DNA of 64,000 nt, taken from assembly GCF_038024105.1 (NCBI RefSeq), contig NZ_CP150661.1:1507001-1571000 (forward strand), in the 5' to 3' direction. This stretch comes from Polaribacter butkevichii (GTDB lineage Bacteria > Bacteroidota > Bacteroidia > Flavobacteriales > Flavobacteriaceae). The position numbers and the translations under genes were made by a program. Positions 1 through 64,000 of this stretch are shown here, one piece after another. Within the stretch, counting starts at the first letter, position 1. Each line of letters begins with the position of its first letter. The notes below the pieces were generated by a model. It had not been told where the DNA came from and searched no databases. It saw only the letters and a program-made list of their open reading frames with translations.

Positions 1-2
1 AG

Positions 3-560
3 GGAAATGAACTAATTATAAGGTTTGATGAAATAATTGAACCAGAAATTTGTTTAACCGCACTTGGATCCGCCATTTCTTATATTGACTTACCTCTAAA
101 CACAAATAAATTAACTTTTATAAATGGAAATACAATTGATAAATATTCAATTGACATTAACGAACAAAAAATATCTGTAACGCACATCGAAAATAATTTT
201 ACAACTTCATTATACAATAAAACTTTTAGGATTCCTGAAAATTCATTTGCCTATGTTTGCGGAACTAATACAAATAACACAAATATTTATAAAGATTTTT
301 CAGCGATTATAGAACAAAATCCTGACTTCATAGAATTTGAATTTGACGGAGAAGGAAGAATTCCTTATCCTGAGACAACCGATGGAAATTGGGTCAATCA
401 CCCTTCTAAATATTATAAATACACAGAATCAGTCGAATTTAACAGTTTAGCTGACATATTGAATGATTATTCTTCACAGAATATCGAAGAAAATTCTGGA
501 GTTACAATTTCAATTTATAGTTGGAATAATATCAAATTTTATAGCTGGATTGAAAATTAA
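3..560 (+). CDS. Partial hypothetical cassette protein
   Basis: The reading frame is open from the window edge to TAA at 558-560, just before the first attC site, so its start lies to the left. The 185 visible residues have no membrane segment. A run near residues 105-125 is rich in acidic and aromatic residues (EFEFDGEGRIPYP). I do not recognise the family. Its position directly upstream of an attC site marks it as the gene of a cassette whose start is outside the window. Confidence 0.7.
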   Translation, partial: GNELIIRFDEIIEPEICLTALGSAISYIDLPLNTNKLTFINGNTIDKYSIDINEQKISVTHIENNFTTSLYNKTFRIPENSFAYVCGTNTNNTNIYKDFSAIIEQNPDFIEFEFDGEGRIPYPETTDGNWVNHPSKYYKYTESVEFNSLADILNDYSSQNIEENSGVTISIYSWNNIKFYSWIEN

Positions 561-572
561 AAAACTATGCCC

Positions 573-697
573 AACACCGTATAAACTTTATTGCTGGTTA
601 TAGCTCACTTGGGAAATTCCTTCGGAATTTCGCCGTTCGTGTTTTATTTAGTAAATTCACTGCTTAAACAACGCAACAAAGCTTATACAACAACGTT
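573..697 (+). repeat. attC-like site 1
   Basis: Runs from AAC of R'' to GTT of R'. Inner stem GTATAA with TTATAC; distal stem AAATTCC with GGAATTT closing on a triloop that reads GAA on the minus strand. The start of its own cassette is outside the window, so the arm match cannot be tested here. Confidence 0.85.
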
Positions 698-1193
698 GTA
701 AAAAACTACTGAATCGCGCCAGAAACAAATAATTTATTTTAAATTAACTTTTGGCTTTTAAGTTTGAAAACCTAAATGTTGGAGAATAAATTTTCAGAAA
801 TATGGAACACTTTCTCGCGAGTGAAAAATTCTCTAAATTGGAAAGTTTGAGAAATTTAATAAAAAAGTTTTACTCAAACGCTTGAGAACCCAAATTGCGG
901 AATTCTTACTCAACCTCTGAATTTATAAAGTTTGAGGAATTCAGTAAAACACTAAAAAAAGGTCTTGCAAAATTGGAGAATTTTAGTATTTAAAAAATAA
1001 TTTACTCAAACTCTGAAAACCAAAATTGCGGAAAAAAAATAAAAATGCTGGAATTCTTACTCAAACGATAAATTTGGAAATTTAGTAAAACACCAAAAAT
1101 CAGAATTGCTGAATTAATTCTGATAAAATAAAAATTGAATTAGTAGAAGCTGAAAAAAACCAAAACTATGGAAAAATTAAATACGCATTTTAC
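698..1193 (+). other. Non-coding cassette, family A, copy 1
   Basis: No convincing gene on either strand. It starts after CGTTGTAAAAAACTACTG and contains the CACTTTCTCGCGAGTG motif near 808-823, followed by degenerate repeats of ACTCAAAC...TTGCGGAATT. Near-identical copies lie at 14775-15269 and 28007-28513. The start arm GTTGTAAAA matches the end arm TTTTACAAC. Confidence 0.7.
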
Positions 1194-1319
1194 AACAACT
1201 TGTATAAAAAATTGCTACTTTTAGCTTAAACAAAGGCTGTTGCATTTTTGTAAACTTCTGAATTTCCGTTGGAAATTCCTCGTTCACAAAAATCGCAACT
1301 TTCCATACAAAAATACGTT
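1194..1319 (+). repeat. attC-like site 2
   Basis: R'' arm TTTTACAAC is the reverse complement of its cassette start GTTGTAAAA. Distal stem GAATTTCC with GGAAATTC; minus-strand loop AAC, one of five sites without a GNA-type loop. Confidence 0.85.
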
Positions 1320-1817
1320 GCAAAAAACTGGCTGAAAGTATAATTTTGGAACAAAAGTTATTTTAAAATATATTTTGTTTTACAAGTTAGAAAACTCAAA
1401 AGGCGGAAAAAAGTTTGAAAAAATTAGTTTCGGAACACTCTCTCGAGATTGGAAAATTCTGAAAGAATTTTATTAATAATTAGTGTTTCAGAACGTTGAA
1501 AAAGTTGATCAAATTTAACTAGTTTGAAAATTAGTAAAAACTTGAAACTTATTTACTGTTTGAAAAGATAATTAAGCAAAGTGTTGAATAAATGTTGGTG
1601 GAATTAACTCTCAAACACAATTTTAGAAAGGCTGAGAAATTTAGAGAACAAACAAAAAGGTTTACTCGCTTTCGGAATTAAATGCGCCTGAAAACACGAA
1701 AAAACTAAAATTGAGAAACTGAATAAATTGCGGAATTAAAATATTGTCGGAATTTACTCTCAAACTCAAAAAATAGAAATTGAAAACATAAAAACGAAAA
1801 TTAAACCCGCATTTTGC
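1320..1817 (+). other. Non-coding cassette, family B, copy 1
   Basis: Starts GTTGCAAAAAACTGGCTG and carries ACACTCTCTCGAGATT near 1435-1450, then degenerate ACTCAAAC-type repeats and many stop codons in all frames. A second copy lies at 20500-21003. Start arm GTTGCAAAA matches end arm TTTTGCAAC. Confidence 0.7.
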
Positions 1818-1942
1818 AACACCTTGTATAAAAAATTGCTTAATTTGGCTTAATCAAAGTTTGTTGCATTTTTGTAAACTTCTGAATTTCCGTTGGAAAT
1901 TCCTCGTTCACAAAACCGCAACTTTCCATACAAAACAACGTT
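1818..1942 (+). repeat. attC-like site 3
   Basis: R'' arm TTTTGCAAC matches the start GTTGCAAAA of its cassette. Distal stem GAATTTCC with GGAAATTC; minus-strand loop AAC. Confidence 0.85.
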
Positions 1943-1958
1943 GTACACAATACGAAAA

Positions 1959-2495
1959 ATGAAAATCAGGAATAAAATAATAATCTTAATTTTGACTTTT
2001 GGTTTATTTTCTTGCAAGTATTCTAATCAAGAAAAAGAAACTAAAAAATCAGCACCTGAATTTATTCATTCTGAAATAGGTTTTTCTCTACCAGATTCTT
2101 TGAAAATTATAAATGATTATGGCCAAATTTTCACAAAATCTCAAAAAGCTGAATTAAACAAAAATATTTCTGATTATGTAATAAATACTACAAAGGAAAT
2201 TATTATCGTAACTATAGACAGCATAAAGCCATACAAAGACATTCAAAAGTTCGCAACTGACTTAGGAAATGACTGGGGAATTGGAGCTCCAAAATGGAAC
2301 AATGGACTTACTATTGTTTTATGTAAACCTTGTAAAAAAATTGGAATAGCAACAGGAACTGGAACTGAACTGATTTTGACTGACGAAATTTGTAAAGAAG
2401 TAATTGAAAATACAATTATACCCGAATTTAAAAAAGGAAAATTTTATAACGGAATTAATAAAGGAGTAACTGAATTAATCACGAAATGGAAATAA
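1959..2495 (+). CDS. TPM-domain lipoprotein
   Basis: 178 residues from ATG at 1959. The frame stays open upstream to 1893, but that part would translate the attC site, so the inner ATG just inside the cassette is preferred. The N-terminus has a hydrophobic stretch ending LFSC, a lipobox, so it is probably a lipoprotein. Residues about 50-178 match the TPM domain (TPM_phosphatase, formerly DUF477): DYGQIFTKSQKAEL near the start, then DWGIG and the GIATGTGTE region. TPM domains are common in Bacteroidota envelope proteins; the exact function of this copy is unknown. It is the only gene of its cassette, whose arms are GTTGTACACA and TGTGTACAAC. Confidence 0.8.
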   Translation: MKIRNKIIILILTFGLFSCKYSNQEKETKKSAPEFIHSEIGFSLPDSLKIINDYGQIFTKSQKAELNKNISDYVINTTKEIIIVTIDSIKPYKDIQKFATDLGNDWGIGAPKWNNGLTIVLCKPCKKIGIATGTGTELILTDEICKEVIENTIIPEFKKGKFYNGINKGVTELITKWK

Positions 2496-2663
2496 AAGTA
2501 CTGTGTACAACAACGTGTAGTAAAAATTGCTAAATTAGTGCTTGACTAAAAGCTTTTGCATTTTTGCTCACTTCAATTTTCCTACGGAAAATAGCCGTTC
2601 ACAAAAACCGCAACTTTCATTACACGTATTCCAAGATCAAATCCTAATAAAATTTAGTTTTTT

Positions 2664-3656
2664 TTAAGCCATATGATTTTGAAGTACAACATAGGGCGTT
2701 CCTCTTTTAACAACCGCAAATGCTCTTGCTATTAGTTTATTTCTCACATTGTTTATCGCTAACATTTTATCTTTTCCTTCTGCTAATTTTTTTTGATAAT
2801 ATAACTTTAGTTCACTATCATGTTGTATAGCAGAAACACTTGCCATACTCAACAAACTTTTCATTTTTCTATCTCCTAAATAATGACACTGTTTTCGCCT
2901 ATGAATACTGGTTCCAGAGCTATGTTCAAAAGGTGCGGTTCCACAATAACTAGAGAACGATCGCCAGCTTTTAAACCTCGTAAAATTACCTGTATGATAA
3001 ATAAGTTGACAAGCAACAACAAAGCCAATTCCTCTCATGCTTCTAAGTAATTCGTAGTTTTTACTCATAGAAATATCGTCAAAAATTATTTCTTCAATTC
3101 TAATTTCTATTGCCTTGACTTGTTTTGTGAGATAGTCAATACTTCGTTTTAAACTGATACAACCTAAATCTGTTGTAGAGCTTGTTAAAAGTACTTTCAT
3201 CTCTTTTAAAGTACCTTTTAAACCTGAATTATTTCTAACCAACTGATCTCTTAAAGCTAACAATCTACCCAACTCTAAATGAGCGCTACTTTTAACAGTA
3301 CTTGGAGTTAATTCCTCCCGGTAAAGCCAACCATACCTAGCAATTACCTGAGCATCTAACTTATCAGTTTTTTCTTTTACAATGCCAGATGAACGTTTAA
3401 TTTTTAACGGACTCTCCTCTACGTAAATAACTTTTTTACTGTGTAAATAAAGTGCCAACTTTAAGGAATAATAACCGGTATTCTCAAAACAATAAAAAAC
3501 AGCACTCTCTTTTGTTGCTTTTAAAACCCATTTTATTAGGCTTTTGTAACCAGTTAAATCGTTCTTAAACTCTTTGTGTACTTGGGCATGATAACAATAA
3601 GCATCAATCGTCTTTTTTGACACATCAATTCCTACTACTTCTTGGTAATTTTTCAT
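2664..3656 (-). CDS. IS110-family DEDD transposase (element a, copy 1)
   Basis: 330 residues. N-terminal DEDD RuvC-like domain with D11 (GIDVSKK), E58 (FENTGYY), D98 and D101 (KTDKLDAQ). The C-terminal IS116/IS110/IS902 domain contains YCGTAPFEHSSGTSIH, where a serine of the SSGTS stretch is the expected nucleophile. Such recombinases act with a structured bridge RNA that pairs with target and donor DNA. The protein is full length, with no frameshift, and is identical in translation to the copy at 38988-39980, which suggests recent transposition. Confidence 0.95.
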   Translation of the reverse strand: MKNYQEVVGIDVSKKTIDAYCYHAQVHKEFKNDLTGYKSLIKWVLKATKESAVFYCFENTGYYSLKLALYLHSKKVIYVEESPLKIKRSSGIVKEKTDKLDAQVIARYGWLYREELTPSTVKSSAHLELGRLLALRDQLVRNNSGLKGTLKEMKVLLTSSTTDLGCISLKRSIDYLTKQVKAIEIRIEEIIFDDISMSKNYELLRSMRGIGFVVACQLIYHTGNFTRFKSWRSFSSYCGTAPFEHSSGTSIHRRKQCHYLGDRKMKSLLSMASVSAIQHDSELKLYYQKKLAEGKDKMLAINNVRNKLIARAFAVVKRGTPYVVLQNHMA

Positions 3657-3679
3657 ATTTTTACAATTAGAATGATTAA

Positions 3680-3825
3680 ATATGTTGCAAAAACTACTTC
3701 CTTTATCGGGGTTTTATACGCCTGGTATTCCAAATGGTTCTTTGCAACTTTATAGAAACAGAGGACTCGTACGTGTAAGGGACCTTCAAATCTAAAACAC
3801 GTTATAGTTCTCCTCTGTTACTACA
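3680..3825 (-). ncRNA. Putative bridge RNA of IS110 element a, copy 1
   Basis: Two hairpins lie upstream of the transposase. Hairpin 3758-3818 (stem ACAGAGGA with TCCTCTGT) comes first in transcript order and holds AACACGTT (3796-3803), the same as the attC right flank, and ACGTGTAA (3771-3778), complementary to the left flank TTACAC. Hairpin 3684-3748 (stem GTTGCAAA with TTTGCAAC) holds GTATTCCAA (3725-3733), identical to the left tip of the element, and CTTTA, complementary to the right tip. This matches the target-loop then donor-loop order of IS110 bridge RNAs. It is a prediction from sequence only. Confidence 0.75.
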
Positions 3826-3955
3826 TAAAGATATTTAATACAAACTAAAGAAACACGTTGCCACCAATTAAAAAAACTCAACAAAACCAACATATTGACA
3901 AGAATGTCGTAAAAATGTCGCAAATAAACCGTTATCAAAATGATAGATTCATAAG

Positions 3956-3963
3956 TAGTTTTG
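3956..3963 (+). promoter_or_regulatory. Possible -7 box for the XRE/DUF4870 gene
   Basis: TAGTTTTG fits the Bacteroidota TAnnTTTG box and lies 26 bases before ATG 3989. No clear -33 TTG is seen at the right distance. Upstream, ATGTCGTAAAAATGTCGC at about 3903-3920 contains a direct repeat that could be an operator for the encoded regulator. Confidence 0.35.
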
Positions 3964-3988
3964 TAGAAATAATAAAACACAAATAACT

Positions 3989-4552
3989 ATGAATGGAATC
4001 GGAAAAAAAATTAGAGAAATAAGAAAGAAAAAAGGACTTTCTCAAGAGGAATTAGCTGAATCTGCAAAATTGAACTTAAGAACAATTCAACGGATTGAAA
4101 ACAACGAAAGTGAACCTCGTGGAAAAACCCTGAATTTAATTTGTGAGGTTCTTGACATAAACGCAGAAGATATTTTAGATTATGGTAAACAACCTGATAA
4201 AAGCTATCTAACAATTTTTCATCTTTCTGTAATAGTCTTTTTAGCAATTCCTGTTGGAAACATAATTGTTCCTTTGATTTTATGGATGAATAAAAAAGAT
4301 AAAATTGTTGGACTAAAAGAAATCGGAGCAAACCTTTTGAATTATCAAATTCTATGGTCGATTATTACATTTTTAAGTATAACTGGGTTCGCTTTTTCGA
4401 AAATTATGCATTATGGTTATTATCCTTTTCTTTTTTATATTTTTATCGGACTTTATGCTTTGAATATAATATTACCGATAACTTTTGCAATTAAAACGAG
4501 CAAAGGAAAAACAGAGAATTTATATCCGAATATAATTAAACTGATAAAATAA
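3989..4552 (+). CDS. XRE-type regulator with DUF4870 membrane domain
   Basis: 187 residues. Residues about 5-62 form an XRE helix-turn-helix (IREIRKKKGLSQEELAESAKLNLRTIQRIEN). The rest has three to four membrane segments with the DUF4870 pattern NIIVPLILWMNKKDK. The fusion suggests a membrane-anchored DNA-binding protein; what it senses is unknown. It is the sole gene of a cassette with arms GTTGCCACC and GGTGGCAAC. The cassette start was separated from its left neighbour by the IS110 insertion. Confidence 0.8.
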   Translation: MNGIGKKIREIRKKKGLSQEELAESAKLNLRTIQRIENNESEPRGKTLNLICEVLDINAEDILDYGKQPDKSYLTIFHLSVIVFLAIPVGNIIVPLILWMNKKDKIVGLKEIGANLLNYQILWSIITFLSITGFAFSKIMHYGYYPFLFYIFIGLYALNIILPITFAIKTSKGKTENLYPNIIKLIK

Positions 4553-4560
4553 CTGGTGGC

Positions 4561-4687
4561 AACACCGTGTATAATTAATTGCTTTGGCAAGTGCTTATTT
4601 GGAAAATTCCTTCGGAATTTTCTCGGGTTCGTATTTGTTTATTAAATTAGTTGCTTAACCACGCAACTAACCATACACAACAACGTT
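4561..4687 (+). repeat. attC-like site 5
   Basis: R'' arm GGTGGCAAC matches cassette start GTTGCCACC. Distal stem AAAATTCC with GGAATTTT; minus-strand loop GAA. Confidence 0.88.
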
Positions 4688-5137
4688 GCCAAAAATTGTC
4701 CAGAACCACTCAAACCGTTGGAAAAAAAACAATAAAACTCTTGAAGTTTAAAATGTTAGACACTCTCTCGCGAGTCAAAAATTTAGTTTTTAATAAAAAT
4801 TAAAAAGGGTGAAAATATAGAGATTCTTAAAACAAAGTTTGTGGAATTTTTACTCAAACTTAAAATTTAAAAGGCGGAGAAATCTCGCTTTTTAAGAATA
4901 AAAGAAACCACTCAAATGTTGAATTTCCAATTATTGCGGAATGAAAATCTTTGCGGAACTTTCACTCAAACGCAAAATTTAAAAATTAGGAAAGATCTTG
5001 TAAGTCAAAACATGAAAAAAACACTCAAATGTTGAATTACCAATATTGCGGAATTGAAAATGTTGGCGGAATTGTCACTCGAACGCTAAATCTTGAAAAT
5101 AATAACCAAAATCGGAAAACAAAATACAACTTTAGGC
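4688..5137 (+). other. Non-coding cassette, family D, copy 1
   Basis: First of three tandem, nearly identical cassettes with a 577-bp period. Starts GTTGCCAAAAATTGTCC, contains GACACTCTCTCGCGAGTC at about 4760-4777, then six degenerate units starting CACTCAAA and ending GCGGAATT. No supported ORF. Confidence 0.7.
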
Positions 5138-5264
5138 AACAACGTGTAAAAAAAATTGCTTAATTTTAGCTTAATAAAAATTAGTGGCTTTTTTATAAAC
5201 TTCTATTTTCCTTCGGAAAATAGCCGTTCACTTTAATCGCAACTTTTCATAACACAAATACGTT
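5138..5264 (+). repeat. attC-like site 6
   Basis: R'' arm AGGCAAC pairs with cassette start GTTGCC and then diverges by one base. Distal stem TATTTTCC with GGAAAATA; minus-strand loop GAA. Confidence 0.85.
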
Positions 5265-5714
5265 GCCAAAAATTGTCCAGAACCACTCAAACCGTTGGAA
5301 AAAAAACAATAAAACTCTTGGATTTTAAAATGCTAGACACTCTCTCGCGAGTCAAAAATTTAGTTTTTTATAAAAATTAAAAAGGGTGAAAATATAGAGA
5401 TTCTTAAAACAAAGTTTGTGGAATTTTTACTCAAACTTAAAATTTAAAAGGCGGAGAAATCTCGCTTTTTAAGAATAAAAGAAACCACTCAAATGTTGAA
5501 TTTCCAATTATTGCGGAATGAAAATCTTTGCGGAACTTTCACTCAAACGCAAAATTTAAAAATTAGGAAAGATCTTGTAAGTCAAAACATGAAAAAAACA
5601 CTCAAATGTTGAATTACCAATATTGCGGAATTGAAAATGTTGGCGGAATTGTCACTCGAACGCTAAATCTTGAAAATAATAACCAAAATCGGAAAACAAA
5701 AAACAACTTTAGGC
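5265..5714 (+). other. Non-coding cassette, family D, copy 2
   Basis: Almost identical to the copy at 4688-5137, including the CACTCTCTCGCGAGT motif and all CACTCAAA units. Either tandem duplication or repeated capture of the same cassette explains it. Confidence 0.7.
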
Positions 5715-5841
5715 AACAACGTGTAAAAAAAATTGCTTAATTTTAGCTTAATAAAAATTAGTGGCTTTTTTATAAACTTCTATTTTCCTTCGGAAAATAG
5801 CCGTTCACTTTAATCGCAACTTTTCATAACACAAATACGTT
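5715..5841 (+). repeat. attC-like site 7
   Basis: Near-duplicate of site 6: arm AGGCAAC, distal stem TATTTTCC with GGAAAATA, minus-strand loop GAA. Confidence 0.85.
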
Positions 5842-6292
5842 GCCAAAAATTGTCCAGAACCACTCAAACCGTTGGAAAAAAAACAATAAAACTCTTGAAT
5901 TTTAAAATGTTAGACACTCTCTCGCGAGTCAAAAATTTAGTTTTTTATAAAAATTAAAAAGCTTAAAAATATAGAGATTCTTAAAACAAAGTTTGTGGAA
6001 TTTTTACTCAAACTTAAAATTTAAAAAAGGCGGAGAAATCTCGTTTTTTAAGAATAAAAGAAACCACTCAAATGTTGAATTTCCAATTATTTCGGAGTGA
6101 AAATCTTGGCGGAATTATCACTCAAACGTAAAATTTGAAAATTAGGAAAGATCTCGTAAGTCAAAACATGAAAAACACTCAATTGTTGAATTCCAAATAT
6201 TGCGGAATTAAAAATATTGGCGAAATTATCTCTTGAACGCTAAATCTCGAAAATAATAACCAAAATAGGAAAAACAAAAAACAACTTTAGGC
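5842..6292 (+). other. Non-coding cassette, family D, copy 3
   Basis: Third tandem copy (578 bp period), slightly more diverged than copies 1 and 2, but with the GACACTCTCTCGCGAGTC motif and the CACTCAAA units retained. No supported ORF. Confidence 0.7.
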
Positions 6293-6419
6293 AACACCGT
6301 GTAAAAAAAATTGCTTAATTTTAGCTTAATAAAAATTAGTCGCATTTATATAAACTTCTATTTTCCTTCGGAAAATAGCCGTTCATTTTAATCGCAACTT
6401 TTCATAACACAACAACGTT
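6293..6419 (+). repeat. attC-like site 8
   Basis: Arm AGGCAAC; inner stem variant GTGTAA with TAACAC; distal stem TATTTTCC with GGAAAATA; minus-strand loop GAA. Confidence 0.85.
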
Positions 6420-6428
6420 GTAGCCAAT

Positions 6429-7601
6429 ATGAAAAAAATAAATCCGAATGAATTATTGAAAATAGGGATTGTATTATTGATTTTTAGTGTTTTATCATCT
6501 TGTAAAATGTCAAGATTCATTTTTTATGGAAAAGCAGACATTGATGATTATAAAATTTTCAAAACACGAAATATAGAAAATTCAAACAAGCAATTTTTCT
6601 TTAAAAAATCAAAAGAGATTATTCCATTTGACACTTTAGAATACTCAATAAAAGACGGCGATAAAAAATACGATTTTAAAAAAACATTTGAGGAGATTTT
6701 AAAAGAAAACGAAACCACATCTTTTATTGTAATTAGGAATGACTCTTTAATACTCGAAAAATACTTTAATGATTATTCAAAAGCTACTTTAGTAAATTCA
6801 TTTTCAACAAGTAAATCAATTTTATCACTATTAATTGGTATTGCAATTGATGATGGATATATAAAATCAGTAGAAGAACCTATAACCAACTACATTCCAG
6901 AGTTTAAAAAAGATGGATTTGATAAAATTAAAATAAGGAACTTACTTCAAATGACTTCGGGAATAAAATTCAAGGAAATATATGGTCCTTTTACTGACGC
7001 CGCAAATTTATACTATGGAAGAAATATTATTCGTGAATTAGGAAAACTTGAAATTCTATACTCGCCAGACACAAAGTTTAATTACAGTAGTGGAGATTCT
7101 CAAATAATGGGATTAGTCTTATCAAGAGCATTAAAAGATATCAGTCTTTCAGAATACCTTTCAAATAAAGTTTGGAAACCATTAGAGATGGAATTTACTG
7201 CTAACTGGAGTCTTGATGATAAAGGTTTAGAAAGAGCTTTTTGTTGTATCAACGCAACTGCGATAGATTTTGCAAAAATAGGCAGACTATATTTAAATAA
7301 AGGTTCTTGGAATGAGAATCAAATTGTATCAGAAAAATGGATTGAACAAACCACAAAGTACGATGAAAGTAAAAAAATAAACCCAGAAAAGTATTATTAC
7401 AATTACAATTGGTACATAAATCCAAATGGAACCTATTATACTCAAGGCTACAAAGGTCAACACATTTATATTGATTCAAAAAATCAATTAATAATTGTAA
7501 GACTTGGAAAAGATTTTGGAAAAATGGAATGGGCAACATTTTTTCAAGAATTATCAAATAAATATGAAATAAATACTGGCTACAACAATGGCTATAAGTA
7601 A
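6429..7601 (+). CDS. Serine beta-lactamase-like hydrolase, lipoprotein
   Basis: 390 residues. The N-terminal hydrophobic segment ends LSSC (lipobox), so it is probably anchored in the envelope. The beta-lactamase/transpeptidase-like domain (PF00144 type) shows S126-T-S-K129 as the SxxK nucleophile motif and a YSS triad at about residue 215 in place of the usual YxN. The KTG-like third motif is replaced by GYKGQH, as in many family members. Likely a peptidase, esterase or amidase; substrate unknown and not evidence of antibiotic resistance. The last codons run into the next attC site, which supplies the stop TAA. Cassette arms GTTGTAGCCA and TGGCTACAAC. Confidence 0.85.
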   Translation: MKKINPNELLKIGIVLLIFSVLSSCKMSRFIFYGKADIDDYKIFKTRNIENSNKQFFFKKSKEIIPFDTLEYSIKDGDKKYDFKKTFEEILKENETTSFIVIRNDSLILEKYFNDYSKATLVNSFSTSKSILSLLIGIAIDDGYIKSVEEPITNYIPEFKKDGFDKIKIRNLLQMTSGIKFKEIYGPFTDAANLYYGRNIIRELGKLEILYSPDTKFNYSSGDSQIMGLVLSRALKDISLSEYLSNKVWKPLEMEFTANWSLDDKGLERAFCCINATAIDFAKIGRLYLNKGSWNENQIVSEKWIEQTTKYDESKKINPEKYYYNYNWYINPNGTYYTQGYKGQHIYIDSKNQLIIVRLGKDFGKMEWATFFQELSNKYEINTGYNNGYK

Positions 7602-7706
7602 TTGCTTGTTCTCGCCTACTTACGAAAATCCTCGCGAATTTTCAGTTTTGTGAATACTTGCAAAGTTAATCACTAAACCACGCAACTACTCATAGCCGAG
7701 ACCGTT
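7584..7706 (+). repeat. attC-like site 9 (variant inner stem)
   Basis: Arm TGGCTACAAC matches cassette start GTTGTAGCCA. The inner stem is GGCTATAAG with CTCATAGCC instead of GTATAA/TTATAC, a compensated change. Distal stem GAAAAT with ATTTTC and one mismatch; minus-strand loop GCGA. It overlaps the end of the serine hydrolase gene. Confidence 0.82.
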
Positions 7707-8072
7707 GCAAGTAATTGGCGGAAACCACTCAGACACTTGAATTTTGCGGTTCAAAACTCTTGAATTTAAAAACGGAAAAAAACTAGACACTCTCTCGCTC
7801 GGCAAAATTTGTAAAATTGGAGAGTTTTAGAAATTTAATCAAAATCAATTTACTCAAACCTTGAAAACCTAAAATTGCGGAATTTAGCAAAATGCTGGAA
7901 TTTCACTCAAACCCTGAATTTAATAAGTTTGCGGAATTTAGCAAAACACGAAAAATCTAGAGCGCGAAATTCACTCAAACCTTGAATGACAAACTTGGCG
8001 GAATTACCACTCAAACGTTGAATTTTGAAAAATTGAAAAAGTGCTACAAACTGAAAAAAACCAACTACTTGC
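7707..8072 (+). other. Non-coding cassette, family C, copy 1
   Basis: Starts GTTGCAAGTAATTGGCGG, contains ACACTCTCTCGCTCGGC, then four ACTCAAAC...GCGGAATT units. Second copy at 37781-38148; its first 25 bases also start the TPR cassette at 22736. No supported ORF. Confidence 0.7.
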
Positions 8073-8199
8073 AACACCGTTTATAAAAAATTGCTAAATT
8101 GTGCCTCATCAAAACTAGTCGCGTTTTTGTAAACCCCTATTTTCCTGCGGAAAATAGCCGTTCACTTTTAAACGCAACTTTCCCATAAACAACAACGTT
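8073..8199 (+). repeat. attC-like site 10
   Basis: Arm ACTACTTGCAAC matches cassette start GTTGCAAGTA. Distal stem TATTTTCC with GGAAAATA; minus-strand loop GCA. Confidence 0.88.
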
Positions 8200-8249
8200 G
8201 TGCGTCATTACCAAGCAAAACGGCTGAATTGAAGAATTAACTATTGAAA

Positions 8250-8825
8250 ATGAAAAAAAACTTAATAATATTATTTGTTTTAGCAACCACTATATCTTGT
8301 GGAATAAAAACATTTAAATTGAAAAATGGTTATTCAAGAGCAGCAATAAACGAAAAAGTTTACAAGAATAAAAAACATTTTGAAAAAGGTGTTTTAAAAG
8401 ATATTGATACTCAAATAATCTACGAAGAATATAATACGACTTTTTATTCTGGAGATAAACCTATTAATGTTTTAGCTAGAAAAAATTATGAAAACCCTCA
8501 CACTTCATATGAAGTTTATAAGTTTTATGAGAATGGAAATTTTAATTTATTTATTCTAAACAGAGAAAATTCTGAATTGAAAAGCAATATGTTTGACCCT
8601 GAATTTACAGGTTGGCGTGGAGTTTTATATTCTAAAAATGGTGAAATAAAAGGAGATTTAATAACTCAAGTTTCTGGAATGGGTAATGTAGGAATAATAA
8701 AACAAACTTTTGAATTTAGAGGAGACTCGCTATTAATAAATAGAAAAGGAAATTCATTTGGAAAAAGAATTTATATTAAAAGAAAAATACCAATTGAATT
8801 ATTGAAAAATAACGCTGAATGGTAA
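8250..8825 (+). CDS. Hypothetical lipoprotein
   Basis: 191 residues from ATG 8250; a TTG six bases upstream is possible but adds only two residues. Signal segment ends TTISC, a lipobox. The remaining residues are hydrophilic with several short beta-prone stretches, such as TQIIYEEYNTTFYSG and YENGNFNLFIL, reminiscent of toxin_YwqK-like or MORN-like lipoproteins but without clear repeats. I do not assign a family. Sole gene of its cassette (arms GTTGTGCG and CGCACAAC). Confidence 0.7.
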   Translation: MKKNLIILFVLATTISCGIKTFKLKNGYSRAAINEKVYKNKKHFEKGVLKDIDTQIIYEEYNTTFYSGDKPINVLARKNYENPHTSYEVYKFYENGNFNLFILNRENSELKSNMFDPEFTGWRGVLYSKNGEIKGDLITQVSGMGNVGIIKQTFEFRGDSLLINRKGNSFGKRIYIKRKIPIELLKNNAEW

Positions 8826-8839
8826 AAAAACGAACGCAC

Positions 8840-8964
8840 AACACCTTGTATAAAAAATTGCTTAATTTAGCATAATCAAAGTTTATTGCATTTTTGTCTA
8901 CTCCTATTTTCCTGCGGAAAATAGCCGTCGACTTAAAACGCAACTTTCCATACAAAAATACGTT
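8840..8964 (+). repeat. attC-like site 11
   Basis: Arm CGCACAAC matches cassette start GTTGTGCG. Distal stem TATTTTCC with GGAAAATA; minus-strand loop GCA. Confidence 0.88.
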
Positions 8965-8983
8965 GTACCTAATACCCAAAAAA

Positions 8984-9427
8984 ATGAGAATATTGATTAT
9001 AATTTTAGCAATCTTAAGTTTGAGTGAAACTATACATTCTCAAAACAAATCTGAAAAGGAAAAAATTTTTGAATTTGAAAATGTTGAAATAACACCTCTA
9101 TTTGAAAAGTGCAAGCCTAAGAAGAAAGCTGAAAAGGAAAAAAAATGTGTAAAAAAAGAAATAATGAATTTCATCTATGAGAATTTTAGTCACTTACTTG
9201 TTGGTGAATTAGGTTTACCGGCTGGAAAATATGAATTAAATAGTAAATTTATAATTGGAAAGAATGGCGAAATTTTGAATATTGCAGTAAAGTCTGAAAA
9301 TTTAGAATTAAAAAAAGAAATGGAAACAGTTTTAAAGTTAATGCCGAAATTTAGTAGACCTGGAAAAGTTAATGGAATAGCAGTTTCGACTGAATATTCA
9401 CTGCCTTTTAAAATTTATGTTGAATAA
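8984..9427 (+). CDS. Secreted TonB C-terminal-like domain protein
   Basis: 147 residues from ATG 8984, chosen because the open frame upstream to 8894 would translate attC sequence. A signal peptide ends near residue 20 (TIHSQ). Residues about 60-147 resemble the TonB C-terminal fold of Bacteroidota energy-transducer-like proteins: GKYELNSKFIIGKNGEI, then KLMPKFSRPGKVNGIAV and a terminal beta strand. There is no proline-rich spanner or N-terminal anchor, so it is a free periplasmic domain rather than a full TonB. Arms GTTGTACCTA and TAGGTACAAC match over ten bases. Confidence 0.72.
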   Translation: MRILIIILAILSLSETIHSQNKSEKEKIFEFENVEITPLFEKCKPKKKAEKEKKCVKKEIMNFIYENFSHLLVGELGLPAGKYELNSKFIIGKNGEILNIAVKSENLELKKEMETVLKLMPKFSRPGKVNGIAVSTEYSLPFKIYVE

Positions 9428-9441
9428 TAAGTACTAGGTAC

Positions 9442-9566
9442 AACACCGTATAAACTTTATTGCTAGTTTTGGCTCACTTGGGAAATTCCTTCGGAATTTC
9501 GCCGTTCGTGTTTTATTTAGTAAATTCAGTGCCTAAACCACGCAACAAAGCTTATACAACAACGTT
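9442..9566 (+). repeat. attC-like site 12
   Basis: Arm TAGGTACAAC matches start GTTGTACCTA. Inner stem GTATAAACTTTATTGC with GCAACAAAGCTTATAC shows A-C mismatches on this strand that are T-G wobbles on the other. Distal minus-strand loop GAA. Confidence 0.9.
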
Positions 9567-10016
9567 GCCAAAAATTGCCCAAAACCAAGCAAAACGTTGG
9601 AAAAAAAACAATAAAATTGCTGAATTTTAAAATGTTAGATACTGTCTCAAGATTGAAAATTTAGTTTTTAATAAAGATTTAAAGAGTTTGAGAATATTTA
9701 GATTCTTAAAATAAAGTTTGTGGAATATTCTCTCAAACTCAAAATTTGAAAAGGCGGAAAAATCTCGTTTTTTAAAAATAAAAGAAACCACTCAAATGTT
9801 GAATTTCCAATTATTACAGAATGAAAATCTTTGTGGAATTTTCACTCAAACGCAAAATTTGAAAATTTGGAAAGATCTTGTAAATCAAAACATAAAAACC
9901 ACTCAAATGTTGAATTTCAAATATTGCGGAATTAAAAATATTGGCGGAATTATCACTCGAACGCTAAATCTCGAAAATAATAACCAAACTCGGAAAAACA
10001 AAAAACAACTTTAGGC
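9567..10016 (+). other. Non-coding cassette, family D, copy 4
   Basis: Starts GTTGCCAAAAATTGCCC. The motif is degraded to GATACTGTCTCAAGATTG, and the CACTCAAA/GCGGAATT units follow. A 98-codon open frame at 9718-10014 is an accident of the repeats: it translates them and its homologues in the other copies contain stops. Confidence 0.65.
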
Positions 10017-10143
10017 AACACCGTGTAAAAAAAATTGCTTAATTTTAGCTTAATTAAAGTTAGTCGCATTTCTATAAACTTCTATTTTCCTTCGGAAAAT
10101 AGCCGTTCATTTTAATCGCAACTTTTCATAACACAACAACGTT
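10017..10143 (+). repeat. attC-like site 13
   Basis: Arm AGGCAAC; distal stem TATTTTCC with GGAAAATA; minus-strand loop GAA. Confidence 0.85.
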
Positions 10144-10173
10144 GCCAACAATGCAAAACCGAAACTACCGAAA

Positions 10174-10815
10174 ATGAATAGATTTATAATAATAGTCTTA
10201 ATAATATTTTCTTTTTCAAGTTGTCAGAATTATGAAAGCGAGAAATATATTAAAATGGAAAATGAAGCAATTAATGATATAATTCTTGAAATGACACAAT
10301 TTGAGGAAATGAAAGAACTGAATGAATATGGAAATGAAAAACTCAAACTTTATATCTTATCAAAATTAGACACAACAACAGCTTGGACAATAAAACCAAC
10401 TGGATATGACATTGGTGCGAATGGAATTGATTATTCAAAAGAAAGAATTGAAAGAAACAAAAATAAATTTGAAGAAGATTTAAAACAGTATGAATTTGAG
10501 GAAAAAATTTTCATCGACTTAAAAAATGGAAAAATTAAAACTCGGAATTTGAATTATTCCTTTAAGAATGAAAATTTAAAGATTGAATTAATAAAAAAAG
10601 AGAAGATTGAAGCATTAGAAAACTTTGAGACTAAAAAAAATGAATTTGGTTATTTATTCATTTCAAGAATAGTTTTTAATAGAAATTTTACGAAAGGTTA
10701 TTTACATTTTGACTTTATTTGTGGAGTTGGTTGTGCTTGGGACAATAATATTGAAATTAAAAAAGTAAATGGAAAGTGGAAAATAACGGAATACTTTTCT
10801 GGAGGAATTGCCTGA
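10174..10815 (+). CDS. Hypothetical lipoprotein
   Basis: 213 residues; signal segment ends SFSSC (lipobox). The mature part is charged and largely helical in its first half, with a C-terminal GVGCAWDNNIEIKKVNGKWKI stretch like the end of small NTF2-like or DUF4348-type proteins. I do not assign a family. Sole gene of its cassette (arms GTTGCCAACA and TGTTGGCAAC). Confidence 0.7.
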   Translation: MNRFIIIVLIIFSFSSCQNYESEKYIKMENEAINDIILEMTQFEEMKELNEYGNEKLKLYILSKLDTTTAWTIKPTGYDIGANGIDYSKERIERNKNKFEEDLKQYEFEEKIFIDLKNGKIKTRNLNYSFKNENLKIELIKKEKIEALENFETKKNEFGYLFISRIVFNRNFTKGYLHFDFICGVGCAWDNNIEIKKVNGKWKITEYFSGGIA

Positions 10816-10832
10816 AAAAAAACACTGTTGGC

Positions 10833-10957
10833 AACACCGTATAAACTTTATTGCTGGTTTTAGCTCACTTGGGAAATTCCTCCGGAATTTCACCGTTCGT
10901 GTTTTATTTAGTAAATTCACTGCTTAAACAACGCAACAAAGCTTATACAACAACGTT
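10833..10957 (+). repeat. attC-like site 14
   Basis: Arm TGTTGGCAAC matches start GTTGCCAACA. Distal stem AAATTCC with GGAATTT; minus-strand loop GGA. Confidence 0.9.
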
Positions 10958-10994
10958 GGCATTCATTGACGAAAGTACTCAAAATGTAGAAATT

Positions 10995-11192
10995 ATGATT
11001 AAAAGAAATTTAGGCTTAATATTTGTTATAATGGCTATGAGTTTAAACATATTGAATTTTGGTTATATAAAAAAAAGTGTTGGATCATTTAATTTTTGGT
11101 TAACATTAGTTTCCGCACTTCTACTTATTGCTGCTTTGGTTAAAATATTTATTAGAGAAAAGAAGGAAAACAAAAAAACTAAATCTGACTAA
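10995..11192 (+). CDS. Small two-helix membrane protein
   Basis: 65 residues from ATG 10995. The frame is open upstream, but that part translates attC 14, so the inner start is used. Two hydrophobic helices (LGLIFVIMAMSLNIL and FWLTLVSALLLIAALV) are followed by a lysine-rich tail KKENKKTKSD. It lacks any family motif I know. Its cassette starts GTTGGCATT and ends AATGCCAAC. Confidence 0.6.
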   Translation: MIKRNLGLIFVIMAMSLNILNFGYIKKSVGSFNFWLTLVSALLLIAALVKIFIREKKENKKTKSD

Positions 11193-11424
11193 ATAATAAA
11201 TAAAATTATGTCGGAATTTTAGTTTGTTTGAGGAATCTTAAACTGAACTGAAAAGCAAAATCTATATTGAATTAGGAATTTAGCAAGAAACGGAATTACT
11301 CTCTCAATCGGAATTGAAAAAATTTGAGAAATAATAGGCTTACCGAATTCACTCAAACGCTGGAAAACAAAAAAACTGAATTAAGCCGAATAAGAATAAC
11401 TCGGAATAAAAACAACGAAATGCC
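11193..11424 (+). other. Non-coding tail of cassette 15
   Basis: 232 bases between the small membrane protein and the next attC. It carries ACTCTCTC and ACTCAAACGCTGG, motifs of the non-coding cassette families, so this cassette seems to join a short gene to part of a non-coding cassette. No further ORF is supported. Confidence 0.5.
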
Positions 11425-11550
11425 AACACCGTGTAGTAAAAATTGCTAAATTAGTTCTTAACTAAAAGCTGTTGCATTTTTGCTCACTTCAATTTTCCTG
11501 CGGAAAATAGCCGTTCACAAAAATCGCAACTTTCATTACACAAACACGTT
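11425..11550 (+). repeat. attC-like site 15
   Basis: Arm AAATGCCAAC matches start GTTGGCATT. Right end reads TTACACAAACACGTTGG, the uninterrupted form of the sequence targeted by IS110 element a. Minus-strand distal loop GCA. Confidence 0.9.
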
Positions 11551-11577
11551 GGCGGTAATTTAAAAAAACATACATAA

Positions 11578-13590
11578 TTGAAAAAAATTGATTTCCATAT
11601 TCACACCGTTCAATCTGTAAGCGACAGACATTTTGAATTTGACATAGAATCACTTCAGGAATATGTAAATCTTCTTAAAATTGATTGTATAGCTATTACT
11701 AATCATAATTTATTTGACAAAATCCAATTTGAAGAAATATGTAAAAAACTTGAAATTAAAGTTTTTCCTGGAATCGAAATTGATTTAGAAGGAGGTCATT
11801 TATTATTAATATCTGAAAATGATATTCTAGATGATTTTGCTTTAAAATGCCAAAAAGTAAAAGACCTTATTCCTACCAAAGACGATTCAATAAATTATGA
11901 GCAATTAATTGATATTTTTCCTAATCTCAAAGATTACCTTTTAATTCCTCACTATGATAAAAAGCCAAATATTAAACCAATCACCTTAGAAAAATTAGGA
12001 GATAACATCATTGCAGGAGAAGTAACTAGTTTAAGAAAATTTAAAACTTGCATAAAAGAAGCTGACAAACTTACACCTCTAATTTTTAGTGATTGTAGGT
12101 TTGTTGAAAATATGTCTTCATATCCAACAAGACAAACTTATGTTGATGTTGAAGAGACAACATTAAATGCTATAAAAGGTTGTTTATATGATAAAACTAA
12201 AGTCTTTCTTTCAGAAGAAGATGGAAATGACTTTTTTCAAGCGACTGATGATGGAATTATGTTGTCAACAAGTTTAAATGTAATCGTTGGAGGTCGTTCT
12301 TCTGGTAAAACATATACACTCGACAAGATTTGCGAAAATTTTGATAACGTAAAATATTTAAGACAATTTTCTTTACTACAAAATGACAAAGAGAATTTCA
12401 AAAAATTAGTAACAACAAGACACAGTTTAGTTACGGAAAATTATCTCAAAGAATTTAAAGATGTTGTTTTAGACGTAAATGAAATAGATTTAAAATCAAA
12501 TGAAATTTCGCTCGACAAATATTTAATTTCTCTAAAAAAATATGCTTCTGAAACTAATAATTTAGATACATTTTCAAAATGCAAATTGTATAATGAAACT
12601 AAATTCACACTTGATAGTTTAGAAAATCTTAAAAAGTTAATATCTGCTACAGAAACTTTACTTGAAACCAACGAGTATAAAGATATAGTAAATAAGCACG
12701 CAACAGATAATAGTTTAAAGAATTTAGCTATTGAACTAATTCAAAAGTACAATGAACTTTATGAGCAAAATCTAAAAAAAGATTGGACAAATAATTTAAT
12801 AGAATCGATAAAAGATAGTTTAAAATTTCGCTCAACAACAACATCAATTGAGGAAGTAGATTTTTCAAAAATTCAATCAGAGAAAATTAAAGTTCAAAAG
12901 TTTATTAAGTTGGTTAAAAATGTCCAATCAGAAAAAATTATTGATAGTAAAGAAATACGAGGTTTTAAAGTTTTAGCAAAAACGAAAAAATATACAGGAG
13001 CTGGACAATTAAAAAAGAAAAGCAAAACCAATTTACGTTTTAGTGATGCGTTCAATAATTACGAAAATCCATATAAATTTTTAATTTCTCTTCAAAACGT
13101 AGGAATCGAAGAAACTGAATTCTATAAATATTTTGTAGATATCGATTACAGAACATTAAATAAACACGGCTATGAAGTTTCAGGTGGAGAACGTTCTGAA
13201 TTTAATTTACTTCACGAAATAAGTGACGCATTAAAGCACGATTTGTTATTGATTGACGAGCCAGAATCTTCTTTTGATAATATTTTTCTTAAAAGCGAAG
13301 TAAACGAATTAATTAAAGAAATATCAAAGGAAATCCCAGTAATTGTTGTTACTCACAATAGTACTATCGGAGCATCAATAAATCCTAATCACCTTGTATT
13401 TACGCAAAAAACTGTTAATGCAGGAAATGTAGATTACAAAGTGTTTTTTGGTCATCCAACTAGCAAAATATTAAAAAGTGTTGGTGGAGAAACAATTAAA
13501 AACTTAGATGTACTTCTAAACTGTTTAGAAGCAGGAGAAGATGCCTATAACCAAAGAAATATAACGAATTATGAAATTCTTAAAGATTAA
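11578..13590 (+). CDS. PHP-domain/ABC-type ATPase fusion, putative defence protein
   Basis: 670 residues from TTG 11578, which is 30 bases into the cassette. Residues 1-200 form a PHP phosphoesterase domain with H7 and H9 (FHIHT), H43 (ITNHN), E67 and D69 (GIEID) and H125 as likely metal ligands. Walker A is GGRSSGKT at 238-245; a helical, probably coiled insert fills about 260-510; then the signature VSGGE and Walker B LLLIDEPESS, followed by a VVTHNS switch, at about 535-595. Such PHP-ATPase proteins (TrlF-like) occur in restriction and anti-phage settings. The nuclease activity, and the role with the overlapping 98-residue gene, are inferred. Confidence 0.82.
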   Translation: MKKIDFHIHTVQSVSDRHFEFDIESLQEYVNLLKIDCIAITNHNLFDKIQFEEICKKLEIKVFPGIEIDLEGGHLLLISENDILDDFALKCQKVKDLIPTKDDSINYEQLIDIFPNLKDYLLIPHYDKKPNIKPITLEKLGDNIIAGEVTSLRKFKTCIKEADKLTPLIFSDCRFVENMSSYPTRQTYVDVEETTLNAIKGCLYDKTKVFLSEEDGNDFFQATDDGIMLSTSLNVIVGGRSSGKTYTLDKICENFDNVKYLRQFSLLQNDKENFKKLVTTRHSLVTENYLKEFKDVVLDVNEIDLKSNEISLDKYLISLKKYASETNNLDTFSKCKLYNETKFTLDSLENLKKLISATETLLETNEYKDIVNKHATDNSLKNLAIELIQKYNELYEQNLKKDWTNNLIESIKDSLKFRSTTTSIEEVDFSKIQSEKIKVQKFIKLVKNVQSEKIIDSKEIRGFKVLAKTKKYTGAGQLKKKSKTNLRFSDAFNNYENPYKFLISLQNVGIEETEFYKYFVDIDYRTLNKHGYEVSGGERSEFNLLHEISDALKHDLLLIDEPESSFDNIFLKSEVNELIKEISKEIPVIVVTHNSTIGASINPNHLVFTQKTVNAGNVDYKVFFGHPTSKILKSVGGETIKNLDVLLNCLEAGEDAYNQRNITNYEILKD

Positions 13591-13867
13591 TAATAACCAA
13601 GCCTTTTTTCTAAAAGATAAAGCGGAACCGGAAACTTGGACTGAAATTGACAAAATTGAGAAAGAAGATTTAATGAAACTTCTAGATTTCGCAATTGAAG
13701 AGGATTTTGAAATGGACGTTTATGATGAAAATAATTTGGCGAATAAAGCGCATCAAATAATCTACAAAGGTATTTATGAAAAGCTGAATACGTTCTTAAA
13801 TAATAAAGACCGTTTTAAAGACGAAACAGAAGCAATTTATAAAGAAGCTTTGGAAAAATATCAATAA
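13571..13867 (+). CDS. Small acidic partner of the PHP-ATPase
   Basis: 98 residues, starting 20 bases inside the PHP-ATPase gene, so the two are translationally coupled. It has no membrane segment and is acidic with a helical C-terminal half. I know no family for it. The overlap and shared cassette (arms GTTGGCGGTA and TACCGCCAAC) suggest a partner or inhibitor of the PHP-ATPase. Confidence 0.72.
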   Translation: MKFLKINNNQAFFLKDKAEPETWTEIDKIEKEDLMKLLDFAIEEDFEMDVYDENNLANKAHQIIYKGIYEKLNTFLNNKDRFKDETEAIYKEALEKYQ

Positions 13868-13879
13868 AAAACTACCGCC

Positions 13880-14003
13880 AACACCGTGTATAATTCATTG
13901 CTAGTTATAGCCTACTTACGAAAGTCCTCGCGGACTTTCTATCTGTGATTTATTTGCTAACTTTAGTGCTTAAACACGCAACGAAATCATACACTAGACC
14001 GTT
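13880..14003 (+). repeat. attC-like site 16
   Basis: Arm TACCGCCAAC matches start GTTGGCGGTA over ten bases. Distal stem AAAGTCC with GGACTTT; minus-strand loop GCGA (GNRA). Right end reads ACACTAGACCGTTG. Confidence 0.9.
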
Positions 14004-14040
14004 GTGTGTAAGCTGAAAAAAATCCGTCAAATTAACAAAA

Positions 14041-14631
14041 ATGGGAATATTTGATTTTATAAAAGGAAAAGAAAAAACTAAATCGGTAAAAACCGAAAAA
14101 CCTTTGCCTGAACAAAAACTATTCTCTGAAAAATGTTTAGAAATCATAATTCCTACATTTGAAAAGTTTGGATTTGAAAAGCACAGAATTGAAATTGAAA
14201 AATATTCTTCAACAATAATTTATCAGAAGAATAAACAATACCTGAAAATAACGAGTACAACTTATCCAAGAGATTATCCTCATTGCTACAATATTGTATT
14301 CGGAGAAGGAGACAGCGAAGATTTTTATGAATATGATTGGAATTCTATCGCTTTATGGAAGTTTAAACAAAAAATTGATCCAAAATTAAAAGCTTCTGAA
14401 TATAGTTTTCCAAGTGAAAAAGGAATTAATCCAAGTTTAGAAAATGCTAATAATGAATTGCTTGAATTTGGAATTACCTTTTTAAATGGAAACTTAAATT
14501 TATTCTATGAAATTAGAAAAGAACAAAGTCAAAAAAGGGAATCTTACAAAATACATTCGTCAGATAAAAAGGGAAATTATAAAACAACAAACGAATTGAA
14601 AAGTTTGGAAAAAAAGGAAAAATATAGTTGA
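14041..14631 (+). CDS. Hypothetical cytoplasmic protein
   Basis: 196 residues, no signal peptide or membrane segment. It starts MGIFDFIKGKEK, an N-terminus common in small Bacteroidota effector- or immunity-like proteins, but I do not recognise the domain. The central part (YPRDYPHCYNIVFGEGDSEDFYEYDWNS split by short loops) is aromatic and acidic; the C-terminus is lysine-rich and likely disordered. Arms GTTGTGTGTA and TACACACAAC. Confidence 0.7.
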   Translation: MGIFDFIKGKEKTKSVKTEKPLPEQKLFSEKCLEIIIPTFEKFGFEKHRIEIEKYSSTIIYQKNKQYLKITSTTYPRDYPHCYNIVFGEGDSEDFYEYDWNSIALWKFKQKIDPKLKASEYSFPSEKGINPSLENANNELLEFGITFLNGNLNLFYEIRKEQSQKRESYKIHSSDKKGNYKTTNELKSLEKKEKYS

Positions 14632-14648
14632 ATAAAAAGCCTACACAC

Positions 14649-14774
14649 AACACCTTGTATAAAAAATTGCTACATTTGGTTTAAACTAAAACTTGTTGCT
14701 CTTTTGCAAACTTCTGAATTTCCTCCGGAAATTCCTCGTTCACAAAATCGCAACTTTCCATACAAAACAACGTT
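14649..14774 (+). repeat. attC-like site 17
   Basis: Arm TACACACAAC matches start GTTGTGTGTA. Distal stem GAATTTCC with GGAAATTC; minus-strand loop GGA. Confidence 0.9.
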
Positions 14775-15269
14775 GTAAAAAACTACTGAATCGCGCCAGA
14801 AACAAATAATTTATTTTAAATTAACTTTTGGCTTTTAAGTTTGAAAACCTAAATGTTGGAGAATAAATTTTCAGAAATATGGAACACTTTCTCGCGAGTG
14901 AAAATTTCTCTAAATTGGAAAGTTTGAGAAATTTAATAAAAAAGTTTTACTCAAACGCTTGAGAACCCAAATTGCGGAATTCTTACTCAACCTCTGAATT
15001 TATAAAGTTTGAGGAATTCAGCAAAACACTAAAAAAAGGTCTTGCAAAATTGGAGAATTTTAGTAATTAAAAAATAATTTACTCAAACTCTGAAAACCAA
15101 AATTGCGGAAAAAAATAAAAATGCTGGAATTCTTACTCAAACGATAAATTTGGAAATTTAGTAAAACACCAAAAATCAGAATTGCTGAATTAATTCTGAA
15201 AAAATAAAAAATTGAATTATTAGAAGCTGAAAAAAACAAAACTATGGAAAAATTAAATACGCATTTTAC
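14775..15269 (+). other. Non-coding cassette, family A, copy 2
   Basis: Nearly the same sequence as 698-1193, including CACTTTCTCGCGAGTG and the ACTCAAAC units. No supported ORF. Confidence 0.7.
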
Positions 15270-15395
15270 AACAACTTGTATAAAAAATTGCTACTTTTAG
15301 CTTAAACAAAGGCTGTTGCATTTTTGTAAACTTCTGAATTTCCGTTGGAAATTCCTCGTTCACAAAAATCGCAACTTTCCATACAAAAATACGTT
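15270..15395 (+). repeat. attC-like site 18
   Basis: Arm TTTTACAAC matches start GTTGTAAAA. Distal stem GAATTTCC with GGAAATTC; minus-strand loop AAC. Confidence 0.85.
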
Positions 15396-15440
15396 GCCAA
15401 ACATTTAAACGAAAATAGATAATAAATACACAAATTGAAT

Positions 15441-16163
15441 ATGAAAAAAACACCTTTAATTGCTATAATTATATTAATGAATAATATTTTGTTTGCACAA
15501 GAGACAAAAGATTTCACCTATCTTTTTTCAGGAGAGAAAATTTATTCAAATAATGTGAAGTATGTAACTAAAAATTTCTCAAAATCTTATTTTTTAGTCT
15601 CCGATAGAGAAATAGCTAATTCGGATGTAAAATTTTACAAAAATAGTGAAGGCTTTTTTGCAAATACAATGAACTTGGATTTTATTGAAAGAGTAGGATT
15701 TGCCAAAAGAGTCGTTAGGGGAAACATTAATTTATTCAAAGAAGAGTCAGTTTCAAATACAATGATGATGGGACCAAATGGAATGATGGGAAGTATGGGA
15801 CCAAACCATTTTGTTGATTATTATTATAACATTAATGAATTTGACGACCTAAAAAAAGCAAATTATAAAAATCTAAAAATAGATTTAATTAGTAATCAAA
15901 ATAGTATGTTTCATTTGCAAAAGTTTAAATCTGTTAATCAAAGGAAAACAATTTTATATATTGTTGGTGGAATTATTATGACTGCAGGAGTAGCCACACT
16001 TATAAATAAAACCAGTAATATACCACAAGGAGAAGAAACTCCAAACGTAACAGGAAGTGCTGTTATTATTGGAATTGGATTTGGAACCCTTGTAACTAAT
16101 TACTTAACAACTCGAAATAGACACAAGCATATTAAAAATGCAATTGAAGAATTTAATAAATAA
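15441..16163 (+). CDS. Secreted or membrane hypothetical protein
   Basis: 240 residues from ATG 15441. Signal peptide ends near LFAQ. The middle contains a methionine/glycine-rich stretch (MMMGPNGMMGSMGP). Two hydrophobic segments near residues 175-190 and 205-220 flank a polar loop, and the C-terminus is basic. No known family. It is followed after 5 bases by the small gene at 16169, in the same cassette. Confidence 0.7.
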   Translation: MKKTPLIAIIILMNNILFAQETKDFTYLFSGEKIYSNNVKYVTKNFSKSYFLVSDREIANSDVKFYKNSEGFFANTMNLDFIERVGFAKRVVRGNINLFKEESVSNTMMMGPNGMMGSMGPNHFVDYYYNINEFDDLKKANYKNLKIDLISNQNSMFHLQKFKSVNQRKTILYIVGGIIMTAGVATLINKTSNIPQGEETPNVTGSAVIIGIGFGTLVTNYLTTRNRHKHIKNAIEEFNK

Positions 16164-16168
16164 AAAAA

Positions 16169-16333
16169 ATGAAGAATCAAAAATTTAAAAACAGGAATTT
16201 TATATATGCTCTTTTTTTAGGGTTTACATTAGTAATAATTTCTTGTACACCAGAAGAAGAAGAATGTGAAACTAAAACAGTTTGCTATCCAGGAGGTGGC
16301 TGCATAGAAACACCTGTTGGAAATTGTTTTTAA
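16169..16333 (+). CDS. Tiny cysteine-containing lipoprotein
   Basis: 54 residues, MKNQKFKNRNF to a lipobox-like VIISC, then an acidic EEEE stretch and CYPGGGC. It starts 5 bases after the preceding stop. After lipidation of the first Cys, four more cysteines remain in a peptide under 30 residues, which could form disulfides in the periplasm. Probably co-transcribed with the 240-residue protein before it. Confidence 0.6.
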   Translation: MKNQKFKNRNFIYALFLGFTLVIISCTPEEEECETKTVCYPGGGCIETPVGNCF

Positions 16334-16384
16334 AATTATGAATTCAAATACAAGATAAATATTGAATTACAAAAAACGTTTGCC

Positions 16385-16510
16385 AACACCGTGTAGTAAA
16401 AATTGCTAAATTAGTGCTTTAACAAAGTTAGTTGCTTTTTTGCATACTTTGATTTTCCTTCGGAAAATCTTCGCACACAAAAGTCGCAACTTTTATTACA
16501 CATACACGTT
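16385..16510 (+). repeat. attC-like site 19
   Basis: Arm GTTTGCCAAC against start GTTGCCAAAC matches in nine of ten positions. Distal stem GATTTTCC with GGAAAATC; minus-strand loop GAA. Confidence 0.85.
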
Positions 16511-16539
16511 GTAGCCAATTAAAAAATAGAACCCAAGAA

Positions 16540-17091
16540 ATGAAGAAAATATTATTATTAATAATTCTGTTAGCTGGAATGAGTAGTTTTTCTCAAAAAA
16601 ATGAAAAATTTAAATCAGGAGTTAAAATCATTGAAAATGAAAAAATAAAAGAATATAAAAAACCAAAATCGATTTTATTTATTTTCAAAGGTCATACCCA
16701 TTCAATTAATTACTTTCTTGACCTTAAAAAGAGAATCCGTAAAGATTTTAAGAAAAAAATGAAAAAGAAATTTAGGAACTTCAAAATAAATTTTAACTAC
16801 GAATTGAATGCTAAAAAATCTTTTGAGTCTGATTTGAAAAATATTCCTTCAAAAAAATACGATAAGAACGACTTTGAATCTATATGTTATATTTCTTTAT
16901 CTGACTTTAAAGGTTGGGACAATGAATTAATTGAAAAAAGAAAACAGAATTACAACTTAAATATTAAATTAAAAACTACTAATTCAGATCCTTTAATAAC
17001 ATTAAAACTTAACGTAAATAGTTATTATACAATACTTACAGAAAACAGGAATTCAAGTAAATTGATTTATAAAACAATAATGGAAAATTAA
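16540..17091 (+). CDS. Hypothetical secreted protein
   Basis: 183 residues; signal peptide ends near SSFSQ. The mature protein is very lysine-rich (KKRIRKDFKKKMKKKFRNFK). No known domain. Short beta-strand segments follow. Sole gene of its cassette (arms GTTGTAGCCA and TGGCTACAAC). Confidence 0.68.
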   Translation: MKKILLLIILLAGMSSFSQKNEKFKSGVKIIENEKIKEYKKPKSILFIFKGHTHSINYFLDLKKRIRKDFKKKMKKKFRNFKINFNYELNAKKSFESDLKNIPSKKYDKNDFESICYISLSDFKGWDNELIEKRKQNYNLNIKLKTTNSDPLITLKLNVNSYYTILTENRNSSKLIYKTIMEN

Positions 17092-17103
17092 AAAACTGGC
17101 TAC

Positions 17104-17229
17104 AACACCGTATAAAAAAAATTGCTAAATTAGTTCTTAAATAAAGGCAGTTGCATTTTTGTCAACTTCTGAATTTCCTTCGGAAATTCCTCGCTGACAA
17201 AACCGCAACTTTCCTTATACAACAACGTT
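17104..17229 (+). repeat. attC-like site 20
   Basis: Arm TGGCTACAAC matches start GTTGTAGCCA. Distal stem GAATTTCC with GGAAATTC; minus-strand loop GAA. Confidence 0.9.
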
Positions 17230-17258
17230 AGCTGTAATTAAAAAAAACACCGAGAATA

Positions 17259-18050
17259 TTGAAAATAATCAAAGCTATATTATTAACTGCATTACTTTTA
17301 GCAATAGGAATTATACTTGAACTTAGTCTTATCGGACTTGACGAATACACTAACTTAATTGAAAAAGGAACTGAACAACATATCATTGGTATTGCTTATA
17401 TTTTAATGTGGATTTCTTTCATAATTGTTGCTTACTTTTTTTGGAGACCTAGACCGAATTTAAAATCAGAGTTAAATATTAAACAATTGGATTTCACTTT
17501 AATTCCATATTTATTGATAATAATAATTGGACTTGGATTCGCAACACAACCGATAATTGATTTTAATAGAATTATAGATTTTTATCTGAATTCAGAGACA
17601 AAACCACATTATAAATTTTCTGGATTTAGTACATATTTTATATATTTTAGAATTTCAAGTATCCTAATTGCTCCTGTTTTTGAAGAATTATTTTTTAGAA
17701 GATTTCTGTTTTCAAAACTTCTTGAAAAAAATAAGGTTTGGATAGCTATTTTAATTTCGAGTTTATGCTTTTCAGCTATTCATTATCCAACCCCAAATAA
17801 TTTAATTCCAACCTTTATCTATGGTGTAATTGCTTGCATAATCTATATGAAAACAAAGAATATTGTTTACCTCATAATTATTCATTTTTTAAATAACTTA
17901 TGTTCTATGCTATATTCAATTTTTGGCGACCCATTTTTTGATTGGATCTATGGACTAAACTATGATTTTATGTATTGGGCTTTGTTTGTATTTGGAATAT
18001 TAACAACTATTTTAGGAGTAAAAAAAATAACTACAGCTAACACCGTATAA
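17259..18050 (+). CDS. CPBP-family intramembrane metalloprotease
   Basis: 263 residues from TTG 17259. Seven or eight hydrophobic segments. The CPBP (Abi/Rce1-like) motifs are in order: FEELFFRR (EExxxR) at about 142-149, FSAIHYP (H motif) at about 170, and HFLNNL (HxxxN) near 208. Such proteases cleave or process membrane substrates and are often found beside peptides or regulators. The last codons (ANTV) and stop TAA are supplied by the attC site. Arms GTTAGCTGTA and TACAGCTAAC. Confidence 0.88.
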   Translation: MKIIKAILLTALLLAIGIILELSLIGLDEYTNLIEKGTEQHIIGIAYILMWISFIIVAYFFWRPRPNLKSELNIKQLDFTLIPYLLIIIIGLGFATQPIIDFNRIIDFYLNSETKPHYKFSGFSTYFIYFRISSILIAPVFEELFFRRFLFSKLLEKNKVWIAILISSLCFSAIHYPTPNNLIPTFIYGVIACIIYMKTKNIVYLIIIHFLNNLCSMLYSIFGDPFFDWIYGLNYDFMYWALFVFGILTTILGVKKITTANTV

Positions 18051-18163
18051 AAAAAATTGCTAGTTTTAGCTAAACCAAAGTGAGTTGCTCGTTTGCTAGC
18101 TTCTGATTTTCCTTCGGAAAATCCTCGCACACAAACACGCAACTTTCCTTATACATAAACGTT
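18040..18163 (+). repeat. attC-like site 21
   Basis: Arm TACAGCTAAC matches start GTTAGCTGTA. Distal stem GATTTTCC with GGAAAATC; minus-strand loop GAA. Overlaps the end of the CPBP protease gene. Confidence 0.9.
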
Positions 18164-18225
18164 GTACGTAAGCTAGAATTACCAACAAAAATTTAGTTAA
18201 AATTTAAGTTTTCAGATATTTAAAA

Positions 18226-18807
18226 ATGAAAAACAAGCGGAATTTAAAGCTGAAAATGAAAAAATCTGAAACAAAAATATTTGTCGGAATTGGAGTTCTA
18301 ATTTTATTAATTGATATTTTATTAATGAAATATTGGGTTAGTATAATTGAACCTTATTCATTTATGTCAGTTGGAATTGAATCTTATAGACCTCGAATAT
18401 TTATTGTGAACATTCTGGTTGGAATTATTACATTCTTAATTAAAAAAAGATTTTCTATTTTATTTTTTGTAAACACAATTATCTGTTATTTAATCTTCTC
18501 TTTTTTCTGGAATTCTTGGATTGAAAATCATCCTTATTCTCAAACGAACTATCATTTTAAAATTGAAAACAGAAATTTACGTTTAGATATTTCTGAAAAC
18601 CCAAATACTTATGGAATTTATGAACTGAATCCAAATCCGAATGATTCTTTGAAAATCATAAAAATGGGTATGAATCTAAAAAAAGGAGATAGTATTATAT
18701 TAAAATGGTGGAAACAAGGCGAAAATTTTGAAATGTATTTTTACAAAAACAAATTAATTGGATTTCCTGAAAACCCGAAAGGAATTGAAATGAAGAAACA
18801 GGAATAA
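18226..18807 (+). CDS. Hypothetical membrane protein
   Basis: 193 residues from ATG 18226; ATG 18256 is an equally good start that removes a basic decapeptide. Three hydrophobic helices (about 18-38, 60-75, 80-98) are followed by an extracytoplasmic soluble part containing DISENPNTYGIYELNPN. No known family. Arms GTTGTACGTA and TACGTACAAC. Confidence 0.66.
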   Translation: MKNKRNLKLKMKKSETKIFVGIGVLILLIDILLMKYWVSIIEPYSFMSVGIESYRPRIFIVNILVGIITFLIKKRFSILFFVNTIICYLIFSFFWNSWIENHPYSQTNYHFKIENRNLRLDISENPNTYGIYELNPNPNDSLKIIKMGMNLKKGDSIILKWWKQGENFEMYFYKNKLIGFPENPKGIEMKKQE

Positions 18808-18820
18808 AAAGCCTACGTAC

Positions 18821-18945
18821 AACACCGTATAAACTTTATTGCTGGTTTTAGCTCACTTGGGAAATTCCTCCGGAATTTCGCCGTTCGTGTTTTATTTATT
18901 AAATTCACTGCTTAAACAACGCAACAAAGCTTATACAACAACGTT
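18821..18945 (+). repeat. attC-like site 22
   Basis: Arm TACGTACAAC matches start GTTGTACGTA. Distal stem AAATTCC with GGAATTT; minus-strand loop GGA. Confidence 0.9.
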
Positions 18946-18975
18946 ATGCAACAGTAAAAAAACATCACGTTAATA

Positions 18976-19005
18976 TTGAAATATTAAATGAAATTTGTAA
19001 CTTTG
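18976..19005 (+). promoter_or_regulatory. Bacteroidota-type promoter for the toxin-antitoxin cassette
   Basis: TTG at 18976-18978, a 19-base spacer, then TAACTTTG at 18998-19005, matching TTG-N19-TAnnTTTG. Transcription would start about at ATG 19010, so the message may be leaderless or nearly so. Confidence 0.65.
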
Positions 19006-19009
19006 ATTT

Positions 19010-19243
19010 ATGGATATAAATCTTCAAAATAATAAAATTGAATTAATTCAGTGGCTTTCCACGCTAAATGACAAGTCTTTGATTGACAAGATTATGATGT
19101 TGAGAAAAAAAGAGAAAACAGATTGGTGGAATGAAATCTCTAGTGAAGAGCAAAAATCAATAGAAAAAGGAATACAAGATGCTGATAATGGTAAGTTAAC
19201 TTCTCACTCAAATGTGAAACAGATTTATGAAAAGTGGTTATAA
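19010..19243 (+). CDS. Antitoxin of a RelE/ParE-type pair
   Basis: 77 residues. The C-terminal half (WWNEISSEEQKSIEKGIQ then ADNGKLTSHSNVKQIYEKWL) matches the small Bacteroidota antitoxins of the addiction-module-component type that precede ParE/RelE toxins. It overlaps the toxin gene by 17 bases. It should bind and neutralise the toxin and may autoregulate the promoter at 18976-19005. Toxin-antitoxin cassettes are typical of large integrons, where they are thought to stabilise the array. Confidence 0.82.
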   Translation: MDINLQNNKIELIQWLSTLNDKSLIDKIMMLRKKEKTDWWNEISSEEQKSIEKGIQDADNGKLTSHSNVKQIYEKWL

Positions 19244-19529
19244 AATTCTGTGGACTGATCACGCTATTTCAGAATTAAGAGAAACTATTGAGTATTTGGA
19301 AAATAATTGGACTGAAAAAGAATTGAGAAAATTTTCTGCGAAACTTGACCATACTATCGAATTAATCTCAAAAACACCTGAAATGTTTCCTGACTCTTAC
19401 GAAAAAAAAGGAATCAAAAAAGCTGTTGTTGAAAAACATAATAATTTATATTATAGAATAATTGGCAATTCTGTCGAAATAATATCTTTATTTTCAAATA
19501 AGAAAAATCCTGACAGGAAAAAACTATAA
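19227..19529 (+). CDS. RelE/ParE-superfamily toxin
   Basis: 100 residues. ParE-like pattern: WTDHAISELRETIEYLENNW at the N-terminus, LISKTPEMFPDSYEK in the middle, and YYRIIGNSVEIISLFSNKKNPDR near the end. The terminal region keeps the basic residues usual in this family. The target (gyrase or mRNA) cannot be decided from sequence. Cassette arms GTTATGCAAC and GTTGCATAAC. Confidence 0.85.
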   Translation: MKSGYKILWTDHAISELRETIEYLENNWTEKELRKFSAKLDHTIELISKTPEMFPDSYEKKGIKKAVVEKHNNLYYRIIGNSVEIISLFSNKKNPDRKKL

Positions 19530-19539
19530 ACCGTTGCAT

Positions 19540-19665
19540 AACACCGTATATAATTTATTGCTGGCTTTTTGCCTACTTGCGAAAGTCCTCGCGGACTTTC
19601 TTTGTCCGTAATTATTTACTAAATTAGTTGCTTGAAAGACGCAACAAACCATATACAACAACGTT
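19540..19665 (+). repeat. attC-like site 23
   Basis: Arm GTTGCATAAC matches start GTTATGCAAC over ten bases. It shows that R after GTT can be A as well as G. Distal stem AAAGTCC with GGACTTT; minus-strand loop GCGA. Confidence 0.9.
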
Positions 19666-19773
19666 GTAGCCAATTTGAGAAAACGCAATCACTCGACCAA
19701 AAGCATCGTTCACTCAATTTGACTTTGACTTACTGAAAAACTGAATTAAGTTTGAGGAATCAAACCAAAATAA

Positions 19774-20364
19774 ATGAATTACAAAATTATATTTCCACTT
19801 TTGACTTTAATCGGATTTCTAACCTCGTGTAATTCTTATAAAATAAAAGTATACTCGTTGAGCAGAAACATAGAATATGTAGAGACGAATGGAAAAGAAC
19901 GATTATATGCCAAAAGCCCGAACAAATCAATTATTTTCATTTCCGACTCGACTGTGAATTACTCGAAAATTTATGGACATCTCGGAGCAGTAACTACAAT
20001 TAAGTATAAAATATCTAATGACACTTTGATTTTGGGAACTAAAGATATTTATGGAAAAAATTTGACCGACAATAATCCTGACTTTTCAAACATATATTTG
20101 GTAAATAATGATAGTATAACGAGCTTAAAGAACGACGAAAAATATTTTTCAACTGACTACCTGAAAAGTTCATCGGAAAAACCTAAAGGGTTTTATATTA
20201 TTTATAAGAATAAAGCTTATAGGATAAAAAGCCAAAGAAGTGCTGACCGAATACTTGGAAAAATTGAAAATATGGACTCAAAAAGATTCATTGAATTAGA
20301 TAAAGATATTGCAAAACAGAGATACGGAATAAATAAAAAATATAAAACACTTGAATACAAATAA
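19774..20364 (+). CDS. Hypothetical lipoprotein
   Basis: 196 residues; signal segment ends FLTSC (lipobox). The mature part contains repeated short beta segments (IIFISDSTVNYSKIYG, IYLVNNDSITSLKND). No known family. About 100 bases of non-coding DNA precede it in the cassette. Arms GTTGTAGCCA and TGGCTACAAC, the same arm as cassettes at 6417 and 16508, although the genes differ. Confidence 0.68.
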   Translation: MNYKIIFPLLTLIGFLTSCNSYKIKVYSLSRNIEYVETNGKERLYAKSPNKSIIFISDSTVNYSKIYGHLGAVTTIKYKISNDTLILGTKDIYGKNLTDNNPDFSNIYLVNNDSITSLKNDEKYFSTDYLKSSSEKPKGFYIIYKNKAYRIKSQRSADRILGKIENMDSKRFIELDKDIAKQRYGINKKYKTLEYK

Positions 20365-20375
20365 AAACTGGCTAC

Positions 20376-20499
20376 AACACCGTATAAAATTAATTGCTAG
20401 TTCTAGCCTATTTACGAAAGTCCTCGCGGACTTTCTATCTGTGATTTATTTACTAACTTTAGTGCTTAAAACACGCAACTAATCTTATACAACAACGTT
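20376..20499 (+). repeat. attC-like site 24
   Basis: Arm TGGCTACAAC matches start GTTGTAGCCA. Distal stem AAAGTCC with GGACTTT; minus-strand loop GCGA. Confidence 0.9.
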
Positions 20500-21003
20500 G
20501 CAAAAAACTGGCTGAAAATATAATTTAAGAACAAAAGTTATTTTAAAATATATTTTATTTTACAAGTTAGAAAACTCAAAAGGCGGAAAAAAGTTTGAAA
20601 AAAATGCTGCGGAACACTCTCTCGAGATTGGAAAATTCTGAAAGAATTTTATTAATAATTAGTGTTTCAGAACGTTGAAAAAGTTGGTCAAATTTAACTA
20701 GTTTGAAAATTAGTGAAAACTTGAAACTTATTTACTGTTTGAAAAGAAAATTAAGAAATTAAGCAAAGTGTTGAATAAATGTTGGTGAAAATAACTCTCA
20801 AACACAATTTTAGAAAGGCTGAGAGATTTAGAGAACAAACAAAAAGGTTTACTCACTTTCGGAATTAAATGCGACTAAAAGCACGAAAAAACTAAAATGA
20901 GAAACTGAATAAATTGCGGAATTAAAATCTTGGCGGAATTTACTCTTAAACCCAAAAAATAGAAATTGAAAACATAAAAACGAAAATTAAACCCGCATTT
21001 TGC
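20500..21003 (+). other. Non-coding cassette, family B, copy 2
   Basis: Close copy of 1320-1817: start GTTGCAAAAAACTGGCTG, CACTCTCTCGAGATTGG motif, then the same degenerate repeats. No supported ORF. Confidence 0.7.
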
Positions 21004-21128
21004 AACACCTTGTATAAAAAATTGCTTAATTTGGCTTAATCAAAGTTTGTTGCATTTTTGTAAACTTCTGAATTTCCGTTGGAAATTCCTCGTTCACAAA
21101 ACCGCAACTTTCCATACAAAACAACGTT
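21004..21128 (+). repeat. attC-like site 25
   Basis: Arm TTTTGCAAC matches start GTTGCAAAA. Distal stem GAATTTCC with GGAAATTC; minus-strand loop AAC. Confidence 0.85.
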
Positions 21129-21156
21129 GTAGGTAATTAAAAACAAAATTTCGTAA

Positions 21157-21858
21157 ATGAATGACAATCTGATAATTACTCTTGCAATTTTACTATTATT
21201 TTCGCCAGTAATTCATCAATGGTATTTATTATTAAAAGAACGAAAAGCTGAAAATAAAAAAGCTTTAAAAAAATTATTTAGACTTACTAAATACAGTTTT
21301 ATAATTCTAATTTTCACTGCAATTACTTTTGGAATTTTAAGTCACACAAATTTCTTGAATTACGAAAAACCTATAACTTTTGACAAATTCGATAAAATCA
21401 CATTTGAAAATTTTCGTGGTTTAGAATTTTTTAAAAAGTCACTTTACGGAAATGAAAGATTTGCTTATGTTGTAACATCAATAGAAACTGAAATTAATGA
21501 AAATTCTGTTACAGTTCAATCATTGTTTCATCCTTCACGTTCTTTTGTTTACAAAACAAATACAAATAGCAAAGAACTATTAACGCACGAAAAATATCAC
21601 ATTAAAATCACAGAATTGTTTTCTCGAAAAGCAAAAGCAAAAATATCTAATCTAAAAAAATTCAATAAAAACAAAATTGAAGGAATTATAAGAGAAGTAA
21701 AAACGAACGAAAGAGCTTTTCAGAAAGAATATGATTATGATACATTTCATAGCTATGTTTTTAGTGAGCAAAAGAAATATGAGAAAGAAGTTGATAGTTT
21801 ATTAACTTTGCTAAAAGAATATAAAAAACCAAAAATTACTATTAATGAGAAAAATTAA
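21157..21858 (+). CDS. Hypothetical membrane-anchored protein
   Basis: 233 residues. Two N-terminal hydrophobic helices (about 4-24 and 47-66) are followed by a soluble part with several lysine-rich helices, ending KKPKITINEKN. No known family. It overlaps the next gene by 14 bases, so the two are probably translated together and act in the same process. Confidence 0.68.
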   Translation: MNDNLIITLAILLLFSPVIHQWYLLLKERKAENKKALKKLFRLTKYSFIILIFTAITFGILSHTNFLNYEKPITFDKFDKITFENFRGLEFFKKSLYGNERFAYVVTSIETEINENSVTVQSLFHPSRSFVYKTNTNSKELLTHEKYHIKITELFSRKAKAKISNLKKFNKNKIEGIIREVKTNERAFQKEYDYDTFHSYVFSEQKKYEKEVDSLLTLLKEYKKPKITINEKN

Positions 21859-22597
21859 ATACTTCCTTTTAGCATTTGTTTGCTTAATATTAACAAATTG
21901 CGAAACTGAAAAACACGAATTCCCATTAGATAAAAGATATTGGGATACGAACGATTACGACAAAGTAATTCTTGAATTAAGATATGGTTACGAAAATGAC
22001 GAAAAAAAACCAACTTTTGACAATCCAGAACAAAGAATCGTTGTTGAGAAACTAACAGATGAACAAAATTTTAAAGTCGTATTAAATGATAAAGAATTAG
22101 GTTTAAAACATCGAAATAAAGTTGCAACAGAATTCTTTAATCATTGGAAAGATATGCATCAAATTTATCAAGCAACAGACCGAAAAGATAAATATCTTTA
22201 TGATTTAGAAATGTTAGCTGTTTGGCAATATGGTTTGAGTTTACAGCTTGAATATTTTAAATTAGGAAATGACGAAATAATTGAAAGTGCAGACGATCCA
22301 AATTCTTCAAAAGTTAAAAACACCATTAACTCAAATATTCAAACTTTGATAAGTAATTATATTATTTATTTAGATGAGATAAACAATGAAAAAGCATTTT
22401 CAGAAAAAGGAAAATCTAAACTTGCGAGTGGAATTAATAAATATTTCTCTAAGCTTGTCGAACTTCATCCGAAAGCAAATTATAGCGGAATGAAAAATAA
22501 AGCGGAATTGATGCTAAAAAAGAGTGAATCAAATGAAATTAAATCATCTTTGAATAAGTTAATTGAATTAATCGAATTAAAGAAAAAGGAAGAATAA
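21845..22597 (+). CDS. Hypothetical lipoprotein
   Basis: 250 residues; signal segment ends LTNC (lipobox). The mature protein is alpha-helical and highly charged. HEFPLDKRYWDTNDYDKVI follows the lipidation site. No known family. Second gene of a two-gene cassette with arms GTTGTAGGTA and TACCTACAAC, overlapping the membrane protein before it. Confidence 0.7.
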   Translation: MRKIKYFLLAFVCLILTNCETEKHEFPLDKRYWDTNDYDKVILELRYGYENDEKKPTFDNPEQRIVVEKLTDEQNFKVVLNDKELGLKHRNKVATEFFNHWKDMHQIYQATDRKDKYLYDLEMLAVWQYGLSLQLEYFKLGNDEIIESADDPNSSKVKNTINSNIQTLISNYIIYLDEINNEKAFSEKGKSKLASGINKYFSKLVELHPKANYSGMKNKAELMLKKSESNEIKSSLNKLIELIELKKKEE

Positions 22598-22605
22598 CTA
22601 CCTAC

Positions 22606-22738
22606 AACACCGTGTATAATCAATTGCTAGTTCTAGCCTACTTACGAATATTCCTGCGGAATATTCTATCTGTGTTTTATTTGCTAAATTAGTTGCTTAA
22701 ACACGCAACCAATCATACACAACACGTTGCAAGTAATT
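22606..22738 (+). repeat. attC-like site 26
   Basis: Arm TACCTACAAC matches start GTTGTAGGTA. The longest complete site (133 bp); distal stem GAATATTCC with GGAATATTC; minus-strand loop GCA. Confidence 0.9.
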
Positions 22739-22791
22739 GGCGGAAACCACGCTCCATTCAATAATTTAACGTAGCTAATAACTGATACATT

Positions 22792-23418
22792 ATGAAAAAA
22801 AAAGTTCTTATAATATTACTAATTTCACTCTTTTACAACACTAATTTAACTGCTCAAAAAAAGGAAATTCAGAAAGAAATTGACTCAATAACTTCATTGA
22901 TTAAAAATTGTAATCGTTGTTATTATGAATATTTTGAGAGAGCAAAATTATACATTGAAAATAAGAGAAAGGTGGAAGGAATGAAAGATTTAAATCAAGT
23001 TATAAGAAAAGAAAAAGAATTTTATAATAATAGAATAAAAGACAGTCGCCTAACAACTTATTACAATGAAAGAGGAAAATTAAAACTTGATTTGAAAGAT
23101 TATCGTGGAGGAATATTAGACTTTGATAAAGCAGTTGATGTAGCTAATTCAATATCCAGTGTTTGGGTCGAAGTTTTCTTTAATAGAGCTTTCTGTAAAT
23201 CTAAAATCGGTAAATATAATGAAGCAATAGAAGATTATGAAAAGGTTTTTAAACATAGTTATAATGACGATTATACAAACAGAATGACGCATTATAATAT
23301 TGGCCTTTTAAAAATAAAAGTACTGAGAATTGAAGAAGGATGTTTAAACCTAAGCAAAGCAGGAGAATTAGGAATGACTGATGCTTATAAAGTAATTTCG
23401 AAACATTGCAACAAATAA
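22792..23418 (+). CDS. Secreted TPR protein
   Basis: 208 residues; signal peptide ends near LTAQ. About three tetratricopeptide repeats: residues about 42-75 (YYEYFERAKLYIENKRKVEG), 95-130 (ERGKLKLDLKDYRGGILDFD) and 138-170 (FNRAFCKSKIGKYNEAIEDYE). TPRs mediate protein contacts; the partner is unknown. Its cassette is a hybrid: the start GTTGCAAGTA is that of non-coding family C, while the end arm CAGCTAAC calls for a start GTTAGCTG. Confidence 0.8.
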   Translation: MKKKVLIILLISLFYNTNLTAQKKEIQKEIDSITSLIKNCNRCYYEYFERAKLYIENKRKVEGMKDLNQVIRKEKEFYNNRIKDSRLTTYYNERGKLKLDLKDYRGGILDFDKAVDVANSISSVWVEVFFNRAFCKSKIGKYNEAIEDYEKVFKHSYNDDYTNRMTHYNIGLLKIKVLRIEEGCLNLSKAGELGMTDAYKVISKHCNK

Positions 23419-23431
23419 TAAAACTACAGCT

Positions 23432-23556
23432 AACACCGTATAGTAAAAATTGCTAAATTAGTGCTTAATAAAACTAGTCGCATTTTTGTAAACGTCCATT
23501 TTCCTTCGGAAAATAGCCGTTCACTTTAAACGCAACTTTCAATATACAACAACGTT
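23432..23556 (+). repeat. attC-like site 27
   Basis: Arm CTACAGCTAAC does not match its cassette start GTTGCAAGTAA, one of two clear mismatches in the array. Distal stem ATTTTCC with GGAAAAT; minus-strand loop GAA. Confidence 0.85.
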
Positions 23557-23606
23557 GGCAGTAATTTAAGAGAAACTTCAACAATACATTTAGAAATCGA
23601 ATAATT

Positions 23607-24002
23607 ATGGAAAGATTAAAAGAAGAAATTAATTCATATTATAGTCAAATCCCAAAATCAGAAGCTTTGAGAATGGCTTTAGACAATTGTCGTGAATTAT
23701 TAAGACAATCAGTTGAAATAACAAAGAATAATAAAAAGGAAAAAAAAGAGGAAGAACTATTAACATCATCACATAGGGTTGTTTGCTACAAAGAAATAAA
23801 TGAAGGGCTAATAGCACTAATTGAAAATCACAGTTCTGAAAAAATTAAAAAAGCTAAAAAATCGATAGATTTACTTCTATTTATAATCCAAAATGAAACT
23901 GAAGATGTTTTTATAAATTCCGAAAATAAAATTAGGGAAGAACTAATAAATGAAAAATATATACCTAATTTAATAATAGAATGGACATTAAAAAATTGTT
24001 AA
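23607..24002 (+). CDS. Hypothetical protein, first gene of a three-gene cassette
   Basis: 131 residues, helical and charged, no signal peptide. The sequence gives no family match that I recognise. It starts 50 bases into the cassette and is followed after 47 bases by the 204-residue gene. The cassette start is GTTGGCAGTA. Confidence 0.65.
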   Translation: MERLKEEINSYYSQIPKSEALRMALDNCRELLRQSVEITKNNKKEKKEEELLTSSHRVVCYKEINEGLIALIENHSSEKIKKAKKSIDLLLFIIQNETEDVFINSENKIREELINEKYIPNLIIEWTLKNC

Positions 24003-24049
24003 ATTACAATTAGTTTAAATAAAAGAAAATTAACAATAAAAGGTGAAAT

Positions 24050-24664
24050 ATGAAATTTTTGAATTTTTTTAAAAGGAAAAATAAAACAACAAATCAAGAG
24101 AATCAAAAAAAAAATAATGATTTAAATTCTAATTTTACAGTTGAAAAACATACAGTAGAAGGAAAAAAATGTATAGTAATTAGGCTCAAAATAGATGATA
24201 ATAAAATACCAATACTTGCTCCTATTTCTAATCAAAATTCCGAAATGATTGAATATAAAAGCTACAGAAGTAAAAATTTAACATTTCAGAGTGAAGATTT
24301 CTTTTATATGACCCCAATAGAATCTTTTATAAAAGAAATCACTTTTTTTGGAAAATATTTAAATGAAAATGGATTAAATGATAATAGTTTTGAAAACGCA
24401 TTACTTATTTTAGCTGAAAGACACATAGAAAAAAATAAAAGAATTATTGATAATGATTTATACGGTCTAATTGATATGGCTCTTATGGTTAAAACTTCAA
24501 TTGCGTTAAGTTATAAAACCCAATTTAATTCAGAGCAATTAAAGGGTATGTGGCTGTATATATTAAACAAAACACTACCGAAAATTAAAAATAATTTATA
24601 TAATACAAAATATGACTTAAGTAATCCTTCACAACCAAAACCTTATTTAGAAAAATTTTTATAA
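24050..24664 (+). CDS. Hypothetical protein, second gene of a three-gene cassette
   Basis: 204 residues, cytoplasmic. It starts MKFLNFFKRKNK and has a polar linker until about residue 30, then a mixed domain with a helical C-terminal half (ALLILAERHIEKNKRIIDND). No family recognised. Nine bases separate it from the next gene. Confidence 0.65.
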   Translation: MKFLNFFKRKNKTTNQENQKKNNDLNSNFTVEKHTVEGKKCIVIRLKIDDNKIPILAPISNQNSEMIEYKSYRSKNLTFQSEDFFYMTPIESFIKEITFFGKYLNENGLNDNSFENALLILAERHIEKNKRIIDNDLYGLIDMALMVKTSIALSYKTQFNSEQLKGMWLYILNKTLPKIKNNLYNTKYDLSNPSQPKPYLEKFL

Positions 24665-24673
24665 ATAAACAAA

Positions 24674-25867
24674 ATGGGCGTTGGTAATGAAATAAAAGTA
24701 ATAGTAAAACAAGGAAAGTCAATCATTGATAAATTAAAAGATTATGAAAATGATATTGTAGATTTAGATAATTTAGAGGAAATAAATGAGGAATTAAAAA
24801 AATTATATTCAGAAATCCACGTTTATAATAGAATAAATAACGATGAATCTTTTGATTTTTTTTACAAGATTAATTCTGCTTTAGAAAACCTTTTTGAATT
24901 TAAAGAAAACTATGAGTTTTCAAATAAAGCAATGAAAGAATACAATTCATTAGATTTAAATGATGAAAAAAATATAATAGAATGGATTTTTAAATATGAA
25001 AATGAATTCTGTTTTTTTGAGCAATCTGAAAACGTTTATGCTTATTTATTTAAAATTAAAGACATTAAAGAAAATATTGTTATTGACTGCTCAAAATATT
25101 CTGTTTCTTATGATTTTATAAATAAATATGGGGAACATTGGGGAGATATTTATGAAAAATATAGACCAGAAGAAAAATTTTTAGATGAAATTGAAAGCCA
25201 TACAATACCTTACTATTTAGGTTTTCATAACAAACATTTAGATATATTAGAAAAATATAAAAAACTGCCATCAGGAAAAGTACCTGAAAGTTATTTCACT
25301 AATGTTTTTGATATAGATGAACTTTTGAATTTTTATTCTAAATTTAAGGATATTGCAGAAGGAGAGAAGAATAAAAAACAAATGGATAAATTTCAGAATA
25401 TGAAATTTGTTAAAGATTATCAGGTAAATATAAATAAACTGTTTATCATTTATAATCTTATTGGTTTAAAAACAAAACATAATATTTCAAAAAAAGCATT
25501 ACAAGCATTTAAAAAATTAAATAAAAATAACGAAAAAGAAATATTAGAATGGGTTATAAAATTCTATGAAAAAGGAGCAAATATTTTCCCTGAAGGAATT
25601 GTAAGAGTTCATAAAAATCTTTTGAGATTAGAAGGCATAAACGAAGATTTAATTGTAAATATTTCAAAATATGTTGAATCTTACGACTTTCCAATAATTC
25701 AAGCAAAACAATGGAGGAAAATCTTTATGAAATATAGAATTGAGGATAGTGAATTAAATGGAACTGTATGTAGAGATTTATTTGACTATTTAGCATATCA
25801 GAATAAATATATTGACCTTCTCGAGAAATATGAAAGATTACCGAAACTAAAAAAAATTGAAAAATAA
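24674..25867 (+). CDS. Large helical protein with an internal duplication
   Basis: 397 residues. Residues about 85-205 and 285-395 are homologous: each runs from KAMKEYNSL or KALQAFKKL, through EWIFKYEN or EWVIKFYEK, DCSKYSVSYDF or NISKYVESYDF, to HLDILEKYKKLP or YIDLLEKYERLP. The protein is thus two copies of one domain around a linker. No known family. Last gene of its cassette, whose end arm TACTGCCAAC matches the start GTTGGCAGTA. Confidence 0.72.
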   Translation: MGVGNEIKVIVKQGKSIIDKLKDYENDIVDLDNLEEINEELKKLYSEIHVYNRINNDESFDFFYKINSALENLFEFKENYEFSNKAMKEYNSLDLNDEKNIIEWIFKYENEFCFFEQSENVYAYLFKIKDIKENIVIDCSKYSVSYDFINKYGEHWGDIYEKYRPEEKFLDEIESHTIPYYLGFHNKHLDILEKYKKLPSGKVPESYFTNVFDIDELLNFYSKFKDIAEGEKNKKQMDKFQNMKFVKDYQVNINKLFIIYNLIGLKTKHNISKKALQAFKKLNKNNEKEILEWVIKFYEKGANIFPEGIVRVHKNLLRLEGINEDLIVNISKYVESYDFPIIQAKQWRKIFMKYRIEDSELNGTVCRDLFDYLAYQNKYIDLLEKYERLPKLKKIEK

Positions 25868-25997
25868 AAAAACTACTGCCAACAAAGAACTGAGCTAAAA
25901 AACAACTCTTTTCTTCATTAAATTTACGCACTATTATTTTAGGCTCATAATGCTATGAATTCGTATTTTGAGCTTTTATTTTTTATGTAAATACTAC

Positions 25998-26966
25998 TTA
26001 TTTTGATAAAACAGAAACGTACGTTTCGTCATATGGTAAACCTGATTTTGCAATAGCAAAACCCTGTCTTATCAATTTATTTGAAACCGCTATTAAAGCC
26101 AATTTCTTACTCTTACCCTTGTTAACAATTCGCTCATAAATCTCGCGACATCCTTTATTATGCTTGCTAGCTGTAAAAGCACAGAGAAACAAGAGGTTGC
26201 GTAACTTCCTATTTCCAACCTTACTTATTCTACTTCTTCCACGTACACTACTCCCAGATACTCTTATCGTTGGAGTAATTCCTACATAACTACATAATTG
26301 TGAAGCTGTTTCAAATTTCTTAAATCCATCAGTAATTACAATTAAAAACAATGCCGTTTTCAATCCTATTCCTGGAATACTTGTTAGCAATGTTAACTGT
26401 GCTTGCTGGTCTTGTTTTACTAACGATAATACTTTTGTTTCGATTCCTAAAATCTCTTTATCTAAATGTTTTTTAGTCCGTTTTAATGAACTATAAACCC
26501 ACTTAGAAGGAATCCCTAAAACTTCTTCTCCGTGAATTTTATTCTTAACCGCTGTACGTTTTTTAATATTACTATCTAATAATCTAAACAACTGTAAACA
26601 CTCGCTCTGAACATTGGTAAGAGCCGTATACAATGGAACTTCATTAATGGTTCCATATTCACAAATAGCCTTCGCATCACTTTTATCCGTCTTTACTTTA
26701 GATAATTTCATTTGGATAAATCGCTTGACTGATAAAGGATTTACAACCGATACAAAAATGCTTTGCTTGTATAAAAACTGAGCTAATCTATAATGATAAT
26801 AACCTGTTGCTTCCATAATTACTAATGAGTTGTTAGGCAGACTTTTTAAGAATCTTTTAAACCCTAATTCATCATTTTTAAATTGATCATGACCACTTGT
26901 ACTTCCATAAACATCAAAAACGTCTTTACTGATGTCAACTCCAAAAATTTCCTTATATTTATTCAT
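25998..26966 (-). CDS. IS110-family DEDD transposase (element b)
   Basis: 322 residues when started at ATG 26966; the frame is open to 27035, but the inner start gives the family's usual N-terminus MNKYKEIFGVDISKD. DEDD residues: D11, E52 (IMEATGYY), D94 and D97 (KTDKSDAK). The C-terminal domain has the IS116/IS110/IS902 pattern with VGITPTIRVSGSSVRGRS containing the expected nucleophilic serine. Only distantly related to element a. Confidence 0.93.
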   Translation of the reverse strand: MNKYKEIFGVDISKDVFDVYGSTSGHDQFKNDELGFKRFLKSLPNNSLVIMEATGYYHYRLAQFLYKQSIFVSVVNPLSVKRFIQMKLSKVKTDKSDAKAICEYGTINEVPLYTALTNVQSECLQLFRLLDSNIKKRTAVKNKIHGEEVLGIPSKWVYSSLKRTKKHLDKEILGIETKVLSLVKQDQQAQLTLLTSIPGIGLKTALFLIVITDGFKKFETASQLCSYVGITPTIRVSGSSVRGRSRISKVGNRKLRNLLFLCAFTASKHNKGCREIYERIVNKGKSKKLALIAVSNKLIRQGFAIAKSGLPYDETYVSVLSK

Positions 26967-26984
26967 AAGAACTGATTTATGAAA

Positions 26985-27140
26985 GAATAACCTACTTTTA
27001 CTCACAACAACTTGAAATCGAGATCTAGGTCTCACAGAACTGAACGTGATTGTTAGTAGAAAAGAGAGAGGATTATCAATGTTGTCGAAGTCTTGGCTTC
27101 ACCGTGTATATTAACCTTAATTCTCTCTTTTATTCTTTCT
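26985..27140 (-). ncRNA. Putative bridge RNA of IS110 element b
   Basis: Two hairpins upstream of the transposase. Hairpin 27060-27131 (stem AAAAGAGAGA with TCTCTCTTTT) holds CCGTGTATA (27102-27110), identical to the attC flank right of the insertion, and TGTTG (27080-27084), complementary to the left flank CAACA. Hairpin 26992-27059 (CTACT and AACAA with TTGTT and AGTAG) holds AGAACTGA (27036-27043), identical to the left tip of the element. Order and polarity match IS110 target and donor loops. Prediction only. Confidence 0.7.
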
Positions 27141-27327
27141 GATTTATATACTTAAATTTAGTCTTTTATTATAAAATGCTAACTTAAGCCGTGTATAAAA
27201 AATTGCTTATTTTTAGCTTAACCAAAGTTAGTTGCATTTTTGTAAACTTCTATTTTCCTGCGGAAAATAGCCGTTCACTTTAAACGCAACTTTCCATAAC
27301 ACAACAACGTTGTAGTGCATTTGAAAA

Positions 27328-27894
27328 ATGAACATCCTGAAAATCAACATACAAAAATCCTTGAATTCTGAAAGACTTTACTTTGACAAATCTTTCGTTG
27401 AAAGTTTATGGGAAAACGGACTAATCATTGCCAACCTTATGTTTTTTCTCTATGTAACAGGAAGAGATTTTTATCAAAATATAGAAAAATCAAAACCATT
27501 TGGATGGACATTATTTTTTTTCATACTAGTAATAGTCATTATTTCATTGGGAATAATCTCATTTCTGAATAGCAAAAAACTTGAAAAAATTGAAGGAATA
27601 ACTCAATCTGAAAACACAAAAATTTTAAAGAAAATTGTAAATAGAAACGGGTGGAAACTATTTGAGGAAAATAAAAATTTAAATATTATTAACATTTCTT
27701 TTTTAGACACACAAACAGATTATGGGAAACAAATTATTGTCCTTTATAAAAATAATCACGTTTTAATAAATTGCACTTCATTTGCTTTTGGAAAAACACC
27801 AAATCCTTACAATTGGTTTTCGAATAAAAAAATGGTTGAAAAATTTAAAACTGAATTTATAGAAAATAAAAACGCACTACAACAACATATATAA
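27328..27894 (+). CDS. Hypothetical membrane protein
   Basis: 188 residues. A short N-terminal cytoplasmic part, then two hydrophobic helices (about 35-48 and 61-82), then a soluble C-terminal domain ending QQHI. The stop TAA lies inside the attC site. No known family. Arms GTTGTAGTGC and GCACTACAAC match over ten bases. Confidence 0.68.
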   Translation: MNILKINIQKSLNSERLYFDKSFVESLWENGLIIANLMFFLYVTGRDFYQNIEKSKPFGWTLFFFILVIVIISLGIISFLNSKKLEKIEGITQSENTKILKKIVNRNGWKLFEENKNLNIINISFLDTQTDYGKQIIVLYKNNHVLINCTSFAFGKTPNPYNWFSNKKMVEKFKTEFIENKNALQQHI

Positions 27895-28006
27895 TTTATT
27901 GCTGGCAAAAAGCTTACTTACGAAAATCCTTGCGGATTTTCTTTGTCAATAATTATTTACTAAATTAAGTGCTTAAAACACGCAACAAACCATATATAAA
28001 CACGTT
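27881..28006 (+). repeat. attC-like site 29
   Basis: Arm GCACTACAAC matches start GTTGTAGTGC. Inner stem CATATATAA with CATATATAA on the opposite side; distal stem AAAATCC with GGATTTT; minus-strand loop GCAA (GNRA). Overlaps the end of the preceding gene. Confidence 0.88.
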
Positions 28007-28513
28007 GTAAAAAACTACTGAATCGCGCCATAAACAACTAATTTATTTTAAATTAACTTTTGGCTTTTAAGTTTGAAAACCTAAATGTTGGAAAATAAAT
28101 TTTCAGAAATATGGAACACTTTCTCGCGAGTGAAAATTTGTCTAAATTGGAAAGTGTGAGAAATTTAATAAAAAGGTTTTACTCAAATGCTTGAGAACCA
28201 AAATTGCGGAATTCTTACTCAACCTCTAAATTTATAAAGTTTGAGAAATTCAGCAAAATACTAAAAACTAGTCTTGTAAAATTGGAAAGTTTTAGTATTA
28301 AAAAAAAAATACTCAAACTATGAAAACCAAAATTGCGGAAAAAAAATAAAAATGTTGGAATTCTTACTCAAACGATAAATTTGAAAATTTAGTAAAATAC
28401 CAAAAATCAGAATTGCTGAATTAATTCTTAAAAATAAATCTAAAAAAATAAAAGCTGAATTAGTAGAAGCTGAAAAAAACCAAAAATATGGAAAAATTAA
28501 ACACGCATTTTAC
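28007..28513 (+). other. Non-coding cassette, family A, copy 3
   Basis: Third copy of family A, slightly more diverged, with CACTTTCTCGCGAGTG and the ACTCAAAC units conserved. No supported ORF. Confidence 0.7.
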
Positions 28514-28639
28514 AACAACTTGTATAAAAAATTGCTACTTTTAGCTAAAACAAAAGCTGTTGCATTTTTGTAAACTTCTGAATTTCCGTTGGAAATTCCT
28601 CGTTCACAAAAATCGCAACTTTCCATACAAAAATACGTT
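28514..28639 (+). repeat. attC-like site 30
   Basis: Arm TTTTACAAC matches start GTTGTAAAA. Distal stem GAATTTCC with GGAAATTC; minus-strand loop AAC. Confidence 0.85.
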
Positions 28640-29159
28640 GCCAAAAACTGGTGAATCAAGCCGAATACAAGTCGTTTAGTAAAATATAATTTTGGCTTTT
28701 TTTTAGTTTGTAAATCTGAAAAAAGTTAAACACTCTCTCGCGAATTAAAATTTTGAAAAATCGGAGAGTTTTCTAAATTTTACAAAAAAGGAATTTACTC
28801 AAACTCTGAAACCAAGATTCCAGAGAAATCACTCAAATGTGAATTTCTAAACTTTGCGGAATTAAGCAAAATGCGGAACAAAAACTGTGCGGAATTTTCT
28901 CTAAAACAAAGTTTAGTAAGGCTGAGAATTTTCTGAAAATTAAATTAAGTGAAAATTATTGTCGGAATTAATCACGTGAGAAAACCACTCAAACGCTGAA
29001 AACCAAAGTTGCGGAATTTTTACTCAGAATTTAATTTATCAAGTTTGCGGAATTAGAAATGCATGAAAAATGGAATTTAATGAAATTACTAGTTGTAAAT
29101 TAAAAATAACGTGAATATTAAACGAAATATGGAAATGGAAATAAAATAACGCATTTGGC
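28640..29159 (+). other. Non-coding cassette, family E
   Basis: Starts GTTGCCAAAAACTGGTG, contains ACACTCTCTCGCGAATT near 28729-28745, then ACTCAAAC and GCGGAATT units in a spacing unlike families A-D. A fifth, single-copy relative of the other non-coding cassettes. No supported ORF. Confidence 0.65.
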
Positions 29160-29284
29160 AACACCTTGTATAAAAAATTGCTAAATTTGGCTTAATCAAG
29201 GTTTGTTGCATTTCTGTCAACTCCTATTTTCCTGCGGAAAATAGCCGTCGACTTAAAACGCAACTTTCCATACAAAACAACGTT
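29160..29284 (+). repeat. attC-like site 31
   Basis: Arm TTTGGCAAC matches start GTTGCCAAA. Distal stem TATTTTCC with GGAAAATA; minus-strand loop GCA. Confidence 0.88.
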
Positions 29285-29318
29285 GGCTGTAATTAAAAAC
29301 CGAAATCAAAATTAACAT

Positions 29319-29912
29319 ATGAAATTAAAAAGAAATTTATTTACAATTCTATTTTTGACAATTAGTGCAATTGGAATTGCGCAAGATTATAAAAATGAAC
29401 TGAAAAAGGAATTTAATGATTATTTGAGTACAATTGTAAATATGGAATTTGAAAAATCTATGGAATATATTGTTCCTGAATTTTTTGAAATTATTCCGAA
29501 ATCGCAAATGATTAAGGTTATGAAAATGACTTTTAACAATCCAGATATGGAATTTGAAATAAAAAATCCAAAAATCTTGAAAGTTAATGACAAAAAGGAA
29601 ATTGAAAAGAAATATTATTCACTTCTGACTTATTCAAATCAAATGAATATGAAAATAAAAGGAGAAGAAGGAGAAACAAAAGACGAAAAAACAACGAGAA
29701 TAAACTTGACTAAATTGTCATTGGAAAGCACTTTTGGTTCTGAAAATGTCGTTTATAACGAAAAAACTGATTTTTTTGAAATTCAGTCTCAAAAAGACGT
29801 TTATGCAATTTCTGAAAGTGGAGAAAAAAACTGGAAATTTTTAGTAATTGAAAAGAAACAGAAGATGATTTTGGAAAAATTACTACCAAAAGAATTGAGT
29901 GAAAAAATATAA
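29319..29912 (+). CDS. Hypothetical secreted protein
   Basis: 197 residues; signal peptide ends near GIAQ. The mature part begins DYKNELKKEFNDYLSTIVNMEFEKSMEYIVPEFFE, a helical start like that of small DUF2059/DUF4878-type secreted proteins, but the match is too weak to name a family. The next attC is collapsed. Arms GTTGGCTGTA and TACAGCCAAC. Confidence 0.68.
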   Translation: MKLKRNLFTILFLTISAIGIAQDYKNELKKEFNDYLSTIVNMEFEKSMEYIVPEFFEIIPKSQMIKVMKMTFNNPDMEFEIKNPKILKVNDKKEIEKKYYSLLTYSNQMNMKIKGEEGETKDEKTTRINLTKLSLESTFGSENVVYNEKTDFFEIQSQKDVYAISESGEKNWKFLVIEKKQKMILEKLLPKELSEKI

Positions 29913-29925
29913 AAAAACTACAGCC

Positions 29926-29946
29926 AACACCATATATAAATACGTT
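29926..29946 (+). repeat. Collapsed attC-like site 32
   Basis: Only AACACCATATATAAATACGTT remains: R'' with arm TACAGCCAAC, part of the inner stem, then R'. About 105 bases including the distal hairpin are missing. It looks like a palindrome deletion. Confidence 0.8.
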
Positions 29947-30398
29947 GCCAAAAATTATCCAGAAACACTCAAACCGTTGGAAAAAAAACAATAAAACTCT
30001 TGAATTTTAAAATGTTAGACACTCTCTCGCGAGTCAAAAATTTAGTTTTATATAAAAATTAAAAAGGTTGAAAATATAGAGATTCTTAAAACAAAGTTTG
30101 TGGAATTTTTACTCAAACTTAAAATTTAAAAAAGGCGGAGAAATCTCGTTTTTTAAGAATAAAAGAAACCACTCAAATGTTGAATTTCCAATTATTTCGG
30201 AGTGAAAATCTTTGAGGAATTATCACTCAAACACTTAATTTTAAAATACGGAAAGATCTCGAAAATCAAAACATGAAAAAATACTCAAATGTTGAATTCC
30301 AAATATTGCGGAATTGAAAATGTTGGCGGAATTATCACTCGAACGCTAAATCTCGAAAATAATAACCAAACTAGGAAAAACAAAAAATAACTTTAGGC
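29947..30398 (+). other. Non-coding cassette, family D, copy 5
   Basis: Starts GTTGCCAAAAATTATCC, with GACACTCTCTCGCGAGTC and the CACTCAAA units as in 4688-6292. No supported ORF. Confidence 0.7.
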
Positions 30399-30525
30399 AA
30401 CACCGTGTAAAAAAAATTGCTTAATTTTAGCTTAATAAAAATTAGTGGCTTTTCTATAAACTTCTATTTTCCTTCGGAAAATAGCCGTTCATTTTAATCG
30501 CAACTTTTCATAACACAACAACGTT
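30399..30525 (+). repeat. attC-like site 33
   Basis: Arm AGGCAAC; distal stem TATTTTCC with GGAAAATA; minus-strand loop GAA. Confidence 0.85.
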
Positions 30526-30557
30526 GTAAGCAAGCTAAAAGCCAGCTGTATAATCAG

Positions 30558-30628
30558 CACATTTGTTTTTTTGACAACACATAAGCCAACGCTGAAAAAA
30601 ACAAAAGAGCTGTTTTTTGCCAACGCTC
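30558..30628 (+). repeat. Second-class hairpin repeat, left of the seven-gene operon
   Basis: CACATTTG, long stem TTTGTTTTTTT with AAAAAAACAAA, loop containing GCCAACGCT, then CAAAAGAG and TTGCCAACGCTC. Outer arms CAGC and GCTG continue the stem around two A-A mismatches. The same fold with different stem bases lies at 37531-37598. Not related to attC. Confidence 0.65.
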
Positions 30629-30764
30629 GAAACAGGATTGAGGAAAACCGTAATTAAATAAATTGAAAATATTCTAAATTAGCAAAATTGAGTTGTTGTA
30701 GAATTGAAAAAAAAAGACTTGAAAATAAAAAAGGATAATATTAACTAAATAATAATTAACCAAT

Positions 30765-31607
30765 ATGAGTAATTCAAAACAATGGAGTTCTGCAACTCCA
30801 GGCTACATTATCTTTCTTGTAGACCAATCAGGTTCAATGAATGAAATTTATGCAGAAGGAAAAACTAGGTCGGAATTTACCGCTCTTGTGATTAATCGCA
30901 CCATAAACGAACTCATCAACACAAATATGGACGGGGAAAAGGTAAAAGATCGTGTCTTTATTTCTATGATTGGATATGGTGGAAGTAGTTCACTTGCTGT
31001 TGATGACATTAGGTCTGATTATTTAAGTTCATTTGCTGACAATCCATTAAGAATGGAACAATTAAAAAAGAAAGTTTCTGATGGAGCTGGTGGATTAATA
31101 GAAATAGATGAACAAATGCCAATTTTTATCGAACCAACTGCAAATGGATTGACACCAATGGCAGATGCATTTTCTTTTACAAAAGAGTTAATTGAAGGAT
31201 GGCTTCAAAAGAAACCTGATAATCCTGCACCAATTATCATTAATATTTCTGATGGATTGCCATATACAGGAGACTCAATTGATACTGCAAAGAATAATGC
31301 TATTTCTGTATCAAAAGAAATAATGAATATCAATTCAGCAGACGGTAACCCTTTAATCTTTAACTGTCATTTAGGAGTAGGACAATCTCACAGTTTTAAT
31401 GAAAGTGAAAATGAACTTTCAGACGACCAAGCAAAATTTTTATTCAAAATTTCAAGTAAAGTTCCCGAATCTTACAAACAAGCAGCGGTCAAACAGGATT
31501 TTCAAGCTAAACCTGAATCAAGAGGGTTTGTTTCTAATGCAGATGCTCAAGCATTTATACAATTTATTAACTTTGGTTCTTCTGGTGGTTCAGACAAAAT
31601 CGCTTAA
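30765..31607 (+). CDS. vWA-domain protein (TerY-like), gene 1 of a seven-gene operon
   Basis: 280 residues, cytoplasmic. A von Willebrand A domain fills most of the protein; MIDAS residues are D20-Q-S22-G-S24, the threonine of NGLTPMADAF, and the aspartate of NISDGLP. TerY-type vWA proteins partner with a PP2C phosphatase and a Ser/Thr kinase in the TerY-P triad of tellurium-resistance-like systems, exactly the order here. 16 bases separate it from the phosphatase gene. It probably binds metal and recruits partners; the ligand is unknown. Confidence 0.85.
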   Translation: MSNSKQWSSATPGYIIFLVDQSGSMNEIYAEGKTRSEFTALVINRTINELINTNMDGEKVKDRVFISMIGYGGSSSLAVDDIRSDYLSSFADNPLRMEQLKKKVSDGAGGLIEIDEQMPIFIEPTANGLTPMADAFSFTKELIEGWLQKKPDNPAPIIINISDGLPYTGDSIDTAKNNAISVSKEIMNINSADGNPLIFNCHLGVGQSHSFNESENELSDDQAKFLFKISSKVPESYKQAAVKQDFQAKPESRGFVSNADAQAFIQFINFGSSGGSDKIA

Positions 31608-31623
31608 TCTTTAAATTGACTAG

Positions 31624-32841
31624 ATGCAAATATCAATTAAAGGATATATCACGGCAAAAGAATCAGAATTATTTTATGACTGTGCCGACAGATATGCTTA
31701 TAACAAATCGCAAAACAAATTCGCTATTTCTGATGGTGTATCTAAATCTTTCTTTCCCAAAATTTGGGCTGACGTATTAGTGAATAAATGGGTTGATTCT
31801 AAAGAATTTGATGAAGCTAAATTTATTTTAGACTGTCAAAAGGACTGGCTAAATCAAGTAACTGAAATCGTCAATAAGCCTGATTCAAAGTGGTTCACAA
31901 AAAATGCTTTCAATAGAAAAGAATCTGGATTGGCAACTTTTGTTGGGTTAAGATTCTACAAGAAAAAGAAAGAATGGTTTTGGAAAGCAGATGCGTTAGG
32001 CGATAGTTTTTTGTTTTTTGTCCCAAAAAAAATCAAAGATTTTTCAAAGGAATGTATTGTTTTATCTTCAAAACAAGAGCCCATTGTTTTTGACAATTTC
32101 CCAGATTATTTGAGCAGTTTAGGAAACAATCACAAAGGAGAGAAACAGTTGAAAGAAAATCTTTTGACTTCTGGCACATTCTATTTAATGACAGATGCTC
32201 TTGCAGAATGGTTCTTGAATGAAAAGGAAGATGCTATTAGTAAAATTAATGTTTGGCAAAATCAAAAAGATTTTGAACGTTTTGTGGTTGAAGAAAGGTA
32301 CAATAAAAAACTAGGAAATGACGATTCAGCAATCCTAATGATTACGATTATAGAAGATGAAAAAGACGTATTAGACTATGTTTTAGAGGATGTTTCTGAT
32401 ATTAATGAACTTATAAAAGATGAACAAAAGGAAATTGAGGTTTCTAAAAAAGGTAAAGAAGAAGAATTAATTCTTCAAAAAGAAAACTCAAATTCTGAAA
32501 TATCATCAGAAGAAATCAAACAAGAGGAACCTTTAGAAAAAGAACTACCTGAAGAAATAAAAACTGAAAATGAAAAGCAAAAGAAAGGATTCCTCAAACG
32601 AATATTCGGGAAAGAAGAAAATGTGGATTCTACTGAAGAAGTAGAAAAATCAGAAAAACACCAGAAAGAAGAAGAAGAAGAACCTTCTTCAAAAGACCGA
32701 GAAAATAAAATCGAGATTGAGAAACCTGATGATTCAGAAAAGAACGAAAGCCAAGAAAGTGAAACAATAAGTGAAAAAGAATCTGAGGTAAAAGACACAA
32801 TACCAAAGAACTCTCCTAAAAATGCTATAGATAAATTCTAA
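31624..32841 (+). CDS. PP2C-like phosphatase with acidic tail, gene 2
   Basis: 405 residues. Residues 1-245 resemble a PP2C domain: ISDGVS (metal-binding DG) near residue 37, ALGDSFLF near 125, MTDALAEW near 190 and NDDSAILM near 235. Residues about 255-400 are a Glu/Lys/Ser-rich, probably disordered tail. The protein ends NAIDKF, a motif shared with the next two proteins. Expected to dephosphorylate what the neighbouring kinases phosphorylate. Two bases before the kinase gene. Confidence 0.8.
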   Translation: MQISIKGYITAKESELFYDCADRYAYNKSQNKFAISDGVSKSFFPKIWADVLVNKWVDSKEFDEAKFILDCQKDWLNQVTEIVNKPDSKWFTKNAFNRKESGLATFVGLRFYKKKKEWFWKADALGDSFLFFVPKKIKDFSKECIVLSSKQEPIVFDNFPDYLSSLGNNHKGEKQLKENLLTSGTFYLMTDALAEWFLNEKEDAISKINVWQNQKDFERFVVEERYNKKLGNDDSAILMITIIEDEKDVLDYVLEDVSDINELIKDEQKEIEVSKKGKEEELILQKENSNSEISSEEIKQEEPLEKELPEEIKTENEKQKKGFLKRIFGKEENVDSTEEVEKSEKHQKEEEEEPSSKDRENKIEIEKPDDSEKNESQESETISEKESEVKDTIPKNSPKNAIDKF

Positions 32842-32843
32842 TT

Positions 32844-33851
32844 ATGTCAAATTATCCATCCAGAACAGACATTGTAACCGCAATGCGAAATCCGCACGTT
32901 AGTTTTAAATCAAACGAAATAATTGGTGGTTCCGTTATTCAGAAAGGTTCAAGAATAATTCAATATTCCGGAGGCTATACAACTGTATTTCCATTTCATA
33001 AGCAAACAGGAAATAAAGTAGCTGTTCGACTTTGGATTGCAGACATTGGAGATGCAAAAAAACGTTCACTTGAAATTTCTAATTATTTAGAAAATTTGAA
33101 TAACGCATATTTCGCAGGATTCAAATATATTGATGATGCAATATTAGTAAATGGTACGTTACATCCAATTGTTCTTATGGATTGGGTGGATGGTCAAACT
33201 CTAAAAGAATATATTAACTCCAATATTACAGACACATCTAAAATTCTTGGTTTAGCCGAGAAATTCAAAGAAATGACAGCGTATTTCCATAAAGAAAATA
33301 TAGCTCACGGAGATTTACAGCACGGAAATATTTTAGTAAAAAGTGATGGTTCACTTGTCGCTATTGATTATGATTCAATGTTTATTGAACCATTAAACGG
33401 AATGTCCGACACCATAAAAGGTTTACCAGGTTACCAACATCCTACGAGGCATAGTAATCAATTTGTAAATTCAAGATTGGACTACTTCTCTGAACTTGTA
33501 ATATATCTTTCTCTTTTAATTTATGCTGATACACCTAAATTATGGGATGACTACTATGAAACAGAAGATTTGCTTTTTTCAAAAGATGACTTTGCAAACC
33601 CAAGCAATTCAAAGCTAATTAGCAGTCATTTAAAATCGGCCAATCCAACAATTTCTGAACTTACTGAAAAGATGGTGGAGGAATTAAAAGCTACTGATAT
33701 TTCTCAATTACGCCCTTTAGAAGACTTGTTGATAAATAGACGAGAAGTAGCCAAGGATAATATTTTTGATAAGTGGGAGAAGCAACCAAATCCAGCTGTA
33801 AAAAAAAAAGTCTCGTTGCCTGATAAAAATGACATCACAAACAAATTTTAA
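32844..33851 (+). CDS. Protein-kinase-like protein, gene 3
   Basis: 335 residues. Kinase-fold motifs: VAVR at 59-62 where the usual VAIK lysine is arginine; H155-G-D157-LQHG-N162 as catalytic loop; D175-Y-D as the metal-binding DFG equivalent. It is related to gene 5 (HGDLQxGNI, DYDS, GYQHP). The tail holds FDKWEKQPNPA and ends ITNKF, like the HKD protein. Its stop shares a base with the next start. Probably a Ser/Thr kinase, though the Arg needs biochemical proof of activity. Confidence 0.8.
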   Translation: MSNYPSRTDIVTAMRNPHVSFKSNEIIGGSVIQKGSRIIQYSGGYTTVFPFHKQTGNKVAVRLWIADIGDAKKRSLEISNYLENLNNAYFAGFKYIDDAILVNGTLHPIVLMDWVDGQTLKEYINSNITDTSKILGLAEKFKEMTAYFHKENIAHGDLQHGNILVKSDGSLVAIDYDSMFIEPLNGMSDTIKGLPGYQHPTRHSNQFVNSRLDYFSELVIYLSLLIYADTPKLWDDYYETEDLLFSKDDFANPSNSKLISSHLKSANPTISELTEKMVEELKATDISQLRPLEDLLINRREVAKDNIFDKWEKQPNPAVKKKVSLPDKNDITNKF

Positions 33852-34414
33852 TGGTAAAAGCTTACTTCGAAAATATTCATCTCCAAATCATTCATCATAT
33901 CGAGAATGCACAATCTGATATTAAGATTTGTGTTGCTTGGTTTACTGATTTTGAAATCTATTCAAAATTGGTTGACAAACTAAAAGAAGGATTGAATATA
34001 GAAGTAATTGTTGCAAATCATAAGTTCAATAAAAAATCAAGAGTTGATTTTAAAGACTTCTTAAAATTCAAAGGTAAGGTAGGTTACATAGGTAATCTTA
34101 ACGATAGTTCTAGGGATAGTTTTATGCACAACAAATTCTGCATCATAGACAATAACATTGTAATTACTGGTTCATATAATTGGTCATTTAAAGCAAGAAT
34201 GAATGATGAAAACATCCTAATCATACAAGATGATAGTTCATTGACAAAACAATTTGAAAACAAGTTTTTTGACCTTAAGCCGCAATTTGGATTTGCGATT
34301 AAAAACAATAAAGTGGCATTGCTACCCATAGAAAATATAATGGCGAAATGGGATAAGAAGCCAGCTGGTAAAAAAACGTCAAACAATACTTCAAATATTT
34401 TAGACAAATTTTAA
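33851..34414 (+). CDS. Single-HKD phospholipase D-like nuclease, gene 4
   Basis: 187 residues. One HKD motif: H93-N-K95-FCII-D100, followed by GSYNWS, as in PLD nucleases that dimerise to form one active site. Likely an endonuclease (or phosphodiesterase) and a candidate effector of the system. The C-terminal tail MAKWDKKPAGKK...ILDKF resembles that of gene 3. Start codon overlaps the stop of gene 3, so translation is coupled. Confidence 0.85.
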   Translation: MVKAYFENIHLQIIHHIENAQSDIKICVAWFTDFEIYSKLVDKLKEGLNIEVIVANHKFNKKSRVDFKDFLKFKGKVGYIGNLNDSSRDSFMHNKFCIIDNNIVITGSYNWSFKARMNDENILIIQDDSSLTKQFENKFFDLKPQFGFAIKNNKVALLPIENIMAKWDKKPAGKKTSNNTSNILDKF

Positions 34415-34417
34415 TTT

Positions 34418-35839
34418 ATGGCAAATAAGCAGGACATATTAACATCTATAAAAAATCTAGACCTCTTCTTAAAAGTTCTTGCTTTAAAAGGTGCAAAAGC
34501 TAGAATCAATAAAAATGGAAATCCATTTGTTTATGTAGGTGGTTTCAATATGGTATTTCAATTGACCCATAAAAGTAAAAAATGGGCATTTCGGGTTTGG
34601 CACGTTCCAATGGGCGAAAATAAAGAACGCTATTTAAACATATCAAAATACTTAACCTCTAAAAAGTTACCCTATTTCGCAGAGTTTATATATGACGAAA
34701 AAGGACTCCTTGTAAATGGTGAATTGGTTGATACGATAAGAATGGAATGGTTGGATGGTATGCTTTTCAAAGAATACATTGAAAAGCATCTAACGAACTC
34801 ATCAATATTAGTTTCATTAGCCGATAATTTCTTAAAAATGTGCCAAGATTTAAGGGATAACCAAATTTCTCACGGAGACTTGCAAGAAGGTAATATTTTA
34901 GTAACCGAAAATGGAAATATAAAGTTAGTAGATTACGATTCTATTTGTATTCCAGAAATTGAAGGTCAAAAAGAATTTGTAACGGGGCTTAAAGGTTATC
35001 AACATCCATCACGTTTTAAAGGTGGAAAAACCTCTTTAAAAGCTGATTACTTTTCAGAATTGATTATTTATTTGTCAATTCTCGCCATAGCTGAAAAACA
35101 AGAACTTTGGGAAAAATATCAAGTTAAAGACACACAATATTTATTATTTTCCGAAACTGATTTCGAAGATTTAGAAAATTCAAAAATCTATAAAGACTTA
35201 TCTGGCCTTTCTTTAAAAATTGACAAGCTTCTTGCTATTTTAATTGAATATTTAAAAACTGTAAATTATACAGAATTAAAACCTTTCCTCCTTTATTTGG
35301 CTCCTCCTGTGATAACAAAATTCACAAGTGACAAAGAAGTATTAATGCAAGGGAGTGAAATGAGCCTTGCTTGGGAAGTTGAAAACGCATTAAAAGTCTC
35401 AATAAATAATGGTATAAATGAAGTTGAGCATATTGGAACTGAAATTTTAAAACCACAAGATAATTTTGAATACGTTTTAACTGCAATCGGTTTTAATGAA
35501 ACCGTTGTTAAAAAACTTGAAATAAAGGTGTTTCCAACACCGATTATAAAAAGTATTCAAGTCCCAATTCCATTGTTTGAGAAAACGACCAATTTAGAAG
35601 TAAATCTTCCAGAATTTCCACATATAGAATTAGGAATAAATAATTTATCCAATAACCTAAATGTGAACTTCAACAATAATATTAATAGTTCTTTTGAAGA
35701 AATAAAGTTCAACTCACTTGATAAAAATTTCAGCAGCCTAAATGCAAAAAAAGGAGGTTTGAAGAATGTTTTTCAAGCCATAAATAATAGTAAAATCATA
35801 TCCAGAATATTTAAGAATCAACCGAATGAAAAGAATTAA
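34418..35839 (+). CDS. Second protein-kinase-like protein, gene 5
   Basis: 473 residues. Kinase domain at 1-290, paralogous to gene 3: WAFR at 56-59 (again Arg for Lys), H152-G-D154-LQEG-N159, D172-Y-D. Residues about 300-375 look like an Ig-like beta domain (PPVITKFTSDKEVLMQGSEM... LAWEVENA), common after kinase domains in such systems. It lacks the shared terminal DKF tag. Its end overlaps gene 6 by 14 bases. Confidence 0.78.
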   Translation: MANKQDILTSIKNLDLFLKVLALKGAKARINKNGNPFVYVGGFNMVFQLTHKSKKWAFRVWHVPMGENKERYLNISKYLTSKKLPYFAEFIYDEKGLLVNGELVDTIRMEWLDGMLFKEYIEKHLTNSSILVSLADNFLKMCQDLRDNQISHGDLQEGNILVTENGNIKLVDYDSICIPEIEGQKEFVTGLKGYQHPSRFKGGKTSLKADYFSELIIYLSILAIAEKQELWEKYQVKDTQYLLFSETDFEDLENSKIYKDLSGLSLKIDKLLAILIEYLKTVNYTELKPFLLYLAPPVITKFTSDKEVLMQGSEMSLAWEVENALKVSINNGINEVEHIGTEILKPQDNFEYVLTAIGFNETVVKKLEIKVFPTPIIKSIQVPIPLFEKTTNLEVNLPEFPHIELGINNLSNNLNVNFNNNINSSFEEIKFNSLDKNFSSLNAKKGGLKNVFQAINNSKIISRIFKNQPNEKN

Positions 35840-37229
35840 CAGATTTTTTTGGTGGTGTGCAGGCGCCAATATTGAAATTTTAAAAGAATGTCCTACTGAC
35901 CACTCAAAATATTTCGGTGTAGGTGGAACAATCGTATTTACGGCATTAATGGCGAGTTTTGCTGGAGGCTATGCTTTTTTTACAGCGTTTAAATCTGTAA
36001 TGCCATCCTTATTTTTTGGTGCATTTTGGGGTTTGTTAATTTTTAACTTAGACCGATATATAGTTTCAACAATAGGAAAAGGCGATGGAACACAAAAAAT
36101 TACAAAGGAGGAATGGAAAATAGCAGCACCACGGTTATTGATGGCCGTTCTTTTAGGATTTGTAATTTCTACACCTTTGGAGTTAAAGATATTTGAAACA
36201 GAAATACAAACGGTTGTTGAACGATTGAAGATTGACAAGGCTGAAGATTTAAAAGGTAGAGATGTTTCATTTAATGACGAATATGATAAACTTAATAATC
36301 GATTAACAAAAGTTGAAAGTGATATAAGTAATTTAACTAATAATAAAAAGAAACTGACTGAAAATGCGGGGGCTTATTATGAAGAACGAAAGAGTGAGTT
36401 AAAAGTAGATTCTAAACAGAAAGAATCTGAACTGAACTCGGTTCAAAGTAAAGTAAATAGATTACATAGCAATTACATCAGAGCTATAAATGATTCCCTA
36501 CCATTAAGTACAATTAGTAGTCGTAAATACACAAGAGATGTTCAAATAGGTGTTAGAAATAAATTGAGAGAAGAGAAAAAAGAATTAGACCATCAAATTG
36601 TAGAATTAACAGAAAATAAAGGAGAAGCTATAACAAATGAACAACAAAAGATTGATAAACAGATTTCATTATTGATTACTGAAAAAGAATCATTGTTGGA
36701 TAAAAAAACACAGATGGAAACTACCCGAACTGCCAAACGGGAAAATTATGACAATAAAGTAGAAAATTATGATGGTTTTGCGGCTCACCTTGAAGCATTG
36801 AGTATTTTAACTAGTGAAAAGTCAGCAATTTTTTGGGCAAAATGGCTAATCACACTTTTATTTATTTTTATTGAAGTAGCTCCAGTTTTGTTTAAACTGA
36901 TGGCAGAATCAGGGCCTTATGACGATATAATGGATCGGCTGAAACATGAATCTTTTGTGAGAGAGAAACAAAAAATATCAGATATAAATGATAGTATAAA
37001 CACTTCAATAAAAATCTCAACAGAGAAAAATCAGAATAGGCTCGATGCAGAGATTGCAGGAAACAAGGCTTTGCTCAATAAAATGGCTTTAGCACAAGCA
37101 GAAATTGCTGAAATCGCAGTAGAAAAATGGAAAGAAGAAGAATTGAAAAAATTGAATAATGGTGTTAATCATATCATAAATAACAACGGTCAAGAAAAAA
37201 ACGAAACATCTGAAAAATCAAATGGTTAG
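35826..37229 (+). CDS. DUF4407 membrane protein, gene 6
   Basis: 467 residues. N-terminal WWCAGANIEILKECP and NLDRYIVS are hallmarks of DUF4407. Membrane helices at about 30-50, 58-75 and 108-127, a long coiled coil at about 150-315, a last helix near 345-365, then another helical tail. It may be the membrane platform or effector of the system. Function of DUF4407 is not established. Overlaps gene 5 and gene 7. Confidence 0.85.
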   Translation: MKRINRFFWWCAGANIEILKECPTDHSKYFGVGGTIVFTALMASFAGGYAFFTAFKSVMPSLFFGAFWGLLIFNLDRYIVSTIGKGDGTQKITKEEWKIAAPRLLMAVLLGFVISTPLELKIFETEIQTVVERLKIDKAEDLKGRDVSFNDEYDKLNNRLTKVESDISNLTNNKKKLTENAGAYYEERKSELKVDSKQKESELNSVQSKVNRLHSNYIRAINDSLPLSTISSRKYTRDVQIGVRNKLREEKKELDHQIVELTENKGEAITNEQQKIDKQISLLITEKESLLDKKTQMETTRTAKRENYDNKVENYDGFAAHLEALSILTSEKSAIFWAKWLITLLFIFIEVAPVLFKLMAESGPYDDIMDRLKHESFVREKQKISDINDSINTSIKISTEKNQNRLDAEIAGNKALLNKMALAQAEIAEIAVEKWKEEELKKLNNGVNHIINNNGQEKNETSEKSNG

Positions 37230-37521
37230 AAAAATAAAAATTGTTTTAGTAATATTGATGTTTCTATGCTTGTTAGATATGCCTTATGGATTTTATCAAT
37301 TTGTCCGATTTGTAGCATTAATTGGATTTGCAATTTTGGCATATAAAGCGAATGAAGAAAATAAAAATACGGAAATGACTATTTATGGTGGACTTGCAGT
37401 ACTCTTTCAACCGTTTTTTAAAATCGCACTTGGAAGAGAAATGTGGAACATTGTGGACGTGATTGTCGGAATTGGACTTATTACAAGTCTGTTTATGAAT
37501 AGAACAAAAAGCCAACGCTAA
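37222..37521 (+). CDS. Small DUF6804-like membrane protein, gene 7
   Basis: 99 residues, three hydrophobic helices; DMPYGFYQFVRF and FQPFFKIALGREMWNIVDV match the small DUF6804-type membrane proteins. Overlaps gene 6 by 8 bases and ends the operon. Its last codons lie in a copy of AGCCAACGCTAA, so the repeat provides the stop codon. Confidence 0.75.
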   Translation: MVRKIKIVLVILMFLCLLDMPYGFYQFVRFVALIGFAILAYKANEENKNTEMTIYGGLAVLFQPFFKIALGREMWNIVDVIVGIGLITSLFMNRTKSQR

Positions 37522-37530
37522 AAAGCCATA

Positions 37531-37598
37531 CACATTTGCAATTCGCACCAGCCAACGCTACGCCAAAAATTGCAAAAGAGTATGTCTTGCCAACGCTC
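37531..37598 (+). repeat. Second-class hairpin repeat, right of the seven-gene operon
   Basis: CACATTTG, stem TTTGCAATT with AATTGCAAA, loop containing GCCAACGCT, then AGAG and TTGCCAACGCTC. Outer arms CATAC and GTATG continue the stem past two A-A mismatches. Another GCCAACGCT lies at 37511-37519. Compare 30558-30628. Confidence 0.65.
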
Positions 37599-37656
37599 AC
37601 TTCCGAACGAACAGAAAACCTCGGAAAACCAAGCAGGACGTGGAAAGCCTGTGTAC

Positions 37657-37780
37657 AACAACGTATAAAAAAAATTGCTGGTAAAAGCCAATTTACGAAA
37701 GTCCTCGCGGACTTTCTATTTGGTTTTTATTTGCTAAATTTAGTGTTTAAAACACGCAACTTTTCTTATACAACAACGTT
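37657..37780 (+). repeat. attC-like site 34
   Basis: Arm GTGTACAAC does not match the preceding cassette start GTTGTAAGCAAG beyond TACAAC. The unit holding the seven-gene operon is therefore not a simple cassette. Distal stem AAAGTCC with GGACTTT; minus-strand loop GCGA. Confidence 0.87.
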
Positions 37781-38148
37781 GCAAGTAATTGGCGGAAACC
37801 ACTCAGACACTTGAAATTTGCGGTTCAAAACTCTTGAATTTAAAAACGGAAAAAAGCTAGACACTCTCTCGCTCGGCAAAATTTGTAAAATTGGAGAGTT
37901 TTAGAAATTTAATCAAAATCAATTTACTCAAACCTTGAGAACCCCAAATTGCGGAATTTAGCAAAATGCCGGAATTTTCACTCAAACCCTGAATTTAGCA
38001 AGTTTAAGGAATTTAGCAAAACACGAAAAATCTAGAGCCTGAAATTCACTCAAACCTTGAATGACAAACTTGGCGGAATTACCACTCAAACGTTGAATTT
38101 TGAAAAATGAAAAAATACTACAAACTGAAAAAAAAACCAACTACTTGC
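37781..38148 (+). other. Non-coding cassette, family C, copy 2
   Basis: Close copy of 7707-8072: start GTTGCAAGTAATTGGCGG, ACACTCTCTCGCTCGGC, then ACTCAAAC units. No supported ORF. Confidence 0.7.
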
Positions 38149-38275
38149 AACACCGTTTATAAAAAATTGCTAAATTGTGCCTTATCAAAACTAGTCGCGT
38201 TTTTGTAAACCCCTATTTTCCTTCGGAAAATAGCCGTTCACTTTTAAACGCAACTTTCCCATAAACAACAACGTT
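38149..38275 (+). repeat. attC-like site 35
   Basis: Arm ACTACTTGCAAC matches start GTTGCAAGTA. Distal stem TATTTTCC with GGAAAATA; minus-strand loop GAA. Confidence 0.88.
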
Positions 38276-38284
38276 GCCCACAAT

Positions 38285-38848
38285 TTGAGAGAAACCGAAC
38301 AAATATTATTAATTCTGGATTTAGACGAAACTCTAATCCACGCAACTGAAAAGAAACTCGATATCGAATCTGATTTTCAGTATGCGGAATATTTCGTTTA
38401 TAAACGCCCGAATTTAATTGAATTTCTGACAGAAATGAACGAACACTTTAAACTTGCTGTTTGGTCATCTGCTGACGATAAATATGTAAATGATGTTGTA
38501 AATTTAATTAAACCGACTGAAATAGAATTTGAATTTGTTTGGGCAAGAAGTAGATGTACTTTAAAACGTGATTATGAATTGGATAAATATGTGCGAGAAA
38601 AAAGATTAAAAAAAATAAAGAAACAAGGTTTCCGACTTGAGAAATCTCTGATTGTAGATGATTCACCTGAAAAGACAAGAGATAATTTTGGAAACGCAAT
38701 TTATGTGCAACCCTACGAAGGAAATTTAAAAGACAACGAATTGACTCTACTCTCTGAATTTCTTAAGTCTATTAAGGATTCTGAAAATGTGAGAGGAATT
38801 GAAAAAAGAGGTTGGCGGAATAAAAACTGTGGGCAACACCGTATATAA
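38285..38848 (+). CDS. FCP1/NLI-type HAD phosphatase
   Basis: 187 residues from TTG 38285, only 9 bases into the cassette. HAD motif I is D12-L-D14-E-T-L, the DxDx(T/V) signature of FCP1/SCP phosphatases; WSSADD is motif II; LIVDDSPEKTRDN is motif IV. Such enzymes remove phosphate from protein Ser/Thr or small substrates; the bacterial substrate is unknown. The final codons (QHRI) and the stop come from the attC site. Arms GTTGCCCACA and TGTGGGCAAC. Confidence 0.85.
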   Translation: MRETEQILLILDLDETLIHATEKKLDIESDFQYAEYFVYKRPNLIEFLTEMNEHFKLAVWSSADDKYVNDVVNLIKPTEIEFEFVWARSRCTLKRDYELDKYVREKRLKKIKKQGFRLEKSLIVDDSPEKTRDNFGNAIYVQPYEGNLKDNELTLLSEFLKSIKDSENVRGIEKRGWRNKNCGQHRI

Positions 38849-38987
38849 TTCATTGCTAGTACTCGCCTACTTACGAAAATCCTCGCGGATTTTCTATTCG
38901 GTTTTTATTTGCTAAATTTAGTGTTTAAACCACGCAACAAACCATATACGTATTCCAAGATCAAATCCTAATAAAATTTAGTTTTTT

Positions 38988-39980
38988 TTAAGCCATATGA
39001 TTTTGAAGTACAACATAGGGCGTTCCTCTTTTAACAACCGCAAATGCTCTTGCTATTAGTTTATTTCTCACATTGTTTATCGCTAACATTTTATCTTTTC
39101 CTTCTGCTAATTTTTTTTGATAATATAACTTTAGTTCACTATCATGTTGTATAGCAGAAACACTTGCCATACTCAACAAACTTTTCATTTTTCTATCTCC
39201 TAAATAATGACACTGTTTTCGCCTATGAATACTGGTTCCAGAGCTATGTTCAAAAGGTGCGGTTCCACAATAACTAGAGAACGATCGCCAGCTTTTAAAC
39301 CTCGTAAAATTACCTGTATGATAAATAAGTTGACAAGCAACAACAAAGCCAATTCCTCTCATGCTTCTAAGTAATTCGTAGTTTTTACTCATAGAAATAT
39401 CGTCAAAAATTATTTCTTCAATTCTAATTTCTATTGCCTTGACTTGTTTTGTGAGATAGTCAATACTTCGTTTTAAACTGATACAACCTAAATCTGTTGT
39501 AGAGCTTGTTAAAAGTACTTTCATCTCTTTTAAAGTACCTTTTAAACCTGAATTATTTCTAACCAACTGATCTCTTAAAGCTAACAATCTACCCAACTCT
39601 AAATGAGCGCTACTTTTAACAGTACTTGGAGTTAATTCCTCCCGGTAAAGCCAACCATACCTAGCAATTACCTGAGCATCTAACTTATCAGTTTTTTCTT
39701 TTACAATGCCAGATGAACGTTTAATTTTTAACGGACTCTCCTCTACGTAAATAACTTTTTTACTGTGTAAATAAAGTGCCAACTTTAAGGAATAATAACC
39801 GGTATTCTCAAAACAATAAAAAACAGCACTCTCTTTTGTTGCTTTTAAAACCCATTTTATTAGGCTTTTGTAACCAGTTAAATCGTTCTTAAACTCTTTG
39901 TGTACTTGGGCATGATAACAATAAGCATCAATCGTCTTTTTTGACACATCAATTCCTACTACTTCTTGGTAATTTTTCAT
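38988..39980 (-). CDS. IS110-family DEDD transposase (element a, copy 2)
   Basis: 330 residues, identical in translation to the copy at 2664-3656: D11, E58, D98, D101 and the SSGTS serine region are intact. Intact and identical copies suggest an active or recently active element. Confidence 0.95.
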   Translation of the reverse strand: MKNYQEVVGIDVSKKTIDAYCYHAQVHKEFKNDLTGYKSLIKWVLKATKESAVFYCFENTGYYSLKLALYLHSKKVIYVEESPLKIKRSSGIVKEKTDKLDAQVIARYGWLYREELTPSTVKSSAHLELGRLLALRDQLVRNNSGLKGTLKEMKVLLTSSTTDLGCISLKRSIDYLTKQVKAIEIRIEEIIFDDISMSKNYELLRSMRGIGFVVACQLIYHTGNFTRFKSWRSFSSYCGTAPFEHSSGTSIHRRKQCHYLGDRKMKSLLSMASVSAIQHDSELKLYYQKKLAEGKDKMLAINNVRNKLIARAFAVVKRGTPYVVLQNHMA

Positions 39981-40003
39981 ATTTTTACAATTAGAATGAT
40001 TAA

Positions 40004-40149
40004 ATATGTTGCAAAAACTACTTCCTTTATCGGGGTTTTATACGCCTAGTATTCCAAATGGTTCTTTGCAACTTTATAGAAACAGAGGACTCGTACGTGT
40101 AAGGGACCTTCAAATCTAAAACACGTTATAGTTCTCCTCTGTTACTACA
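40004..40149 (-). ncRNA. Putative bridge RNA of IS110 element a, copy 2
   Basis: Same two hairpins as in copy 1 (donor loop 40008-40072, target loop 40082-40142). The target loop is unchanged although the occupied site differs slightly, so it seems to tolerate a C-to-T change beside R' and changes in the other flank. One base differs in the donor loop (CCTAGTATTCC). Confidence 0.72.
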
Positions 40150-40244
40150 TAAAGATATTTAATACAAACTAAAGAAATACGTTGGCAACAAGCTGTAAAA
40201 AATCCGTTAAATCAAGAAAAGTAAGAATTAAATTGAAAATTTTG

Positions 40245-40252
40245 TATCTTTG
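40245..40252 (+). promoter_or_regulatory. -7 box of the second toxin-antitoxin cassette
   Basis: TATCTTTG matches TAnnTTTG and lies 16 bases before ATG 40269. No TTG is present 19 bases upstream, so the -33 part is weak or absent. Confidence 0.5.
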
Positions 40253-40268
40253 ATAAAAAACAATAACA

Positions 40269-40511
40269 ATGGATTTAGAAGCAAGAAAAATAACGTTTGT
40301 TCAAGAATTTTTAAGACTGCAAAACGTAGAAATTGTTAGTGGGCTTGAAAAATTATTGCGAAAAAGAAAAGCTGAATTGATTGAAAACAATTTCAAACCA
40401 ATGACAATGGAGCAATATGATGCTGAAATTGACCAAGCAATGGAGGATTCTAAAAATGGTCGAATGATAAAAGCAACAGATTTAAAAGCTAAAATCCAAA
40501 AATGGAGCTAG
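40269..40511 (+). CDS. Antitoxin of a ParE-type pair
   Basis: 80 residues. The C-terminal part EQYDAEIDQAMEDSKNGRMIKATDLKAKIQKW is typical of Bacteroidota antitoxins that precede ParE toxins; the N-terminus is helical and should mediate dimerisation or DNA binding. Overlaps the toxin gene by 10 bases. Cassette start GTTGGCAACA. Confidence 0.8.
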   Translation: MDLEARKITFVQEFLRLQNVEIVSGLEKLLRKRKAELIENNFKPMTMEQYDAEIDQAMEDSKNGRMIKATDLKAKIQKWS

Positions 40512-40819
40512 AAGTTTATTGGTTAGAACTTGCTGAAAATAAACTTGAAGATATTTACGGTTATTATTTAATAAAAGCGAACAAAAAAGTTGCCGAAAAA
40601 TTAGTTAATGGAATTGTTGACTCAACAATAGGAATTGAGAAACAACCAGAAATTGGACAAATTGAAATTAGCCTAAAGCACAGAAAACAAGAGTTTAGAT
40701 ACCTCGTTTTTAGAAATTACAAAATAGTATATTGGATAAATTATGATTTCAACCGCATTGAAATCGCAAATGTGTTTGACACAAGGCAAGATCCCGAAAA
40801 AATAAATGAAATAAAATAA
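40502..40819 (+). CDS. ParE-family toxin
   Basis: 105 residues. ParE/RelE pattern: VYWLELAENKLEDIYGYYL, IEKQPEIGQIE, FRYLVFRNYKIVYWI and IEIANVFDTRQDPEK. The DTRQDP ending is characteristic of ParE-type toxins. Likely poisons DNA gyrase, by family analogy. Second toxin-antitoxin cassette of the array; not closely similar to the pair at 19010-19529. End arm TTGCCAAC. Confidence 0.87.
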   Translation: MELEVYWLELAENKLEDIYGYYLIKANKKVAEKLVNGIVDSTIGIEKQPEIGQIEISLKHRKQEFRYLVFRNYKIVYWINYDFNRIEIANVFDTRQDPEKINEIK

Positions 40820-40830
40820 AGCCAGTTGCC

Positions 40831-40954
40831 AACACCGTGTAAAATTAATTACTAGTTTTAGCTAATTTACGAAAGTCCTCGCGGACTTTCTATCTGTGTT
40901 TTATTTACTAACTTTAGTGCTTAAAACACGCAACTAATCTTACACAACAACGTT
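40831..40954 (+). repeat. attC-like site 37
   Basis: Arm GTTGCCAAC matches start GTTGGCAAC. Distal stem AAAGTCC with GGACTTT; minus-strand loop GCGA. Confidence 0.88.
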
Positions 40955-40963
40955 GGGCACAAT

Positions 40964-40980
40964 ATGAAAATTGAAGCGTC
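40964..40980 (+). pseudogene. Start of a cassette gene cut off by IS3
   Basis: ATGAAAATTGAAGCGTC starts 12 bases after the cassette boundary, the usual distance, and is broken by the left end of the IS3 element. The rest of the gene and most of its attC are missing to the right of the IS. Confidence 0.4.
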
Positions 40981-41025
40981 CTGAAATAGGTTGACTAAAA
41001 ATTAAACATTTAATTATAGTCACTT

Positions 41026-41328
41026 ATGAAAACACAAAAAGAACACTGGCGAAAAAAAAGCTACGAAAAAGTAACTTTAGAACTCAAATTATCTGTCGTT
41101 GACCAAATTCAAAATGGCCAGATTTCTACAAACTTTGCTTCCATAAAATACGATATTCCTAGAACTACTATTTCATATTGGATTAGAAAATATAGTACCT
41201 TAGCTCAACAAAATAAAGGTATGAGTAAACTAGACGAAATAAAAAAACTAAAGGAACGTATTGAAGAACTAGAGTTTGTAAAGGACTTTCAGCAAGATAT
41301 TATTGCCGATATGGAAATCATTACTTGA
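41026..41328 (+). CDS. IS3-family OrfA
   Basis: 100 residues. An N-terminal helix-turn-helix (KLSVVDQIQNGQISTNFASIKY...TTISYWIRKY) binds the IS ends; a C-terminal leucine-zipper-like helix (LDEIKKLKERIEELEFVKDF) multimerises. Overlaps orfB by 4 bases. Confidence 0.9.
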   Translation: MKTQKEHWRKKSYEKVTLELKLSVVDQIQNGQISTNFASIKYDIPRTTISYWIRKYSTLAQQNKGMSKLDEIKKLKERIEELEFVKDFQQDIIADMEIIT

Positions 41329-42278
41329 GTCGATTTGTCAAAAAAGTCGCTACCCAAAACATTAGCAAAAGAGATAGAACTAAAGAAGAAAAACATTTTA
41401 AAAGAAAATGGCTCTATCAATGTTTTGGGATTAGTAAACAAGCCTTTTACAAAAGAGAAAAAGTAAAACAAAGTAAAGCGATAAACGACACTAAAATAAT
41501 TACGATGGTCAAAGAGTATCGTAAAAAAGTAAGCTCCAGAACTGGAGGTAAAAAACTCTATAAAGAACTTAAAAATCAGTTGATAGAACTAGATATTAAA
41601 ATCGGTAGAGATAAGTTTTTTGATGTATTAAGACTGCATAATTTACTCGTACCTAAACTCAAAAACTACATAACTACCACAAACTCTAATAATCTATTTA
41701 AAAAACATAAAAACCTCATTCAAAACAAAATACCTACTAGACCCGAACAACTTTGGGTAAGCGATATTACATACATTAAAACAGAAAAAGGACACAACTA
41801 TTTAGCAATTGTAACCGATGCATACTCTAAGAAAATTATGGGATATAAATTAGATGACCATATGAGGGTATCACTCTGTAAGGACGCTTTAAAGATGGCT
41901 TTAAAAAACAGAAAATATCCATCTAAAAAATTGATTCATCATTCTGATAGAGGTATGCAATACTGTTGCCCTGAATATACCCAGTTTGCTGAAAATAATG
42001 GAATAACAATGAGTATGACAGAGCAATATGACCCATATGAAAACGCTATTGCAGAGAGAATCAATAGAACTTTGAAATATGAATACGGACTTAGAAACTG
42101 TCTTAAAAACACTCATATTGCTCAAAAATTAGCTGAACAAGCTGTAGATATTTACAATAATTTAAGAACACATTTTAGCCTAGACTTAAGAAAACCAGCA
42201 GAAGTACATTTAAATCCAAACATCAAATACAAATCGTATCGAAAAAATAATGTAAATTTGACGGAACTTACAATTTAA
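41325..42278 (+). CDS. IS3-family OrfB transposase
   Basis: 317 residues if started at TTG 41325; in many IS3 elements it is made as an OrfAB fusion by -1 frameshift, but no classical A6G slippery site is obvious in the overlap. DDE residues: D of WVSDITYI, D of HHSDRGMQY, E of ENAIAERINRTLK. Full-length integrase core. Confidence 0.93.
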   Translation: MSRFVKKVATQNISKRDRTKEEKHFKRKWLYQCFGISKQAFYKREKVKQSKAINDTKIITMVKEYRKKVSSRTGGKKLYKELKNQLIELDIKIGRDKFFDVLRLHNLLVPKLKNYITTTNSNNLFKKHKNLIQNKIPTRPEQLWVSDITYIKTEKGHNYLAIVTDAYSKKIMGYKLDDHMRVSLCKDALKMALKNRKYPSKKLIHHSDRGMQYCCPEYTQFAENNGITMSMTEQYDPYENAIAERINRTLKYEYGLRNCLKNTHIAQKLAEQAVDIYNNLRTHFSLDLRKPAEVHLNPNIKYKSYRKNNVNLTELTI

Positions 42279-42376
42279 AAACAAACCTAGTTCAAATTAT
42301 TTTTTTGCCTTCTAAACGGCTAAAAAAAATCTTTTGAACGTCTAAATAAACCTAAAAAAAGGTCAACATATATCAG

Positions 42377-42389
42377 TATAATACACGTT
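42377..42389 (+). repeat. Right-end remnant of attC-like site 38
   Basis: TATAATACACGTT directly after the IS3 right end is the R' end of an attC site; the rest was lost with the insertion. Confidence 0.55.
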
Positions 42390-42405
42390 ATAGCAAATAT
42401 TAAAT

Positions 42406-42837
42406 ATGTCTAATTGGAAACAAAACTTTCTGAATGAACTTAAAACTAATCCAAAACGATTTTTTCTGATTGACGCTTTCGGAGCTTTACTAACTGCAAT
42501 TTCATTATTTGGAATCTTAGCACAATTGGAACCGTATTTTGGAATGCCTAAAAAGACATTATATCTATTATCTGGAATTGCCTTTTGCTTGTTTATTTAC
42601 TCGATAAGCTGTAACAAGTTTATTAAGTTAAATTGCATACCTTATTTAAGAATATTAATAATTAGTAATATTATCTATTCGTTAATTTCCCTTGGACTGT
42701 TAATTAAGTATTCTGAAAAAATTACTGAACTAGGATGGGTATATTTCATCCTTGAATTATTAATAATTGGAATAATTGTTATTGCGGAATATAAATTATA
42801 CTTAAATCAAGTTAGGAAATTAAATACAAAAATTTGA
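42406..42837 (+). CDS. Hypothetical four-helix membrane protein, last cassette gene
   Basis: 143 residues; four hydrophobic helices (about 22-42, 50-67, 78-100, 110-132). No known family. It starts 17 bases after GTTATAGCA of the R' remnant, so it is the last gene of the array. Confidence 0.65.
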   Translation: MSNWKQNFLNELKTNPKRFFLIDAFGALLTAISLFGILAQLEPYFGMPKKTLYLLSGIAFCLFIYSISCNKFIKLNCIPYLRILIISNIIYSLISLGLLIKYSEKITELGWVYFILELLIIGIIVIAEYKLYLNQVRKLNTKI

Positions 42838-43298
42838 AAAGAAAATAAAAGTCTGCAGGTAACAAAAACCTTAGCATAAAAACATAAACTTTAAAATATA
42901 TAAAGAATTAAAATATATAAAGAATTAAAATATAGTTTAATAGCGCTAAATGTTGATAAAATGCTTTTACGTCTAAAAAATCGAGTAAAATATTTAAAAT
43001 TAAACATCTTCTATAGCATCTTTTAATATTATAATTTCACCAAAAATGATAAACATAAAAAAAAAGTAAAAGTCTATGTTAATGATAAATTATATTTAAA
43101 AACTTTGAAAAAACAAATACAGAATATGAATTTGGATAAACAAGATAGAATTAAAAGTATAAAAAACTACTGCTAAAACCATTTACATAAATACTACTAA
43201 TCATATACAGACAAAAAATAATTAAAAGAAAAAAAGGCAATGATAAAAAATCACTACCTTAATTTATTAATTATACAACGCTATTTAGATCGTCATAT
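42838..43298 (+). other. Right edge of the cassette array; decayed attC
   Basis: No gene. AAAATATATAAAGAATT occurs twice near 42894-42932. TGCTAAAAC at 43171-43179 matches eight of nine bases expected for an arm of the last cassette (start GTTATAGCA). The bases after it faintly recall an attC left half, so it may be a decayed site. Confidence 0.35.
43231..43265 (-). terminator. Possible terminator of the barrel operon
   Basis: Imperfect hairpin AAGGCAATGAT with ATCACTACCTT within A- and T-runs, just past the stop of the minus-strand gene at 43299. A similar hairpin lies at 47456-47487 between convergent genes. Confidence 0.45.
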
Positions 43299-44165
43299 TT
43301 ATTTTATATCTAAAAATATACCTCCAGAAATAGATGGGCTAGCGTATATAATACGTCCGCTTATAGCTGATGAATAATTTAAAGAAAAACCAATTTTTGG
43401 TGTAACATAGTAATTTATTTCTGCACCTAAGCTTACAAATTCAATATTATTTGCAAAAATACTACCTTGTGAATTCTGGCTATCTAAGCTTCCGTTTTTT
43501 AATGAGTTTAAAACATCACCTTTCCCTATAAGCCATAATTTATCTTTTATAATATTAGCTCCAAATTCTAAACCTGTTCTAAATTCATCAGAAAAGCCTT
43601 TGGTTCTATTGTTAAACCCTAAATAAGCTTTAGAATAAACGGGTAATTTCCCGAGGTGATAAGATATTCCGAAATCTGTTCTTAAGTTTTGATTGAATTC
43701 CCCATCACCTGTTTGAAAACTACCATCGCTACCTCCTTGGTTGTTCCCTGTAGGTAACCCAAAACTTAATGTTGTAGACCAAGCATAATTTTTAATATTA
43801 AGAATACCGTATTTTACTCCAAATTCTATATCTCCCACACTATTAAAACCTTCACCTTTTTCAATAACTTCTCCTGTAGTTCCTGAAACAACACTGTTTT
43901 CAAAAGTTCTAGAAAAGAAAGGGATATAGGCAATAACATCAAACTTGTTTGAAATACCATATTCTCCGTATAAATTTATATTAAATAAACCTCTTGTTGT
44001 GTTAGGATCTGTTTCTCCTGTGTCTGTATAGTGCTTATCAGCCTCTAAATACCATGCAGATAGTTTATAAAATCCTTTGTTTTTTTCGTGTGTCCATTGA
44101 GAAAAAACAGAATTAGAAAATGAAATAATTGCTATAACTATTAATATGTTTCTTTTTAAAATCAT
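43299..44165 (-). CDS. Outer-membrane beta-barrel protein
   Basis: 288 residues; signal peptide ends near SVFSQ. The mature protein is a series of amphipathic beta strands with glycine/asparagine turns and resembles the phenol-meta-pathway (MetA-type) transporter-like barrels: GDIEFGVKYGI, TTLSFGLPTGNN, FRTGLEFGANI. Ends in a hydrophobic residue pattern GGIFLDIK. 12 bases after the DM13 lipoprotein gene, so probably one operon. Substrate unknown. Confidence 0.75.
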   Translation of the reverse strand: MILKRNILIVIAIISFSNSVFSQWTHEKNKGFYKLSAWYLEADKHYTDTGETDPNTTRGLFNINLYGEYGISNKFDVIAYIPFFSRTFENSVVSGTTGEVIEKGEGFNSVGDIEFGVKYGILNIKNYAWSTTLSFGLPTGNNQGGSDGSFQTGDGEFNQNLRTDFGISYHLGKLPVYSKAYLGFNNRTKGFSDEFRTGLEFGANIIKDKLWLIGKGDVLNSLKNGSLDSQNSQGSIFANNIEFVSLGAEINYYVTPKIGFSLNYSSAISGRIIYASPSISGGIFLDIK

Positions 44166-44177
44166 TTTTAAATAAAT

Positions 44178-44879
44178 TTAATTATTAAATTTTCCATCGC
44201 CTACTTTAACTCCAAATGGTTTACACCAATAAAGTAAATATTTATAATTGTTTATACCTTGATTATTTATAGTATAACTATGTTCACCTTTAAAAACGGT
44301 AACTTTTCCAATTTCTAAAGCGCCATTTATAGAGTTTGGATTATTTGTTAAATAGACATATAAACCAGGAAGTGCTGTAGTTGCTTCGTAATCACTTTGT
44401 ATATCTATTAAAATATTATCTGTATTTTCAATTTCAGAAACAGTAAAAGACCCCTGTAAATTGTAACTACTTGTTGTTCTTATAGTGTTTACTTCTGGAG
44501 TGTTAGTGTTAGTATTAGGCACTTCTGGTTTTTCTGTAACAGTAATACTTATAGTGTCTTCAGTAGGTAGTTGACCTTCTTTAATTACCTGAGCCTTTAT
44601 AACTGCTGTTCCTTCAGATAAAGCTGTTATTAAACCAACACTATTTACACTTAGTACAGCTTCGTTATTACTAGACCAGATAATATTTGTACTTTCTGGT
44701 TGACCTACATTATTAAAATAAGTAGCTTCTAAATTAGCGGTTTGTGATATGCTAATACTTTGCGTTGTGCTTAAAATTCTTAATTCTGGTTCAACTTCAT
44801 CTATAATAACATCTTCTCCGATGCAGTTATAACATATTAGTGTGATTGCTAAAATTATTAATAATTGTATTTTTTTCAT
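44178..44879 (-). CDS. BIG2-DM13 lipoprotein
   Basis: 233 residues; lipobox-like LICYNC at the N-terminus. Residues about 33-112 form a BIG2 Ig-like domain (SISISQTANLEATY, NEAVLSVNSVGLITALSEGTAVI in two stretches). Residues about 133-230 match DM13: YNLQGSFTVSE, LPGLYVYLTN, VTVFKGEHSY, YKYLLYWCKPFGVKVGDGKF, with the conserved Cys. DM13 is thought to be redox active. Probably surface or periplasmic, working with the barrel encoded next. Confidence 0.78.
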   Translation of the reverse strand: MKKIQLLIILAITLICYNCIGEDVIIDEVEPELRILSTTQSISISQTANLEATYFNNVGQPESTNIIWSSNNEAVLSVNSVGLITALSEGTAVIKAQVIKEGQLPTEDTISITVTEKPEVPNTNTNTPEVNTIRTTSSYNLQGSFTVSEIENTDNILIDIQSDYEATTALPGLYVYLTNNPNSINGALEIGKVTVFKGEHSYTINNQGINNYKYLLYWCKPFGVKVGDGKFNN

Positions 44880-45139
44880 ACTTTTTAAAGATTTAAGTAT
44901 GTTGTCGTATGTCTTTTCTAGGAATTACAAAATAATAATAATTTTGGGTTTAGAATTTTACAAAAAATTTAACAATTTACAGGCTATACTTAGAATTTGG
45001 TGTTTTGTTTTAAGTAATATTTTAAGATTTTATATAATCAGTTAAGAAATTTTTTAATATTATAAAAGTTCTCATTCGTAAAAAACAAATTAAAACCTCT
45101 TAATAAAAGTACAATCTAGAGTCCTATATTATAAGTATA
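44880..45139. other. Intergenic, no gene seen
   Basis: Upstream of the DM13 operon. A 67-codon open frame on the + strand (44842-45045) overlaps the start of that gene and has no supporting feature. No convincing promoter box found. Confidence 0.4.
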
Positions 45140-45376
45140 GAAAGTGGTGACAAATTAACCAAAACATATAAAGATGGTGGTACCATTTTGCTTTCTTTTT
45201 TGGAAGAGATTCTAGACAAGCTGATTCAATAAAAGTTATATATAATATAAAGTATAAAGATTATAATTATAAAAAAAACTGATGAAAGTAACCTTATTTT
45301 TAACCTTACAGGTAATACAGTTGAAATCTATACTTTTACTGTAGATGATTTTAAAAATGCAGAAGATTGTAATTAA
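45140..45376 (+). pseudogene. Frameshifted gene remnant
   Basis: Two overlapping frames read like one broken protein: one frame gives FGRDSRQADSIKVIYNIKYK before a stop, and another continues TDESNLIFNLTGNTVEIYTF then DDFKNAEDCN to TAA at 45374-45376. No start codon is evident. Family unknown. Confidence 0.4.
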
Positions 45377-45417
45377 AAAACTTTACTTTTTATCCTTTAT
45401 AAAATTAAATTAAAAAC

Positions 45418-45452
45418 AAAAGAGGTTATCTTAAAGAGATAACCTCTTTTTA
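45418..45452 (-). terminator. Terminator of the lyase-like lipoprotein gene
   Basis: Stem AAAGAGGTTATCT with AGATAACCTCTTT, followed by T on both strands. It lies 45 bases beyond the stop of the gene at 45497 and could serve both directions. Confidence 0.8.
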
Positions 45453-45496
45453 TGCTATAAAAACTAATAATTGTTTATTTACTTTATTTTAAAAAA

Positions 45497-46390
45497 TTAG
45501 TTTTCTCTACAAAAACCAACATTTTTAAATCTAACTGTTGCAGTTCTATCTCCTGTATCATTTGCTCCATAAACACCATATCTAACATAAACACCAGTTG
45601 TTGTATATGTATGGTTTAGGTTTTTATATTTAGAACTAGTCCCTCTCCAAACTCTTATAGCTGTGTATGCATTACCAACAGAATTATAACCTGTTTTAAA
45701 TGTTAAATCATACTCTAAACCTTTAGTTACTTGTCTAAAAAAAGTAATTGTTCTAGCTCCACTATTAGTTGTTGTGTAAGGTGTTGTAGATTCGTGAGTA
45801 TATAAATTAAATTTATTAGGGTCACTTGTTTTTGTTGCATAGAGTAAAATAACAGCACTTTCTGCAGTTTGCCCAGTTCTTTGTCCTGCAACAATAGTTC
45901 CTACGGCATGTGCTTGTACAATACAGGTTTGCTCATCACTTAAGTCGTCTATAATAAACTTATAAGATAGTTTTCCGTTTCTATTATTTGCACGATTTAT
46001 ATCCTTAAAATGACGCTCTACTCTTGTTTTTGTGCCTGCGTATCTTGTAGAAGATCCTGTTATTTGATATTTACCATAATTACCATAATTAGAGTAACCA
46101 CCACTATTTGTTCTACAATCTAAGGTTCCTATATTTTTTGGACTAGTTACATCATTACACGTTTGTGCACTAGACGCACTTGGGCCTAAAGTAGGAAATG
46201 ATGTTTCATTACAACTTACCCTTGCATAGACCTTAGGTTCTTTATCTTTAATAGTTTCTATACCTGCTTCTGATGAGTCATTATTTAAAAGCATTTCGTC
46301 TTCATTTGAGCAAGATGATGCTACAATACCAAAGAACAATACCAATAATATTTGTTTTGTTAAATTAATCATTTTTTGTTTTGTTTTCAT
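45497..46390 (-). CDS. Lipoprotein with alginate-lyase-like (PL7-type) jelly-roll
   Basis: 297 residues; lipobox VASSC. The mature part (about 65-297) resembles concanavalin-A-like polysaccharide lyases. TRVERHF corresponds to the R-x-E-x-R arm, IVQAHAVG to the Q-x-H motif, and VYVRYGVYG to the Y-x-K-x-G-x-Y motif of PL7 alginate lyases, but each motif deviates from the consensus. It may be a lyase on another uronic acid polymer or an inactive binder. Has its own terminator and seems monocistronic. Confidence 0.55.
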   Translation of the reverse strand: MKTKQKMINLTKQILLVLFFGIVASSCSNEDEMLLNNDSSEAGIETIKDKEPKVYARVSCNETSFPTLGPSASSAQTCNDVTSPKNIGTLDCRTNSGGYSNYGNYGKYQITGSSTRYAGTKTRVERHFKDINRANNRNGKLSYKFIIDDLSDEQTCIVQAHAVGTIVAGQRTGQTAESAVILLYATKTSDPNKFNLYTHESTTPYTTTNSGARTITFFRQVTKGLEYDLTFKTGYNSVGNAYTAIRVWRGTSSKYKNLNHTYTTTGVYVRYGVYGANDTGDRTATVRFKNVGFCREN

Positions 46391-46842
46391 TTTAATTAAA
46401 TTTAGGGTTAGTTTTTATAAATAGATTTTTATTAGAAAATCTCATTTGTAAAACTATAAGAATAATTATTTTAGCCTGTCCTGTATTGTTTTTGATATGC
46501 AAAATAAAACAAGATAATTTAAATAGTTACTCTTAAAACTACAGCACTAAAAACCTATTTACCTTTACTATTTTACATTTAATTTACCATAAAAAGCCAC
46601 CCTTTTTACTTGCTTCTTTTAAAACACAATCCTATGCCAACTTTAACCTAATCTTACTTGTATAAAATAGAAAATTAAAGCATTTAACCTTTGATAAAAA
46701 TTTCTTTTAAACCCAATATTAAATAGAAATCATATAAATAATGTAATTTTACCTGCTTAAAGATTAAAAACCCTAGCTGATTTATTTTCGATAAAAGAAT
46801 CAATCTACATCAGTAAAACGATTTAAGTACAGTTTACAAAAA
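46391..46842. other. Intergenic between divergent genes
   Basis: 452 bases holding the promoters of the lyase-like lipoprotein (minus) and the MORN protein (plus). No clear TAnnTTTG box, repeat or RNA seen. Confidence 0.4.
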
Positions 46843-47451
46843 ATGAAAAATCTATTATTACTATTAATTTTAATATATAGCACAACCAATGGTATTGTAG
46901 CACAAACGGAAGTTCAAAAGAAAAAAGCAGAAGATTATTACCAAAAGCAACCTCAACTAAAAAGATATACCAACACTTGGTATTGGTTATTTGGTTCTTC
47001 AAATAGTAACGATAACCTTTCTAAAAACAAAATGGTTTCTTGGGAACTAGAAGATGGTGGTTGGTATGCTGGCTTAGGTAAAAATGAAAACTATACGGGA
47101 TACGGAATTCAATTTAAATCAAAAAACAATAGTTATATTTTTAGCAATTGGAAAAACACAAAACCAAACGGTATGACGTTATCTCAAAGTCTTGATTATA
47201 GTTTTATGGGAACTTACCAAGATGCTGTTAAAAATGGTTTTGGAATTACAAAATGGTCTAACTACAAACCCTTTAGCAACAACAATTATAAAAATGTAAT
47301 AAAATATGTTGGTGAATATAAAAACGGAATATGGAGTGGATTTGGTATTCTCTATTTTAGAGATGGTACTTACAAATCTGGAATTTTTGTTGACAGCATA
47401 TTAAGTAAAGAATTACCAAAATTAGAAGTTTTAGAAGCTTTAGGTTTTTAA
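46843..47451 (+). CDS. Secreted MORN-repeat protein
   Basis: 202 residues; signal peptide ends near GIVAQ. Degenerate MORN repeats: GGWYAGLGKNENYTGYGIQF in the middle, YVGEYKNGIWSGFGILYF and DGTYKSGIF near residues 155-190. MORN repeats bind lipids or proteins; the role here is unknown. Convergent with the metallopeptidase cluster. Confidence 0.75.
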   Translation: MKNLLLLLILIYSTTNGIVAQTEVQKKKAEDYYQKQPQLKRYTNTWYWLFGSSNSNDNLSKNKMVSWELEDGGWYAGLGKNENYTGYGIQFKSKNNSYIFSNWKNTKPNGMTLSQSLDYSFMGTYQDAVKNGFGITKWSNYKPFSNNNYKNVIKYVGEYKNGIWSGFGILYFRDGTYKSGIFVDSILSKELPKLEVLEALGF

Positions 47452-47455
47452 AAGA

Positions 47456-47487
47456 AAAAGGCAGTAATTTAAAATTACCACCCTTCT
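47456..47487. terminator. Possible bidirectional terminator
   Basis: Short hairpin GTAATTT-A-AAATTAC within AAAAAGGCA and CCACCCTTCTT flanks, between convergent genes ending at 47451 and 47541. Confidence 0.4.
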
Positions 47488-47540
47488 TATTGCTGTAGTA
47501 AAAATCCCCCAATTCTTAAACAGCACTTATAAACTTTTTA

Positions 47541-49031
47541 TTAGACTCCTTGTGCATCACCAATAACACGATCTATAAAATCTGTATTGATATACAAAAG
47601 TCTTGCTAAGTTGTATAAAACATTTACTTCACTATCATCTATTTCTCCATCGGCATAAGAAATAATAGATAAATCTCTTAATATATTTAGCTTTTGCATT
47701 ACAGACAACACAACGTCTAAATCTTTAGTAAGTTGTTGTACCTCTTCAATCATTTCATCTTCTGTAAGACCTTTTATAGTCATCATACAATTGGCAAAAA
47801 CTTTAGGCGCCACAATACTACTTAGTGCTTGTATTTCAGAATCGTCTACAACACCATCGGCATTAGATATTAAATAACCTCCTAAAAACATTAAACGTTG
47901 TATTTTTTCAGAATGTTCTCCTTCTTCTTCTAAGTTTTCTGGTTCCATTAAAGACATAATACGTTTAATTTCTACCTCCATAGCTTCTTCTGTAATTTCT
48001 CCAGAAACAGACGTATTAAAAGCGGCATACGTTTCACTTTTATTAAAAAGTTCTAGAGCTTTAATTCTTAAAGGACTAAAAGGATGAGTACTATACCAAT
48101 CTGATGGATCTAAATTAGAATCGTTTAAAACCTCTTCTAAATCTACAAATTGCTCTATGTAAGCATTTAATTGAAAGTCTAATGAATCTGTGGTTACACC
48201 AGACGATAATTTAAAGAAAGTACGTCCTACAGCTTCAAAGTTTTGGCAACATAATAAACCGGCTCTATCTGCACTAATTTCTGCATTTCTGTTCCAAGCA
48301 TACAATTTCATGGCATGGATAGGCGCTAAATCATTTTCTCCTGTATCTAATATTTGTCTTACCGGATAATCGAAGTGTTCAAAAAGCACATGGCCTATTT
48401 CATGACCAACTACAAAAGTTAACTCTTCTTTAGAAAAACGTTCTAAGATTCCTGAGGATAAAATAATGTATAATTTATTCTCATCTGGCGGATAGCAAGA
48501 AGCGTTAAAAGTATCTCCTTGGTACACAAAAAACTCAATATCTGCTTTTAACTTTAAGGTACTTTTACAATGCTCACCAATTTCATGAAGCATTGGTGCT
48601 AAGGTTTTTGTAAGCCTTAAACTAGATTTTAACAAATGTTTTCTAGACTTAAATTTCCCACTATTTTTGTTTACCTTTTCTAACGTTTTTTGTATCAACT
48701 CGTCTTGCTGAAAAGCAATTACGTAATCTCTATCACCATCATATACTAATAAATTTAAATCGATATCGGCTCTGTTATTCGTATAAATTTCTGGTGCTGT
48801 ATCTACAATTGCTTTATGGTTTAAAGCATTTATTTCTTCAATACGTTTGGTGTATTCTGATGCCAATTCTGTTGTTATATTTTGAAATACAACACTGGCT
48901 TCTTGTATTTTTTCGAAATTTCCTGATGCTTGTGCATCATTTAAATCGGTTAACATTTTTTCTTGTGCTGCGTTTAAAGCAGCTTGATGTTCTTTTTCTA
49001 ATTCTGAAAGTGTTTCTGATATATATGACAT
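47541..49031 (-). CDS. M48-type metallopeptidase with TerB-like C-terminus
   Basis: 496 residues, no signal peptide. Residues about 150-350 form an M48-type peptidase: H210-E-I-G-H214 zinc motif and NAEISADRAGLL as the third-ligand helix. Residues about 365-490 hold two repeats of an acidic TerB-like helical domain (SNADGVVDDSEI and SYADGEIDDSEV). No transmembrane segment is visible, unlike HtpX. Last gene of a minus-strand cluster running from 52342 to 47541. Confidence 0.85.
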   Translation of the reverse strand: MSYISETLSELEKEHQAALNAAQEKMLTDLNDAQASGNFEKIQEASVVFQNITTELASEYTKRIEEINALNHKAIVDTAPEIYTNNRADIDLNLLVYDGDRDYVIAFQQDELIQKTLEKVNKNSGKFKSRKHLLKSSLRLTKTLAPMLHEIGEHCKSTLKLKADIEFFVYQGDTFNASCYPPDENKLYIILSSGILERFSKEELTFVVGHEIGHVLFEHFDYPVRQILDTGENDLAPIHAMKLYAWNRNAEISADRAGLLCCQNFEAVGRTFFKLSSGVTTDSLDFQLNAYIEQFVDLEEVLNDSNLDPSDWYSTHPFSPLRIKALELFNKSETYAAFNTSVSGEITEEAMEVEIKRIMSLMEPENLEEEGEHSEKIQRLMFLGGYLISNADGVVDDSEIQALSSIVAPKVFANCMMTIKGLTEDEMIEEVQQLTKDLDVVLSVMQKLNILRDLSIISYADGEIDDSEVNVLYNLARLLYINTDFIDRVIGDAQGV

Positions 49032-49037
49032 ACTATT

Positions 49038-50195
49038 TTAGGCTTGAACAGTTAATTTTGAATTAGATATTTTCATTAATCGACCTTTTAAGTCGAAAAT
49101 TCCAAGAATTTGATCATCTCCATTTTTAGCAACAATATTATTACCTGGCAACTCTACTTCGTACCCTTTTCCTTTTAAATAAAAATACAAACTGTATTTA
49201 TGAGGAAACGTATAGTTTGCGGCTATCTTTGTAAAATGAGAACAAATTAAAGCAGGCACCGTTCTTGCTTTGCTATCTGCTTCTGCAGATGTTATGGTAA
49301 CATAAACCGTTAAGCCTTTAAAAGTTAATGGCACGTAACAACTTTCTTTTGCCATTGCAGAAATTATTGTAGAAAAATAAACTCCCGGATCTGAACTAAA
49401 TTCTTTTTTAGATGTAACAAAATCTTCAATTTGATAAGCCTCTCCTATTGCTTTTGCTGCTAAAGCTGTTTGTAAAAACTTCTCTGGAATACCACTTTGT
49501 GTATTTGCCCAAGCCCATAACCAACTTTTTTCATTTTCAGAATAAGTACCTATCACCTGAATGTCAAAAACTTTATCGTCTCCGTAGGTTAATTTACCTT
49601 CTAACATATCGCAACTCCAACCTAAACCTTCTACCATTTCTCCAAAAATCTCCTGTTTTTCGGTAGAAACTACAAACGATTGATTATACAATTCTTGAAT
49701 AGTTACTTTTGTTGTTTCTGCTGATGCTTCTTGAGCACTTTCTGTTTCCGTAGATGCTGCATCCGAAGTTCCTTCTGCAAATTCTTCTAACTTTTCTTCT
49801 AATAAAGAAATAATACGAGCTGTTTTTCTATCTACAGCATCGGCATTTATAACAGGGCTATGATTTATTTTTAAAACGCCTTCTTCAAATGTAATTGCAC
49901 GTTCTAAATTATGCTCTTCGTTTTCATTAATAATAATTACATTTTTTAATCCAGCTTTTAAAAGTTCAACACCCATTTCATCTATACAAATAGCTTTAAA
50001 AGCTTCTATTAATGGTAAAAAATATATTTTAGGAAACGTATCATTGTACAAGTGAGAGAAACGATCTTCCATTAAAGTGTTCCAAGAAATATCTAAAGGA
50101 ACGGCAAAACCTGCTGCGGTATTAATTTCTGTTTCTAATGCCGGAAATAATTCTTTTTGAAATGCTTGAATAATTCTTTTTTCTTTAAGTCCCAT
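49038..50195 (-). CDS. Two-domain protein with C-terminal DUF6882-like domain
   Basis: 385 residues. Residues 1-135 are homologous to the separate 136-residue protein at 51932-52342 (MGLKE.R start, YLPLIEAFKAI, HSPVINADAVDRKT). A Thr/Glu/Ala-rich linker follows at about 140-165. Residues about 165-385 match DUF6882: LGWSCDMLEG, WLWAWANTQSGIPEKFLQTA, AIGEAYQIEDF. Function of both domains unknown. Six bases upstream of the metallopeptidase gene. Confidence 0.75.
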   Translation of the reverse strand: MGLKEKRIIQAFQKELFPALETEINTAAGFAVPLDISWNTLMEDRFSHLYNDTFPKIYFLPLIEAFKAICIDEMGVELLKAGLKNVIIINENEEHNLERAITFEEGVLKINHSPVINADAVDRKTARIISLLEEKLEEFAEGTSDAASTETESAQEASAETTKVTIQELYNQSFVVSTEKQEIFGEMVEGLGWSCDMLEGKLTYGDDKVFDIQVIGTYSENEKSWLWAWANTQSGIPEKFLQTALAAKAIGEAYQIEDFVTSKKEFSSDPGVYFSTIISAMAKESCYVPLTFKGLTVYVTITSAEADSKARTVPALICSHFTKIAANYTFPHKYSLYFYLKGKGYEVELPGNNIVAKNGDDQILGIFDLKGRLMKISNSKLTVQA

Positions 50196-50246
50196 AATTT
50201 TTATTTTATAATTTATTAATTGTTTAAAATGATTTTTTTGTTTGTT

Positions 50247-50903
50247 TTATAATATTTGAAGTAATTTTTCTTCTAAAATATTCAATAAGTTTTCTGGTAA
50301 AGCTTTATCAATTGCAATTGATATTGTTAATACTCCAGATTGATTATCAACACCTAACTTATTTTCTTGTTGCAGTACAATTCTATCAATACCTTGCCAT
50401 GCTTCTTTACCTAAAATATCTTTTGTAATTTCATCAACAGTACTTTTTAATGCGGTAAAAACATCTTTAATATTTAATCGATTGTTTAATTCTCCTAGCG
50501 GAAGTTTATCAACATTAAATTCCTTTATTTGATTTCCTAATAGGCTTTTTTCACTTTGTAACCAGCGTTTTAATTGTAAAACCGTTAGATTTTCATTTTC
50601 TGATGATATGGGCCTGCTAATAGCACCTTTAGATAATTCAACTACCATTTTTTTAGGTTGTTTTACTATAACAGACACAATACTGTGCGTATTAAAAAAG
50701 AGTACATCTTCATTCTGAGAAAGCATACAAACCGATTTATTGTGGTTATGATCTTCCTTTAAATCTAGAATTATGCCTTCTAGATACGTTCCATTATTTA
50801 AAGAAATAGCAATTAAAACAGCTTCTTCTTTCTTAAAAACAGATCGTAAGATTTCCTCTGGCGTTTGGGCTACAAACGCTTTATAGTATGATATTTTTTC
50901 CAT
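50247..50903 (-). CDS. Hypothetical protein of the metallopeptidase cluster
   Basis: 218 residues, cytoplasmic. The N-terminal half suggests a small beta barrel (LIAISLNNGTYLEGIILDL, VCMLSQNEDVLFFNTHSIVSV), Sm-like in pattern; the C-terminal half is helical. No family recognised. Lies 15 bases after the lipoprotein gene and 51 before the DUF6882 gene. Confidence 0.7.
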   Translation of the reverse strand: MEKISYYKAFVAQTPEEILRSVFKKEEAVLIAISLNNGTYLEGIILDLKEDHNHNKSVCMLSQNEDVLFFNTHSIVSVIVKQPKKMVVELSKGAISRPISSENENLTVLQLKRWLQSEKSLLGNQIKEFNVDKLPLGELNNRLNIKDVFTALKSTVDEITKDILGKEAWQGIDRIVLQQENKLGVDNQSGVLTISIAIDKALPENLLNILEEKLLQIL

Positions 50904-50918
50904 GATGTAAATTAGATA

Positions 50919-51908
50919 TTATGAGTGTTCTATAAGAAATTGGTAATCTTCTGGTAATTGGTCTATGAGATACAGAAAAATTCCGTCTCTAGAAGTTGTT
51001 TTGTAATCGTAATAGGTTAAGGTTTCCTTCACTAAATTAGGGTAACTCATTTTTACGACATACATACCAACACCTTCAGTTAAATTTTTATTTGTTTCGG
51101 GTCTTTTTAATGGCTCGTGTTTTTCGAAAGCGATGTAAAATGAATTTAAATCTTTTTGATTGACCCAAATGTTACTCAAATACACAGGAGAATTTGGTTT
51201 AGAAAATTCTTGTTCTACAATATGGTTTATATGTACTGCTTTTATAGACCCGTAATTATTAGCAACAATAGCGTGCTGTTTGTATCTATAAGATTCGTTG
51301 CTATCATTAAATGTATTGGGCTTAACAATCAACTCATAAAAACCTTTTGCTTCTTCTTTAATTTTAAATTCTATATGCGCTTCTCTGGTCCAGGTCTTTG
51401 GATAATCTTCTAAAATGGCACTAATTTTATCTGAAAAATATTGAAACTCTTTAAATGTTGGTTCGCTTTCTAAGCCAATACTAATGGTATGATTAAATAC
51501 ATTAACATCCATATTAAAAACATCCTTATCTAATGCTTGGTACAACGCTTCTCTTAATACAATTTCTTGTTTTTGATAATGAGTTAAGGCCTCTATACTT
51601 CTATCTTCTGTATAATGAAACGGAACATAAAGTGCATTGTCTTTTGCATTCCATTCAAAATTTATAACAATGTTACGGTTTTCTTTAAGTGCTAATTCTA
51701 CCCAAAACAAATTAGGATTCATGTTTGCTGCATTAAAGTTTCTTTTAAAAGTTAAAATCTCATATTTGTTATGATGATGCTCTTTTAAATAGGCTACAAA
51801 CCCTTTTTTTGCTTTCATATTAGAAACGCCACAACCAACCAGCAAGAATAGAATTCCGATTAAAATACTATAAAAAATAAATTTATACATACCAATATTA
51901 TTTACCAA
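50919..51908 (-). CDS. Hypothetical lipoprotein of the metallopeptidase cluster
   Basis: 329 residues; hydrophobic start with lipobox LLVGC at about residue 25. The mature part has no recognised domain. As the only exported member of a cluster of cytoplasmic proteins it may link that cluster to the envelope. Confidence 0.7.
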   Translation of the reverse strand: MVNNIGMYKFIFYSILIGILFLLVGCGVSNMKAKKGFVAYLKEHHHNKYEILTFKRNFNAANMNPNLFWVELALKENRNIVINFEWNAKDNALYVPFHYTEDRSIEALTHYQKQEIVLREALYQALDKDVFNMDVNVFNHTISIGLESEPTFKEFQYFSDKISAILEDYPKTWTREAHIEFKIKEEAKGFYELIVKPNTFNDSNESYRYKQHAIVANNYGSIKAVHINHIVEQEFSKPNSPVYLSNIWVNQKDLNSFYIAFEKHEPLKRPETNKNLTEGVGMYVVKMSYPNLVKETLTYYDYKTTSRDGIFLYLIDQLPEDYQFLIEHS

Positions 51909-51931
51909 TTACACAAAGCCTTGCCCTTTGC

Positions 51932-52342
51932 TTATAAATTATTTTCTAATAAATTAACCAATACTTTCGTCCTGCTATCAACATCATCTGCATTTAAAAT
52001 AGGACTATGGTCTACAGTTAAAACTCCATTAGAAAATGCATACGCATTAGTAGGATTGTGGTGGTCTTTGGTATTTAATATGTGTATTTCTTTTAAGCTT
52101 TCTGCTAAAGCTTCTTTCCCCATTTCATCTGCCGCAATAGACTTAAAAGCCGCTACAAGTGGTAAAAAATATATTTTAGGGTACGAATCGTTGTATAAGT
52201 GTAAAAAACGATCTTCAAATAAAGTACTCCATTCAATGTTTAAAGGAACATCAAAACCTGCAGCTGCTATTATTTGTGCTTTTAATTCTGGAAATTGTTC
52301 TTCTTGAAATGTTTTTGTAAATCTGTTTTCTTTTAATCCCAT
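51932..52342 (-). CDS. Paralogue of the N-terminal domain of the 385-residue protein
   Basis: 136 residues, aligned along its whole length with residues 1-135 of the protein at 49038-50195 (MGLKENRFTKTFQEEQFPEL against MGLKEKRIIQAFQKELFPAL; LYNDSYPKIYFLPL in both). First gene of the cluster and 23 bases before the lipoprotein gene. Duplication of this domain within one operon suggests a pair of interacting subunits. Confidence 0.75.
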   Translation of the reverse strand: MGLKENRFTKTFQEEQFPELKAQIIAAAGFDVPLNIEWSTLFEDRFLHLYNDSYPKIYFLPLVAAFKSIAADEMGKEALAESLKEIHILNTKDHHNPTNAYAFSNGVLTVDHSPILNADDVDSRTKVLVNLLENNL

Positions 52343-52449
52343 GATATTTTAATTTAAAGGTTATTTCTTTGTATACCTCAAAACTAAGACTTGATTAGGA
52401 TGATTTTAAAACCGTTTTACATATGCTCTTTTTCGTTTTATATTCGCAT

Positions 52450-53187
52450 TTATAAGCTATCTAAAACCTGTTTTAAGTACGATTTTTTACGTGTAGCAAC
52501 AGGTATTATTTCTTGGTTTGTTAAGTGAACCGTATTGTTAGCATTCACCTTTTTTATGTATTTTATATTTACTAAATGAGATTGATGCACGCGTACAAAG
52601 GTGTGTTCACTTAAAATATTCTCGTAGTATTTTAAATTACGAGCACTCATTATTTTTTTATCAACTGTATGAAAAACAGTATACGCTCCGTCTGATTGGC
52701 AACGTACAATATCTTTTGTTTGCAAAAAATACTGAGCATCCGCAGTTTTTATTAACAAGGTTTTCTCAATTTCCTTTTTATTAATTTCAGAAACCTTGTC
52801 TAAAGCATTTTTATAAACTTGTTCTTTTTTATAACCAATTCTAAAGCGATCTATACATTCTGATAACTCTTCAGAATCTATCGGTTTTAGTAAATAATCT
52901 ATGGTATCAAATTTTATTGCTTTTATTGCAAACTCATCATACGCAGTGGTAAAAATTATTTTAAACGCAATACTCTCTAAAGCTTCTAAAATCTGAAATG
53001 CATTTCCGCCAATTAATTCTATATCTAAAAAAACTAAATCTATCGGTTCCTTTTTTAGAAACGAAATAGCATCTGTAACATTATCTATTTTTGCAATAAC
53101 CTCAATATCTTTCTGAGTATATTTTATCAGTTTATCTAATGTATTTAAAGCATTAAATTCGTCTTCTATTATAACGGCTTTTATCAT
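52450..53187 (-). CDS. LytTR-family response regulator
   Basis: 245 residues. REC domain at 1-115 with E9-D10, D55 (VFLDIEL) as the phosphoacceptor, T of IIFTTAYDEF and K of YLLKPI. LytTR DNA-binding domain at about 140-240 (ADAQYFLQTKDIVRCQSDG, FVRVHQSHLVNIKYIKKV). Its gene overlaps the sensor kinase by one base, so the two form a two-component system of LytS/LytT type. Target genes unknown; the cluster starting at 52342 is downstream on the same strand and could be one. Confidence 0.92.
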   Translation of the reverse strand: MIKAVIIEDEFNALNTLDKLIKYTQKDIEVIAKIDNVTDAISFLKKEPIDLVFLDIELIGGNAFQILEALESIAFKIIFTTAYDEFAIKAIKFDTIDYLLKPIDSEELSECIDRFRIGYKKEQVYKNALDKVSEINKKEIEKTLLIKTADAQYFLQTKDIVRCQSDGAYTVFHTVDKKIMSARNLKYYENILSEHTFVRVHQSHLVNIKYIKKVNANNTVHLTNQEIIPVATRKKSYLKQVLDSL

Positions 53188-55088
53188 TATAGTTTTAATT
53201 TAAAAAATACTTTTGTTCCAGAAGGCTTGTTGTTTTCATCAAATAAATCTTGAAGAATAAAGGATTTCTCTTCTCCTTTTTTTCGCATTTTTAAACGTTC
53301 TTTAAAAATAGCTGTAGCGTGTAAATCTTCCGTTAATTCTTCTTGCTTAGCTTTTGATGATCTGCCTAAACCGTTGTCTAAAATTACAAATAACAATTCT
53401 TGTCCTTCCTTTTCTATTTTCAATTGAAGCTTCCCTCCTTCTTTCTTCTCTTTTAATCCATATTCTATGGCATTTTCTAAAAAAGGTTGCAATAACATTG
53501 GTGGCACTTGTATTTTTGTAGTATCAATAGAGTTGTTAATTTCTAATGAATAGGTAAAAACATTATTAAAACGTAATTGTTGTGTTTCTATATAATTAGA
53601 AATCATGGCAATCTCTTTATCTAACGAAATAGCATCTTTTCTAACATAATCGAAATTTTGTCGAATCAGCTTAGAAAATTTTGCAATATAATTAGATGAT
53701 TTTATAGGATTTCCTTCTAAAGTGATATTCTGAATCGCTGCCAAGGTGTTAAAGATAAAATGAGGATTCATTTGTATCCGTAGTAAACTTTGCTCTAATT
53801 TAGATGCTTTATTAGCTGCTCTTAGTTTTGTATTGTATATATAAAAAGCAGTTACTATTGCTAACAAAACAAATAACAATACGGTACTTATTAAAAGCCA
53901 CTGGTTTCTACTATTAATTTCTTTTTGATGATTTATTTCAGTTTCCTTTTGTTTAACTTCATAATTAACATTTGCAAAATTTAAAAGTCTATTTTGTTCT
54001 AATCTACTCACATTTAATTGTAAACTATCTCTAATTATTTGGTTATCTAAAGCTTTTACATAATCTCCAGACATAATTGCTATTGCAACAAGTTTATCTC
54101 TTACCTCTATTTCATCCTTAGCATTATTATTAGAAACATAAATATTTAAAGCTTTCTTATAATTAATTGCTGCCGAATCGTTTTTAGCTCGCAATAAAAA
54201 CAGGTTTCCCAAACCTTTGTAAGGTGAAGCATTTACATCTTTTATATTTTTGTTTAAAGTAGCAGCACCTCTTAGAAATTTTTCAGCACTTTGGTATTCG
54301 CCAGCTTCTATGTAGGTATATCCTATATTATTTAGAACACTTGCTAATATTTTAGGGTTTCCTGTAGCATGACTTAACTGCATTGCTTCAGAATAACTTT
54401 TTAAAGCTTTGTTGTATTCTTTTAGCTGTAAATAAACGCTGGCTTTGTTGTTTTTTATTGATATGATAGAAGCGGTATCAATTCCCTTAGAAAACAAACT
54501 ATCGGTTACTTTTATATAAGACAATGCTTTGTTGTAATCTTTTAATTTAAAATGAAGATTAAATAACTGATTATACGCTTTACCCTCAATACGCTTATCT
54601 TCTATTAATTTAGCCAAATGCAGCGCCTTTAGTGCATACATTTGCGATGTTTCTATGTCTCCCATATGAAGAGAAGCACCACTTAATGTAATTAAACATC
54701 GTCCCTGATTATAAGTATCTTTTAATTCAACAAATAATTCATAACATTTTAAATGCGTATTCAGCGCTTCATTATATTTAAAATTTAGATATAAAAATTC
54801 TCCCTTTTTAAATAAAAACATAGCTTGCTCTAAAGACGTTAAATCTTTATTATTTTGCAGTAAGCTATCTAATTTAAAGAGAGTTTGTTGTGGTACTTTT
54901 TGACTTAAGCTATCTATGCTAGTTAGTTTTTTTTGTATATCAGGGCGAATAACATCTTGCCTAGAACATGCTAAAAATAATAGTAGTAAAGTGATAGCAA
55001 AAATTAATTGCCTTACTCTTTTGTTTTTTAAAATCATAAAAGAAAAACGGAATAACAATTTGAATAAGCTAAAATACATAATCATCAA
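53187..55088 (-). CDS. TPR-containing sensor histidine kinase
   Basis: 633 residues. Hydrophobic N-terminus ending LLFLAC, a possible lipobox or anchor. About six TPRs (residues 95-340) form the presumed periplasmic sensor; one membrane helix at about 395-417; then a His_kinase domain with the phosphoacceptor H in LRIQMNPHFIFNTLAA and an ATPase N-box PFLENAIEYGLK plus LDNGLG. Typical Bacteroidota architecture. An ATG nearer the hydrophobic segment would shorten it by 10-15 residues. Confidence 0.92.
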   Translation of the reverse strand: MMIMYFSLFKLLFRFSFMILKNKRVRQLIFAITLLLLFLACSRQDVIRPDIQKKLTSIDSLSQKVPQQTLFKLDSLLQNNKDLTSLEQAMFLFKKGEFLYLNFKYNEALNTHLKCYELFVELKDTYNQGRCLITLSGASLHMGDIETSQMYALKALHLAKLIEDKRIEGKAYNQLFNLHFKLKDYNKALSYIKVTDSLFSKGIDTASIISIKNNKASVYLQLKEYNKALKSYSEAMQLSHATGNPKILASVLNNIGYTYIEAGEYQSAEKFLRGAATLNKNIKDVNASPYKGLGNLFLLRAKNDSAAINYKKALNIYVSNNNAKDEIEVRDKLVAIAIMSGDYVKALDNQIIRDSLQLNVSRLEQNRLLNFANVNYEVKQKETEINHQKEINSRNQWLLISTVLLFVLLAIVTAFYIYNTKLRAANKASKLEQSLLRIQMNPHFIFNTLAAIQNITLEGNPIKSSNYIAKFSKLIRQNFDYVRKDAISLDKEIAMISNYIETQQLRFNNVFTYSLEINNSIDTTKIQVPPMLLQPFLENAIEYGLKEKKEGGKLQLKIEKEGQELLFVILDNGLGRSSKAKQEELTEDLHATAIFKERLKMRKKGEEKSFILQDLFDENNKPSGTKVFFKLKL

Positions 55089-55199
55089 TCTCTAATAAAA
55101 GAATTTACTTTTATTTTTGTGTAAATAAAAAAATCCCTAAATTTTAAAAAGACAGTTATATATTCGCTTTTTAAATATTAAAAATCACAATTCTAAAGA

Positions 55200-55646
55200 A
55201 TGAAAACACAAATAAAAATCATTGAAGTAGATAACATTCTAACGATAATTCCACTTTTAACAAAATTAAACTCCAAAACACCGCTAGAAATACTCAAAGA
55301 AAGAGTCGTAGAAATAGCAAAATTACCTAATTATGAATGTATAGGTTTATATATTGATGATAATCTAGTAGGAATTTCTGGCCTTTGGTATTCAACAAGA
55401 CACTATATAGGTAAAACTGTAGAGCCCGATCATGTAATTATTGATGATACAGTAAGAGGTCAAGGACTTGGAAAACAATTCTTTAATTGGATAGACAATC
55501 ATGTTCAAAAGAAAGGTTGTGAGGCTATAGAATTAAATGCCTATGTAAACAATCCACAATCTCACAAATTCTATTATAATGAAGGGTACAATATCTATGG
55601 CTTTCACTTTTTAAAGGTATTACGTGATGATAAAAAATTTTATTAA
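55200..55646 (+). CDS. GNAT-family acetyltransferase
   Basis: 148 residues. Acetyl-CoA site RGQGLGKQFFNWI (R/Q-x-x-G-x-G) near residue 92, preceded by the beta strand HVIIDDTV, and a C-terminal ELNAYVNNPQSHKFYYNEGY typical of GNAT. Substrate not predictable. It lies alone between the sensor kinase (divergent) and tRNA-Gly. Confidence 0.88.
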   Translation: MKTQIKIIEVDNILTIIPLLTKLNSKTPLEILKERVVEIAKLPNYECIGLYIDDNLVGISGLWYSTRHYIGKTVEPDHVIIDDTVRGQGLGKQFFNWIDNHVQKKGCEAIELNAYVNNPQSHKFYYNEGYNIYGFHFLKVLRDDKKFY

Positions 55647-55663
55647 TTTTTTTAAAAAAAAAC

Positions 55664-55693
55664 TTGCAGAACTTAATAAAGGTTGTATATTTG
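55664..55693 (+). promoter_or_regulatory. Promoter of tRNA-Gly
   Basis: TTG at 55664-55666, a 19-base spacer and TATATTTG at 55686-55693: a full Bacteroidota promoter. Predicted start about 12-15 bases before the mature tRNA. Confidence 0.75.
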
Positions 55694-55712
55694 CAACCGC
55701 TTACCAATATAC

Positions 55713-55785
55713 GCGAAAGTAGCTCAGTTGGTAGAGCGTCAGCCTTCCAAGCTGAATGTCGCCGGTTCGAACCCGGTCTTTCGCT
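55713..55785 (+). tRNA. tRNA-Gly (anticodon UCC)
   Basis: Cloverleaf by eye: acceptor GCGAAAG with CTTTCGC, D arm GCTC/GAGC, anticodon arm TCAGC/GCTGA with loop CTTCCAA (anticodon TCC at 55746-55748), T arm CCGG/CCGG with TTCGAAC, discriminator T as expected for glycine. CCA is not encoded. Confidence 0.97.
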
Positions 55786-55786
55786 C

Positions 55787-55819
55787 AAAACCTTATTAGA
55801 AATAATAAGGTTTTTTTTA
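55787..55819 (+). terminator. Terminator after tRNA-Gly
   Basis: Hairpin AACCTTATTA with TAATAAGGTT followed by eight T. Confidence 0.88.
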
Positions 55820-56053
55820 TGCGCTAAATTTAAGGCGCTAATTCAATCAAAAAAACTACAGAATCAATCGTTCAATTTAATCAAAAGGTGAAATTATCAA
55901 ATAGAGATAACCAACACATCTTCTATTATTTTTTTAAAACAATAATACTCTTATCTATCAACAAAATATTTTATAATAAAACTACCTTCTACATTAATCA
56001 TTTAAAATAAAAAGAAACAAAAGCAACACCTCATACAATATCTATAAAATGAA
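55820..56053. other. Intergenic between tRNA-Gly and the integrative element
   Basis: About 230 A+T-rich bases with no gene, repeat or RNA that I can support. Confidence 0.5.
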
Positions 56054-56110
56054 AAACCTCGTAATCTTTTGATTACGAGGTTTGCTGCGGAGAAAGAGGC
56101 TCTATCACCT
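56054..56110 (-). other. Putative attachment site: tRNA 3' tip and terminator
   Basis: Read on the minus strand: GAGCCTCTTTCTCCGCA, like the 3' end of a Bacteroidota tRNA, then GC and a terminator hairpin AAACCTCGTAATC with GATTACGAGGTTT. Integrases of this type often use tRNA 3' ends. The rest of the tRNA would be restored at the other end of the element, outside the window. Confidence 0.5.
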
Positions 56111-56250
56111 AGTTGTTCGTAAAAAACCATAAAGCTTCAAAATCCCTTTAAATATAAGGTTTTATTTTTTTAAGTTTTTTAAAACATCATAGAATATCAT
56201 TTGATTTCTTAAAAATTGGGTGTAAATTTGGGTGTAACTTTTTTATAGGT

Positions 56251-57537
56251 ATGATTCAAATAAAACGAAATTTAATTTTCTCACTCGAAAAGAGAAAAAA
56301 AGCAGGTCAATTAATTACTGAAAATGTACCAATACGTTTAAGGGTAAATTACGAAGGCACTCGTCTAGATATCCAAACAGGGTATCGTATAGATATTGCA
56401 AAATGGAATCAAGACAAAGAACAGGTTAAAAATGGCGCATACAATAAATTAGAACAAAGTTCCTCTGCTATTAATTCTCGTATTTTAGAATTGAAAGTTG
56501 CTATTCAAGATTTTTTCCAAGAATGTGAAAGTCAAGATAATATCCCCAATAAAGACGAGATTAGGGCAATAGCCAAAAGCCTTAAAGAAAAAGGAAAAGT
56601 TGAAATTGAAAAAAAATCAGAAACTTCCCTTTTTGATGTATTTGATTTATTTGTAAAAGAAAATAGTCGTTTAAATAATTGGAGCGATGCAACACTTACA
56701 AAATTTAAAGCAGTAAAAAAACATATTACAAGCTTTAACCCAGATTCTAAATTTGAAGACTTTGATGAAAGTGGACTTACAGATTATCTTATCCATCTTA
56801 GGAAAGAAAAGAAAATGCGAAATAGCACCATAAAAAAACAGCTTGGTTTTATAAAATGGTTTCTTAGATGGAGTTTCGAAAAAAAACATCATAATAATGA
56901 TGCTTATCAAAGTTTTAGACCAAAAATTAAAGACGCTAATAAAACAGTAATATTTCTAACAGAAGAAGAGAAATCAAAACTGCTTAAATATGAAATCCCT
57001 AGCACTAAAAAACACTTAGAAAGAGTTCGTGATATTCTCTTCTTCACTTGCTATACTGGATTACGATATTCAGACGCATATAATCTAAAAAGAAGTGATA
57101 TTAAAAAAGATCATATAGAAGTTACTACTGTAAAAACTTCTGATAGCTTAATTATAGAATTAAACAGACACAGTAGAGCTATCCTTGAAAAATATAAAGA
57201 TATTCCTTATGAAAATAACAAGGCACTACCTGTAATATCTAATCAAAAAATGAATGATTACATCAAAGATTTAGCAGAATTAGCTGAAATTGATACGCCC
57301 GTAAGAATAACATATTATGTTGGAAATAAAAGAAAAGATGAAACAATACCAAAATACGATTTATTAGGTACGCATGTTGGTCGTAGAACATTTATATGTA
57401 GCGCATTATCTATAGGGATACCTGTTCAAGTTGTTATGAAATGGACAGGACATTCAGATTACAAAGCAATGAAACCCTATATTGATGTTGCAGATAAAAC
57501 AAAGAAAAATGCAATGGAAAAATTTAATGAGTTATGA
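56251..57537 (+). CDS. Tyrosine recombinase / integrase
   Basis: 428 residues. N-terminal arm-binding domain (1-115), SAM-like core-binding domain (about 125-225), catalytic domain with R272 (YTGLRYSD), H375-V-G-R378, H401 (WTGHSDY) and Y410 (KPYI) as nucleophile. Typical size of Bacteroidota ICE/IME integrases. It is not IntI: it lacks the IntI-specific insert near the second catalytic motif and belongs to the element, not to the cassette array. Overlaps the next gene by 4 bases. Confidence 0.95.
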   Translation: MIQIKRNLIFSLEKRKKAGQLITENVPIRLRVNYEGTRLDIQTGYRIDIAKWNQDKEQVKNGAYNKLEQSSSAINSRILELKVAIQDFFQECESQDNIPNKDEIRAIAKSLKEKGKVEIEKKSETSLFDVFDLFVKENSRLNNWSDATLTKFKAVKKHITSFNPDSKFEDFDESGLTDYLIHLRKEKKMRNSTIKKQLGFIKWFLRWSFEKKHHNNDAYQSFRPKIKDANKTVIFLTEEEKSKLLKYEIPSTKKHLERVRDILFFTCYTGLRYSDAYNLKRSDIKKDHIEVTTVKTSDSLIIELNRHSRAILEKYKDIPYENNKALPVISNQKMNDYIKDLAELAEIDTPVRITYYVGNKRKDETIPKYDLLGTHVGRRTFICSALSIGIPVQVVMKWTGHSDYKAMKPYIDVADKTKKNAMEKFNEL

Positions 57538-58496
57538 AAAACATGGAGGAAGAAAATGAAACAGTAAATGTAAACAACATAGATGGCAGTATAGTCATGC
57601 TTACTTGTATTTATAATGATCTAAATAACTTACATTGGAAAAAAGAAATAAATTCAAACGGTGATAGTTTTGATTATGATTCTCAAGATATTTATCGACA
57701 TGTTTTAGAACAGATTCTATTAAGATTTGAAATTGTTGAAAAAATATCTCCAGAAACGGATAAAGAAGAAAGAAAAGTACTGCTGAAAGATTTAAAAATT
57801 GCAACTGAAAAAAACATTAAACTATACATAAAATACAGTGATTTTTTTGAAGAACTCCCTAGAGAAAAACTAAGACTTGATGAATTTAACAAACAAAAAT
57901 TACCAGAAAACAATTACACTGAACAAGAGGTTCAAGCTAGACTTGATCAAATAATAGAACTGACAGATCGAGAAAAGTTTTTCAGAACAAGTTTTTATAA
58001 TACTGTTGGTTTCTTAATTAATAATTATCATGAAGATATGTACCATATTAGTGTATGGATTAAAAATCTTATTGAGGCGAATTTTAAAGGTTACAAACCT
58101 TATGATTCTAACTATTTAAAAATTCATAAACAAAGCTTCTTTAATATGGGGGTAGTTCACCACATACATAAAGAATACAATGGAATTATTTTTGAAAAAA
58201 TAACTGAAATAGAACTGTACAATACGTTAAACCTTAAAAACACAATATCTTATCTAAAAATTAAGGATAAACGAATGATATTCTACCTTTTCTACAAAAT
58301 GCAAAATGATTTATTAAATACAGAAGTTAGTGAACAATGGTTAGATGGAATTTTAAATGAAATAAATACAACAAAAAAATACTATAATAGCCAATACAAA
58401 GCTGTAGTCTGGGAAGATCGTTCTGAAAAACAGAAGGAGTTTGCGGACTCACTTGATACTTTATTTAAAACTATATTAGTACCATTAATATCATAA
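57534..58496 (+). CDS. Hypothetical element protein, perhaps RteC-like
   Basis: 320 residues, cytoplasmic, largely helical. It follows the integrase with a 4-base overlap. The size and C-terminal half (NTISYLKIKDKRMIFYLFYKM) recall RteC-type proteins that regulate excision in Bacteroides conjugative elements, but the match by eye is weak. A terminator lies about 55 bases after it. Confidence 0.6.
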   Translation: MKNMEEENETVNVNNIDGSIVMLTCIYNDLNNLHWKKEINSNGDSFDYDSQDIYRHVLEQILLRFEIVEKISPETDKEERKVLLKDLKIATEKNIKLYIKYSDFFEELPREKLRLDEFNKQKLPENNYTEQEVQARLDQIIELTDREKFFRTSFYNTVGFLINNYHEDMYHISVWIKNLIEANFKGYKPYDSNYLKIHKQSFFNMGVVHHIHKEYNGIIFEKITEIELYNTLNLKNTISYLKIKDKRMIFYLFYKMQNDLLNTEVSEQWLDGILNEINTTKKYYNSQYKAVVWEDRSEKQKEFADSLDTLFKTILVPLIS

Positions 58497-58551
58497 AGGT
58501 TTTTTTAAACTCAAAATCCACATAAAAACCATATATCAATTCCTGTAACAC

Positions 58552-58584
58552 AAAAAAGCGCTTTATTAAAGCGCTTTTTTTTTT
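58552..58584 (+). terminator. Terminator after the integrase operon
   Basis: AAAGCGCTTT ... AAAGCGCTTT hairpin followed by a long T run; A run on the other side could allow bidirectional use. Confidence 0.85.
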
Positions 58585-58598
58585 GATATTTCCACACT

Positions 58599-58607
58599 TT
58601 ATCCACA
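58599..58607 (+). promoter_or_regulatory. DnaA-box-like sequence
   Basis: TTATCCACA is the consensus DnaA box. Single copy, upstream of the DUF3853 gene and the replication genes; could be chance. Confidence 0.35.
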
Positions 58608-58682
58608 GCATAGTGACTCTAAATTTGTTGTCAAACAAGGTTAAATAGTTAGCCAAATTTGTATAATTAAAATTATTAAAAA

Positions 58683-58973
58683 ATGAATTTAGAAACATTA
58701 AGAGACAAACCACTCTTCCAAATGACAGGGGAAGAGTTTATATTCCTACAGAATAGATTAAACAGCGAAGTGCCTATAAAAACTTTAGAGCCAGAAAAAG
58801 GTAAAAAGTATGTTTATGGTATGAGAGGAATTGCAAAACTTTTTGATTGCAGTATTTCTTCTGCAAACCGACTTAAGAAATCAGGAAAAATAGATGAAGC
58901 AATCATTCAAGATGGTCGTAAAATTATTGTTGATTCTGAACTAGCCTTAGAACTTATGAAGGCGTCTAAATAA
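58683..58973 (+). CDS. DUF3853-family helix-turn-helix protein
   Basis: 96 residues. LRDKPLFQMTGEEFIFLQ at the start and YGMRGIAKLFDCSISSANRLK, a winged helix-turn-helix of excisionase/MerR type, identify DUF3853. Such proteins lie beside replication or mobilization genes of Bacteroidota elements and may regulate them or assist excision. TAAATTTG at 58620-58627 is a possible promoter box. Confidence 0.85.
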   Translation: MNLETLRDKPLFQMTGEEFIFLQNRLNSEVPIKTLEPEKGKKYVYGMRGIAKLFDCSISSANRLKKSGKIDEAIIQDGRKIIVDSELALELMKASK

Positions 58974-59068
58974 AAAAAGCATAGAGTGTCCGCTCAATGC
59001 TTTAGAATATTTTCAAAACACAGTATTAACCACCGTATAGAACAAATATACGGATAATCTCAATAAAT

Positions 59069-60274
59069 ATGTCAGATATACCATATTTAAGGATTGGTAC
59101 ATCCTATTATAAAATAGTACAAGTTCCAACAATAAACAATCAATTTAACGAAGCTTTAATAAAATGGGATGTTTCTACCATTATACAAGACCATGGCAGG
59201 AAGTATTTAGATGATATTCCTAAATATCATGGTAAAATATGTTTCCCGGATCATTTTGATTTTTCTAAAGAATTTTATGGGTTTTACAATACCTATTCTC
59301 CGTTAAACCATACACCAAAAGAAGGCGGTGTTAAAAATACTATTAAGTTTTTTAATCACATTTTTGGTTCACAGTTTGAACTTGGGTTAGATTATTTTAA
59401 GCTTTTATATGAGGTTCCAACACAAATACTCCCTGTTCTATGTTTGGTTAGTAAAGAACGTTCTACAGGTAAAAGTTCATTTTTAAAATATTTAAAAGAA
59501 GTATTTGGACAGAATATGAGTTACTTGGATAGTCACTCCTTAAACAGCAATTTCAACTTGGATTGGGGAAACAAACTATTACTTGGTTTAGACGAAGCTT
59601 TTCTTCAAAAAGAGGAAATAACGGAAAAAATAAAATATCTCTCCACATCAAATAAAAATAAGATTGAGGCTAAGGGTAAAGAACGATTTGAAGTAGACTT
59701 TTTTGGTAAGTTTATTATGTGTAGCAACAAAGAAAATTCATTCATTAAAATTGATTCTGATGAGATTAGATTTTGGGTAATTAAAGTTCCTGTAATCAAA
59801 CAAGAAGATGTTAATTTTCTAGATAAGTTAATTGATGAGATTCCAGCCTTTCTACACTTTATTAAAAATAGAAAATTTGCTAGTGAAAGAAAAACTAGAA
59901 TGTGGTTTACTGCACAACAAATTTATACTCCTGCGCTTAAAAAACTAGTAAACAATAATAGAAATAGAGTGGAAAAAGAAATAGCACACCTTCTTTTAAG
60001 TGTTATGGAGAAATTTGAGTTAGAAGAAGTACACTTTAGTTTGATGGATTTATTAAATGGGCTTACAAAAACAAGAGTTAAAACGGATTTAACACAACTT
60101 CGCGCGTTATTAAAAAAAGAATGGAAAATTGAGTCAAAAAACAACTCTTTTAACTATCAAAAATTTGTTATTCTTAGTGATGGAGAAATCATACTTGTAG
60201 ACACAAAAGGAAGGTATTTCACCATCAAAAAAAGTTTTTTAGGTAAAAACTTTGATGATTTGATGACGGACTAG
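59069..60274 (+). CDS. Primase-helicase / DUF5906-type replication ATPase
   Basis: 401 residues. SF3/AAA-like ATPase: Walker A SKERSTGKSS at about 131-140, Walker B region LLLGLDEAF near 172, sensor motif GKFIMCSNKE near 217. C-terminal winged-helix-like part. Probably unwinds the element's origin during autonomous replication. The end of the gene already contains TTTGATGATTTGATGACGG, which extends the iteron-like cluster. Confidence 0.82.
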   Translation: MSDIPYLRIGTSYYKIVQVPTINNQFNEALIKWDVSTIIQDHGRKYLDDIPKYHGKICFPDHFDFSKEFYGFYNTYSPLNHTPKEGGVKNTIKFFNHIFGSQFELGLDYFKLLYEVPTQILPVLCLVSKERSTGKSSFLKYLKEVFGQNMSYLDSHSLNSNFNLDWGNKLLLGLDEAFLQKEEITEKIKYLSTSNKNKIEAKGKERFEVDFFGKFIMCSNKENSFIKIDSDEIRFWVIKVPVIKQEDVNFLDKLIDEIPAFLHFIKNRKFASERKTRMWFTAQQIYTPALKKLVNNNRNRVEKEIAHLLLSVMEKFELEEVHFSLMDLLNGLTKTRVKTDLTQLRALLKKEWKIESKNNSFNYQKFVILSDGEIILVDTKGRYFTIKKSFLGKNFDDLMTD

Positions 60275-60449
60275 CCTATATATACTCTTAGTCAATAATA
60301 ATAAGGGGCTAAGCCGTCATCAAAACCGTCATCAAAGCGTCATCAATAAAAAAAATGATGACATGTTTAAAAAAAATCTGATGACCTGATGACAAGTTGA
60401 TGACGCAACTTTCCCTTTACTGTAAAGAGATTCAAGAGTATCGTCATCA
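60261..60449 (+). repeat. Iteron-like cluster of GTCATCA / TGATGAC
   Basis: Nine copies: TGATGAC at 60261, GTCATCA at 60316, 60328, 60339, TGATGAC at 60356, 60379, 60387, 60398, GTCATCA at 60443. They are mostly about 11 bases apart within groups and inverted between groups. Position between helicase and primase genes suggests a replication origin. Confidence 0.65.
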
Positions 60450-60495
60450 AATCATCAACTTTTAGATATTCTTCATACGCATAATACAAACAAAA

Positions 60496-61335
60496 ATGAA
60501 TTGTAAAAAAGCAAAACAAATAGACCTAGTTTCTTACCTAAAAAAACAAGGATTTAGAACAAGCAAAACCAATACAAAAGATGTTTGGTTTTATTCTCCT
60601 TTTAAAGAAGAGAAAACACCATCTTTTAAAGTTAATACTACAAAGAACGTATTCTTTGACCATAGTTCTGGTATTGGAGGAACCATCATTGATTTTGTGA
60701 CAAATTACAATAATTGTTCAATCAGAGAAGCCTTAGTTATTTTATCCGAAGGTTCTTTTTCTTTTCACCAGCAAAAAAAACAAGTTATCATTGAACCAGA
60801 ACCAACCTACTCTATTAAAAAAGTAACCGAATTAACGAATCAAAATTTATTGGATTATTTAAGCAGGAGGAAAATCAATTTACAATTTGCAAAACAATTT
60901 TGTTTTCAAGTTCATTACTCTTTTTCTAATGGAAAAGAAAACTACGGAATTGGATTTATGAATAATGTTGGTGGATTAGAAATTAGAAATGAATTTTTTA
61001 AAGGTTGCTTAGGTAAAAAAGAAATTACAACCATAAATAATAATTCTAACGTTGTTTCAATATTTGAATCTTGGTCTGATCTGCTCTCATATTTTTCTAT
61101 AAAAAATGAAATTCCGAAAGAAAACTTTATCATACTTAACTCTACTTCTTTAGTAAAGAAAACAATGGGTTTATTAAATGAATATTCTGTAATAAAATTA
61201 TTTATGGATAACGATGAAGCAGGAAATAAAGCTACCGATTTTTTAATAGAAAATGCAAATGGTAAAATTATAGACAGCAGAATCTATTATGAAAAATACA
61301 ATGACTTAAATCACTATTTAGTGAATCGAAATTAA
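60496..61335 (+). CDS. Toprim/CHC2-type primase
   Basis: 279 residues. The N-terminal part keeps the CHC2-like pattern (YSPFKEEKTPSFKV, NVFFDHSSGIGGTIIDFV) but lacks the usual zinc cysteines. Toprim domain at about 175-260 with E of SIFESWSD and D-N-D of LFMDNDEAG. Probably primes replication of the element with the helicase encoded before it. Confidence 0.85.
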   Translation: MNCKKAKQIDLVSYLKKQGFRTSKTNTKDVWFYSPFKEEKTPSFKVNTTKNVFFDHSSGIGGTIIDFVTNYNNCSIREALVILSEGSFSFHQQKKQVIIEPEPTYSIKKVTELTNQNLLDYLSRRKINLQFAKQFCFQVHYSFSNGKENYGIGFMNNVGGLEIRNEFFKGCLGKKEITTINNNSNVVSIFESWSDLLSYFSIKNEIPKENFIILNSTSLVKKTMGLLNEYSVIKLFMDNDEAGNKATDFLIENANGKIIDSRIYYEKYNDLNHYLVNRN

Positions 61336-61430
61336 TGCGGTCAGTTATTTGCAAGGTGTGGCTAATGTTCACGAAAAGTGCACATTAACCAAACCTTGCT
61401 ATTCGCATAAAAATGCTCATAGAAAAAAAA
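61336..61430 (+). other. Putative oriT
   Basis: Imperfect inverted repeat GCAAGGTGTGGCTAATGT (61351-61368) with ACATTAACCAAACCTTGC (61382-61399), capped by CAC-GAAAA-GTG. It lies directly upstream of the mob genes, the usual oriT position in such elements. Confidence 0.55.
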
Positions 61431-61452
61431 CATACTAAAAAAATATAAAATA

Positions 61453-61791
61453 ATGAATAATCAAAATAAGACTAGAATGGTATTCTATTTAGATTTTAAT
61501 GATAAAATTCTACTAAATAATCAATGTGAATTATTACAAGTGAAAGCCTCTTTCTACATCCGACAATGTGTACTTGAGAAACTAGGGAAACCAATTTTAG
61601 AAGTAAAACAAAAACAATTAGAAACCAAAAATTACATATTACAACTTTTTAAAATAGGTAATAATTTAAATCAAATCTCTCGTAAATTAAATTCTGGAAT
61701 CAAGTTAAAATTAACAGATGAAGATTTAATAATAAGTGATATTGAAGAGTTAAAAAAACACATTATTGATATAAAATCTAAACTTAACTAA
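61453..61791 (+). CDS. MobC-like relaxosome protein
   Basis: 112 residues. Ribbon-helix-helix-like start (TRMVFYLDFNDKILLNN), then LLQVKASFYIRQCVLEKLGKP and IGNNLNQISRKLNSG, the MobC/BmgB signature. Should bind oriT and help the relaxase. One base between it and the next gene. Confidence 0.85.
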   Translation: MNNQNKTRMVFYLDFNDKILLNNQCELLQVKASFYIRQCVLEKLGKPILEVKQKQLETKNYILQLFKIGNNLNQISRKLNSGIKLKLTDEDLIISDIEELKKHIIDIKSKLN

Positions 61792-61792
61792 C

Positions 61793-62407
61793 ATGGAAGA
61801 AAACAAAAAAGTATTGTATTTAATGCAAAACGTATGTGACAAATTAGATACTCTAGAAAGTAATATTAACACTATAAGAGAAAATAAAATTGACAACAAA
61901 ACTTTTGGAGAATTCATAGAATCACAAAAACAAATACTTATGAAGCAACATAAGTTAAATATAAATCAAACAAGTGCATTTCTTAGTATCATAAAAATAG
62001 AAGAATCTATAAAATCATTAAGTAATAAACCAAACATAATTAATCAAAAAAAAGAATATTATCTGTTTGGTAAAGACACTCCGTTTACATCTAAACTTTT
62101 GCTTTCAATTATCACTTTTATTTTAATAGCTTTTTCTGGGTTTAAGTACATACCAAGTTATCTAAATGAAAACAGTGAACTTAAAACCGAAAGAGACGAA
62201 TATAAGTTGTTCTACGAGTATTTTTTTTTAGATGCTTATTCTAAAAATAATAAAACATCTAAAAACATTGCTTCAATACTAAATGATATTCAGCAAAAAG
62301 ACACGGTATTATTACGGTATGTGCATAAACTAAGTAAACAATACAATACTCAACTAAAAAAAGAAGCTTTAGAAAAACAATTAGAGGACTTAGAAAAAGG
62401 AAGATGA
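61793..62407 (+). CDS. Mob-operon membrane protein
   Basis: 204 residues. N-terminal coiled-coil part (1-80), one membrane helix (LLLSIITFILIAFSGFKYI, about 103-121), C-terminal helical part ending LEKQLEDLEKGR. Sits between mobC and mobA and overlaps mobA by 4 bases. Function unknown; could anchor the relaxosome. Confidence 0.7.
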   Translation: MEENKKVLYLMQNVCDKLDTLESNINTIRENKIDNKTFGEFIESQKQILMKQHKLNINQTSAFLSIIKIEESIKSLSNKPNIINQKKEYYLFGKDTPFTSKLLLSIITFILIAFSGFKYIPSYLNENSELKTERDEYKLFYEYFFLDAYSKNNKTSKNIASILNDIQQKDTVLLRYVHKLSKQYNTQLKKEALEKQLEDLEKGR

Positions 62408-63153
62408 TAACAAAGCTACAAAGTATTTCTTTTACCAAAAACGCTTTATTGTACTGTGAAAAAGGTGGAGAAGTTTTAACTACCAATAAATGTTTTGGTA
62501 ATGCAAATGATATTTATAATCAAATGAAAGAAAAAGAAACACAGAATGATAGATGTACTAATAAAACGTTTCATATAAAAATTAGAGCAGCTCCAGAAGA
62601 TAAAGGCAAGTTAAACAATCAAGATTGGATTGATATTGCCAATAGATATGCTTTAAAAATAGGTTTTCAAGACAATATGTTTGCAGTTTATCTACATGAA
62701 AAAAACACAGATAAAGAACATATTCATATAGTGAGTACAAGGATTGGGGATAATAATTTAGCGATCTCAAATAGCTATACACATTATAAAAGTCAAGATT
62801 TTTCTAGAGTAATAGAAAAAGAATATAACTTACGAAAAGTTGGTAGAAAGCTTGAAGCATTAAAAATGAATCAAGAGTTTATTCCTAATAACAAACATAC
62901 TACAGACCTTAAGGAAGCTATTTTTTCTGCAATAGATATTTCAGATAGTATTGAAGATGTTGTTTTTATCCTTAAAAATAAAAATATACAAACTAAAATA
63001 GGTCGTGGTATTTCTTTTATCGATGCTAAAGGAGTAAGAAAAAAAGGCTCAGAAATAGATAGAAAACTATCTTTAAGAGGTATTGAGAAACTTTTATCTT
63101 ACGAACAACAAGAAAAACGAATGAATAAAAAAAACAGGGGTTTTAAAATGTGA
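62404..63153 (+). CDS. MobA/VirD2-type relaxase
   Basis: 249 residues. N-terminal ALLYCEKGGE contains the likely nicking Tyr; EHIHIVSTRI is the metal-binding HxH motif (motif III); NKTFHIKIR is motif II. At about 250 residues it is the relaxase domain without a long C-terminal extension. Cuts oriT and leads the strand during mobilization. Confidence 0.9.
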   Translation: MITKLQSISFTKNALLYCEKGGEVLTTNKCFGNANDIYNQMKEKETQNDRCTNKTFHIKIRAAPEDKGKLNNQDWIDIANRYALKIGFQDNMFAVYLHEKNTDKEHIHIVSTRIGDNNLAISNSYTHYKSQDFSRVIEKEYNLRKVGRKLEALKMNQEFIPNNKHTTDLKEAIFSAIDISDSIEDVVFILKNKNIQTKIGRGISFIDAKGVRKKGSEIDRKLSLRGIEKLLSYEQQEKRMNKKNRGFKM

Positions 63154-63317
63154 ATTTTTGATTAAAACATAGAACAATGTATAAAACTATAAATATCTAT
63201 TTATAGCTTTATACTTTTATACTTTTATAGTTTTATATACTTAGAACTTTCTTTTTTATATAAATGCACTTTTATATAAAAAGATAAACAGTACGTGACG
63301 CCTGCCGCTTAGGCTCA

Positions 63318-63377
63318 TTTTAAAAATCAGTTGATTTTTGCTAGTTAAATTAAATAAAAATCAACTGATTTTTAAAA
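63318..63377. repeat. Perfect 22-base inverted repeat
   Basis: Arms 63318-63339 and 63356-63377 (core AAAAATCAGTTGATTTTT and its complement), 16-base spacer. Either a bidirectional terminator of the mob operon or a binding site. Confidence 0.7.
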
Positions 63378-63492
63378 CGGAAAAACTAATTCTCTAGATG
63401 TATTTAAAAGATAAATATTTTATTATTGAATTACACTGAAAAAAACACACAACATAACCTATTTAAAATCAGTAAATTATGTTTTTTACATA

Positions 63493-63585
63493 AATTAGAA
63501 ATCAATTACAAAGAAAAATACTTGTTTTTTAATTATAAATACCACTATCTTTGTATCAAATTAGAAAACGATTACAAAGAAATTT
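63493..63585 (+). promoter_or_regulatory. Promoter of hsdS-like gene flanked by repeated operator
   Basis: TATCTTTG at 63546-63553, with TTG at 63522-63524 21 bases upstream, fits the Bacteroidota promoter loosely. TTAGAAAtCaATTACAAAG starts at about 63493 and its variant TTAGAAAaCgATTACAAAG at 63561, one on each side of the promoter, suggesting a repressor loop. Confidence 0.55.
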
Positions 63586-63586
63586 T

Positions 63587-64000
63587 ATGACAAACATTAA
63601 TCAAATAGCAGAAGTTCAATTTGGACTTTATAAGAAAAAAAGCAAGGATGGAGATACCAAATATCTTACTACTGGCCATTTTGATAATTTCTTAAATCCA
63701 ACGCTATTTGATGATAGTTTCATCAAAATTACAGGTAAAGATACAAAATTTTTACTACAACCTAATGATGTGATTCTTACTGGAAAAGGACAACGAATTT
63801 TTGCCTGGAGTTACAATGAGTCATTTGGCAAAGTTGTTCCTAGCTCATTATTTTACATTATTAGAGCAGATGCAACATTGATTGACAGTCGCTATTTGGC
63901 TGCTGTACTTAATTCTGAACGAAAAAGATACGAGTTAGAATTGCTTGGTGTGGGTTCTTCTATAACATCTATTGCTAAAAACGATGTTTTAGATTTTGAA
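63587..64000 (+). CDS. Type I restriction specificity subunit (HsdS), partial
   Basis: 138 residues to the window edge. QIAEVQFGLYKKKSKDGDTKYLTTGHF is the HsdS/methylase_S target recognition start; LQPNDVILTGKGQRIFAW, SSLFYIIRAD and DSRYLAAVLNSE follow in family order. It gives a type I (or BREX/BcgI-like) system its DNA target. The hsdM and hsdR genes would lie to the right. Confidence 0.85.
   Translation, partial: MTNINQIAEVQFGLYKKKSKDGDTKYLTTGHFDNFLNPTLFDDSFIKITGKDTKFLLQPNDVILTGKGQRIFAWSYNESFGKVVPSSLFYIIRADATLIDSRYLAAVLNSERKRYELELLGVGSSITSIAKNDVLDFE

What the first reader, a model, noticed from the sequence alone, without database searches (positions are those of the whole stretch)
2509..3859. 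IS110 element whose putative bridge RNA encodes the attC target
The element sits inside attC site 4, beside R'. Upstream of its transposase are two hairpins in target-then-donor order. The first contains AACACGTT, identical to the right flank, and ACGTGTAA, complementary to the left flank; the second contains GTATTCCAA, identical to the element's left tip. This is the left-guide/right-guide arrangement of IS110 bridge RNAs. The IS appears to be programmed to find integron sites. An attC-targeting IS1111 group is known in other bacteria; here the bridge RNA lies upstream, as in the IS110 group, and directly explains the targeting.
Basis: partly seen in the sequence, partly recalled or inferred. 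Interest (0 to 1): 0.95.

Follow-up and report, generated by a model that had tools for sequence, protein, structure and literature searches.

The report
Jumping genes guided to integron sites
A marine bacterium's large gene-cassette array is invaded by small jumping genes whose own RNA appears to carry the address of the cassette recombination site, and sister elements have rewritten that address to fit other versions of the site.

Summary
Window 2626-3850 is a 1,225-bp IS110-group element inside an attC site, between L' and the R' core; its joined flanks equal an intact attC elsewhere in the genome. The 194-nt region upstream of the transposase has two hairpins with internal loops, supported by covariation. 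The target loop carries a left guide matching 9 of 9 bases and a right guide matching 6; the second loop matches both element ends. All four copies in the genome sit in different attC sites. Of 42 copies at 80% identity or more (own four included) 35 abut attC, against 0 of 41 below 50%. Over 24 distinct guide pairs, guides fit their own flanks far better than shuffled ones (0 of 100,000 for either guide). Sisters with altered left guides sit in matching variant R' boxes. A second, 33%-identical IS110 element in the window has a loop matching R'', the other end of attC. RNA-guided attC targeting is already shown for IS1111 elements (ISKpn4, ISPst6). My searches found no report of IS110-group, upstream-RNA elements doing it. 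Expression and transposition were not tested.

The parts
2508..2625 (+). attC site 4, R'' to just before the R' core (interrupted by the IS)
   Evidence: attC covariance model R1, 95.1 bits at L002:808-935
2626..3850 (-). IS110-group insertion sequence, copy 1 (right end at 2626, left end at 3850)
   Evidence: ends from copy alignment, sister elements and intact site
2664..3656 (-). DEDD transposase/recombinase, 330 aa
   Evidence: PF01548, PF02371; NF033542 172 bits over cut-off 140; aligns to IS621 8wt6
3657..3850 (-). non-coding region upstream of the transposase: putative bridge RNA
   Evidence: 3657-3855 folds with z -3.87; 16 of 22 pairs with compensatory change over 24 sequences
3753..3823 (-). 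first hairpin (target-binding loop)
3795..3803 (-). left target guide AACGTGTTT
   Evidence: exact complement of flank 3851-3859; covaries with flanks across relatives
3773..3778 (-). right target guide TTACAC
   Evidence: same letters as plus-strand flank 2620-2625; covaries
3684..3748 (-). second hairpin (donor-binding loop)
3725..3733 (-). left donor guide TTGGAATAC
   Evidence: identical to the element's right tip
3698..3705 (-). right donor guide TAAAGGAA
   Evidence: complement of left tip CTTTA plus adjoining bases, with one wobble
3851..3860 (+). R' core of attC site 4, AAACACGTTG
38950..40174 (-). copy 2 of the same IS, in an AAATACGTTG-type attC; one base different
25885..27188 (-). 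second IS110 element, inserted in R'' of another attC; transposase about 25998-26966
   Evidence: 33% identical transposase
11424..11551 (+). intact attC whose R' half equals the joined flanks of copy 1
   Evidence: exact 25-mer, single hit in genome, C1:1518526-1518550

Best explanation
It is an IS110-group insertion sequence. Its transposase is inferred to work with a bridge RNA made from the 194-nt region upstream of the gene. The first loop of that RNA pairs with both strands of the R' part of an integron attC site, and the second loop pairs with the element's own ends, so the IS inserts between L' and the R' core. Shown here: the anatomy, the conserved RNA fold, the guide-target match, and its covariation across relatives. 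Inferred: transcription, RNA binding, insertion, and that insertion disables the attC.
For: Four of 4 genomic copies lie on different attC types, each beside a flank that fits the left guide. Joined flanks equal an intact attC with nothing lost or duplicated. Over 24 distinct guide pairs (77 complete of 93 loci) left guides match their own flank at 7.47 of 9 against 3.33 shuffled, right guides 4.36 of 7 against 2.23; 0 of 100,000 permutations for either. Limited to the 15 pairs below 50% identity: 6.69 against 3.06 and 4.73 against 2.19, 0 of 100,000 each. Attachment to attC: 35 of 42 copies at 80% or more (31 of 38 without the own four), 6 of 11 at 55-79%, 0 of 41 below 50%. RNA fold: 94.5% of cells paired against 79.7% shuffled and at most 44.0% slid. 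Sisters re-aimed: left guide AACGTTGTT beside AACGTTGTT (L073, L094-L096); AACGGTCTT beside AACGGTCTC (L037, L056); all six abut attC.
Against: No RNA or transposition data. Rfam gave no hit in 2400-4100. Seven of 42 close copies were not scored as abutting attC: two where the held sequence stops (L016, L026), two with sub-threshold hits (L010, L024), three without (L007, L019, L023). I did not check that the genomes of the 41 distant relatives carry attC arrays. In fixed register the L084 set (genome G378, 11 insertions) shows no left match (2.5 of 9 own, 2.66 others) and has a loop one base longer; L048 shows 2 of 9, its match being shifted by one base. Right-guide agreement is modest, 2 of 7 in L039. 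No common core dinucleotide is evident at the two ends.
Confidence: 0.93

Rival explanations
1. The transposase itself recognises attC DNA or its folded hairpin; the upstream region is only a leader.
For: The close relatives share one left guide and one target type, so within that group protein and guide cannot be told apart.
Against: Relatives 58-69% identical use other R' sequences with matching guides, distant ones use non-attC sites with matching guides, and the loop architecture is kept by compensatory changes.
Confidence: 0.04
2. The copies were spread by cassette shuffling: the IS rode along inside cassettes and did not choose attC each time.
For: All four copies lie in one orientation in cassette arrays.
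Against: The four copies interrupt attC sites of different sequence types and have different flanks; relatives in other genera are at the same point.
Confidence: 0.02
3. The R' preference reflects only selection: insertions in genes are lost, those in attC survive.
For: attC lies between genes, a benign place.
Against: The 150 scored attC sites (a lower bound) of about 128 bp cover about 0.5% of the genome; the four copies are at one position and orientation relative to attC (offset -9 in all four); and all four are in R' types that fit the guide, which make up 33 of 142 intact sites.
Confidence: 0.01

Closest known systems
IS1111-attC elements ISKpn4 and ISPst6 (seekRNA; PMC11187229, passages read; Tetu and Holmes 2008 and Post and Hall 2009 known from reference lists only)
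   Same: RNA from the IS matches both strands of an attC target; [quoted passage not shown]
   Different: Those are IS1111 family: RNA region downstream of the transposase, subterminal inverted repeats, guide order reversed. Here the RNA is upstream, guides are in IS110 order, the host is a Flavobacteriaceae genus, and two lineages take opposite ends.
IS621 bridge RNA system (PMC11208160, passages read)
   Same: Homologous DEDD recombinase, aligned over residues 6-324 of 330; upstream RNA, target loop then donor loop, LTG/RTG/LDG/RDG.
   Different: IS621 has a CT core in target and donor; no shared core seen here. Target is attC.
ISEc21 (IS110 type; PMC11187229 section 12 read)
   Same: Upstream RNA, bottom-strand match before top-strand match, no target duplication, a relative with a naturally altered guide.
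   Different: Target lies in IS3-family transposase genes, not attC.
ISPa21 in Pseudomonas aeruginosa integrons (PMC11616780, passages read)
   Same: IS110-family element disrupting attC, suggested to freeze the cassette array.
   Different: IS1111 group.

Membership tests
IS110 group (bridge RNA upstream) | DEDD N-terminal domain and Transposase_20 C-terminal domain | tested here: met
IS110 group (bridge RNA upstream) | long non-coding region upstream of the transposase (194 nt against 38 nt downstream) | tested here: met
IS110 group (bridge RNA upstream) | two hairpins with internal loops kept by covariation | tested here: met
IS110 group (bridge RNA upstream) | target loop first: left guide 5' (matches left target top strand), right guide 3' (complement of right target) | tested here: met
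IS110 group (bridge RNA upstream) | donor loop matches both element ends | tested here: met
   own element: left donor guide 9 of 9, right donor guide with one wobble; distant relatives 6-9 of 9, except L046, where the pattern caught the wrong place
IS110 group (bridge RNA upstream) | core dinucleotide shared by target and donor | tested here: inconclusive
   none visible at the joined ends
IS110 group (bridge RNA upstream) | RNA bound to transposase, needed for insertion | not testable with these tools
   needs RNA sequencing and an assay
IS1111-attC group | subterminal inverted repeats of 11-13 bp, 7 and 3 bp from the ends | tested here: not met
   at those offsets the best 12-nt comparison is 6 of 12; one 8-nt exact pair lies 1 and 27 nt from the ends
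IS1111-attC group | RNA region downstream of the transposase | tested here: not met
IS1111-attC group | insertion in attC | tested here: met

The most novel reading that the evidence does not exclude
Flavobacteriaceae integrons are a shared niche for at least two separate IS110 lineages that have each evolved an attC address, one for R' and one for R'', and have split R' further by sequence class through guide changes. Because IS110 recombinases can also excise and invert DNA between matching sites, pairs of such copies could move cassettes without the integrase, an RNA-guided second layer of cassette shuffling.
Probability: 0.12. Interest if true: 0.85.

Novelty: new variant of a known kind. 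Interest (0 to 1): 0.6.

Why it matters
It gives a natural series of IS110 bridge RNAs re-aimed within one target family: AAACACGTT, AACAACGTT and GAGACCGTT types of R', and R'' in a second lineage. That makes guide-target rules testable with existing sequences. It also suggests that attC targeting by RNA arose in the IS110 group as well as in IS1111, which would affect how cassette arrays are frozen or rearranged in marine Bacteroidota.

Tried and rejected
Rfam search of 2400-4100 gave nothing. The integron integrase family search gave only matches under the cut-off in the own genome and rang in all 14 controls; the gene at C1:1432773-1433573 is called integrase-like from its place before the first attC, its NCBIfam scores being under the cut-offs. 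A class-wide draw found the transposase at E 1e-100 or better in 1 of 395 genomes, the own one, so spread outside the family is not supported. A search for a Bacteroidota-type promoter across the abutted ends, with a consensus I recalled, matched only some distant relatives. Cassette-riding and protein-only recognition were considered and rejected (see rivals).

After a check of the report, one close copy listed but not fetched before (G343:C2:10007) was fetched and L013, whose held sequence was short, was looked at through its longer duplicate L079; both abut attC, which changed 33 of 41 to 35 of 42. One partial match (G327:C1:1937391) was never fetched.

Full report
What is there. The window lies in a 4.08-Mb single-contig genome. 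It is of the same genus as G343, a genome with ten matches whose contig places are those of Polaribacter sp. MSW5. An integrase-like gene at C1:1432773-1433573 is followed directly by a cassette array. A covariance model built from 28 intact attC sites of the window was scored on the best 150 of 7,969 candidates in the genome; all 150 were at E 7.8e-11 or better, mostly in two arrays near 1.434-1.548 Mb and 2.025-2.053 Mb. So 150 is a lower bound.

The element. The minus-strand gene 2664-3656 is an IS110 transposase that aligns over residues 6-324 with the IS621 and ISCro4 transposases of solved structure. Four near-identical copies exist in the genome. The ends were fixed in three ways. Sister elements with left guide AACGTTGTT (L095, L096) are flanked by CAACGTTGTT and GTATATGG or GTATAAGC, which fits the commonest R' type of the genome. 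The joined flanks of the window copy occur intact, as a 25-mer with a single hit, at C1:1518526-1518550. And AAACACGTTG and AAATACGTTG, which flank the copies, are R' types of intact sites. The element is thus 2626-3850, 1,225 bp, and sits between L' and the R' core.

The RNA. The stretch 3657-3855 folds at -47 kcal/mol, z -3.87. An alignment of 24 upstream regions from 37-100% identical relatives gives two hairpins with internal loops; 16 of 22 pairs show compensatory change, 94.5% of cells pair against 79.7% in shuffles and at most 44.0% when slid. The guide places are variable between conserved stretches, as is the tip of the second hairpin.

Guides and targets. Of 93 loci examined (17 of 110 dropped beforehand), 77 gave left guide, left flank and right flank. 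They make 24 distinct guide pairs. Left guides match their own left flank at 7.47 of 9 positions against 3.33 on shuffled partners; right guides 4.36 of 7 against 2.23; 0 of 100,000 permutations reached either. The 15 pairs below 50% identity give the same answer. Misfits: the G378 set (11 insertions), whose loop is one base longer; L048, whose match is shifted by one base; and the right guide of L039 (2 of 7). One own copy (L003) sits in an AAATACGTT site, a change from C to T that keeps a wobble with the guide.

Where the relatives sit. By the attC model next to the right end, one search scored 33 of 41 copies at 80% identity or more as abutting attC, the own four included. A recheck of L013 through its longer duplicate, and one further copy, raise this to 35 of 42, or 31 of 38 without the own four. 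Of the other seven, the held sequence stops at or near the element in two (L016, L026), two have hits under the 27-bit threshold (L010, L024), and three have none (L007, L019, L023). Of 11 relatives at 55-79%, 6 abut attC; of 41 below 50%, none. For 22 of those 41 the end was placed by a fixed offset, so a hit could be missed, and I did not check that their genomes have attC arrays. The named close relatives come from nine genera (family Flavobacteriaceae by recall); copies abutting attC were seen in five of them, Polaribacter, Bizionia, Mesonia, Lacinutrix and Psychroserpens. In a class-wide draw of 395 genomes only the own one matched at E 1e-100.

R' classes. In the two arrays, 142 attC sites found by pattern with unbroken L' to R' have R' cores AACAACGTT (95), AAACACGTT (17), AAATACGTT (16) and rarer ones. 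The four copies sit in three AAACACGTT sites and one AAATACGTT site, none in the majority class. By my arithmetic the chance of four from the two classes is about 0.004 (37 of 146, to the fourth power). Sister elements with left guide AACGTTGTT sit in the majority type (L073, L094, L095, L096), and L037 and L056, with AACGGTCTT, beside AACGGTCTC, an R' type present intact at window 7682.

The second element. Window 25885-27188 is another IS110 element, transposase 33% identical, whose joined flanks restore R'' of attC and whose loop contains ATATACACGG, against the flank TTATACACGG. Of its 87 matches in the genus I looked at 51: 25 of 36 at 75% identity or more and 8 of 15 below abut attC at the left end (here any hit at E 0.05 counted, the weakest 23.6 bits). 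Guides and flanks could be read together in 35 of 51; the mean left match is 6.2 of 8. No permutation test was made for this lineage, and its flanks vary little.

Known and new. RNA-guided attC targeting has been shown for the IS1111 elements ISKpn4 and ISPst6 (PMC11187229, abstract, passages and two sections read), and bridge RNAs for IS621 (PMC11208160, passages). ISPa21, IS1111 group, is reported to disrupt attC in Pseudomonas (PMC11616780, passages); a Shewanella survey saw IS110-family elements in integrons but no IS interrupting attC (PMC9229058, passages). Eight searches of the held open-licence library listed no paper whose title or abstract start describes IS110-group elements with an upstream RNA aimed at attC. 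Of the 20 papers holding both 'IS110' and 'attC', 16 were seen as listings only. Most subscription papers, and preprints, are not in that library, so this is no proof of novelty.

Noticed in passing
window 25885-27188; L005: Second IS110 lineage inserted at R'' of attC, with a loop matching that end; treated above as part of the wider finding.
   Followed up: yes
L124, L154, L166: Relatives of the second element show CAGTTCTT or GAGTTCTT followed by CTTAAG, that is right end abutting left end, as in tandem copies or a circle junction.
   Followed up: no
window 5137-5842: Two neighbouring cassettes with identical attC sites (5137-5265 and the one ending at 5842), a local duplication in the array.
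   Followed up: no
G000:C1:1432773-1433573: The integron integrase-like gene points in the same direction as the attC array that follows it.
   Followed up: no
G378, L084 and L097-L106: An IS110 relative with at least 13 copies whose left flank varies widely while the right flank is mostly G-rich; its loop is one base longer.
   Followed up: no
window 3989-4552 and 6429-7601: Cassette genes: a helix-turn-helix protein with a DUF4870 domain, and a serine hydrolase of the PF00144 family.
   Followed up: no
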